IMG/VR virus record: IMGVR_UViG_3300027824_000011
Span: 1-33,830 of that record
Source of the DNA: a virus
Reading direction: 5' to 3' (one strand)
DNA: 33,830 nucleotides
The position numbers and the translations under genes are program-made. The notes beneath the pieces were generated by a model that was not told the origin of the DNA, did no database searches, and saw only the letters and a program-made list of their open reading frames with translations. This document shows, one piece after another, positions 1-33,830 of the stretch (within the stretch, counting starts at the first letter, position 1; each line of letters begins with the position of its first letter).

Positions 1-1572
1 GATAGCCAGGGCAGCCCTGAAGTCAACTTCGTGGCAACTGACGGCGGTACGCTCAACCTCATCAAGACTGGCAACCCGCCTGTCAACAGCCAGAACTTCG
101 CTGGTCCGAACACTCTAACCTTCGACCGGTCGGACTTCTATCTCAAGGCAGACAGCGCTGGTCAGCCTGTTGTCCACAGCGTTCGCACTGGCACCATTAC
201 AGGTGCGGCGAACCTGGGCACCGGTCAACCGGTCTTTGCGGCAACCGTAGGCCCCACCCTCCAGTTTAACAGCATCGCGGCCGGCAATAACATTGGCATT
301 GCTTTGGCTAACGGCACGATCACGATCACCAACACAGCTAGCGCGGGCACGGGCTCCCTTAGCAAAGTCCAGCAGTCCAACCCAACCTCTCAGACTTTCA
401 CCAACCCGACCACTCTCAGCTTCGACCGCAATGACTTCTATCTCAAGGCTGACTCCGGCGCACAGCCCACTGTCCACCTGACTGACAACGGGCTCATCAC
501 GGGCGCGGTCAACCTCGGTTCGCCGTCGGGCGCAGGCGGCTCTGCCGCTGTCTTTGCTGGTCAAGCAGGCACCCTACTCCAGTTCAACCAGCTAACCTCG
601 GACACGACCGGCCTCACGATCACCACCTCAAACGGGGTTATCACGTTCCACAACGCTATCGGCGGTACGGTCAACAACGTACGTATGTCCTCTGGAGTTG
701 AAGGCTGTCTTAACCCGACCACCATAAACTTCAGCGACACCAACTTCTACCTAACGCAAATTGTAGCCGCTCAGCAGGTCAAGGTCAATTGGCGCGGACC
801 CAACGGGACGATGAACTTCGTGGGCACGGAGAACCCGCCGGTTCCAAGCCAGGTGTTCCAGAACCCGTTCGCCCTCTACTTCGATCGCACCGACTTCTAT
901 CTCAGATCCAGCGTGGTCTTCCCGGGCAACCCAATCGTTCACATTTCCGGTCACGACGGCACGATCAACCTAGTTACCGATCAGGTCAGCACATACACGC
1001 GGCCGACCGCGCTCAGCTTTAACAACTCACAGTTCTATCTATCGAACGCCGACCCAGCCGGCTCCCCGGAAGTCAACCTGATGCCTACCGCGATCCAGGG
1101 AGTCATTGGTGCTATGGTCTATCGCGCAACCGACCTTACTAACTTCCTTCCTAACGCCAACGTGGATAAGCCACTCACATGGGACGGTATCCAGTACGAC
1201 AACGGTGGCTGGTTCAGCCCGCCTGGGGCTACTCGCGCCAACATGTGGTTCAAGGTACCAAAGAACCAAAACGTCAGCTTCGTCCGCATTTATGCGCAGT
1301 GCCCTATAAGCAGCGGTAACCCTTCTGGTGTCTTCATAGAAAAGAATGGTCACTTCCAACTAGGATGCCCAATTGCTCTAGCTGGTACTGCAACGTCCGG
1401 AAGCCCTCCTTTCATTAGTGGCTTCTCTGGCGTAATCCACAATGTTGTTAGTCCGCCCATCCCAGTCAACGTAGGAGATACCTTCTATCTGTCGGCGTAC
1501 TGCTCTTCAGGAGGTTCTAGCATTGTGTCGCTTCACGGGCTTGCTTCCTTTGCTATCGAAAGAGTGGGTTAG
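1..1572 (+). CDS. Tail fibre / receptor-binding protein, C-terminal part (5' partial)
   Basis: The reading frame is open from base 1, so the gene starts upstream; the GTG at 31 is probably internal, because the codons before it continue the repeat pattern (SPEVNF, matching SPEVNL near 1070). The visible part is built from repeats containing FDRxDFYL and PxVH, at about nt 120, 420, 720, 880 and 1015. The first two units are about 100 residues long and also carry a second half ending in NGxIT. The last ~155 residues (about nt 1095-1572) open with GAMVYRATD and continue through WDGIQYDNGGWF and GDTFYLSAYC. This resembles the C1q/TNF-like jelly-roll tips of bacterial and phage surface fibres. Inference: a trimeric fibre whose tip binds the host. 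The repeats are seen directly; the fold assignment comes from pattern recognition. Confidence 0.7.
   Translation, partial: DSQGSPEVNFVATDGGTLNLIKTGNPPVNSQNFAGPNTLTFDRSDFYLKADSAGQPVVHSVRTGTITGAANLGTGQPVFAATVGPTLQFNSIAAGNNIGIALANGTITITNTASAGTGSLSKVQQSNPTSQTFTNPTTLSFDRNDFYLKADSGAQPTVHLTDNGLITGAVNLGSPSGAGGSAAVFAGQAGTLLQFNQLTSDTTGLTITTSNGVITFHNAIGGTVNNVRMSSGVEGCLNPTTINFSDTNFYLTQIVAAQQVKVNWRGPNGTMNFVGTENPPVPSQVFQNPFALYFDRTDFYLRSSVVFPGNPIVHISGHDGTINLVTDQVSTYTRPTALSFNNSQFYLSNADPAGSPEVNLMPTAIQGVIGAMVYRATDLTNFLPNANVDKPLTWDGIQYDNGGWFSPPGATRANMWFKVPKNQNVSFVRIYAQCPISSGNPSGVFIEKNGHFQLGCPIALAGTATSGSPPFISGFSGVIHNVVSPPIPVNVGDTFYLSAYCSSGGSSIVSLHGLASFAIERVG
118..480 (+). repeat. Two copies of a 300-bp in-gene repeat (start of each unit)
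   Basis: Bases from about 118 and from about 418 encode the same pattern (FDRxDFYLKAD, then QPxVH) at a spacing of exactly 300 bp, with clear DNA identity, for example the shared run gacttctatctcaaggc. Shorter, diverged copies follow near 720, 880 and 1015. This looks like tandem duplication of fibre-shaft modules. Confidence 0.7.
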
Positions 1573-1590
1573 ACCACAAGGAGAGTGACA

Positions 1591-1806
1591 ATGGCCCTTT
1601 CACAAAATCAACTTCTCATTGCGCGACTGTGGTTTGAGACCCACTTCAACAGCGCGATCAACTTCATCTGGACTAATCTGACGCCAGCCCAGCAGACTGG
1701 GCTAATAGCCAAAATCCAGGCAGATCTTGGGACGGACATCACAGGCGAGCAAGCCGCGCTTACGGCTCAGCAGACTCTAATCAACAACGTCACTGTCTCA
1801 GGCTAA
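1591..1806 (+). CDS. Small protein of unknown function downstream of tail fibre
   Basis: A 71-residue protein starting MALSQNQLLIARLW. I chose ATG 1591 because AAGGAG at 1578-1583 lies 7 nt upstream; the in-frame GTG at 1585 would leave almost no spacing. It is predicted to be mostly helical and has no cysteine or recognisable motif. It follows the fibre gene by 18 nt and is the last gene before a hairpin and promoter copy 1, so it probably closes the fibre operon. A fibre chaperone or assembly partner is possible from position, but nothing in the sequence shows this. Confidence 0.6.
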   Translation: MALSQNQLLIARLWFETHFNSAINFIWTNLTPAQQTGLIAKIQADLGTDITGEQAALTAQQTLINNVTVSG

Positions 1807-1835
1807 GATCAACTCTCAATTCGGGATTGATCTTA
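1804..1835 (+). other. Stem-loop at the end of the tail-fibre unit
   Basis: TAAGATCAA (1804-1812) pairs perfectly with TTGATCTTA (1827-1835): a 9-bp stem with a 14-nt loop. It begins in the stop codon of the preceding gene and ends just before promoter copy 1. The + strand tract after it is A-rich, not U-rich, so it is not a classic intrinsic terminator in the direction of the genes. It may be an RNA end or processing structure. Confidence 0.5.
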
Positions 1836-1838
1836 AAA

Positions 1839-1860
1839 AAGTCCTATAATTTGGTAGGAG
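1839..1860 (+). promoter_or_regulatory. Late promoter motif, copy 1
   Basis: A 22-bp element, AAGTCC followed by TATAATTTGGTAGGAG, identical to copies 2 and 4; with copy 2 the identity extends through TGTCTTT. It sits between the fibre unit and the portal unit. TATAAT resembles a bacterial -10 box, but there is no TTGACA-like -35 at 17 bp, and conservation runs past where +1 would fall. This favours a dedicated polymerase. The gene start at 1880 has its own AAGGGGG ribosome-binding site, so the motif's AGGAG is not needed here for translation. Confidence 0.65.
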
Positions 1861-1879
1861 TGTCTTTAAGGGGGAAACC

Positions 1880-2212
1880 ATGGCTGAACAAGAGCAAGGC
1901 GAGAACTACGACCAGGCAGATGCCCGTACCCGTTCCATCTGGCAGCGGGACATCGACCGGCGCGCGGCAATGGCCGAGGCAGCCGAAGAGACCACCAAGC
2001 GGTTCTTCAAGCAGGCTATCAAGCCTGGCTCAGAGACCCGCGCCAACGTCCAGAAGCAGCTTCTAGCTGGCCTTCAGGGCAAGATCCGCAGCATCCGCCA
2101 GGCCCTTCAGGACGAAGGGCTCGACATGAAGCACGACAGCATGAAGCAACGTGCGGCGGAAGGCGAGGTAACCGGCTTCGAACCCCGGTACTGGGATGAG
2201 GATCAGGACTAA
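1880..2212 (+). CDS. Charged helical protein of unknown function, first gene of portal unit
   Basis: A 110-residue protein starting MAEQEQGENYDQADARTR. It is rich in Glu, Arg, Lys and Gln and probably largely alpha-helical, with an acidic C-terminus (YWDEDQD). It starts 19 nt after promoter copy 1, behind a good AAGGGGG site at 1868-1874. Its stop codon overlaps the next start in TAATG. Position just upstream of the portal would fit a small head-assembly or packaging protein, but no small-terminase DNA-binding motif is visible and I do not assign one. Confidence 0.65.
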   Translation: MAEQEQGENYDQADARTRSIWQRDIDRRAAMAEAAEETTKRFFKQAIKPGSETRANVQKQLLAGLQGKIRSIRQALQDEGLDMKHDSMKQRAAEGEVTGFEPRYWDEDQD

Positions 2213-2652
2213 TGTTCTGGACACAAAAGCGGGAGGAGGCGGTCAAAGAGGCCGCCGTGGCGCCTTACAAGCTGGTCCTAGACAGCCAAACGTCACATCA
2301 TGCGTCCCAGATGGCCTTGATGCAGAAGCGCATCGAGGAGCTGGAGGACGACAAGAACAAGCTGCTTCTCTCCCTTGAGAAGATGCAGAATGCCCTCGTG
2401 GCGGCCCAGAGCCCCGAGGCGTACCGGGACATGAAGAACGCGGAGTGGGAGGCCGCCAACCCACGCCCGGTGCCCACGAGCGCAGAGCAGGAGCAGGCCC
2501 AGAAGCGGAAGCGCGGCTGGGAGGAGTACCTGCGCGCGTCCGAGTCGTCCCTGTTCGCACGGCCGGAAGACCTGGAAGATCTCCAGAAGACGCTCATGGC
2601 CCAGGTGAACCAGACCCGGGACGAGTCCCTTCACGGCAATAGCGAGAGCTAA
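2212..2652 (+). CDS. Coiled-coil protein of unknown function
   Basis: A 146-residue protein starting MFWTQKREEAVKEA. Residues about 30-70 form a clear heptad-like coiled coil (MQKRIEELEDDKNKLLLSLE). A Pro-containing linker follows, then a second charged helical segment. It is coupled at both ends by TAATG junctions to the preceding gene and to a 57-residue gene. Three small genes translated in series before the portal suggest assembly factors made together with it. The specific role is unknown. Confidence 0.65.
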   Translation: MFWTQKREEAVKEAAVAPYKLVLDSQTSHHASQMALMQKRIEELEDDKNKLLLSLEKMQNALVAAQSPEAYRDMKNAEWEAANPRPVPTSAEQEQAQKRKRGWEEYLRASESSLFARPEDLEDLQKTLMAQVNQTRDESLHGNSES

Positions 2653-2825
2653 TGGACCCACAACCAGCACTAAAGAACAAGCGCCAGGGGTTCCTCAAGG
2701 GAGCCAAGGAGGCATCCTACGGCTCGGCCAAGGATGTAAGGTTCCTGTTCCCTAAACCGGCCTTTAAGGGAACTGATGGTTACAGACGCCCGACCACTAC
2801 GGCGGACGTGGGAGTACCGCAGTAA
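2652..2825 (+). CDS. 57-residue basic protein preceding the portal
   Basis: A short frame starting MDPQPALKNKRQGFLKGAK and ending in TADVGVPQ. It is basic and Lys/Gly-rich, with no recognised domain. Support comes from its exact fit: the ATG overlaps the preceding stop (TAATG at 2650-2654) and its own stop overlaps the portal ATG (TAATG at 2823-2827), with no gap on either side. Translational coupling to the portal is likely. Function unknown. Confidence 0.6.
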   Translation: MDPQPALKNKRQGFLKGAKEASYGSAKDVRFLFPKPAFKGTDGYRRPTTTADVGVPQ

Positions 2826-5104
2826 TGGCTATGCAGGGCAGTTCGACTTCGGCGAACTCGAAGGCGTGGCAATATGGCCACATGAACATGATCGACAAGA
2901 TCCCCTTCGGGGATCAGCAAGTCGGCGCGGCCATCGAGACCTACGTTAACACGATCGACACCAACAAGCAGTCCCGCCACTGGATTCGGGCAGTCCAGTG
3001 GGTCGAGAACGTGCTCTTTACGGCAGGCCGCCACTACATCGACGACGTGCTTATCAGCCGCCTCAGCCGGGACGTGAACAATGACCTGAGCGTGATCCAG
3101 GAGGCGACCCGCTCCATCCCGCGCCCAACGAACGACATCCTGGGCCGGTACATCGAGACGAACATCGCCCTCTTCACCGAGAACCGGCCGCGCCCGCGCG
3201 TGACCCCTAAGTCGGACAAGCAGGACGACAAGGACGCAGCAGAGCTGTCCGAGCTGACCCTGGAATACCTCTGGGAGTCGCTGGACATGCCGGAGTTGCA
3301 CCGCGAGCTAGCCCGCATCATCCTACTCTGCGGCGTAGCCTGGATGGAGATTTGCTATGACCCCGCAGAGCGCCGCCACATTGCCGTCCCGGCCACCCAG
3401 ATGCAGCCCTCGACCACGATCCCGGTGGGACCAAATGGAGAGTCTATTCAAGTCCCTATCCCGCGCCCGGTCCCGCTCTACGACGCAGCCGGCCGCCCGC
3501 AACTAACTAGCCAGGTGGAGTACGGCGACATAACCGCGAAGGTAATCAGCCCCTTCGAGATGCACTTGCCGATCGCCCACTACTGGAACGACGAGACCAT
3601 GGGCTGGGTGATCCGCGAGCAGTACATCCCGAAGGACGCCCTCCTAGACCGGTTCGACGTGTCGGACAACAAGGATCTCAACAAGAAGAACGGGTGGTTC
3701 ATTGACAGACTCGAAGACGTGCAGCCTCACAACATCCAAAACCTACCCCTCTGGTGGTGGGAGCGGATGGCTGACTTGGTGGAAGGACCAGGACCTACCC
3801 TGTGGGTGGGTACACCTGAGCAATGGTCAGATTACACCGTTCTTCGCTGGATGGACCGACGACCCAACAAAGATTGGCCGCTGGGTCGTTCTGTCCTCCT
3901 AGCAGGCAACCAGGTAATCTACGACTCTCCGAAGGACCGCGGGGCACGCGCATACAACCCCCGGTGGCCAAAGCGCTGGCACCCCTACATCCGCTTCCGC
4001 TGGGAAGGCATGCCCGGCAGCATCTACGGCCGGTCGCTAGTAGCCAAGATCCTACCGCTCCTGAAGCGCGTGAACTCGATCGACACCACCCTCATCATGT
4101 GGCGCCGAACGGTACCTATCGCAACCTGGATCGTGCCCAAGGGCGCGCACCCGGTTGAGGATTTCTGGAGCGCGAAGCCCGGAAACATCTGGGAGTATGA
4201 CCCTCGGCGCACCGTGGGGCAGAAACCTGAAGCTGTCTTCCCGCAGCCATTCCCGGATGCAGCCTTGAAAGAACGGGAAATGATGATGTCGGAGATCGAG
4301 CAGATTGCAGGCACCGAGGAGATCCTGAGAGGTCAACGCCCTGAAGGCGTCAACTCGGCGAGCATGCTCGACGTACTCCGCAAGCAAGCCCTGGCTTCGC
4401 GCTCCGCTATCCTCCAGGCATGGGATGAGTCCCTTCAGTGTGAGGGCACGATCCTACTGGAAGAGACTATCAAGAACGTGCAGAACGACCCGCGGTACGC
4501 AGAGCGTATCCGCATCCTGGCACGGGAGAAGCTGTCGCGGCTCTCGATCGACACCTTCAGCGGCACCGACCTGTCGGACAACGTGGTCTGCCGCGTGGAC
4601 ACAGCCTCGCTGGCCCTAGTGTCGAAGGAAGCCCGTCAGGCGCGCGTGCTGGAGTTCCTACAGTACGCCCCGAACCTGATGACGCTGCCTCTACCGCTGC
4701 GCCAGGCCGTGGTGGAAGAGCTACAGCTCAGCACTGGTCTGACGCCGCAAGGCCCGGACATCGAGCGCGCAAAGCGCATGATTACCTGGGTCAAGACGAA
4801 CCAGTTCCAGCGCTGCATCCCGTTTGCGGAAGACGACCCGCAGGTGTTCATCGAACTCCTTGTGGACGAAGAGAAGAGCGAGAGCTGGTGGGACTTGAGC
4901 ACAGAGCAGCAGAACATGATTATCTGGCTCATCGAGAAGTACAAGATCCAGCAGCAGTTCCGTATGCAACAGGCAATGCAGGCACAACTAGCGGGTGCGC
5001 AGGGCGGCGGTCCTCCAGGTGGCGGTGGTCCACCAGGCGGAGCAGCCGGTGGGGGCGGCGCACCTCCGGGACCAGGAGGCCCACCAGGTGGCGCAGCAGC
5101 TTAA
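2825..5104 (+). CDS. Portal protein
   Basis: A 759-residue protein, in the size range of podovirus portals (P22-like and N4-like about 720-760). It forms the dodecameric ring at the packaging vertex, through which DNA enters and leaves and to which the tail attaches. Visible portal-like features are an N-terminal helical region, a Tyr/Trp-rich central wing (WVIREQYIPK, PYIRFRWEGMPGSIYG) and the helical stretch IYGRSLVAKILPLLKRVNSI followed by the LRGQRPEGVNSASML segment. The last ~40 residues are an unusual Gly/Pro tract (GGGPPGGGGPPGG). It lies upstream of scaffold and capsid genes as expected for a portal. The assignment rests on size, pattern and order. Confidence 0.82.
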   Translation: MAMQGSSTSANSKAWQYGHMNMIDKIPFGDQQVGAAIETYVNTIDTNKQSRHWIRAVQWVENVLFTAGRHYIDDVLISRLSRDVNNDLSVIQEATRSIPRPTNDILGRYIETNIALFTENRPRPRVTPKSDKQDDKDAAELSELTLEYLWESLDMPELHRELARIILLCGVAWMEICYDPAERRHIAVPATQMQPSTTIPVGPNGESIQVPIPRPVPLYDAAGRPQLTSQVEYGDITAKVISPFEMHLPIAHYWNDETMGWVIREQYIPKDALLDRFDVSDNKDLNKKNGWFIDRLEDVQPHNIQNLPLWWWERMADLVEGPGPTLWVGTPEQWSDYTVLRWMDRRPNKDWPLGRSVLLAGNQVIYDSPKDRGARAYNPRWPKRWHPYIRFRWEGMPGSIYGRSLVAKILPLLKRVNSIDTTLIMWRRTVPIATWIVPKGAHPVEDFWSAKPGNIWEYDPRRTVGQKPEAVFPQPFPDAALKEREMMMSEIEQIAGTEEILRGQRPEGVNSASMLDVLRKQALASRSAILQAWDESLQCEGTILLEETIKNVQNDPRYAERIRILAREKLSRLSIDTFSGTDLSDNVVCRVDTASLALVSKEARQARVLEFLQYAPNLMTLPLPLRQAVVEELQLSTGLTPQGPDIERAKRMITWVKTNQFQRCIPFAEDDPQVFIELLVDEEKSESWWDLSTEQQNMIIWLIEKYKIQQQFRMQQAMQAQLAGAQGGGPPGGGGPPGGAAGGGGAPPGPGGPPGGAAA
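5074..5079 (+). promoter_or_regulatory. Ribosome-binding site inside the portal gene
   Basis: AGGAGG lies inside the portal's Gly/Pro-coding tail, 8 nt before GTG 5088. It selects that GTG as the start of the next gene, which has no ATG nearby. Confidence 0.65.
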
Positions 5105-5327
5105 TCTCGGCGACGTATGGCGAAGCCGCTTTCTAGCGGCCCGCTACGGCGTTGACCCACAGGGCGCGAGCGAGAAGATGGGCGGCCTAGTCCAGGCCAT
5201 CCAACAGAATCCTGGTCAAGTGTTCGAGCAGAATCGCCAGGAGGCGCAGACGCGCAAGAAGGCGAAGATGACAAAGACCCCACTGGGCATGGGCCAACCC
5301 GTTAAGCCCATGCGCACCTACGGTTAA
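5088..5327 (+). CDS. Small basic protein overlapping the portal 3' end
   Basis: A 79-residue protein (MAQQLNLGDVWRSRFLAARY at the start, ending KPMRTYG), overlapping the portal by 17 nt in another frame. The GTG start is set by the internal AGGAGG. A longer version of the frame is open upstream, but it would be read through the Gly/Pro-coding DNA and has no comparable ribosome site. The middle is Gln-rich and helical; the C-terminus is Lys-rich with TPLGMGQ, a heptapeptide also found near the C-terminus of the 6488-7756 product. Likely a virion or assembly protein made with the portal. Function unknown. Confidence 0.65.
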   Translation: MAQQLNLGDVWRSRFLAARYGVDPQGASEKMGGLVQAIQQNPGQVFEQNRQEAQTRKKAKMTKTPLGMGQPVKPMRTYG

Positions 5328-5339
5328 AGGAGACTCCCC

Positions 5340-5777
5340 ATGGCAGGATGGTTCGGTGGCGGCGAAACCGCAGCTCCAGGTCAGGCACAGCAAGCCTTTC
5401 AAGCCCCTACGCCGGGCGCTTTCCCGGCTGGTAGCGCGTCTCAAGGGACGCCCTCCTACGACTCCGGGCAGTTCAGCTACCTCGGCAACGCGGCAGGCAA
5501 CGGTCTGCCCGGCGGTCTGGGTCAGTCTGGTCTTGGAGGCGACACGGGTGGAGGCTTCGGCAGCACCCTCCAAAACTACTATAACCAAGTCAAGCAGTTC
5601 GGCCAGAACCAGCTCGACCAGTTTGGAAACTGGGTAACGGGTAACGACCAGAACTACGGTAGTACGGACGCCTTCGCGGGTACAACCGAGGGACCAAGCC
5701 AGATGGGTAACGTCGGCGCTACCATGCAAGATATTCAGGCGCAAGGGGATCAGTCGGGCGGCGGCCAAGGCTACTAA
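5340..5777 (+). CDS. Gly/Gln-rich protein of unknown function
   Basis: A 145-residue protein with a low-complexity sequence rich in Gly, Gln, Ser and Ala (MAGWFGGGETAAPG at the start, SGGGQGY at the end). A short amphipathic segment, YYNQVKQFGQNQLDQFGNW, lies at about residues 80-98. ATG 5340 has GGAG 7 nt upstream. It is probably largely disordered. It belongs to a row of Gly-rich products encoded between the portal and the lysis gene, likely minor virion proteins. There is no homology I can name. Confidence 0.6.
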   Translation: MAGWFGGGETAAPGQAQQAFQAPTPGAFPAGSASQGTPSYDSGQFSYLGNAAGNGLPGGLGQSGLGGDTGGGFGSTLQNYYNQVKQFGQNQLDQFGNWVTGNDQNYGSTDAFAGTTEGPSQMGNVGATMQDIQAQGDQSGGGQGY

Positions 5778-5786
5778 GGAGACCAG

Positions 5787-6488
5787 ATGGTCTTTATCCC
5801 ACCACCACCCGTAACGTGGGAAGATTCCCACTACGCGGCAGAGCGCAATCTGGAGCAACAGACTGGCGCTGTGACGATGGGCGGTGGTACGGGTCTAGGT
5901 AGCTGGAACAACCCGCTGAACTACAAGGGCGGCTCGGGTGGCGCCTGGGACCCAGGAGGCCAAGGCTCGGTTGAGCCAGGGGGCGCCTACAAGGAATACG
6001 GCACTCCCAATTTGATGCAAGCCGGGCAGTACGCTGGAACTCCTAGCCAGAACTTCCTCACCGGCTATAGCCCGCCGACCATACCAGGAGCATCAGGCGG
6101 TCCTAGTGTCGGAGATCACAGCCTCATTGGTCGGTCGCGCGTAGGAGCCATCGGCGCTCCTGAAAGTAACGCACAGCGCTTCAGCCAGTGGCTTTCTACA
6201 CCAGGAAACAACTGGTGGCAGACTCAAGGGGCAGGCCCGAACCTGCCAGGTCGTGTAGCTGGCACTCGTGCGGGCGAATGGTCCACTCCACCAGACAGAG
6301 CAGCAGCAGGCAGCGCCGGCCCAGGACGGACAGTGGCAGCTAACCAGGTCAACAAGTCGTTCACCTTTGGGCTCGAAGGCGGAGGCAAGAACGGTATCGC
6401 CTTCTCAGCAGCAGCGCCTCAGCAGCAACAGCAGCAGTACGGCGTTAACCAAGGCGGTCCACAGAACACTCTAGGGGGCAGCCTATAA
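5787..6488 (+). CDS. Gly/Pro/Gln-rich protein of unknown function
   Basis: A 233-residue protein starting MVFIPPPPVTWEDSHYAAER. The body is Gly-rich and aromatic-containing (WNNPLNYKGGSGGAWDPGG), and a Gln stretch lies near the C-terminus (AAPQQQQQQYGVNQ). GGAG stands 5 nt before the ATG. The stop overlaps the next start (TAATG at 6486-6490). There is no cysteine, signal peptide or membrane segment. Probably a structural or virion-associated protein by context. Function unknown. Confidence 0.6.
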   Translation: MVFIPPPPVTWEDSHYAAERNLEQQTGAVTMGGGTGLGSWNNPLNYKGGSGGAWDPGGQGSVEPGGAYKEYGTPNLMQAGQYAGTPSQNFLTGYSPPTIPGASGGPSVGDHSLIGRSRVGAIGAPESNAQRFSQWLSTPGNNWWQTQGAGPNLPGRVAGTRAGEWSTPPDRAAAGSAGPGRTVAANQVNKSFTFGLEGGGKNGIAFSAAAPQQQQQQYGVNQGGPQNTLGGSL

Positions 6489-7756
6489 TGCCCATCCGCG
6501 GCGCCGCTAGCCTCTACGACGGAGCCGACAACACGCCTGGAGCTAACATGTTCCAGAACGCGATGGGCGCACCAGTTGCTAGTCCGATACTTAGTGACCT
6601 TGGTGGAGTCAAAAACTACAGCGTAGATGACCTAACGCAGGGTAGTTCATACTTGTCAGACAAGGCAGCCGGCCTTGTGATGGGTGAGAGTTCAAGTCTT
6701 GATAGACTACATCAGTCAGCCCCGCCAACTCCTGGCGAGCGAGCATACGCAGCAGACATTGGCGGACCAGTTGGCCCACTGCCACCGTCTCAGTCGTTGG
6801 AGTATGCAAGCAATGCGTCGGATATGGGCGCGGGTAGCGCGGGTGACACTGCCCTGGGTGGTGTCGCAGTAGGGTTCGCCAAGGAGAGTCCGGCGCTGCG
6901 CGAGAAGGCGTACAACGATCCGAACTCCTTCTGGTTTGGCTCCAACCCGGCTAACCTATCACCGGAGATCGGGAAGCCAGGCGGCCCAGATGTCACCGCG
7001 TACGAACGAGCGCTTGCGCCGGCATACGCGGCGGCCGGGTATTCCAACGAAGCACTGAAGGCCGCAGCAGCTAACATGGCTTCTCAGTCAAGCAGCATCT
7101 ACGCGCAGGTTCCTGGGGAACAGGCTTACACTGAAAGCAACATGCACCTCGGCAGCGAGATGGATCAGTTTGGCGGTAAGCCGGTACCGTACGCCTGGAA
7201 CCAGCCGCCGACAGACCCAGTGAACGTAGCGCAGATGCAGTCCAACTTGTTCTCGAAGGCGTTTGGCGGACGGCCGACAGGCACCACCGTTGGCACGGAC
7301 ATGGAAGGCTTCGGCAAGGCGTTCCTGGACCAGCACCCTGGGTTCAGCCCGGACGATCCTTCGACATGGCATCTACTCGGCGGTAAGTTCGCGGGAGCGC
7401 CACCGACCCCTGTTCCACCCCCACCCCAACCTCCACAGAACGACTGGGGCTCGTGGATGGGACAGGTTCACTTCGGCCCGGATTACCAGGAGCACGTTGA
7501 GGCTGGCCCTGGCACTGAGACGATCACGACCAAGGAAGGCACGCAGAACGTGTCATCGCTGGCAACTGGCCAAGGGCAAGGACAGACGCCCTTCAATCTA
7601 GTAGGCGGCAATCTGAGCCGCATCCTGTACGGCGAAACTGGAGCGGGTGGCCTATCTGTTGCACCTGAGGGCGGCGCCAGCCCAACTAACGGGCCAGGTT
7701 CGTTGGCATCGCAGGCACAAGGCACGCCGCTTGGCATGGGGCAGATGAGTTTCTAG
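6488..7756 (+). CDS. Large Gly/Pro/Ala-rich protein of unknown function
   Basis: A 422-residue protein, translationally coupled to the gene before it. The N-terminal half is Ser/Gly/Ala-rich; residues about 165-200 are Ala-rich and probably helical (YERALAPAYAAAGYSNEALK). A proline run (APPTPVPPPPQPPQND) lies at about 305-318, and the C-terminus ends in GTPLGMGQMSF, sharing TPLGMGQ with the 5088-5327 product. No enzymatic motif is seen. Together with the two preceding genes it forms a block of low-complexity proteins, likely minor capsid or ejected proteins. Confidence 0.62.
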   Translation: MPIRGAASLYDGADNTPGANMFQNAMGAPVASPILSDLGGVKNYSVDDLTQGSSYLSDKAAGLVMGESSSLDRLHQSAPPTPGERAYAADIGGPVGPLPPSQSLEYASNASDMGAGSAGDTALGGVAVGFAKESPALREKAYNDPNSFWFGSNPANLSPEIGKPGGPDVTAYERALAPAYAAAGYSNEALKAAAANMASQSSSIYAQVPGEQAYTESNMHLGSEMDQFGGKPVPYAWNQPPTDPVNVAQMQSNLFSKAFGGRPTGTTVGTDMEGFGKAFLDQHPGFSPDDPSTWHLLGGKFAGAPPTPVPPPPQPPQNDWGSWMGQVHFGPDYQEHVEAGPGTETITTKEGTQNVSSLATGQGQGQTPFNLVGGNLSRILYGETGAGGLSVAPEGGASPTNGPGSLASQAQGTPLGMGQMSF

Positions 7757-7764
7757 GGGGGACC

Positions 7765-8151
7765 ATGGACGACAGAGTAATCATCTTCTTGGACGACGAC
7801 CCGAACCGGGCGGCGCTGATGTACCAGCGTATGAAGATCGTGGATCGTGATCGTACCATGTGGTGTCAGACAGCGGATCAAACGATTGAGGCGCTGAAGA
7901 GCGAGATGAAGCGCCTCCACCAGGTTCATCTTGACCACGATCTAGGTGGTCAGACTTACGTTGACTCCCGGCGCGAGGATACCGGCATGGAGGTTGTGCG
8001 CTGGCTGGAGAAGCGAAGTGAGAGCGAACTCTTCTGGTTCAAGAAGGCTGAATGGAGGGTCCACACATGGAATCCACCGGCCGGCGAGCGAATGACAGAG
8101 CGGCTTCGCGCGCTAGGCTTCCAAGTAGTCTACCGCCCGTTTGGGATGTAA
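7765..8151 (+). CDS. Receiver-like protein, cyclic-phosphate-processing (cREC) type
   Basis: A 128-residue single-domain protein. In order: LDDDPNR at residues 9-15 (acidic pocket of a receiver-like fold), LDHDLGG at 56-62, DTGMEVVRWL at 72-81, and VHTWNPPAGERM at 99-110. This arrangement (LDD.P.R; DHDLG; tG..vv.W; vH..NP.G..rM) matches the small family I know as cREC, described as a receiver domain predicted to handle nucleotide or RNA cyclic phosphates; it is found in phages and bacteria. There is no DNA-binding domain, so it is not an ordinary response regulator. It lies 8 nt after a low-complexity virion gene and abuts the endolysin. Substrate and role here are unknown; the family assignment is from memory of the motif pattern. 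Confidence 0.62.
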   Translation: MDDRVIIFLDDDPNRAALMYQRMKIVDRDRTMWCQTADQTIEALKSEMKRLHQVHLDHDLGGQTYVDSRREDTGMEVVRWLEKRSESELFWFKKAEWRVHTWNPPAGERMTERLRALGFQVVYRPFGM

Positions 8152-8652
8152 ATGAGCACATTCGACACTATCTCTGCGTTCACGCTCAAGGCCGAGGGTG
8201 GGTACAGCAATGACCCAGAAGACCCAGGAGGAGAGACCAACTACGGCATCTCCAAGCGGGACCACCCCAACACCGACATCAAGAACCTTACAATCCCACA
8301 AGCACTCCAAATCTACCACGACGAGTATTGGGTGCGCATGTCAGGTGATCTTCTCCCACCCCTCACAGCTTGTGCTTTGTTCGACTTTGGATTCGCTAGT
8401 GGAGTATCTACGGGAGTCGAACATCTTCAAAACCTCGCCGGAGTCGCCCCCGATGGACAGCTCGGACCACGCTCCATTGCCGCCATCAAAGGACGAGACG
8501 ACCATTCCCTGGCACTAGCTTTGTGCAAAGCGCGAGTCAACTACGACATCTCGCTAGGCAAGGCTAGGTACGAGATGGGCTGGGTGGACCGGGTGGTGGA
8601 CCTGATTGGGCTTCTTTGGACAATGAGCGCACCCCCAGCTAAACAAGCCTGA
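8152..8652 (+). CDS. Endolysin: GH108 N-acetylmuramidase with peptidoglycan-binding domain
   Basis: A 166-residue protein that cleaves the peptidoglycan glycan backbone at lysis. Residues 13-31 contain the family signature AEGGYSNDPEDPGGETNYGI, with Glu15 as the predicted catalytic acid. The middle (ALFDFGFASGVSTGVEHLQ) and the C-terminal part (GVAPDGQLGPRSIAAI) match the companion PG_binding_3 region. There is no signal peptide or transmembrane segment, so export needs a holin, and no clear holin is adjacent. The ATG directly follows the stop of the cREC gene. It is the last gene before promoter copy 2. The length fits the family. A virion-associated use is possible because it lies inside the structural region. 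Confidence 0.87.
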   Translation: MSTFDTISAFTLKAEGGYSNDPEDPGGETNYGISKRDHPNTDIKNLTIPQALQIYHDEYWVRMSGDLLPPLTACALFDFGFASGVSTGVEHLQNLAGVAPDGQLGPRSIAAIKGRDDHSLALALCKARVNYDISLGKARYEMGWVDRVVDLIGLLWTMSAPPAKQA

Positions 8653-8674
8653 AAGTCCTATAATTTGGTAGGAG
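8653..8674 (+). promoter_or_regulatory. Late promoter motif, copy 2
   Basis: Identical to copy 1 over the 22-bp core and onward through TGTCTTT, 30 bp in all when the preceding A is counted. It begins right after the endolysin stop and opens the unit starting at 8684. Here the terminal AGGAG stands 9 nt before the ATG and is the only ribosome-binding site, so promoter and translation signal are fused. No -35 hexamer is visible at 17 bp. Confidence 0.66.
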
Positions 8675-8683
8675 TGTCTTTGG

Positions 8684-11206
8684 ATGGCCAAGAAGTCACA
8701 GCCAATCGGTACGCCTGATCCAGAGGTCGAAGAGGCCGCGGACCACTTTGGGGCTTACAAGACTTCTGCCCAGATAAACAAGGCCAAGGCCGAAGGCAAG
8801 ATGAGCCCTGCGGGCGCGCGGCAGCAGATGGAGCTAACGGGCTCTAACGTGCCTGCGGAGCCAGAGGCTCTGACTGAAGCCGAGAAGGCCAGCGAAGTCT
8901 ATACAGGCACCGGCAAGTTCAAAGGCGCCAACGCTTTGGGACCGGTAAAGTCCAAGCCACCAGCAGTAACAGAAGACGCAGACGCGGCTAGCGGTGTGGG
9001 CCAGAAGCCCAAGTTCGATGACGATTACTACGCGCAGAAGAGGGCAGCGTACGCCAGCAAGGAGCGCGGACTGTCCAAGGCTGACGCGGGTGAGTTCGAA
9101 TCTTCGCGCAGTAAGGCATCCACAGAGGACTGGCGCGACAAGGGTTGGAACAAGAGCACCGAAGACCTGTTCGCCGAGACGGGAGCGAAAAGAGTTCTCC
9201 CTCGACGTGCGTCGCCTATCACGGCGCCGGCCACGGGGCCTGGGCAGGATCTTCACAAGGCACTAGGGACGGACACCGATGCTCCAGAGAAGGGTCCTGG
9301 TTCGTTTAGCACACCAAAAGCGGACCAGATCATGGACACGGCAAAGCGCAAGGGACCGGCTGCGCCAGCTCCGCCTCCTCAAGAGGCAAACTCGGCAGGC
9401 GAACCGTTCAAGCCCCCAGCCGTAAAGCAGCTCAAGGCGACCGCATCCCCGAAGGTGGGGCCGGGCGTTGACACCATGGGCGGCGATGTGCAGAAGTACA
9501 TCAGTGCCGACCTCAAGAAGTACTCGCAGGAGGCCAAGCCAGACTACGGCCCGAAGCCGACGCCCCAGCTTCTACGACGCCAGATCCCGACGGATACCGT
9601 GACCGTCGAGAAGGCACCAATCCCCACCATGCGTAGGGACTTGGATCTACGAGATGCTGTAGACAGCCAGTATCCAAAGCCTAAGCCTATAGATACAATT
9701 CTGCCAAGAAGCAGAGCCGTTCAAACGATGGATCTTGTGAATGCCGCTCAAGGTACACCTGGAGGAGCCTCGCCTATGGGTCAAAAGGTGCGTGCACTAC
9801 GCGATCAGATGACAACGCCGCCTGCGGCGAAGGCTACAGGCTCGGGCAACGAGTCCACGACCCAGAAGCTACAGACGCAACTCAGCGGCCAGCCTAAGAC
9901 TCCGGCGGATGTCCACACCGACACGCCGCTACAGTCCACTGGGCAGAGAAGCGTAGCTTCTTCGAGCACCGTTGGCAGCGACAACATCAACACCAAGGCA
10001 GCCTCCAGCAACGCTTCCACCGCAACGGGCGACTGGAAGGACACCACTGGGTGGAAGCCGCCCGCGGTGAACCAGACCCAGCGCGCGGCAAGCAACGTGG
10101 CCGACTCCCAGAGCTACACGCCACCCAAGGTGAAGTCCCTAGGGGCAACCGGCGGCCAGAACGAGGCAGCCGGCGGCTACAAGGTGAAGACCACCTTCAA
10201 GGACTTTGACAACGCCCGCGAGGCCGCACGGGTTTCCCACGATGACCTCATGGGCCAGATGGGCAAGTCATACGCACAGGGTAAGCAGCGGTTGCAGGCA
10301 AGTCAGCAAGCAACAGGTACCGCGCCGGAGCAACCGCCCCTTACCAAGCTACGTGGTGCTGACGCTCCGATCCAGCCGAATATGCTCAAGTCGAACACTC
10401 TAACCAAGATGCGCACGAACCCTCCGATCAGAGGTACGATGGCGCCTGGTGAGATCGCGCCCGCGGGAGCGGCCTCCGGTGAGTCCTTTGGCGGCGCTGC
10501 CTCCAAGGCCATGACCGCAGCCGATGAGGCAGTACAAGCCACCCGCTCGGCTGGCGGTGTCCTCCGCGGCGTAGCCCGAGTGGCTGGCCCGATCGGTGTT
10601 GCAGCTAGCGTAGGATTGGGTGCAAAGCGCGTATATGACACCTACAAAAGCGGCGGCGACTGGAAGACAGAGGCCGGCAACGAGGCCCTAAACGTGGGCA
10701 CCTTCGGGGCCTTCGAGGGCGCCCGCAACATCGTAGGCGCAGCCAAGGCGGCCAAGGGCTGGTTCGACTCGTCCCGCGAGCAGGCCCAGAACCAGGCAGC
10801 CCAAGAAGACAAGTACGGCAGTGTTGCCCAAGCCATCCAGACCCGGCACTCGCGCACAGCTCCAACTGGGATCAGTTCGACCGCTACTGCTTCCCAGCCT
10901 CAAGTTACGAATCCACAGCCAGCCGCCCCATTCGAACCGAAGACTGGCAACATGCACTCGAACCTAGGTACGAACAGCGCCCCGGCCGCACAGCAGACAG
11001 ATAGCATCCCTGGAGCCTCAATCCAGTACGGCAGCTCCACTGACAGCACAGCGGACGCAAATCGCGCGAACTCGATCAAGGTTCTTCAGAAGGACAAGCT
11101 GCTGAGTGAGTGGAATGCCCCCAAGGTGAAGCCCGCTACCGCAGGCATCATGTCCGGCGCCGCTCAGCTCCAGCAGAAGTACGCACCTTACGTAGGAGGC
11201 AACTAA
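8684..11206 (+). CDS. Large low-complexity protein, possible internal virion protein
   Basis: An 840-residue protein. Residues 1 to about 560 are rich in Lys, Pro, Ala, Thr and Ser with repeated short motifs such as FKPPAVKQLKAT, WKPPAVNQT and YTPPKVKSLGAT; this section is probably disordered. Residues about 600-720 are Ala/Gly-rich and helical, including the hydrophobic stretch VLRGVARVAGPIGVAASVGL (about 625-644). The tail is Ser/Gln-rich. No catalytic motif is seen. It is the first gene behind promoter copy 2. A long flexible protein with one hydrophobic patch resembles ejected podovirus internal proteins, but this is inference; a scaffold or tether is an alternative. Confidence 0.62.
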   Translation: MAKKSQPIGTPDPEVEEAADHFGAYKTSAQINKAKAEGKMSPAGARQQMELTGSNVPAEPEALTEAEKASEVYTGTGKFKGANALGPVKSKPPAVTEDADAASGVGQKPKFDDDYYAQKRAAYASKERGLSKADAGEFESSRSKASTEDWRDKGWNKSTEDLFAETGAKRVLPRRASPITAPATGPGQDLHKALGTDTDAPEKGPGSFSTPKADQIMDTAKRKGPAAPAPPPQEANSAGEPFKPPAVKQLKATASPKVGPGVDTMGGDVQKYISADLKKYSQEAKPDYGPKPTPQLLRRQIPTDTVTVEKAPIPTMRRDLDLRDAVDSQYPKPKPIDTILPRSRAVQTMDLVNAAQGTPGGASPMGQKVRALRDQMTTPPAAKATGSGNESTTQKLQTQLSGQPKTPADVHTDTPLQSTGQRSVASSSTVGSDNINTKAASSNASTATGDWKDTTGWKPPAVNQTQRAASNVADSQSYTPPKVKSLGATGGQNEAAGGYKVKTTFKDFDNAREAARVSHDDLMGQMGKSYAQGKQRLQASQQATGTAPEQPPLTKLRGADAPIQPNMLKSNTLTKMRTNPPIRGTMAPGEIAPAGAASGESFGGAASKAMTAADEAVQATRSAGGVLRGVARVAGPIGVAASVGLGAKRVYDTYKSGGDWKTEAGNEALNVGTFGAFEGARNIVGAAKAAKGWFDSSREQAQNQAAQEDKYGSVAQAIQTRHSRTAPTGISSTATASQPQVTNPQPAAPFEPKTGNMHSNLGTNSAPAAQQTDSIPGASIQYGSSTDSTADANRANSIKVLQKDKLLSEWNAPKVKPATAGIMSGAAQLQQKYAPYVGGN

Positions 11207-11207
11207 C

Positions 11208-11840
11208 ATGGTCATGGTACCCTCTCAAATGCGAAAGATCCGCACCGCTGCGCACATGCAGCGCGCGAAGGCCGACCTGGCCCACGCGCAGGCGCATGAT
11301 GCAGCGATCCACAAGATCCAGGCTGCCCACCGCATGATGGCAGCTCGCGCCGGTATGCTTCCTACCCCGATGCCAGGAATGGGCGGTCCTCCGGGTCCAG
11401 GTGGACCCCCAGGTGGTCCTCCCGGCGCGGGCGGTCCCCCAGGTCCAGGTGGTCCTCCGGGCGCTGGCGGTCCCCCAATGCTTCCACCCCCAGCAATGGG
11501 CGGCGGTATGCCCCCTGGAATGATGCCTCCAGGCGCAGGTGGCCCGCCAATGGGCGGTCCTCCTCCAATGGCTGGCGGTCCTGGCGGCGGGGGAATCCCT
11601 CCGCAGGTTCTTGCGGCCCTCATGGCTGCGCGCGGCGGCGCTCGACCGGGCCTCATGCCTGGCGCTGGCGGCCCTCCAGGCGGTCCTCCCCCTGGCGCTG
11701 GCGGGGCTCTAGCCGCACGCCGACCTGGCTTCCTGGCTGGCCAGAAGGGTCCTTCGCCTCGTCGTCGCCCCATGGGACCGCCGACCGTGGCACCCGCTGG
11801 TAGGGGCGCCCCGGCTGGCCCTCCCGGCCAGATGATGTAG
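11208..11840 (+). CDS. Gly/Pro-repeat protein
   Basis: A 210-residue protein. Residues 1-48 are a basic, Ala/His-rich helix (RKIRTAAHMQRAKADLAHAQ). A long tract of GGPPG-type repeats (about residues 58-165) follows, then a basic tail (FLAGQKGPSPRRRPMG). AGGAGG at 11194-11199 lies 8 nt before ATG 11208. The stop overlaps the next start as TAGTG. The repeats resemble the portal's C-terminal tract. They do not keep Gly at every third residue, so a collagen triple helix is not supported. Probably a flexible virion protein or a condensate-prone linker. Function unknown. Confidence 0.62.
   Translation: MVMVPSQMRKIRTAAHMQRAKADLAHAQAHDAAIHKIQAAHRMMAARAGMLPTPMPGMGGPPGPGGPPGGPPGAGGPPGPGGPPGAGGPPMLPPPAMGGGMPPGMMPPGAGGPPMGGPPPMAGGPGGGGIPPQVLAALMAARGGARPGLMPGAGGPPGGPPPGAGGALAARRPGFLAGQKGPSPRRRPMGPPTVAPAGRGAPAGPPGQMM
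11383..11700 (+). repeat. GGPPG-coding low-complexity repeat
   Basis: Imperfect units of about 15-18 bp built on GGTCCTCC / GGTCCCCC and encoding GGPPG plus one variable residue. The repetition at DNA level suggests growth by slippage. A shorter tract of the same kind is at about 4995-5100 in the portal gene. Confidence 0.6.
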
Positions 11841-12268
11841 TGGGACGAAAGAAGTATCCAAAGGAGATTCAGGATCGGATTGATGCTGCGGAAGCTAAGC
11901 TACGAGAGCTACTAAAGCCAGGGGACGGAACGCCGTCCATCTTCCCGCAGCCTCCACCACCTGAGAATCCGAACACGTTGTTGAGTCAGTGGAAACAAAT
12001 CATCCCGGGTCTCCATGAAGGTAACTTCCGGGAAGTAGTATCGAGGTACCAAGGCCATGATCGCATTCAGCCTATCAGGCGACAAGCCAGACAAGCACCA
12101 AAAGTCAATGGACAACCTGGACACCCGAATCCGCAACCTGCGGTACTCGGGAGAGGACTACGACACCCATCACGGGAAGGGCCGATTCGAGAAGGACCAC
12201 AAGACGGAACACAACCTTCTGGGAGCCCTAATGAGCCGCAAGGTGAAGCTAGCAGCAGCACACGCTGA
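11840..12268 (+). CDS. Small protein with 3' part overlapping the next gene
   Basis: A GTG start in the TAGTG junction with the preceding gene gives 142 residues. Residues 1-73 (MGRKKYPKEIQDRIDAAEAK onward, with a proline run PQPPPPENPN) look like a normal charged helical protein. From about residue 74 the composition turns Arg/Pro/Gly/Ser-rich, as expected of a shadow frame, and this part overlaps the 12057-12431 gene by 212 nt in the +1 frame. Either the gene truly has an overprinted tail, or a frameshift joins it to the next frame. Function unknown; the N-terminal part is more secure than the tail. Confidence 0.5.
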   Translation: MGRKKYPKEIQDRIDAAEAKLRELLKPGDGTPSIFPQPPPPENPNTLLSQWKQIIPGLHEGNFREVVSRYQGHDRIQPIRRQARQAPKVNGQPGHPNPQPAVLGRGLRHPSREGPIREGPQDGTQPSGSPNEPQGEASSSTR

Positions 12269-12431
12269 CGGCACTTGCGAGTTCTGCGATGAGAGCCCGG
12301 CAGCCGAGAAGTCGGAGCACGGCGGCCTACCGCATAGTGAACCAGATGCCGATGATGCAGCAACGCCCAAGTCCGGCGGTGCAGCCAAGGCGGCAGAGCC
12401 CAAGGTAGCAAAGGGCGGAATGAAGCTCTAA
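12057..12431 (+). CDS. Small protein with a CxxC motif
   Basis: A 124-residue protein starting MIAFSLSGDKPDKHQKSMDN. It has a charged, His-rich middle (YDTHHGKGRFEKDHKTEHN), a single CEFC pair at residues 74-77 and an Ala/Lys-rich tail. GAGGT at 12043-12047 lies 9 nt before the ATG and could start it independently. The frame is closed just upstream by a TAG at 12036. With only two Cys and several His, metal binding is possible but unproven. The stop overlaps the next start (TAATG). Confidence 0.58.
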   Translation: MIAFSLSGDKPDKHQKSMDNLDTRIRNLRYSGEDYDTHHGKGRFEKDHKTEHNLLGALMSRKVKLAAAHADGTCEFCDESPAAEKSEHGGLPHSEPDADDAATPKSGGAAKAAEPKVAKGGMKL

Positions 12432-12865
12432 TGGCTGACAATCCATTCCCGCTGTCCAGCGCCCTACGGGGCATGGACACGGGAGGCGGCTTCGATCCCA
12501 GCAGCCCTGGGGTTGAGGGGGCAGAACACGAGTCCCCACCGAACCCGTTCGACAACCCGGGTGCGTCGAGCCTTGCCCAGTTCTCCAACTCGCTCAACGC
12601 ACAGCGTCGGGTGCGTGCGGCTATGAAGCCCGTACTTCAGCGTGCGATGGATTACCAGGGAGACGCAACGGGTTCGCCACGAACAGCTCAGGCAGCCAAC
12701 CAGAAGATGACGCACGCCAAGCTGATGTTCAAGCCGTTGTACCGCTCGCAGCCGTACACAATCCCAGGCACGAAGACCATGGCCCCTGATCCAGAGATGG
12801 GTCTGACGACGGACCAGGTGCAGACCGTGCGAAACCGCGCATACTTCGCGGCGGCCACGGACTAA
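12431..12865 (+). CDS. Small protein of unknown function
   Basis: A 144-residue protein starting MADNPFPLSSALRGMDTGGG. The first ~50 residues are Pro/Gly/Ser-rich, then a helical basic region (LNAQRRVRAAMKPVLQRAMD), then a segment with LMFKPLYRSQPYTIPGT. It is joined to both neighbours by TAATG junctions and sits in a run of tiny genes between the Gly/Pro-repeat protein and the scaffold. No domain recognised; likely a minor virion or assembly protein by context. Confidence 0.58.
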   Translation: MADNPFPLSSALRGMDTGGGFDPSSPGVEGAEHESPPNPFDNPGASSLAQFSNSLNAQRRVRAAMKPVLQRAMDYQGDATGSPRTAQAANQKMTHAKLMFKPLYRSQPYTIPGTKTMAPDPEMGLTTDQVQTVRNRAYFAAATD

Positions 12866-13047
12866 TGGAAAACGTAGCCACCATGGGCGACATGCTCATG
12901 CGCCAATACCCGCCGCTTGCGCCGCCCCCGGGGTTGCGCAAGCGGGCTAAGGGCAAGGCGGTCGGTGGCATCATGATCGGCAACACCCCGGCCGGTGGGC
13001 CACAGCCAAACCCATCAACGTACAAGTCAACGACAGGACACTACTAA
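12865..13047 (+). CDS. 60-residue protein with major-capsid-like N-terminus
   Basis: The first 15 residues, MENVATMGDMLMRQY, match the first 15 of the major capsid protein, MQTFATLGDMLLRRY (9 of 15 identical; 34 of 45 bases identical by my count). The rest differs: a proline stretch, a basic patch LRKRAKGK, and a Gly/Pro tail ending YKSTTGHY. Both ends are TAATG junctions. Inference: a duplicated capsid N-arm placed on a short basic tail, which might bind the same partner as the capsid arm (scaffold, portal or neighbouring subunit). Whether it enters the virion is unknown. Confidence 0.62.
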   Translation: MENVATMGDMLMRQYPPLAPPPGLRKRAKGKAVGGIMIGNTPAGGPQPNPSTYKSTTGHY

Positions 13048-13265
13048 TGAGTCAGTTCAGCGGCGGTAACTTCAAAGGCGCACAGTTTGCCGGTACCAAC
13101 ATCAAGGGCGGTGCCGAGGGTGGTCCTCAGAAGGAGCCGACTGGCGGTCTAGGTCCAAAGGCCAAGAGCAGCTTCCTGGCCGGTAAGAAGCAGAAACTAG
13201 CCCTTGGAGGCTTGCCCGAGGCACAATCGCAGAAGGGCAGTGAGGGCCAAGTAATCACAGGGTGA
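13047..13265 (+). CDS. Small Gly/Lys-rich protein
   Basis: A 72-residue protein starting MSQFSGGNFKGAQFAGTN. It contains SSFLAGKKQKLALGG, similar in style to the FLAGQKG segment of the 11208-11840 product. Basic, Gly-rich, probably disordered. The start overlaps the previous stop (TAATG). No function assigned. Confidence 0.55.
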   Translation: MSQFSGGNFKGAQFAGTNIKGGAEGGPQKEPTGGLGPKAKSSFLAGKKQKLALGGLPEAQSQKGSEGQVITG

Positions 13266-13268
13266 TTT

Positions 13269-13694
13269 ATGGATACGCCCGATGAGGGCCAGAAGTGCAA
13301 GTCCTGCAAGATGTTCAAGGATTTGCTAGAGTTTGACACAGACCTGAGAGCTAAAAACAAACGGGCAAAGACTTGCCTGCGTTGTCAGGAGATTAAGCAT
13401 GGCCTATCTAACCCCGGATCAACCTACCCAGGACGGCGGAAGCGACCTTCGGACGAAGGCGATGTCGCAGGGAGCATTTCCAGCGGGTCAAGCGCTGGAG
13501 CAGTTCTTCCAGGTGTTCGGGGGCCAGACCACCCCTCAACCTCCGCCCGGCGATCACGAACAAGACAACCAGCACTTCCGCAAGGGCCAAGCACAGCCAG
13601 CCCAGCCGTCCGCGCCTGCTTCCCCCATCTTGGCCGCAGAGCCAGCAGCCCCGGCAGCTCCAGCGGGTCCGGCAGCTCCAGCACCGGAGGGTGA
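13269..13694 (+). CDS. Cys4 zinc-ribbon protein with tail overlapping the next gene
   Basis: The first ~42 residues contain CKSC at residues 10-13 and CLRC at 36-39 with basic residues between (RAKNKRAKT), a typical small zinc ribbon. The frame then runs on to 141 residues through Ser/Arg/Pro-rich sequence that looks like the shadow of the 13399-13785 gene, overlapping it by 296 nt in the +1 frame. The ribosome site before ATG 13269 is weak (AGGG). The functional unit may be only the ribbon; nucleic-acid or protein binding is the usual role of such domains. The tail may be overprinted or meaningless. Confidence 0.5.
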   Translation: MDTPDEGQKCKSCKMFKDLLEFDTDLRAKNKRAKTCLRCQEIKHGLSNPGSTYPGRRKRPSDEGDVAGSISSGSSAGAVLPGVRGPDHPSTSARRSRTRQPALPQGPSTASPAVRACFPHLGRRASSPGSSSGSGSSSTGG

Positions 13695-13785
13695 AGGCGA
13701 CGAGGACGTTGCCCAGCAGTCGGATCAGGGAGATCAACCAGATCAAGGCGATGACAACGACGCAGACGATCAAGGTAACGCCTAA
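13399..13785 (+). CDS. Acidic, Pro/Ala/Gln-rich protein
   Basis: A 128-residue protein starting MAYLTPDQPTQDGGSDLRTK. The middle is Ala/Pro-rich (PAAPAAPAGPAAPAPEG) and the C-terminus is strongly acidic (DQGDDNDADDQ). AGGAG at 13387-13391 is 7 nt from the ATG, much better than the site of the overlapping zinc-ribbon ORF. Net negative charge contrasts with its basic neighbours. It ends in a TAATG junction. A head-interior or DNA-mimic-like role could be imagined, but nothing beyond composition supports one. Confidence 0.58.
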   Translation: MAYLTPDQPTQDGGSDLRTKAMSQGAFPAGQALEQFFQVFGGQTTPQPPPGDHEQDNQHFRKGQAQPAQPSAPASPILAAEPAAPAAPAGPAAPAPEGEGDEDVAQQSDQGDQPDQGDDNDADDQGNA

Positions 13786-13979
13786 TGCCACAGATGATGC
13801 CCGGCGGCAAGCTGCGTAACAAGGCGAAGGGTCGGCCTAACAACTGGATGACCGGCCTGGACGGCCTTGGCCGCAACAAGCTACCACAACCGACTTCCAC
13901 CGTGGATCAGATTGCCCTCGGCACCGGTATGCAGGGCGGCAAGTCTGCCACTTCGACGTACAACCCCGGTACAGCGTAG
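13785..13979 (+). CDS. Small basic protein
   Basis: A 64-residue protein starting MPQMMPGGKLRNKAKGRPNN. The LRNKAKGR patch resembles LRKRAKGK in the 12865-13047 product and LKAKAKGK in the 22782-23000 product. The rest is Gly/Thr-rich. Translationally coupled to the previous gene by TAATG. Function unknown. Confidence 0.55.
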   Translation: MPQMMPGGKLRNKAKGRPNNWMTGLDGLGRNKLPQPTSTVDQIALGTGMQGGKSATSTYNPGTA

Positions 13980-13987
13980 GAGCCCCC

Positions 13988-14158
13988 ATGGCCGACAAAT
14001 GGATGCAGAAGGTCCACCCCAAGAAGGGCGCCCTACACCGCCAGCTCGGTATCCCCTCGGGGGATAAGATCCCAACGGGTCTCCTCCGCGAGAAGGCCAA
14101 GGCAGGCGGCACGCTAGGCAAGCGCGCGAACCTGGCCCTCCGCTACCGAGGCCAGTAA
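13988..14158 (+). CDS. Small conserved-type phage protein (KKGALHRQLGIP motif)
   Basis: A 56-residue frame starting MADKWMQKVHPKKGALHRQL, followed by GIPSGDKIPTGLL and ending KRANLALRYRGQ. The pattern KKGALH..LGIP...KIP...L..A...G.LGKRA.LA is one I recognise from short unannotated genes in many phage structural regions; its function is not established. AGGAG lies just upstream of ATG 13988 and the stop overlaps the next ATG (TAATG). Strongly basic. Confidence 0.62.
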   Translation: MADKWMQKVHPKKGALHRQLGIPSGDKIPTGLLREKAKAGGTLGKRANLALRYRGQ

Positions 14159-14346
14159 TGCCTAATTCAAGCAACATTCGACGCTCGCTGCGTATGCTAG
14201 ATAGTGATACCGAAAATCACCTAGCCCGCATAGAAGCGTTGGTTGCTCGCACGCCAATGCCTCCCGAGGAACGGACTAGGTTTGAAAGGACGCTTCACAG
14301 ACTGCGAGGCCAAGTTACGTTCCTACTTGATCTTACGAGGTTCTAA
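14158..14346 (+). CDS. Small helical protein in lower-GC cassette
   Basis: A 62-residue protein starting MPNSSNIRRSLRMLDSDTEN. Charged, probably two helices (HLARIEALV; RTRFERTLHRLRGQVTFL). The DNA here is lower in GC than its surroundings (27 of 60 bases at 14161-14220, against 40 of 60 at 13801-13860), as in the methyltransferase gene that follows through a TAATG junction. The two probably arrived together. Function unknown. Confidence 0.55.
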   Translation: MPNSSNIRRSLRMLDSDTENHLARIEALVARTPMPPEERTRFERTLHRLRGQVTFLLDLTRF

Positions 14347-15080
14347 TGCCGGATCGCAATCGAACAGATCGACTAGGGCTACCCCCGAGGCCGTCTCTAG
14401 CAACGCCCAGGGAGTCCCTTAACAAAGCCGCAAGTGTCCTGAAGTGGAGACGCTGGGAGGTTCAAAAGGAACATGGAGAGGAAGGCAATCAACTAAGATA
14501 TGTTTCCATGTTCTACAACGACCTACTTGCCGGGAAGTCTTGGAAGATCTTGGAAATCGGGGTATCAGCAGGCGGTTCGGCAATGATGTTTGGTCTTGGG
14601 TCCTCAACGTCAACGTATGTGGGCTTGGACATAAACCTAAAGAACGTCCAGACGTGCCCAGAAGGCTATCCTAAAAATGTGACCTTGCTTGAGGGGGACG
14701 TAAAAGATCCCAAGATTGTCGAGCGCCTTGCAGCCCTTGGTCCTTTTGACCTTATCATCGACGATGGTAGCCACTACATGGAAGATCAGGTGGCCGCCCT
14801 CAAAGGCTTGTTCCCTCTACTGGCTCCAGGTGGGTACTTCGTGATAGAGGACATCAACCTACTCCGAAGTAGGGGGTATACGAACAATAGAGGGATAGAG
14901 CAGGTTAGAGAAGGGGCTACTATTCTAAAGTTCCTGGCTGACACAGCCTTTGACAATATCCTGCCGGCCAAACCCGAAGACTGGTTCTTCGGCCTGAGTT
15001 CAATCGAGTTCAAGCGCCTGGCATCACCCGCAGCCTCCTTGGTTGTTCTAAGAAAGGGCTCTGATGCCAGCAGCAGTTGA
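14346..15080 (+). CDS. Class I SAM-dependent methyltransferase, sugar O-methyltransferase-like
   Basis: A 244-residue protein. SAM-binding motif I is ILEIGVSAGGS at residues 68-78; the acidic end of strand 2 is YVGLDI (91-96, Asp95); DLIIDDGSH is at 135-143; and APGGYFVIEDI at 160-170. The IDDGSH plus GG.fVIED combination is typical of the MycE/TylF/CmcI-like group acting on sugars and small molecules. Residues 1-60 are a basic, helical extension. GC is low (23 of 60 bases at 14461-14520), suggesting recent acquisition. Likely substrates are glycans on the virion or host surface; this is inference. It does not look like a DNA methylase, since no DPPY or PC motif is visible. Confidence 0.75.
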   Translation: MPDRNRTDRLGLPPRPSLATPRESLNKAASVLKWRRWEVQKEHGEEGNQLRYVSMFYNDLLAGKSWKILEIGVSAGGSAMMFGLGSSTSTYVGLDINLKNVQTCPEGYPKNVTLLEGDVKDPKIVERLAALGPFDLIIDDGSHYMEDQVAALKGLFPLLAPGGYFVIEDINLLRSRGYTNNRGIEQVREGATILKFLADTAFDNILPAKPEDWFFGLSSIEFKRLASPAASLVVLRKGSDASSS

Positions 15081-15237
15081 ACGCATCATTCACGGGATTG
15101 AGAAAAGCAAGACCCTCTCCGGTATGAGCGATCCGAAGGAGAAGTACGGTCACGCCATCGCCATCGCCAAGGCCAGTGGGCAGCTTCGCCAGAAGGGCAA
15201 GCACCTAGCGCTCGGGCGCGGGCAGAAGGAAGACTAA
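15064..15237 (+). CDS. Small conserved-type phage protein (AIAIAKASGQL motif)
   Basis: A 57-residue frame starting MPAAVERIIHGIEKSKTLSG, overlapping the methyltransferase end by 17 nt. It contains YGHAIAIAKASGQLRQKGK. The pattern iiH.iek......(Y/K)..AIAia..aGql.kG resembles short genes found in many phage virion regions, often near the KKGALH-type gene as here. Function not established. It ends in a TAATG junction. Confidence 0.6.
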   Translation: MPAAVERIIHGIEKSKTLSGMSDPKEKYGHAIAIAKASGQLRQKGKHLALGRGQKED

Positions 15238-15647
15238 TGTCGGCACCTATCACAGGCGGCGGATTCTCCATGATGCCGCAGAAGCAGCGCGGACCTCAAG
15301 AGACTGACACGTCCAAACTGGGCCTCAACGAACCTGGCACAAGCGAAGAGGGTGGCCCGGAGTGGAGCGGTAGCCGTCTAGGTGAGGCTGCCGCAGGGCA
15401 GCCGATTGGTATGGGCCTGCACTCCATGGCCCCGAACATGCCAGACATGCAACTTGCGGCCAACGTGAATGGAAGCAACCCGCTTTGGGGCGCGTCCGCC
15501 CAGGCCCAAGGTGCCTCGGGTGGTCTTTCCAGCGGCGACAAGACTGCGGAGCTTGCCAAGGTACAGAATCGAACAGCGCGACAGGTCGGCGCACCGCGCA
15601 CTCAGCTCTTCGGGCCGGCAGGAGTCCCGTCCCAAGCCAACAGGTAA
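15237..15647 (+). CDS. Gly/Ala/Met-rich protein preceding the capsid unit
   Basis: A 136-residue protein starting MSAPITGGGFSMMPQKQRGP. Low complexity, rich in Gly, Ala, Met and Gln; QPIGMGLHSMAPNMPDM is a Met-rich centre. The C-terminus has a helical, basic patch (ELAKVQNRTARQVGAPRTQL). It is the last gene before the hairpin and promoter cluster that opens the capsid unit. No domain recognised. Confidence 0.56.
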   Translation: MSAPITGGGFSMMPQKQRGPQETDTSKLGLNEPGTSEEGGPEWSGSRLGEAAAGQPIGMGLHSMAPNMPDMQLAANVNGSNPLWGASAQAQGASGGLSSGDKTAELAKVQNRTARQVGAPRTQLFGPAGVPSQANR

Positions 15648-15649
15648 GT

Positions 15650-15704
15650 AGCCCCACGGGGCTCACCACTGGGGCGCCTACCCCTCCCCGGGTTCCTCAG
15701 TGGT
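15650..15704 (+). other. Hairpin cluster before the capsid-unit promoter
   Basis: AGCCC (15650-15654) pairs with GGGCT (15659-15663) around CACG, and ACCACTG (15665-15671) pairs with CAGTGGT (15698-15704). The region follows the stop at 15647 and precedes promoter copy 3. There is no U-run directly after, so terminator activity is uncertain; it may mark a transcript end. Confidence 0.42.
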
Positions 15705-15760
15705 TACCATTTCACACGCTAGAGATAGATTAACTCAGCGTAGTTGCAGTAATTTTATAG

Positions 15761-15782
15761 AAGTCATATAATTTGGTAGGAG
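15761..15782 (+). promoter_or_regulatory. Late promoter motif, copy 3
   Basis: Differs from the other copies by one base (A instead of C before TATAAT). TTGCAG at 15744-15749 stands 17 bp upstream of TATAAT, so this copy alone could also pass for a weak sigma70-type promoter. It drives the scaffold/major capsid unit. No start codon lies at a suitable distance from its AGGAG, yet AGGAG is conserved here, indicating that those bases belong to the transcription signal. Confidence 0.65.
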
Positions 15783-15917
15783 AACTATCTATCCACACGG
15801 ATCGAAGAGTCTCCAGGGCGCTCGGTCACGGGGTGCAATCCTGCACCTGGCATCGCCCGGCCGTAAACTGTGACTCCCTCGCCACCTCTCCATGGCGCAG
15901 ACCGGAGGCAAATGAGC
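15783..15917 (+). promoter_or_regulatory. Leader region of the capsid unit
   Basis: About 135 nt lie between promoter copy 3 and the scaffold start, whereas copies 2 and 4 sit 9-10 nt before their genes. It contains the hairpin GGTGCA (15832-15837) / TGCACC (15842-15847) with a 4-nt loop, extended by a G-U pair. I find no convincing gene or tRNA in it. GGAGG at 15904-15908 precedes the scaffold start. A long leader before the most highly expressed genes suggests translational or mRNA-stability control. Confidence 0.45.
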
Positions 15918-16859
15918 ATGTCCACAGAAGCAACACAGGCGGCTCTCGAAGCAGCCCTAGAAGCTGAAAACAAAGGTGGCGCCGCAGGCGCCGCGGGTGC
16001 CGGTGGAGGCACCGAACAGGTAAGTGCAGGTACGGCGGCACAGCAGTCACCGTCGCCAGGGGCAGCCAAAGCTCCCGCTGGGACTGGCAAGACAGCTCAA
16101 GACCGAATCAACGAACTCGTAACGCAGCGTGATTCTTTCAAGGGCAAGTTCGAGGCTCTGGAGACAGAGCACAAGCAGGTCCAAGAAAGTCTACGGACTG
16201 CGACGAACGTGATCGCCGCAAAGGAAACCGACTCCCAGATCGTTGCCGCACTCAAGAATCTCGCCCAGGACCCGAAGTATCGGCCACTGGTTGAGAAGCT
16301 GGACAAGGCAATCCAGGGAATCGACACTGACGTAGAGCAGGGCAAGACAACTCCCGAGGAAGGCCAGAAGCGTATCGAAGCGCTCCTCGCACAGACCCGG
16401 GCTCAGGTGTCGCACGAGATTGCCGACCAGAAGGCTGATCTCCTACTTGCCCGAGCTGACGCGGTAGCGGAACGCTACCTCGCTGCACTGCCGGCAGAGT
16501 ACACAGAGGACGACAAGAAGGTCATTGCGCACCTCTGGACTGACAAGGTTGACTGGGAAGGCATCGAAAAGAACCCGGGCGTAATGCCCAAGGAGCTAGC
16601 ACGCTCCCTGGAACAAACCCTGGAACTTTACGGCCGACCCAAGGGTCTGGTCCAACAGGCACATGCCCCCGCGCAAGCCGCCAAGGTGGAAACATCCGAA
16701 GAGCGGATTGCGAAGCTGCTTGCGAAGGACTACAGCGGGATCAAGGACGTGAAGGGCGTTGACATCACTGGTAAGGAGTCCACCAAGAAGGTGGCCACCG
16801 TGAGTGACGACGACTTCGCAGCCGATCTAGCCAAAGTCATCCGCGAGTTGAATCGCTAG
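15918..16859 (+). CDS. Capsid scaffolding protein
   Basis: A 313-residue protein starting MSTEATQAALEAALEAE. The N-terminus is Ala/Gly-rich, followed by long coiled-coil segments (RINELVTQRDSFKGKFEALE; EKLDKAIQGIDTDVEQGK) and a basic/acidic helical C-terminus (ADLAKVIRELNR). It directs assembly of the capsid shell and then leaves. The class is inferred from charge, coiled coils and position immediately before the major capsid gene. ATG 15918 is 9 nt after GGAGG; the alternative ATG 15912 (adding Met-Ser) would be only 3 nt away, and a GTG at 15870 has no ribosome site. Confidence 0.78.
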   Translation: MSTEATQAALEAALEAENKGGAAGAAGAGGGTEQVSAGTAAQQSPSPGAAKAPAGTGKTAQDRINELVTQRDSFKGKFEALETEHKQVQESLRTATNVIAAKETDSQIVAALKNLAQDPKYRPLVEKLDKAIQGIDTDVEQGKTTPEEGQKRIEALLAQTRAQVSHEIADQKADLLLARADAVAERYLAALPAEYTEDDKKVIAHLWTDKVDWEGIEKNPGVMPKELARSLEQTLELYGRPKGLVQQAHAPAQAAKVETSEERIAKLLAKDYSGIKDVKGVDITGKESTKKVATVSDDDFAADLAKVIRELNR

Positions 16860-16871
16860 AAAGTCTAGCGA
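16853..16871 (+). other. Hairpin over the scaffold stop codon
   Basis: TCGCTAGA (16853-16860) pairs perfectly with TCTAGCGA (16864-16871) around the loop AAG. The stop codon TAG (16857-16859) lies in the left arm. Placed between scaffold and major capsid genes, it could act as an RNA-processing or stability element that favours capsid mRNA. There is no U-tract, so a terminator is unlikely. Confidence 0.55.
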
Positions 16872-16899
16872 AGCTACGGGGCGGTAACGGAGATCCCCC

Positions 16900-18111
16900 A
16901 TGCAAACATTTGCCACCCTAGGCGACATGCTTCTTCGCCGATACGTGGTTGACTTCATCGCACAGATGCAGCAACTATCGGCACCCATCTACAGCCGCCT
17001 CAAGGAAAACAGCCGCTTCATCCCATCGGGTGACGGCGCGTACTTCCCTGTGCGTGTAGACGGTAACGAATCGGGCGGCGGTTGGCGTCAGACAGACGAC
17101 AACTCGCTACCTAGCGCAGGTAACGAGCGCATCAAGCAGGCTCGCGTACGACCAAAGAAGTACTATCATGTAGTGACCTTCTCCGGTCTAGCCGAGGCTG
17201 TCAGCCGCCGAGGCGGTGAAGATGCGTTCGCGGCAGGCATCACGGACGCCATCTCGACGGCCGTGAAGCGTGCAGGCGCAAACTTCGAAGTGACCTTCCT
17301 CCGCTCGGACGGAACTGGCCAGCTCACCACGGTAAACGGCTCGCAGACAAGCGTGACCCTCGTTGCCGTGAACGACGCTCGCCCGTTCCGCGTGAACCAG
17401 GTCGTGGTGTTCCTGAACCCATCGACCGGGCTCAAGACCGCAGGTCCCGTAACTGTGCTTTCGCGCGACGTGTCGGGTGCCACCATCACGGTGTCCTCGT
17501 CGGTTAGCCCGAACGCGAACGACGGTATCTACATCAGCGGTGAGCAGAGCGAAGCAGCAGCTCCGGCAGAAACCACGGCTCTCGGCCTCCCGGCAATCGT
17601 GGCAAACACCGGCAGCATCTACACCCTCAGCCGAGCTACCTACACGATTCTTCAGAGCAAGATCATCGCGGCCGGTACAACCGCCCTCGACGAATCCCTA
17701 CTCCGACGTATCCGCAAGCAGCTCATGGTTGAAACTGACGTTGGTAGCCTAGACGGGTTCGCAATGATCTCGAACTGGGACCAATTCGATCGCTACACCG
17801 AAATTGCTCTACCCTTCCGTCGCTTCAACGACATGAAGCTAGAGCTAGGTGCTCAGCAGGAAATGACGACCTTCGAAGGCCGCCCGTGGCTCCTCTCGTG
17901 GGCAGCCGACCCGACGATCGTGTACTTCCTCAACCTGGGCGCAATTGAGCGCGGTGTGGTTCGACCACTCTCGATCGACGAGCGTGTCAACATGGCCTGG
18001 GTTCCCGGCCAGGATGCGTTCACCGTACTCCTCAAGTACTACGGCGAGAACGTGGGTCGCTACATCAACCAGACTGGCGCAATCACCGGTCTAACGACCC
18101 CGACCTACTAA
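16900..18111 (+). CDS. Major capsid protein (probable HK97 fold)
   Basis: A 403-residue protein, which self-assembles into the icosahedral shell. Features: an N-terminal arm MQTFATLGDMLLRRY; a long helix (VVDFIAQMQQLSAPIYSRLK, about 16-35) of spine type; VRPKKYYHVVTFSG, as in an E-loop/P-domain transition; a beta-rich middle insertion (QTSVTLVAVNDARPFRVN through ISGEQS); and an A-domain-like C-terminal half ending INQTGAITGLTTPTY. GGAG stands 7 nt before ATG 16900. It follows the scaffold and is bracketed by hairpins. The fold is inferred; the role is strongly supported by order and length. Confidence 0.82.
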   Translation: MQTFATLGDMLLRRYVVDFIAQMQQLSAPIYSRLKENSRFIPSGDGAYFPVRVDGNESGGGWRQTDDNSLPSAGNERIKQARVRPKKYYHVVTFSGLAEAVSRRGGEDAFAAGITDAISTAVKRAGANFEVTFLRSDGTGQLTTVNGSQTSVTLVAVNDARPFRVNQVVVFLNPSTGLKTAGPVTVLSRDVSGATITVSSSVSPNANDGIYISGEQSEAAAPAETTALGLPAIVANTGSIYTLSRATYTILQSKIIAAGTTALDESLLRRIRKQLMVETDVGSLDGFAMISNWDQFDRYTEIALPFRRFNDMKLELGAQQEMTTFEGRPWLLSWAADPTIVYFLNLGAIERGVVRPLSIDERVNMAWVPGQDAFTVLLKYYGENVGRYINQTGAITGLTTPTY

Positions 18112-18130
18112 TCCTAGGTCAGCTCCAACT

Positions 18131-18164
18131 TGTGGGTGGCTACTCGTAAGGGTGGCCACCCACA
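18131..18164 (+). other. 10-bp hairpin after the major capsid gene
   Basis: TGTGGGTGGC (18131-18140) pairs perfectly with GCCACCCACA (18155-18164), loop 14 nt. It sits 20 nt after the capsid stop. The following bases (TCCCTGTCT) are pyrimidine-rich with no U-run. This could be an attenuator lowering downstream transcription, or a 3' stabiliser of capsid mRNA. Confidence 0.58.
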
Positions 18165-18191
18165 TCCCTGTCTACCGTAAGGAGTAGCCCA

Positions 18192-18548
18192 ATGGCACGA
18201 CTCATCCCTACATTCCAGATGTTCGTGGACGACCGCACAGGTGCCACATACCTCATCACGAAGGTTGTGCCACAGACCAAGAAGGACTTCGTGTCCCTTC
18301 CACGACAAAGCGGCGCGTTCTCGACCATGCTCATGAGCTACCCGGTTACCGCGGCGGGCGTGGCTTCCAACAACACCCCCCGAGACCAGTCCGGCGACAT
18401 TGCGGCAACCGGTAACTGCGTGTTCTACGTGAGCGCAACCGGCGACGCTCAGATCATCAACGGCAGCGTCGGTCAGGAATACACGATCGTCAGCCGCCAC
18501 CAGGGCCAGATCAACTACGCTTCGACGACCGCAGCTCGCGTAGCGTAA
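18192..18548 (+). CDS. Putative capsid decoration protein A1
   Basis: A 118-residue protein starting MARLIPTFQMFVDDRTGATY, predicted all-beta. It shares with the next gene the pattern D.R.G..(Y/F)(L/V)I(T/S)KV, then F.(S/A)(L/V)P, and near the C-terminus (Y/V)(T/Y)(I/V)VS.H.G, so the two are tandem paralogues. AAGGAG precedes ATG 18192. A small beta-rich gene just after the capsid gene is the usual place for a cement or decoration protein; this is inference. Confidence 0.62.
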   Translation: MARLIPTFQMFVDDRTGATYLITKVVPQTKKDFVSLPRQSGAFSTMLMSYPVTAAGVASNNTPRDQSGDIAATGNCVFYVSATGDAQIINGSVGQEYTIVSRHQGQINYASTTAARVA

Positions 18549-18575
18549 GCTAGAATCCTTAACGGAGGATAGACC

Positions 18576-18908
18576 ATGCCAGCAACAGTATCCATTCCCT
18601 TCTTCCAGCAGGATCTTTACGACCGCGAAGGCAACATGTTCGTGATCTCGAAGGTCCAGTACGACGGCACCAACGGCACCAAGTTCGCTGTACCCAACGG
18701 CGGAACTGGCGGTACGGCCCCGGCCGTATTCAGCCCAGCAGGCGTGACGGTGCCCTCGGCTACCATCGCAGCCAGCCAGACGAGCGACGCCATCTCCGGC
18801 GCTGCCGCAGGCGTAACTGACACGGTGACCCTGACATCCGGCCAGGCAAGCGGTCAGGTATACGTGGTGTCGATGCACCCAGGCCGCAGCCCAGGTGGTT
18901 CGCGCTAG
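18576..18908 (+). CDS. Putative capsid decoration protein A2
   Basis: A 110-residue paralogue of the preceding product: YDREGNMFVISKVQYDG corresponds to VDDRTGATYLITKVVP. The centre is Gly/Thr/Ala-rich (NGGTGGTAPAVFS) and the end is VYVVSMHPGRSPGGSR. GGAGG is upstream of ATG 18576. The duplication may provide alternative subunits for hexamer and vertex positions, or a stepwise specialisation. Function inferred from context only. Confidence 0.6.
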   Translation: MPATVSIPFFQQDLYDREGNMFVISKVQYDGTNGTKFAVPNGGTGGTAPAVFSPAGVTVPSATIAASQTSDAISGAAAGVTDTVTLTSGQASGQVYVVSMHPGRSPGGSR

Positions 18909-18932
18909 TCAACAACGAAAGGGGAAACCCAA

Positions 18933-19217
18933 ATGGCAAACTTCTTCGCTTCTCTCGCATCGGTGTTCCTTCCCAAGAGCACGGGCACGGGCGTAGCTGG
19001 CGTGAGCACCACGGCAGTCGGCGCGGCCCTATGGTCGGGCCTTGCTGCCAAGGTTCTCGGTGGGTTTGAGGCCGCTGGCCTCGTACCGGCCGGCACCTCG
19101 GCATCGCTCGCAACCCTGCTCCCGGCACTCGGCCAGTTCCTCACCGTGGTTGGCGTGCGCAACGCGGTGGTGAACACCGTAGCAGCTTCGGCAGCTCCGG
19201 CTCCCGTAGCGAAGTAG
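18933..19217 (+). CDS. Small Ala-rich hydrophobic protein
   Basis: A 94-residue protein, rich in Ala, Val, Leu and Gly. Residues about 22-50 (VAGVSTTAVGAALWSGLAAK and on) and 58-85 (LATLLPALGQFLTVVGVRNA) are hydrophobic and could be two membrane-spanning or amphipathic helices. AAAGGGG precedes ATG 18933. A holin-like role is possible given two hydrophobic segments and size, but it lies inside the decoration-gene cluster, far from the endolysin, so a virion membrane-active or head protein is equally likely. Confidence 0.55.
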   Translation: MANFFASLASVFLPKSTGTGVAGVSTTAVGAALWSGLAAKVLGGFEAAGLVPAGTSASLATLLPALGQFLTVVGVRNAVVNTVAASAAPAPVAK

Positions 19218-19222
19218 CCCCG

Positions 19223-19612
19223 ATGGCCCGAACTGTGCTGATCTCCTCGAAGTCAGTCGTGATTTCGAGCGACGGATACCAGCGTGACCTTGGCCTGAAC
19301 CCGGTTCAAAACCGGGTTCGGGTCTCGGGTATCTGCCAGGTGTCCTCGTACACCACGGGTGGCGAGGTGTTCTCCCCGGCAGACCTGGGCCTAACGAGCA
19401 TTGACGAGTTGAGCATAACAGCTCAGTTCATCAACAACACCCAGTTCCCAACTAATTCCATCCCGCTATACGCGGCTTGGACTGGGACTAGCGGCAACAA
19501 GGTTATCCTCATGAAGGATGCGATTGCCAGCGGTGAAGCAACGGCGGGACAGTCCGCAGCCTTCTGGTTCGAAGGGACCGGCCCGTCCCTAGAAGGCCAG
19601 CCGACTCTCTAG
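19223..19612 (+). CDS. Putative capsid decoration protein B1 (SYTTGGE family)
   Basis: A 129-residue protein, first of four tandem paralogues. The shared core is SSYTTGGEVFSPADLGLTSID (about residues 45-65 counted in 20-residue blocks), followed by a beta-rich C-terminus (SAAFWFEGTG). The pattern SYTTGG..l.PADLGL..ID is one I associate with small phage virion proteins, probably surface decoration. This copy has a 15-bp hairpin in its coding sequence at 19292-19324. ATG 19223 follows the previous stop by 5 nt. Confidence 0.62.
   Translation: MARTVLISSKSVVISSDGYQRDLGLNPVQNRVRVSGICQVSSYTTGGEVFSPADLGLTSIDELSITAQFINNTQFPTNSIPLYAAWTGTSGNKVILMKDAIASGEATAGQSAAFWFEGTGPSLEGQPTL
19292..19324 (+). other. 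15-bp hairpin inside a coding sequence
   Basis: Fifteen consecutive pairs join 19292-19306 to 19310-19324 with the 3-nt loop CAA; the inner 10 pairs, GAACCCGGTT with AACCGGGTTC, are perfect and the outer 5 include two G-U pairs. It covers codons about 24-34 of the first SYTTGGE gene. This is the strongest stem-loop I found in the window, and codon choice alone does not require it. Possible roles are an mRNA cleavage site or attenuator. Confidence 0.6.
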
Positions 19613-19620
19613 GAGACCAG

Positions 19621-20034
19621 ATGGCACGAACGATCACTATCCTGGCCAAGACTGGTACCATAGCTGAAGGCCAGGGCGGTCAGGCGTATGATACAAGCAC
19701 GATAGGTGCTGGTACAGGGACCGGGCTTACCGGTCAGCCGTCAAACCGCAAGGTACGAGTGACGGCCTTTATCAATGTAACTTCGTATACGGCCAGCGGA
19801 GAGAACCTAGCTCCGGCTGACCTAGACCTTCTTAGCCTGGACTTTATTGAAGTGAATGTGCTGTCTGTTGCAGGTAGCGCCCCGACCGCAGCCTCCCCGC
19901 TGACCGCATCCTGGAACCGCAGCACTGAGAAGATCATCGTCAACACCACACACGGAACGGAATCGCCAGGCAGTGCAGCAACCCTAACCGTCGAAGCGAT
20001 TGGCGAAAGCCCGCAAGACGTACTGGCATTCTAA
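19621..20034 (+). CDS. Putative capsid decoration protein B2 (SYTTGGE family)
   Basis: A 137-residue second member of the array: TSYTASGENLAPADLDLLSLD aligns with the core of the other three copies. The N-terminus MARTITILAKTGTIAEG resembles that of copies B1 and B4. The C-terminus ESPQDVLAF corresponds to GAHDAVAL and GLADAVAL of B3 and B4. GGAG precedes ATG 19621 by 5 nt, and the stop overlaps the B3 start (TAATG). The most diverged core of the four (TASG for TTGG). Role inferred. Confidence 0.62.
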   Translation: MARTITILAKTGTIAEGQGGQAYDTSTIGAGTGTGLTGQPSNRKVRVTAFINVTSYTASGENLAPADLDLLSLDFIEVNVLSVAGSAPTAASPLTASWNRSTEKIIVNTTHGTESPGSAATLTVEAIGESPQDVLAF

Positions 20035-20420
20035 TGGCACACAACCTCATCCCCTTGCTCCGCAGCTACGCAGGCGACCAACCAGGCCGGGGTGTGAACC
20101 AGCAAAGCGGCCTGCCGTCGAACAGCAAAGAGCGCGTGTCCTGCATCGTGAATATCACGTCATACACGACCGGCGGCGAGACCGTAACCCCGGCGGAGAT
20201 GGGCCTCAAGAGCATTGACTTCTTCGACGTGACCGCAGTCAGCATCAACAACGGGACGTTCCCCACGGGAACCAACCCGCTCTGGGCGGCTTGGAACAGT
20301 AGCAACAACAACCTCATCATGGGCCTAGTCCACGGCGGATTAGAAGCCACCAGCGGACAGGCTGCCGTAGCAGTGATCGAAGCATCCGGTGAAGGCGCAC
20401 ACGACGCCGTAGCCCTCTAA
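20034..20420 (+). CDS. Putative capsid decoration protein B3 (SYTTGGE family)
   Basis: A 128-residue third member, with core TSYTTGGETVTPAEMGLKSID and C-terminus SGQAAVAVIEASGEGAHDAVAL read in two blocks (SGQAAVAVIEAS and GEGAHDAVAL). Translationally coupled to B2 through TAATG. It differs from the others at the N-terminus (MAHNLIPLLRSYAG in place of MART). All-beta prediction. Likely part of the same surface layer as its paralogues; binding partners unknown. Confidence 0.62.
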   Translation: MAHNLIPLLRSYAGDQPGRGVNQQSGLPSNSKERVSCIVNITSYTTGGETVTPAEMGLKSIDFFDVTAVSINNGTFPTGTNPLWAAWNSSNNNLIMGLVHGGLEATSGQAAVAVIEASGEGAHDAVAL

Positions 20421-20432
20421 AGGAGAAAGCAA

Positions 20433-20804
20433 ATGGCACGAACAATCGCACAGATCTCCCGAGTATTCCTCCCGGGCACGGGCTTCGTGGGTTCGACCGG
20501 TAACCCTTCGAACCTGAAGGCCCTCGCCGTGTTCAAGGTGACCGTCACCTCGTACACCACTGGTGGTGAGTCCCTGAAGCCGGCCGATCTCGGTTTCAGC
20601 GCAATCGACTTCATCTCGGTGTTTAACGCTGTGTCCAACGCAACCCAGCCTGCCGGTACCGCCCTTCTGTCGGGCAACTGGGACAACAGCGGCAACAAGC
20701 TGATCCTGAACGCGGCAGCGAACACCGAAGTCGGCTCGACTCAGGCGGCAACGGCCATCCTTCTTGCCTACGGTGACGGACTCGCCGACGCAGTAGCACT
20801 CTAG
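20433..20804 (+). CDS. Putative capsid decoration protein B4 (SYTTGGE family)
   Basis: A 123-residue fourth member, with core TSYTTGGESLKPADLGFSAID and end YGDGLADAVAL. It starts MARTIAQISRVFLPGTG. AAAGGAG lies before ATG 20433. It ends 13 nt before the GC-rich GNRA hairpin, so the array appears to end here. The codon use (many AAC, ACC, CTG) looks like that of the major capsid gene, which would fit high expression. Confidence 0.62.
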   Translation: MARTIAQISRVFLPGTGFVGSTGNPSNLKALAVFKVTVTSYTTGGESLKPADLGFSAIDFISVFNAVSNATQPAGTALLSGNWDNSGNKLILNAAANTEVGSTQAATAILLAYGDGLADAVAL

Positions 20805-20817
20805 TCCCTAGCTAAGG

Positions 20818-20839
20818 CCCCGGGGGGCAACCCCCGGGG
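20818..20839 (+). terminator. GC-rich hairpin with GCAA loop; possible terminator
   Basis: CCCCGGGGG (20818-20826) pairs with CCCCCGGGG (20831-20839) around the GNRA-type tetraloop GCAA. It follows the last decoration gene. The next bases (ACAGTTTGAGG) give only a short U-run, so efficiency as an intrinsic terminator is doubtful; it may be a partial terminator or an exonuclease block protecting upstream mRNA. Confidence 0.55.
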
Positions 20840-20854
20840 ACAGTTTGAGGCGAC

Positions 20855-21061
20855 ATGTATTGCGCCAAATGCAATCGGGAACTCCTGCTCAAAAGGTGGA
20901 GCGGGAGACGCCCTAAGTACTGCGACTCATGTCGCGTGAGACTCCAGGCTCCGTATAAGGAAGCCGCACGAAAGAGGAGAGACCATGGCCCTTCAAACCC
21001 CGGCACACAGATACATCGCGGTCCTGGGACCAGTGAAGATGGAAATCCAGTTCATCAGTAG
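20855..21061 (+). CDS. Cys4 zinc-ribbon miniprotein with tail overlapping the next gene
   Basis: A 68-residue frame: CAKC at residues 3-6 and CDSC at 23-26 form a zinc-ribbon pattern, followed by a basic helix (VRLQAPYKEAARKRRD). GAGG stands 4 nt before the ATG. The last 26 residues overlap the 20985-21251 gene by 77 nt in the +1 frame and look unstructured. It may bind nucleic acid or a protein through the ribbon. It is the second Cys4 ORF in the window with this kind of overlap (the other is at 13269). Confidence 0.55.
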   Translation: MYCAKCNRELLLKRWSGRRPKYCDSCRVRLQAPYKEAARKRRDHGPSNPGTQIHRGPGTSEDGNPVHQ

Positions 21062-21251
21062 CATTTCCAGCAACGACACCACGACCACGCTCATCCAAAA
21101 CCCACAGCAGCTACTATGGGGATCGGACCTAACCGGTGGTGCTACCGCGGCTCCGAAGTGCGGTTCCACGCCGATCAGCGGCAAGACCGTGACCTTTACC
21201 CAGACCAGCTTGGCGTCGGGTAGCGCAATCGCACTGATCTTTGGTTTCTAG
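20985..21251 (+). CDS. Small beta-rich protein, possible decoration protein
   Basis: An 88-residue protein starting MALQTPAHRYIAVLGPVKME. Beta-rich, with KMEIQFISSISSNDTTTTL and the end SLASGSAIALIFGF, similar in style to C-terminal strands of the SYTTGGE proteins but lacking that core. AGAGGAG precedes ATG 20985. It closes the cluster of small virion-type genes before the connector genes. Function unknown; the decoration role is inferred from neighbours. Confidence 0.58.
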   Translation: MALQTPAHRYIAVLGPVKMEIQFISSISSNDTTTTLIQNPQQLLWGSDLTGGATAAPKCGSTPISGKTVTFTQTSLASGSAIALIFGF

Positions 21252-21271
21252 CAACTAATCCTGGGGGGGAT

Positions 21272-21946
21272 ATGCTGCCTAACACGCTGCGTCCGCGCGG
21301 CTATCGGCAAAGGGAACTCAAACCTGGCCTTCACGTTCCGACCGGTTTCATTGGGGACCTGAAGGCAATCGACGAACATCTCTGGCTAGTCTGGCACCCT
21401 TACAGGGTGATGTACGATGACGTGATGAACGAGTACGCCGGACTGCTGGAAGATCCTCGGCACCAGATCCACGGGACCGACAACGGCCTGGAAGTCTGGG
21501 GCTGGGTGCTGAAGCACCAGGGGTATCCGATCCCTGAGGAGAAGTGGCACATCTGGCGGCTCTGCTGGCCTAACGGCTGGTGCCATATCTGCCCGCTACA
21601 GTCCACCGATGCCGGCTACTTGGGGCTGATTGCCCGCCGGCTGTACCTCCAGGCGACGACCCGAAATCGCTACGGGGACCGGGCTTGGAGCAAGAAGCTA
21701 CAGGACGACGAAGAGGCAGCTTTCGAGAAAGACTCCGCGCGAACCATGGAAATGTTCGATGCGGTGGGCCAAGAGAACAAGTGGCTTAGCGACCGAGTAA
21801 GGGAGAACTTCGAGCGGGGCATCGTTGCACCGTCAAACCCGCAGAAGGAAACCATCGTCAGTTACTCGGGCCAAGGAAACCGCAGCCGTATAGTTCGTCC
21901 GCTCGACGATACCGAAGGGGGCTTGGTTATCCCAGACAAGTGGTAG
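21272..21946 (+). CDS. Structural-region protein of unknown function, Trp-rich
   Basis: A 224-residue protein. The first ~115 residues are rich in Trp, His, Tyr and Cys (WLVWHPYRVMYDD, WHIWRLCWPNGWCHICPLQS) and look like a compact folded domain. The remainder is a charged helix (SKKLQDDEEAAFEKDSARTM) and a polar tail. A run of seven G precedes ATG 21272 as ribosome site. The two-Cys segment CWPNGWCHIC (three Cys) could bind metal. Given its place between decoration and connector genes it is likely a head or connector protein. I do not recognise the family. Confidence 0.6.
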   Translation: MLPNTLRPRGYRQRELKPGLHVPTGFIGDLKAIDEHLWLVWHPYRVMYDDVMNEYAGLLEDPRHQIHGTDNGLEVWGWVLKHQGYPIPEEKWHIWRLCWPNGWCHICPLQSTDAGYLGLIARRLYLQATTRNRYGDRAWSKKLQDDEEAAFEKDSARTMEMFDAVGQENKWLSDRVRENFERGIVAPSNPQKETIVSYSGQGNRSRIVRPLDDTEGGLVIPDKW

Positions 21947-21952
21947 GACAAG

Positions 21953-22795
21953 ATGCCGCAACCACAGTCACTAGCACCGCCAAGCTGGAACCCTTTCAAC
22001 TCTCCAATCCCCAACCCCATCACCAATGATTTGCAGGGTACCGATCCGGCTGCGGCTGGTGCACGGCACATCCTTGCGCGCCAAGCTATCGGCGCCACGG
22101 TGCGCGCGGGCGCCCTAGCTGTAAGCGCGTCCAAGGCTATCATGACAGAGCCCAAGACTATCTCAAGTCTGTCAGAGGCTCTTCAGCAAACTCCAGAGAT
22201 CCCCAAGATGCCGGATAACCTCCTGACCCCGCATACAGACGATCTCTCCTTGGAGTTCGACGGGTCACAGATCGAGGCCCAGGCCATCAAGCAGATGAGC
22301 AGCAAGGCGGTTGCGAAGGCATCTACGCGAAATACGGTGGAAGGCTCGCAAGCTGCGTACACCTACCTGCGCAACAAGGCCGCAGCGCGGGCAGCATCCG
22401 AAGAGGGCATGGCCAAGATGCTCGGGCGCGCGGTGGCTTCTGGAGCAGAGGCGCTAGGCGGCACGGCAGTCAAGCAGGGAGCCGAGATAGCGGGCCGCGC
22501 TTCACTTGCTGAGTTGGGCATGGGCGCTTCGGCTGCCTACGACGTGGGTTCAACCATGTGGCACGGCTACCAGGCGTACCGCGCAGCCAGCGACAACAAG
22601 AGCCGAGAAGGTTTCGACCAGAAGTACTACGGGACGCCCGAGGTTGCCGCAGAAACGCGAAGAATCCGTGCCATGGACCCCAGCTACCCCCAGAGCGATT
22701 GGCAGGACACCAAGGACACTACAGGCAGCGCAGCGCCCGATATGGGCCTCCTGGGGCAAACGCTGCTAGCAGGAGCAACCGGTGGCGGACAGTAA
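21953..22795 (+). CDS. Ala-rich helical protein, possible internal virion protein
   Basis: A 280-residue protein. An N-terminal Pro-rich stretch is followed by Ala-rich helices with a hydrophobic region (about 150-210: MLGRAVASGAEALGGTAVKQ, then LAELGMGASAAYDVGS). The C-terminal segment KYYGTPEVAAETR...DPSYP..DWQ is repeated in the product of the next gene. The start is ATG 21953 with AGGA 6 nt upstream. The composition resembles the C-terminal third of the 840-residue protein. Possible head-interior or ejected protein; inference only. Confidence 0.58.
   Translation: MPQPQSLAPPSWNPFNSPIPNPITNDLQGTDPAAAGARHILARQAIGATVRAGALAVSASKAIMTEPKTISSLSEALQQTPEIPKMPDNLLTPHTDDLSLEFDGSQIEAQAIKQMSSKAVAKASTRNTVEGSQAAYTYLRNKAAARAASEEGMAKMLGRAVASGAEALGGTAVKQGAEIAGRASLAELGMGASAAYDVGSTMWHGYQAYRAASDNKSREGFDQKYYGTPEVAAETRRIRAMDPSYPQSDWQDTKDTTGSAAPDMGLLGQTLLAGATGGGQ
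22771..22775 (+). promoter_or_regulatory. Ribosome-binding site selecting a GTG start
   Basis: AGGAG lies inside the 3' end of the preceding gene, 6 nt before GTG 22782, and is the basis for choosing that start. Confidence 0.6.
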
Positions 22796-23000
22796 AGTAA
22801 CGATCCCAGAGCTTCAACTGAAGGCGAAGGCCAAGGGCAAGCCCATGGGTTACAACGATAAGTACTACGGCACCCCCGACCTAGCCAGCCAGACGCGCAA
22901 GCAGCAGAAGGTTGACCCTAGTTACCCGCACGACGATTGGCAGCAGCCCGCAGGGGTGTCTCAGGACGACGTACTGCGGCCGATCATGGGAGCTGAGTAA
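22782..23000 (+). CDS. Small protein sharing the KYYGTP...DPSYP..DWQ segment
   Basis: A 72-residue protein with a GTG start set by AGGAG 22771-22775, overlapping the previous gene by 14 nt. A basic N-terminus (LQLKAKAKGKPMGYNDK) is followed by KYYGTPDLASQTRKQQKVDP and SYPHDDWQ. Of 28 aligned residues, 17 are identical with the C-terminal segment of the preceding product. The whole gene is little more than this segment plus short ends, suggesting a duplicated docking peptide. Ends in a TAATG junction. Confidence 0.62.
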   Translation: MADSKVTIPELQLKAKAKGKPMGYNDKYYGTPDLASQTRKQQKVDPSYPHDDWQQPAGVSQDDVLRPIMGAE

Positions 23001-23221
23001 TGGCCAAGCTGCCCTGGAACCCCATGTCCTTCATGGGGAACACGAACCAGCCAGGGCAGAAGCCTGCGCCGCCCGCGCAGCCCCAGGCGCCAGGGCTGCT
23101 ACGCGAGAAGAGTCCGCGGTTCCTGGAAGGGATGTTCGACAACAAAAACTCGAATCCATCCGTCAAGAAAAACTCATCCGTGACCCCGACCGACCCGGGG
23201 ACGAAAGTAGGAGTCTGGTAG
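23000..23221 (+). CDS. Small Pro/Asn/Lys-rich protein
   Basis: A 73-residue protein starting MAKLPWNPMSFMGNTNQPGQ. A Pro/Gln-rich linker and a polar C-terminus (NSSVTPTDPGTKVGVW). Coupled to the previous gene by TAATG. The DNA in the C-terminal part contains an A-rich stretch (aacaaaaactcg). Probably disordered; no function recognised. Confidence 0.54.
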   Translation: MAKLPWNPMSFMGNTNQPGQKPAPPAQPQAPGLLREKSPRFLEGMFDNKNSNPSVKKNSSVTPTDPGTKVGVW

Positions 23222-23222
23222 C

Positions 23223-23627
23223 ATGCCAATGGACCCCGTAGTCTTCCAGCAGATTCAGAACGCGCAAGCCGCGCCGAAGAACCTGCGTGCGAAGATGGAC
23301 ATCCGCATGGGAAAACCCGGCCACACGCAGTCGGCTGGTATGACGGACTTCCTTAGCCCGTTCCACCTAGGCATCTGGGGTGCCCCAGGCTACCAGGGCC
23401 AGGACATCAGCGCTATTAGCCGCGCTATCCCGATGGGCCGAACGCGCGACCTCACGAACAACATCCTGCCAACGGTCAAGATGCCAGGGGACACGGACCC
23501 GAATCTGAGCCCGTACCGACAGAGCCTTAGCCTACTTGGTCCTCAGGTTGGCCCGGCTCCCTCGGGGCCGCAGGGCGCCCAGGGTGGACCGTCTGAGGGC
23601 GGTGGTTATGGAGGGGGTGTGGTCTAA
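23223..23627 (+). CDS. Protein of unknown function preceding the adaptor
   Basis: A 134-residue protein starting MPMDPVVFQQIQNAQAAPKN. The middle contains FLSPFHLGIWGAPGYQG and a helical basic stretch; the C-terminus is a Gly/Pro/Gln tail (GPQGAQGGPSEGGGYGGGVV, about the last 20 residues). Its stop overlaps the adaptor start in TAATG, so expression is coupled to a head-completion protein. Possibly a minor connector component; not recognised. Confidence 0.56.
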   Translation: MPMDPVVFQQIQNAQAAPKNLRAKMDIRMGKPGHTQSAGMTDFLSPFHLGIWGAPGYQGQDISAISRAIPMGRTRDLTNNILPTVKMPGDTDPNLSPYRQSLSLLGPQVGPAPSGPQGAQGGPSEGGGYGGGVV

Positions 23628-24346
23628 TGGTAGCACAACTCACTGGGACGCTCGGTAACTACCGGCAGCGCATGCGTAACTATCTCCAGGAACAAAACCC
23701 GGCAACGTCGTTTTGGCCGGACCCGTTCCTCAACCAGCTATTCAACGTGGCCTATCGCCGCCGCTGCACGCAGCTCCACATGGCGTTCGAAGGCTACTTC
23801 ACCATGGTTGCCACGACGGACCTTGACCCGAACGCGAGCGGGCAAGCGCGCTACGCCTGGCCGACCGGCTTCCAGCGAGAGACCAAGCTGGAGATCGTGC
23901 GCTCGGACGGCACCACGGTTCCACTTGAGCGCCAGGAGCGGCACTTCCAGTATAACCCACCGTCCAACCAGAGTGGCGCAGGCGACAGCTATCTGCCGAC
24001 CTTCCGACCGGTTGGCGGCGGCTTCGTACTAGAGCCAGCACCAAACAACCAGGCAGTCCTGGGTGGACTACGCATTGAGTTCCTTGGCATCCCAGCCGAA
24101 CTGGTTGCCGACTCCGATACGATGCACCCGGACTTCCCGATGATCTTCGACGAGCTGGTCGTACTTGACGCCGTGGTCGGCGCGTTCGACTCGGAAGGCA
24201 TGATGGAAGTAGCCAACAACAACATGGTGCGCAACCTGGGCCGCCTGCGCTCGGAGTTCGAGCTGGACTGGGAGCGCTGGATCGACGGCCGCATCACCGC
24301 AACCCAGGGTGTACAGCCCTTTGTGACCCACTGGGAAGACGCATAG
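23627..24346 (+). CDS. Putative head-to-tail adaptor (tail tube A / gp4-like)
   Basis: A 239-residue protein. An N-terminal helical part (LGNYRQRMRNYLQEQNPATS; FLNQLFNVAYRRRCTQLH) is followed by a beta-rich middle (TKLEIVRSDGTTVPLERQER) and a C-terminal helical bundle (HPDFPMIFDELVVLDAVVGA; LRSEFELDWERWIDGRI). The pattern of FDELVVLDAV plus a final E..W..WI helix, the length, and its place directly before the nozzle gene fit the podovirus adaptor that joins portal to tail (role of T7 gp11 or P22 gp4). The family name is inferred. Confidence 0.65.
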   Translation: MVAQLTGTLGNYRQRMRNYLQEQNPATSFWPDPFLNQLFNVAYRRRCTQLHMAFEGYFTMVATTDLDPNASGQARYAWPTGFQRETKLEIVRSDGTTVPLERQERHFQYNPPSNQSGAGDSYLPTFRPVGGGFVLEPAPNNQAVLGGLRIEFLGIPAELVADSDTMHPDFPMIFDELVVLDAVVGAFDSEGMMEVANNNMVRNLGRLRSEFELDWERWIDGRITATQGVQPFVTHWEDA

Positions 24347-24358
24347 GCCGGAGGGTCA

Positions 24359-26791
24359 ATGACAACCGAGGGGCGTCCGCCGCTAATCCAGGTAGACCTG
24401 AAGAACTACCAGGGCTTGTTCACCAAGTCCTCGTCGGAAATCCTTAGCCCGGAACAGCTCGCGGTTGCCCAGAACGTAGACTTCGTGGCCCTATACGGCG
24501 CGGCCTCGAAGCTCCGCGGCAACCTTCGGATACTCACCAATGCAGCTCCCACCCCCGTCTCCTGGGTCGGCTTCTACAAGTCGGTGGACCTAAACGGTCA
24601 GATCCTCCGGCAAGTGCTCATCGCAGCCGGCACCACCCTCCAGCTCATCAACAGCGATGGCTCCCTCACCCAGCTAACTAGCGGACGCACGTCCGGGCTC
24701 GTGCACACCTACGCCATCAACAACCGGTTGATGCTCCTCACCAACCAGAACGACCAGCTCAAGGGCCAGGGCGACCAGCTCGTCAAGTACGACGGGCACT
24801 CGCTCACCAACTGGGGAGTGCTTGCCCCCGGGGGAACGGAAACCCTTGAGGATAACTTCAACACACCGGCAAACTATTCCGTAAGTAACTGTGTCATCAG
24901 TGAATCTGCCGTCACCACCTGGGACGGCTTTGGCCTCAACATAACCACGAACCCGTCCCCGCCGTCCACCCCGGCATACATCCAGCGCACCTACGCTGGG
25001 ACGTTTACTCCAAACACCACTCGCACGAACGGGCTGGCCGTCTACCTATACATCCCACGCGGCCAGTACACGAAGCTCTCCACGGATGGCCTTACCGGCA
25101 ACCCCGCGGTGCAGCTCTTCTTCGGCTCGGACTCCAACCTCACCACCAACTACTACCGCTTTGACTTCACGATCGGCACCCTGGTGGAAGGCTGGAACAA
25201 GCTGACCTGCGATTTCAGCACCGCGCCTACTGCTACCCTCAGCGTGGGGGGCTCGGTCGGCGGTACCTCTGGTACCTTCACCGGGGCTGTCAAGACCTTT
25301 AGCGCGCAGTTCAACTCCCAGGGCGTGCAGGCCAGCTTCAACTGTGTGCTCAGCCACCTGGTGATCTACGACCAGGGTACCCCGAACACCGCGGGCGGCA
25401 GCTCAGGCAACCCGAACGGCGTCTACACCTACATGGTCACATACGTTAGCCGCTACGGCAACGAGTCCAACGGCGGCCCAATCAGCCCGTCGGTGACGGT
25501 CACGAACTCGCAGATCAATCTCACCAACCTGCCTACGTCCACCGACGGCCAAGTCGTCCAGCGCAAGATCTACCGCACTGTAGCTGGCGGTACCCAGTAC
25601 TTGCTCCTCACCACCATCTTCGACAACACCACCCTGACCTTCACGGACAACCTAGGGGACGGCAGTCTAGGCGTGCAGCAGGCTCCCCAAGCCGGCGCCT
25701 TCACTGGCGACAACAGCCCGCCACCGCAGGCGGGACTCGTGCGCGTGTGGAAGCAGACAGTCTTCATGGCCGGCGACCCACTCAACCCGGACATCCTTTA
25801 TTTCTCGTCGGACACCGAGCCGGAGCAGTTCCCCATCAACAACCAGTTCCAGCTTGACGGCCGCATCACGGCTATCTACGAAACGTACTCGGGTCTCGTT
25901 ATCGAAACCGAGAACGGCAAGTGGCAGTGCCTTGGTGACAACCCCAGCTTTGCCGTGGACAAGATCATCGACGGCATTGGCTGTGTGGGGCGTCGAGCGA
26001 GCGGAACCGCCAAGCTGCTAGGCTACTCCGCAGACCGAGACGGTATACGCCTCTTCGACTTGTCCGACGTGCGCAAGATCAGCGAGTCGATCCGCGACAA
26101 GTTCGACGCCCTACCGCAGTCCACGTTCGGAAACCTGTTCATGATCCACTCCAAGGCCAACAACGCCATCCTGCTCTTTGCCCAGGACGGCAACGGCAAC
26201 TTCACGAACATCTTCATGTACCAGTACGCGATTGACGAAATCCGCAACGGGTGGTGGTCGGTCATCGTACCTCCGGCCACGATCCAGTTCCTAGATGCCC
26301 GTGAGGTCGAAGACACCAATGGCCAGCCGCACCTCTATGTGGGCGCAGCCGACGGCCAGGTGTACGAGCTGATGGCTGCGAACCAGAAAAACTGGGTGGA
26401 CAACAGCGGAGAAGTGTTCGCCATGGACAGCATCATCCAGACGAACTGGGTCCGGGTTGGCGGTCAGGCAAACGCCCCGGCACAGGGTGGCCTTACCGGC
26501 CGCGTGCACCCGCGCCTGGTGGAGTCGCGTTCAAAGGGCGACACGCCGACTACCTGGAACATCACCGTGGACACCGGCAGCGGCCCGTACGCCACTCCTA
26601 CTACCTCACTGTTGATCCCGTCGCTATTCAACGCAGGTGAGACTCTGAAGCGCTACCCGACCCAGGGCATGCAGGCTGACGAGTACGTGCGCTGGACCGC
26701 TGAGAACGACGACATCAACGTAGCCTGCGCCCTAGTGGCCCTCCGAACCTATCTCTACGTGCACCCAGGTCAATATCCGAAGGAAACGTAG
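24359..26791 (+). CDS. Putative tail nozzle / tubular protein B (P22 gp10-like)
   Basis: An 810-residue beta-rich protein. Residues 10-140 contain GLFTKSSSEILSPEQLAVAQ and the strand repeats of a propeller-like fold (RLMLLTNQNDQLKGQGDQLV). Residues about 160-340 (nt 24840-25380) look like an inserted lectin-like jelly roll. Then comes an FN3-like stretch (YTYMVTYVSRYGNESNGGPI) and a C-terminal propeller half (QTVFMAGDPLNPDILYFSSD; LVIETENGKWQCLGDNP). Size, fold pattern and position after the adaptor fit the nozzle of short-tailed phages (T7 gp12 / P22 gp10 role). GGAGG precedes ATG 24359. Confidence 0.72.
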   Translation: MTTEGRPPLIQVDLKNYQGLFTKSSSEILSPEQLAVAQNVDFVALYGAASKLRGNLRILTNAAPTPVSWVGFYKSVDLNGQILRQVLIAAGTTLQLINSDGSLTQLTSGRTSGLVHTYAINNRLMLLTNQNDQLKGQGDQLVKYDGHSLTNWGVLAPGGTETLEDNFNTPANYSVSNCVISESAVTTWDGFGLNITTNPSPPSTPAYIQRTYAGTFTPNTTRTNGLAVYLYIPRGQYTKLSTDGLTGNPAVQLFFGSDSNLTTNYYRFDFTIGTLVEGWNKLTCDFSTAPTATLSVGGSVGGTSGTFTGAVKTFSAQFNSQGVQASFNCVLSHLVIYDQGTPNTAGGSSGNPNGVYTYMVTYVSRYGNESNGGPISPSVTVTNSQINLTNLPTSTDGQVVQRKIYRTVAGGTQYLLLTTIFDNTTLTFTDNLGDGSLGVQQAPQAGAFTGDNSPPPQAGLVRVWKQTVFMAGDPLNPDILYFSSDTEPEQFPINNQFQLDGRITAIYETYSGLVIETENGKWQCLGDNPSFAVDKIIDGIGCVGRRASGTAKLLGYSADRDGIRLFDLSDVRKISESIRDKFDALPQSTFGNLFMIHSKANNAILLFAQDGNGNFTNIFMYQYAIDEIRNGWWSVIVPPATIQFLDAREVEDTNGQPHLYVGAADGQVYELMAANQKNWVDNSGEVFAMDSIIQTNWVRVGGQANAPAQGGLTGRVHPRLVESRSKGDTPTTWNITVDTGSGPYATPTTSLLIPSLFNAGETLKRYPTQGMQADEYVRWTAENDDINVACALVALRTYLYVHPGQYPKET

Positions 26792-26793
26792 TC

Positions 26794-27762
26794 ATGACTC
26801 AGTACAGCCAGGGCTCACCGCTGGCGGCTGTCCGCTTGCGGAACTGGCCCCCGGGGAGAGCTGCTGCATTCAAATTGATGGTCAGCCACTTGCAGGACAT
26901 CGTGAACTCATCCTTGGCCTCGCAAGTGGAGCAGTCGTCAGACCGGGAGTTCTCCAGCTTCATCCCGAAGATCCCGGATCAGAACATCGAAGGCTCCGTG
27001 GACTTCCGCTCGGTGCGCTTCACCTGGACGCCTCCGCTGGTGGACGATCTCCTATTCTTTGAGCTGGAAATAAGCCGCAACCAGTTCTTCAACAACATCG
27101 ACCAGACGGTCACCACGCCGGACCCAGCGTACACCTTCTCGAACCTCATCGACGCGCAAATCTATTACGTCCGTCTACGCATCGTCACTACGCAACCCTT
27201 CGTCGGTCCTTGGTCGGACACCATCCAAGTCACGACCCCGATTGCGCGCGTCATCACGCACACCAACAACTCCACCACATCTGTCAACGTAACTACGGGC
27301 ACCTTCGCCACGCTATTCACCTTTAGCGCCACGGACTTCATCGACGGTGTTGCATGGTGGAGTCTCGACTATGAGTTCTCGGCCATCAACGCCGGGGGCA
27401 ACGTCTTCTACTGGGCAGACGCCGAGTTCTTGTGGCTCGTGGACGGCAACCAGCAGGGACCCAGCTTCTTCTTGACCAGCTTCGACTCCACGTCGGTAAG
27501 CAGCCCACAGCACATGCACTCGGCCTCCCTAGGCACGGTCATCATCCCGAGCTTCGCCTTCGTGAAGACCGGTAGTTTCTTCCAGGTGCCATTCAGTATT
27601 ACCAAGGGCTCACACACTATCGAGCTACAAGCGCGCCTCCTTAACAACCACCCGACGGTGGGTGAGCTGACTTTCTCTCCCATTCAACCAACTTATGGCT
27701 CCTCTTGCACGCTTACGTTCCGTAACTTCGCTACCTTCAACATCAACCTGGGGGCGATCTAA
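26794..27762 (+). CDS. FN3-containing tail protein 1
   Basis: A 322-residue protein. An N-terminal helical segment (FKLMVSHLQDIVNSSLASQV) is followed by one FN3-like domain at about residues 68-150 (VRFTWTPPLVDDLLFFELEI; YYVRLRIVTTQPFVGPWSDT) and a beta-rich C-terminal domain (VFYWADAEFLWLVDGNQQGP). It lies 2 nt after the nozzle gene and is coupled to the next by TAATG. The same helix-FN3-variable-tail plan occurs in the next two products. Likely a tail appendage attached to the nozzle; which surface it contacts is unknown. Confidence 0.65.
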   Translation: MTQYSQGSPLAAVRLRNWPPGRAAAFKLMVSHLQDIVNSSLASQVEQSSDREFSSFIPKIPDQNIEGSVDFRSVRFTWTPPLVDDLLFFELEISRNQFFNNIDQTVTTPDPAYTFSNLIDAQIYYVRLRIVTTQPFVGPWSDTIQVTTPIARVITHTNNSTTSVNVTTGTFATLFTFSATDFIDGVAWWSLDYEFSAINAGGNVFYWADAEFLWLVDGNQQGPSFFLTSFDSTSVSSPQHMHSASLGTVIIPSFAFVKTGSFFQVPFSITKGSHTIELQARLLNNHPTVGELTFSPIQPTYGSSCTLTFRNFATFNINLGAI

Positions 27763-28670
27763 TGTCGTTCCCCGCAACCCCACAAAGCACGACCACCGGC
27801 AGCACGCCGAACCTCACCCCCGGTACTAGCCCGATTGGGGACTTTGCACGCCTGTTTACGAACATGACTATGGAGCAGCAGAGAGAGTTCTCCCTAGCGC
27901 TCCTTGATGTTCAAAACTCGCTGGAGATCACCAGCCTCGCCACATCCCTCTCCCTGCTGGAGCGTAACCCCGACCAAAGCCTCCCGATCCCCGTGGTCAC
28001 CGTTACCCCAGCAGTCCGTGGTGGAACCATACAATGGAACCCGCTCCCCGATCAGCTAGTGAACTTCTTCGAGATTGACGTATCGACAACCAACAACTTT
28101 GCCTCCTTCAATACTACCAATACCTTTGGTAACCAAGCAACCCTGGCTGGACTCACTGGCCAGGTCTTTATTCGAGTCCGCGGCGTGCGCAAAGACGGCA
28201 CCACCACCCCCTACTCCAATACGGTGACCCTCACCCCGAACCTCTTCAGCATCCTCCTGCACGTTGATGAGGTCTTCTACCTGGTGCCACCAAAGAACGT
28301 GTTCTACCCAGTATGCAAAATCAAATACACCCCGGTAGACCCGAACGGCCAAAGCATGGTCTTCGGGATGGTCAATGTGTTTGCCGATCCAAGCGTCTGC
28401 GTCTACGGGTTGCCGGACATCGAGTTCCGGGTCACCCACCAGCAGTTCTATCCAAACGGCAGTACATCCACAGCAGTCGAAGCCTGGAGAGCCACCTGCG
28501 GTGAGTACTTCGACTGCGTAGCTATTGGGCCGATACCAATCGACCACCCGGGGACGAACAACAAACTCCAGATCACCCTTCAGTTCCGGGACACGACGCA
28601 GGACGGATCAACCCCCATCTCGCAGATCCCGTTCGCACATCTCAACGCCTTTGAAGTAGGGGTAGGCTAA
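27762..28670 (+). CDS. FN3-containing tail protein 2
   Basis: A 302-residue protein. A Thr/Ser/Pro-rich start, a helical segment (FTNMTMEQQREFSLALLDVQ) and an FN3-like domain at about residues 78-160 (GGTIQWNPLPDQLVNFFEID; VFIRVRGVRKDGTTTPYSNT) precede a C-terminal beta domain with four Cys (YPVCKIKYTP, PSVCVYG, ATCGEYFDCVA). Disulphides are possible in the mature tail. Same layout as its neighbours, joined to both by TAATG. Probable tail appendage; receptor unknown. Confidence 0.65.
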   Translation: MSFPATPQSTTTGSTPNLTPGTSPIGDFARLFTNMTMEQQREFSLALLDVQNSLEITSLATSLSLLERNPDQSLPIPVVTVTPAVRGGTIQWNPLPDQLVNFFEIDVSTTNNFASFNTTNTFGNQATLAGLTGQVFIRVRGVRKDGTTTPYSNTVTLTPNLFSILLHVDEVFYLVPPKNVFYPVCKIKYTPVDPNGQSMVFGMVNVFADPSVCVYGLPDIEFRVTHQQFYPNGSTSTAVEAWRATCGEYFDCVAIGPIPIDHPGTNNKLQITLQFRDTTQDGSTPISQIPFAHLNAFEVGVG

Positions 28671-31306
28671 TGGCGCGACGACTCTCTCAGATTGCAGCCC
28701 GGTTCAAGAGAATACGCGGGTTAGACCCTGCGGACAAGGCTGTGTTCGTCCACATCGGCGAGCTAGTGGACTCCCTTATCAATAACCGCGCTCCAACCAA
28801 CCCGGGAGCCGACAACCAGTACGGCCAGCCTTTGATCGACCCAAACTTGCCGCCTCCGAAGAACCTAGTAGCCAAGGTCGCCGTCCGCGCAGCCCAGGTT
28901 ACCTGGGACCCGGTGAACTCCAGCTACCTCAACAACTATCGGGCCACCTACACGAACCTAAGCTCTGGCATCTCGACCACTCTGGTAGTCTATACGAACC
29001 AGTTCGTCATCTCGGATGCCACTGGTCCCTACCGAGTAGACGTGGTGAGCGTGGGTCGCGGCAACGTGGTTTCCCCGACGGTGACTCTCGACTTCATCAT
29101 CCCGGACGATGTGATCGTGTACGCAGGCGCAAAGAACGGTTCCACGACCGCAGCGAACGCCGTGTCCCAGACGGTCCAGTGCCCAGCCAACGAACAGATC
29201 TTCGGGTGGGTGTCCTTTGTCCTCGATAGCTTTTGGGACTCGGCTGGGCCGGTGACGACGAACATCCAGATCTCCGTTGGCCCCACCCTGGCCGCTTCCG
29301 TTCCCCTCACCACCATCTCAGTAGCCCCGGAAGAGGCCAGCGTCACGAACCTGCCCAACAGCGGCGGCGATGCAGCTATCCGACCCGGTAGCGCTCCAGC
29401 GCGCACGGCCATGTACGAGACAGCCATGTGTGCTGGGGTGGGGCCGTTCACCATTGGGGCCAGCGGCTCGGGTGGTCTAATCATGCCAGACCAACCGAAT
29501 AGGTTCTGGGCCAAGGTGACGAACCGCGATCCAGAGGCCGACGTAATCGGCCTTGCCATCAACCTATTTGTCATCACAGGCGGCCTCGGGGTCTTCACCC
29601 CAGGCTTCAACAGCCAGATCTTCAGCGTCAACCTTGGGGACATTACTTGGTTCCAAAAGCAGGAAGCTGCCGCGTTCACCCTAGGCATCGAGACTGGTTC
29701 CTTCACCGTATCCTGGTGGGAGAAGGATGCTACTACAAACCCATTCGTTGATTGGTTTGCAGATAATAATAATCTAGGTAGCCCAGATGGCAGCAATATT
29801 ACTGTCGAGACCGTGGGAGGTAACGCTGAGATTGTACTTCAAGACAGCGGGTACAACCAGCTTGTGTCTCATGCTAACGGAATCACCTGTCAGGATGCCG
29901 GGCGCTGGACGATGCTTACGGTCGTGTACAATGGCTCTTCCTTTGCGTGGTACCGCAACGCCATCGCAGAGCTAAGCGCAACAACGGCCGTCGGCTCCTT
30001 TTCGGGGTTTACCCCGCCTACTTTTGGAGAAGTCACCGTCCAAGGATCGTCCACCCTATTTAACTTTGCCCTATGGAACGTGGGTCTGTCAGCCTCGGAG
30101 ATCTCGGCGATCTTCAATGCCGGCGCAGCGGCCAACCTGGGAACTACGATCGGCGCATACACCCATGGTGCAAACCTGAAGCACTGGTGGCGTACAGCAG
30201 CCGACGTATCCGCCATAACACAGTATGGCGCCGACTCCGGCAATGCTACCCCACTTCTCAACATCAGCGACAACCAGTTGGGCGTCACCGCCGGATGCCT
30301 TGTGTCAGACGTGCCTACCGTTCTGCCTAGCCCAGTAGGCTATGTGGAAAGCCTGCACTCAGTCTTCACTGGGAACTCCAGCGATGCGACAACCAACTCT
30401 GTCCTTACCCCGGCAGGGACATGGAGTCCCACGTACCCTTCAATCTCTACAGCCAGCGGCGTTAGCCAACAGGCCGGACCTCACTTCACCAACAGCTACC
30501 CTGGCGTCGAAGTCAACATCGGTCAGCCGTTCACTATCGCCTGGTGGCTCACCCCGCTTAGCCCCCAGAACAAAGCCAACGCGGTCATCATGGATACCCT
30601 CAACTGCACCCAGTTCTGCAACAACTTCAACTTCAACCAGCCGGTAGGGGACGCCTTTATTGCAGCTATCCGCGTCTATCTGGACAACTCCAACACAGAC
30701 CTCAACCACTCGAACCTACTTGTTGAACTTTGGGACACGACGGGCACCCTCTTCAAGCAATACCAGTGGAACGCCCTATTTGCTTCCTACATTAACTCCT
30801 GGACGCTCATGGCTATCACCTGGGACGGCACAACCCTAGAGTTGAGCATGAACGGCACGAACATCGCCGCCTCGTCGAAAAACACCGACAACGCCGGCAG
30901 CATTCAGACAAGCGACGACATGTTGTACGTTTTCATGAATGGCTCTGGCGATCCCCGCGTCACTGTTGGTGACTTGCCTGTGTCCTTTGCGGACAACCGA
31001 GGTTTCGCCTCGTACCTGTACTCCATTGGCATCTGGGGCGTTGTACTAAGTAACGCCGAGCTGGGCGTTCTCAACTCAGGTGGCGGCACCATCGACTATC
31101 GGCACGATATAGCCGGATTCTCCGAGTCGGCGAACCTACTGCACTGGTGGCGCATAACGCTACCGAACGCTGGTGGGAGCGAGTTTATCGTTCCAGGCAA
31201 CGACTCAGCGCCGAGCCTGGTGAATGGGCCAGTCTCCACGATCTCTCTAAACTCGTACAACTCGGCAGGCTTCTCGGCCGGGGATTTGATCGCAAGTCAC
31301 CCGTAA
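28670..31306 (+). CDS. Tail fibre with FN3-like and two LamG-like lectin domains
   Basis: An 878-residue protein. A basic helical N-terminus (MARRLSQIAARFKRIRGLDP) is followed by an FN3-like domain at about 62-145 (AAQVTWDPVNSSYLNNYRAT), a beta-rich middle, then two concanavalin/LamG-like domains. The first is about 335-500 (GSFTVSWWEK ... WTMLTVVYNGSSFAWYRN ... FALWNVGLSASEISAIFN). The second is about 615-830 (FTIAWWLTPLS ... WTLMAITWDGTTLELSMNGT ... IGIWGVVLSNAELGVLN). Both are followed by a LKHWWR / LLHWWR motif. Such domains bind carbohydrate, so host-surface glycan recognition is likely. It is the last gene before promoter copy 4. Confidence 0.75.
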   Translation: MARRLSQIAARFKRIRGLDPADKAVFVHIGELVDSLINNRAPTNPGADNQYGQPLIDPNLPPPKNLVAKVAVRAAQVTWDPVNSSYLNNYRATYTNLSSGISTTLVVYTNQFVISDATGPYRVDVVSVGRGNVVSPTVTLDFIIPDDVIVYAGAKNGSTTAANAVSQTVQCPANEQIFGWVSFVLDSFWDSAGPVTTNIQISVGPTLAASVPLTTISVAPEEASVTNLPNSGGDAAIRPGSAPARTAMYETAMCAGVGPFTIGASGSGGLIMPDQPNRFWAKVTNRDPEADVIGLAINLFVITGGLGVFTPGFNSQIFSVNLGDITWFQKQEAAAFTLGIETGSFTVSWWEKDATTNPFVDWFADNNNLGSPDGSNITVETVGGNAEIVLQDSGYNQLVSHANGITCQDAGRWTMLTVVYNGSSFAWYRNAIAELSATTAVGSFSGFTPPTFGEVTVQGSSTLFNFALWNVGLSASEISAIFNAGAAANLGTTIGAYTHGANLKHWWRTAADVSAITQYGADSGNATPLLNISDNQLGVTAGCLVSDVPTVLPSPVGYVESLHSVFTGNSSDATTNSVLTPAGTWSPTYPSISTASGVSQQAGPHFTNSYPGVEVNIGQPFTIAWWLTPLSPQNKANAVIMDTLNCTQFCNNFNFNQPVGDAFIAAIRVYLDNSNTDLNHSNLLVELWDTTGTLFKQYQWNALFASYINSWTLMAITWDGTTLELSMNGTNIAASSKNTDNAGSIQTSDDMLYVFMNGSGDPRVTVGDLPVSFADNRGFASYLYSIGIWGVVLSNAELGVLNSGGGTIDYRHDIAGFSESANLLHWWRITLPNAGGSEFIVPGNDSAPSLVNGPVSTISLNSYNSAGFSAGDLIASHP

Positions 31307-31340
31307 AAGTCAGCCTAAGCCCATGGCTTTGTTCAAATAA

Positions 31341-31362
31341 AAGTCCTATAATTTGGTAGGAG
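31341..31362 (+). promoter_or_regulatory. Late promoter motif, copy 4
   Basis: Identical to copies 1 and 2 over 22 bp. It lies in the 66-nt gap after the fibre gene, preceded by a small hairpin (AAGCC 31317-31321 / GGCTT 31325-31329, loop CAT). Its AGGAG is 10 nt before ATG 31373 and appears to be the ribosome site for that gene, as in copy 2. No -35 element is seen 17 bp upstream of TATAAT. Confidence 0.65.
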
Positions 31363-31372
31363 TCTGCGCAGG

Positions 31373-32710
31373 ATGCCCAACTTTTTTTCATCACTGTTCA
31401 ACCCGCTAACTTTTAGCGAGCAGCAAGCGCAGCAGCGCGCCCAGGCTATTGGTGGCCAGGAAGTCTTCCAGGCTGCTCAGGCTTCACAAGCGGCTCAACA
31501 GTACCAAGATACCGTAAGCAGTGCCACCGCTGGGGAGATGTCCGCCCTAGGCGGCCTCGGTACGGCGGGTACGTACGACATCCCAGGCCAAACTCCATCG
31601 GCCGCTCCAACTGCCGCCTCCATTACCACGGCCCTAAACAATGCAGTCACGAAGGGCCAGCTAAGCCCGACGGTTGTCCAGCAGTACCTTACCGCCCTCA
31701 AGTCCGGGGCTGACCCTAACGAAGTCCAAGCGGCACTTCAAACGCAAATCCCTGGCATCCTCAATCCCACCGGATACGCAGCCGCGCTCGCCAACGACCC
31801 AACCTACCGCATCGAGTCCGCCCTCACCGCGCAGGCCCAGCAGGGCCTCTCGCACGAAGGCCCTATGTGGAACGAGATGCAGCAGTCTATCATGGGGCCA
31901 ATCTATGAAGGCGCGGCGGGGGAGTTCAGCCAGTCGGTCAACGCCATCAACCAGCTAGCTGCCCAGGGCGGCACCGCCCGTAACACGGCTATCAAAGAAG
32001 CGGACACCATGCAGGCCATGGAAGCTGCCAACCGTGACCGTAGCCAGCAGCTCTGGCAGGCAAACCTGGAACTCGATCAGTACATGAACAACTTCGCTGA
32101 GCAGCAGGTCAACGCCAATGAAGCGTTCGTTCAGAACCTCCCGTACGGGCAGGCGTACATGAACAACGCAAACAAGCTGGCTACACTCATCGCCAGCAAC
32201 GTAGTCCCCAGCTCGACCAAGGCGCTTCAGGCGGCTGCCAGCCTCAACACTCCTGGTCCATACAACGCGGCAACCGGCTCCAGCGCTCCAGCCGCTACGG
32301 CAACCGGCCAGGGTAATGCGCTAGGTTCCCTCACGCTTGGCGGCATTGCAGTCCTCGGTTCCACCCTCCTTGGAGGAGGCGGCGGGGCTGACTCAACTAC
32401 CAACACCGCTGGTTCGGCCGTGAACGGCGCGACCACCAACACGGGCGGCACAGGCGGCATCAACCCAAACCTACTCGGCCTCGGTAAGGGCCTCTGGAAC
32501 ACGGCAGGCACCATTGCCAGCAAGGGTGCTTCACTCATGGGCCTTAGTGGTTCGACACCTGACCCGTCTGGTATTGGCCAAGCAAGTGCAGGTAGCAGTG
32601 GAACCGCAGCCATAACCGGTGGCGGCGGTGGCTCATCTTGGGACCCATTCGCTGGGGCTAGCCCATCAGAAGTTCAAGACTCTGGTTATGGTGACGGAGG
32701 CGGGGGTTAA
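31373..32710 (+). CDS. Putative internal virion (ejection-type) protein
   Basis: A 445-residue protein. An N-terminal Gln/Ala-rich helical part (FSEQQAQQRAQAIGGQEVFQ) and a long helical core (about 120-280: IESALTAQAQQGLSHEGPMW; NRDRSQQLWQANLELDQYMN) are followed by a hydrophobic Gly/Leu stretch (LGSLTLGGIAVLGSTLLGGG, about 315-334) and a Gly/Ser/Thr-rich tail. Long amphipathic helices with one hydrophobic patch, encoded after the fibres, fit the internal core or ejected proteins of podoviruses (T7 gp14-16, P22 gp7/16/20 roles). First gene behind promoter copy 4. The specific homologue is not identified. Confidence 0.65.
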   Translation: MPNFFSSLFNPLTFSEQQAQQRAQAIGGQEVFQAAQASQAAQQYQDTVSSATAGEMSALGGLGTAGTYDIPGQTPSAAPTAASITTALNNAVTKGQLSPTVVQQYLTALKSGADPNEVQAALQTQIPGILNPTGYAAALANDPTYRIESALTAQAQQGLSHEGPMWNEMQQSIMGPIYEGAAGEFSQSVNAINQLAAQGGTARNTAIKEADTMQAMEAANRDRSQQLWQANLELDQYMNNFAEQQVNANEAFVQNLPYGQAYMNNANKLATLIASNVVPSSTKALQAAASLNTPGPYNAATGSSAPAATATGQGNALGSLTLGGIAVLGSTLLGGGGGADSTTNTAGSAVNGATTNTGGTGGINPNLLGLGKGLWNTAGTIASKGASLMGLSGSTPDPSGIGQASAGSSGTAAITGGGGGSSWDPFAGASPSEVQDSGYGDGGGG

Positions 32711-32712
32711 CA

Positions 32713-33830
32713 ATGGCTGACCAACAAGTACCACCACAGCCGCAGCAGCCCTTCCAGCTACAGGACTACTCGAAGCCACCCCCGCGACAGTTCGTCGATG
32801 AGGGCAACCCCGAGCAACCGGTTCCGTACAACGTACCGACACCGGACGCGGCGCCTCAGTTCCCTGGAGCGGAGGCAGCCGGCTCAGACCAGAGCCCAGG
32901 CGGGGCTCCTAGTCCGATGCGCCGTGGCTTGGCCCTCGGCCTAGGCGGCATCGGCGCGCAGATGTTCGGGCATGCCCTGTCGCAGATGTCTCACGACTCG
33001 GCCGCCGAAGGCGCCGTGACGCAGGCGTACAAGGAAGAAGTGGCGCCGATGATTAAGCGCCGCTGGGAGCAGCAAGACGCTGAGGCGTTCCACGCCCTCG
33101 TCGTGACTCCGTACGCAACTCAGCTCACCAAGTCCTTCCAGACGTTCCAGCACCGCGCTGCACAGCTCGATCAGGGCATCCTAGAGCAGCCGGATGGCGG
33201 CATCGTGCAGATCGACCCGCAGAGCCAGCAAGCGCTGAAGATCCGCGAGGGATTCGTCTACCAGTTCATGCAGACGCAACAGGCCCTTGACTCACAGCTC
33301 ATCCGGTCGTCCACCTCGCCGAAGTGGTCGGGCAACAGCATCATCACCGACGCAGCAAACCAGCTAATCAAGCACCGCACCGACTTCGCTAAGCAGTTTA
33401 CCCAAGCACACATGGACACCATTGATAACGAGTCCAAGATGGCGCGGGCTGCCAGCGATCGAATGGAAGCAGCGCAGCGTCAGGCTGAAGCAATGAAGCT
33501 GCAAATTGGCATGGGCTCGGCGGCGCAAGAAGCCAAGGAGTTCAACGCTCCAGAGAACATTGAACTTCGCCAGCAACAACGTGAGCAGCAAGTCACAAAG
33601 GGTGGCCTCGAAAACCAGGAGATCCAGGAAAGAATCACGAAGTCGCAGTGGGAGCGCGGTGCGCAGCTATTCCACAACATCCCGGCCGATCAGATGTTTG
33701 GCTATCTTACGACCACAGATCAAGGGCGCAAGCTACTTGACCCGGTGGCCAATGAGCTGGCCTTCAGTGCATTCCAGGCCGACGCAAAGAACCACCCCGA
33801 GTGGGCTAAGCAGTACGGTTCGCCTACCGA
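32713..33830 (+). CDS. Putative internal virion protein (3' partial)
   Basis: The frame starts at ATG 32713, 2 nt after the previous stop, and is open to the window edge (372 complete codons visible). The start MADQQVPPQPQQPFQLQDYS is Pro/Gln-rich. A short hydrophobic Gly-rich segment (RGLALGLGGIGAQMFGHALS, about 76-95) is followed by long charged Gln/Ala-rich helices (AARDRMEA-type heptads, EFNAPENIELRQQQREQQ). It resembles the preceding product in plan and is likely another core or ejected protein. The C-terminal part, where a transglycosylase or other enzyme domain might lie, is outside the window. Confidence 0.62.
   Translation, partial: MADQQVPPQPQQPFQLQDYSKPPPRQFVDEGNPEQPVPYNVPTPDAAPQFPGAEAAGSDQSPGGAPSPMRRGLALGLGGIGAQMFGHALSQMSHDSAAEGAVTQAYKEEVAPMIKRRWEQQDAEAFHALVVTPYATQLTKSFQTFQHRAAQLDQGILEQPDGGIVQIDPQSQQALKIREGFVYQFMQTQQALDSQLIRSSTSPKWSGNSIITDAANQLIKHRTDFAKQFTQAHMDTIDNESKMARAASDRMEAAQRQAEAMKLQIGMGSAAQEAKEFNAPENIELRQQQREQQVTKGGLENQEIQERITKSQWERGAQLFHNIPADQMFGYLTTTDQGRKLLDPVANELAFSAFQADAKNHPEWAKQYGSPT

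Follow-up and report, generated by a model that had tools for sequence, protein, structure and literature searches.

The N-terminal arm of a phage capsid protein recurs on unrelated small proteins and is a candidate capsid-targeting tag

We analysed a viral record of 33,830 bases, a single contig, referred to here as the window. An open reading frame (ORF) on the plus strand at 12865–13047 encodes the 60-residue protein MENVATMGDMLMRQYPPLAPPPGLRKRAKGKAVGGIMIGNTPAGGPQPNPSTYKSTTGHY, which starts with MENVATMGDMLMRQYP. This mini-gene is tiled into its surroundings in the manner of an operon: it shares a TAATG overlap with the preceding gene, its own stop codon overlaps the next ATG, and its GC content by codon position is about that of the neighbouring genes. 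Around it, in the interval from the portal gene (2825–5104) to an acidic scaffold candidate (15912–16859), are small ORFs that mostly encode basic proteins. The features of the locus are as follows.

2825–5104, plus strand: portal protein (PHROG 156, E 1e-20)
12865–13047, plus strand: arm-bearing mini-gene, 60 residues, predicted pI 10.1 (start and stop overlapping both neighbours; charge; GC by codon position)
12865–12909, plus strand: capsid-arm module, 15 codons, MENVATMGDMLMRQY (matching the start of the major capsid protein at 9/15 residues and 34/45 bases; arm-model matches in relatives; weak helix prediction over residues 4–14)
12910–13044, plus strand: Pro/Gly-rich basic tail, net charge +6, with GLRKRAK (charge computation)
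13047–13265, plus strand: small basic protein, 72 residues, neighbour of the mini-gene (ORF list, charge)
13785–13979, plus strand: small basic protein with a GKLRNKAK motif (ORF list, motif scan, charge)
13988–14158, plus strand: small basic protein of GALHRQLGIP type, resembling L025:6158–6334 by eye (ORF list, motif scan, charge)
15064–15237, plus strand: small basic protein with a GQLRQKGK motif (ORF list, motif scan, charge)
15912–16859, plus strand: scaffold candidate, acidic, pI 5.2, coiled-coil-like, directly upstream of the capsid gene (function inferred from position and weak coiled-coil-type Pfam matches)
16900–16944, plus strand: source arm of the capsid protein, MQTFATLGDMLLRRY (no variation at T6-L7-G8-D9 or L11-L12-R13-R14-Y15 among 26 capsid proteins)
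16900–18111, plus strand: major capsid protein, 403 residues, start MQTFATLGDMLLRRYVVDF (PHROG 14242 'major head protein', E 7.8e-19; relatives 69–80% identical)

The four ORFs that begin at 12865, 13785, 13988 and 15064 (12865–15237) have in common a basic motif of the type G-x-L-x-x-[KR]-[AG]-[KN], which has fewer or no matches in relatives and none downstream of the capsid gene or in antisense. A methyltransferase gene (14346–15080; PHROG 21658, E 5.1e-14) stands amid the small basic genes, and a glycosyl hydrolase 108 lysozyme (8152–8652; Pfam, E 3.3e-21) is encoded between portal and scaffold. In the structural region, 7765–8151 encodes a cyclic-phosphate-processing receiver domain (Pfam PF20274, E 1.8e-17), and genes resembling it by eye occur in the portal–scaffold interval of four relatives (L017, L025, L065 and L043). 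No prohead protease was recognised among the genes scanned against Pfam and PHROGs in the window, which is a fragment. The AlphaFold model of the capsid protein was poor (mean pLDDT 44.8); within it, residues about 141–220 form a confident beta domain (pLDDT mostly about 85–94), perhaps an insertion domain. A profile of the capsid protein gave no significant match to solved structures.

We found that the mini-protein and the capsid protein are identical at 9 of 15 residues and 34 of 45 bases, both at the exact N terminus, with start codons 4035 bases apart. These counts, and the full divergence that follows, are exactly as the preliminary description of this DNA had claimed, and its placement of the arm on a small basic protein coded upstream of the scaffold candidate agrees with the window ORFs, their positions and their charge. 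At the DNA level, the two peptides would by themselves give 30.4 identical bases of 45 under window codon usage, so that the observed number is only a slight excess (P = 0.04). The codons are identical at six of the seven shared positions (P = 0.012, window codon usage), which hints at a later exchange with the phage's own capsid gene, or at luck. No upstream bases are common to the two genes, and the sequences diverge directly after codon 15. A partial duplicate of the major capsid gene was rejected because DNA similarity does not reach past the arm or into upstream signals.

In a six-frame scan of the window and 47 fetched loci, the window arm scored 46 against the arm queries, and none of about 1.46 million shuffled positions scored 35 or more. 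We also restricted the scoring to ORF starts in the regions that precede 41 capsid genes. There, the arms of four small proteins (the window, L017, L025 and L043) scored 40–48 and the next ORF scored 18, a level at which 1.3 ORF starts are expected by chance; the profile includes the four small-protein arms themselves, so the informative part is the gap to the remaining ORFs. Three weak look-alikes (L037:3172, L035:8215 and L001:3569) fell within chance and were rejected as N-terminal copies. We also set aside, as a probable coincidence, an internal segment of HPFATIWDDMMNQY type in a protein encoded downstream of the capsid gene (21272–21943 in the window), which scored up to 39 in one relative and 22–33 in the others.

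Comparison with relatives showed that the copy is not a one-off. The same arm stands at the N terminus of a protein with a basic tail at L017:5248 (MTNYSTLGDNLMRKYP), L025:4899 (MITFGNLGGMLMRNYG) and L043:8573 (MSMTMATLGEQVMRKYP), which lie 4.8, 3.7 and 1.4 kb upstream of their capsid genes, respectively. We applied a 16-column arm model to 35 whole records: all 35 had the capsid arm, and only these three had a second match; in ten further records, a non-capsid match was present only in L066. Besides the window, 4 of the 45 related records thus have the arm outside the capsid gene, a count in which absences are not firm because the records are fragments. The carriers are scattered on the capsid-protein tree (four changes), and the tails of the arm proteins are mutually unrelated, with net charges of +6, +8, +17 and +21, and −3 for the L066 tail, which is not basic.

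The L066 case is a fusion. An ORF of 122 residues opens with ~34 residues that match the capsid start (62% over a 45-residue span), then continues as a zinc-finger-like protein, and it stands in a tandem run of similar genes. These small zinc-finger-like genes (L066:9995–13564) end in C..C....P..I..L..LHNWD, and the arm is fused in frame to the first of them. An interrupted capsid gene was rejected as an explanation, there being no further capsid sequence in the 49-kb contig. The L066 terminase is 42% identical over 715 residues to that in the L017 record, which places L066 in the same broad group.

Wider searches added no carriers. In IMG/VR, neither the mini-protein alignment nor the single window protein yielded a confirmed relative, the tblastn confirmation being too strict for a 15-residue match, and the L043 protein as query recovered its own record only. 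Two degenerate-DNA scans for the arm, with the Leu codons TTA and TTG outside the scan, returned unrelated matches only. Among cultured phages, the window protein had matches only at E values of at least 2 and the L017 protein had none, and phmmer over the fetched loci found no relative of the window tail.

Across relatives, the peptide itself is constrained, since synonymous sites are saturated or nearly so outside the window pair while the amino acids are kept. Pooled over four pairs, the small-protein arm differed from its own capsid arm with pS 0.62 and pN 0.32, and the small-protein arms differed among themselves with pS 0.78 and pN 0.36. Individually, L017, L025 and L043 gave pS 0.63–0.82 and pN 0.30–0.42, and the L066 fusion compared with the L029 capsid gene gave pS 0.62 and pN 0.12. 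For the window pair the two values were similar (pS 0.30, pN 0.25), and thus do not point to constraint on this one copy. A function at the nucleotide level, as an RNA element, was rejected for L017, L025 and L043, in which the synonymous codons differ from those of the capsid gene. The small-protein arms have residues in common: position 12 is Met in all four and Leu in the capsid arms compared; position 14 is Lys, Gln or Asn, in place of Arg; and position 16 is Pro in three of the four, in place of Val or Ile. Because Met12, a non-Arg residue at 14 and the usual Pro16 recur, the small-protein arms seem to form a separate lineage, or to be the product of a common constraint, rather than four fresh copies.

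The preliminary description had proposed that the arm and the mini-gene might co-vary among relatives. We ran this check and found that a small protein's own capsid arm ranked 3, 1, 5 and 5 among 14 arm types; with the four pairs alone, the true pairing was the best of 24 by similarity, though not by identity. Co-variation is not demonstrable here because the capsid arm hardly varies. The case named there as a refutation, a mini-gene beside an unrelated capsid N terminus, was not found among the relatives.

The arm can be present or absent on one and the same tail. L006, whose capsid arm is that of L017, has an armless version of the L017 tail gene at the corresponding position (MDGTPDRGRPDLWTLGLLRSNKR..., E 1.1e-12), and L082, which is closer to L017 in gene order, also has the tail gene without the arm (MTTKINYGGRPDLWTLGLLKSNKR...). 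The arm is therefore a separable module. The L017 tail stands as an independent gene, to which the arm was added in L017 or from which it was lost twice. A gene that by eye is sulfotransferase-like (GEGRSGTT start; no Pfam match) directly precedes the arm or tail gene in L017 (4644–5255) and L082 (5308–5910) and is absent from that slot in L006. In two other relatives, the capsid gene itself is interrupted just after the arm codons, at about residue 21, by an insertion of ~0.9 kb (L067:9055–11146 and L034:760–1800). The insertions encode a LAGLIDADG-type endonuclease (L067, Pfam LAGLIDADG_2, E 6.9e-17; L034, by eye) and weakly resemble group I introns (Rfam RF00028, with E values of 1.1e-5 and 1.8e-4, neither match reaching the gathering score).

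The arm behaves like an address tag, because it occurs only at the extreme N terminus, on unrelated cargo, is gained or lost independently of that cargo, and is conserved as a peptide. Our leading explanation, which we hold tentatively, is that the first 15 residues are a portable N-terminal capsid-interaction or targeting tag, copied from the capsid arm or sharing ancestry with it. Several observations count against this explanation: the arm is missing from most relatives, the window pair shows similar pS and pN, the scanned window genes include no recognised protease, the helix prediction is weak and the capsid model poor, and the tail in L066 is not basic. It is possible, with less assurance, that this phage group reuses its own capsid assembly arm to load unrelated small proteins into the procapsid, as a self-derived capsid address.

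Several other explanations are less probable. Small genes may instead have acquired the opening codons of the capsid gene by occasional recombination, the arm then being kept only for a while or for translation start. The window pair, with its shared codons and its pS close to pN, is the main reason that this reading keeps about a fifth of the weight; the L066 ORF, a plain fusion of a capsid start to another gene, and the gain or loss of the arm in the L017 group also fit. It is nevertheless unlikely, given the saturated or nearly saturated synonymous sites and lower pN of L017, L025 and L043, upstream bases that are not those of the capsid gene, and the Met12 common to four small-protein arms. 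We similarly doubt that a free arm acts as a competitor of its capsid counterpart for binding to scaffold, portal or neighbouring subunits and thereby caps, times or nucleates assembly, the kind of mechanism that the preliminary description had put forward and that is one of several, not the most economical. The shared arm core and a gene upstream of the scaffold candidate suit such a modulator, as does the SaPI1 protein CpmB, a small protein of a mobile element that copies a partner's binding end (PMC5644958). However, an essential assembly role sits poorly with an arm found outside the capsid gene in so few related records, two close relatives of L017 carry its tail gene with the arm lost or not gained, and the L066 arm, carried by a zinc-finger-like protein whose gene array lies away from the terminase end, is more readily explained as a tag.

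It is improbable that the small protein acts as a decoy against a host defence recognising the capsid arm, or that it blocks the assembly of a competing phage. Patchy presence and gain or loss of the module would fit an arms race, and small assembly-blocking proteins exist (Tab, PMC10884400), but escape from sensing would predict a diversified capsid arm, whereas the arm is not diversified. Least probable of all, and nearly refuted by the relatives, is a chance match or the convergent evolution of a common kind of short amphipathic helix: the match spans only 15 residues and the tail of the window gene has no relative found, yet the shuffled controls, the exact N-terminal position in all cases and the position-specific core TLGDxLxRxY argue against it.

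The closest parallel to a targeting tag is in phage T4, where the internal proteins are diverse yet have a conserved N-terminal capsid targeting sequence in common (PMC3012670). We read the T4 N termini as MKTYQEFIAEA (ipII and ipIII), MELITELFDE (alt), MAKINELLRE (the vertex protein gp24) and MTIKTKAELLNKW (gp23), and by eye none is similar to the arm. The N termini of gp24 and the internal proteins are counted as one kind, and the targeting stretch is cleaved by the protease gp21 (PMC5694885). Like the arm, the T4 sequence (in IPI–III and Alt) is short, lies at the extreme N terminus and is common to several otherwise unrelated small proteins, and, just as the arm also occurs on a shell protein, in T4 one kind of N terminus is found on a shell protein and on internal proteins. 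Unlike the arm, which copies that of the major capsid protein, the T4 stretch is not a copy of the gp23 N terminus; it is also cleaved by gp21, whereas the scanned window genes gave no recognised protease. By analogy, the arm would work like the T4 targeting sequence; its assignment to this class rests on that analogy, with entry into the prohead putative.

Other systems have parts of this arrangement. SaPI1 CpmB carries the RIIK motif of the C terminus of the 80alpha scaffold and binds coat protein in the same way (PMC5644958). It is, like the mini-protein, a small protein with a copied capsid-assembly contact, but in CpmB the copied part is the end of the scaffold and the gene belongs to a satellite, whereas the mini-protein copies the capsid arm and is encoded by the phage. 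A competing scaffold of the CpmB kind was rejected for the mini-protein, which by inspection has no similarity to the C terminus of the scaffold candidate (DDDFAADLAKVIRELNR) and whose arm matches the capsid protein. In phage P1, the N-terminal 30 residues of DarB suffice to bring a reporter into the capsid (PMC9024508); this packaging signal is N-terminal, as the arm is, although DarB is very large and the signal is not reported as a capsid copy. In SPN3US, the diverged head proteins gp53 and gp54 have identical N-terminal 15 residues, with a proposed role in assembly or maturation (PMC5694885). The resemblance lies in a 15-residue N terminus common to otherwise diverged proteins; unlike the arm proteins, gp53 and gp54 are paralogues with a processed propeptide that, as far as reported, is not common to the major capsid protein. 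In the literature searched, of which coverage was partial, we found no copy of a major capsid protein's own arm on another protein.

If the arm is a targeting tag, we infer that it would form a short helix ended by Pro16, whereas in the capsid protein the helix would run on. Consistent with this, AlphaFold gave a weak helix over residues 4–14 of the small protein (pLDDT about 62–68) and a low-confidence helix over residues 7–27 of the capsid protein. In the procapsid, the arm helix would take the place of the capsid arm at a site to which the latter normally binds. The most plausible site would be the scaffold's capsid-binding end or neighbouring shell subunits, with the portal another suspect; the scaffold candidate is the first suspect because the scaffold C terminus contacts the N-arm of the coat protein in P22 and 80alpha (PMC9965877; PMC5644958). 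The arm would thereby bring a small, usually basic protein into the prohead, where the basic tail could meet DNA.

Beyond T4-like and giant phages, the known signals that select small proteins for entry into the phage head are few. If the targeting explanation is true, cargo proteins could be recognised from sequence alone by their copy of the shell arm, the tag would point to the partner of the arm in assembly, and the arm would serve as a minimal peptide with which to load proteins into these capsids.
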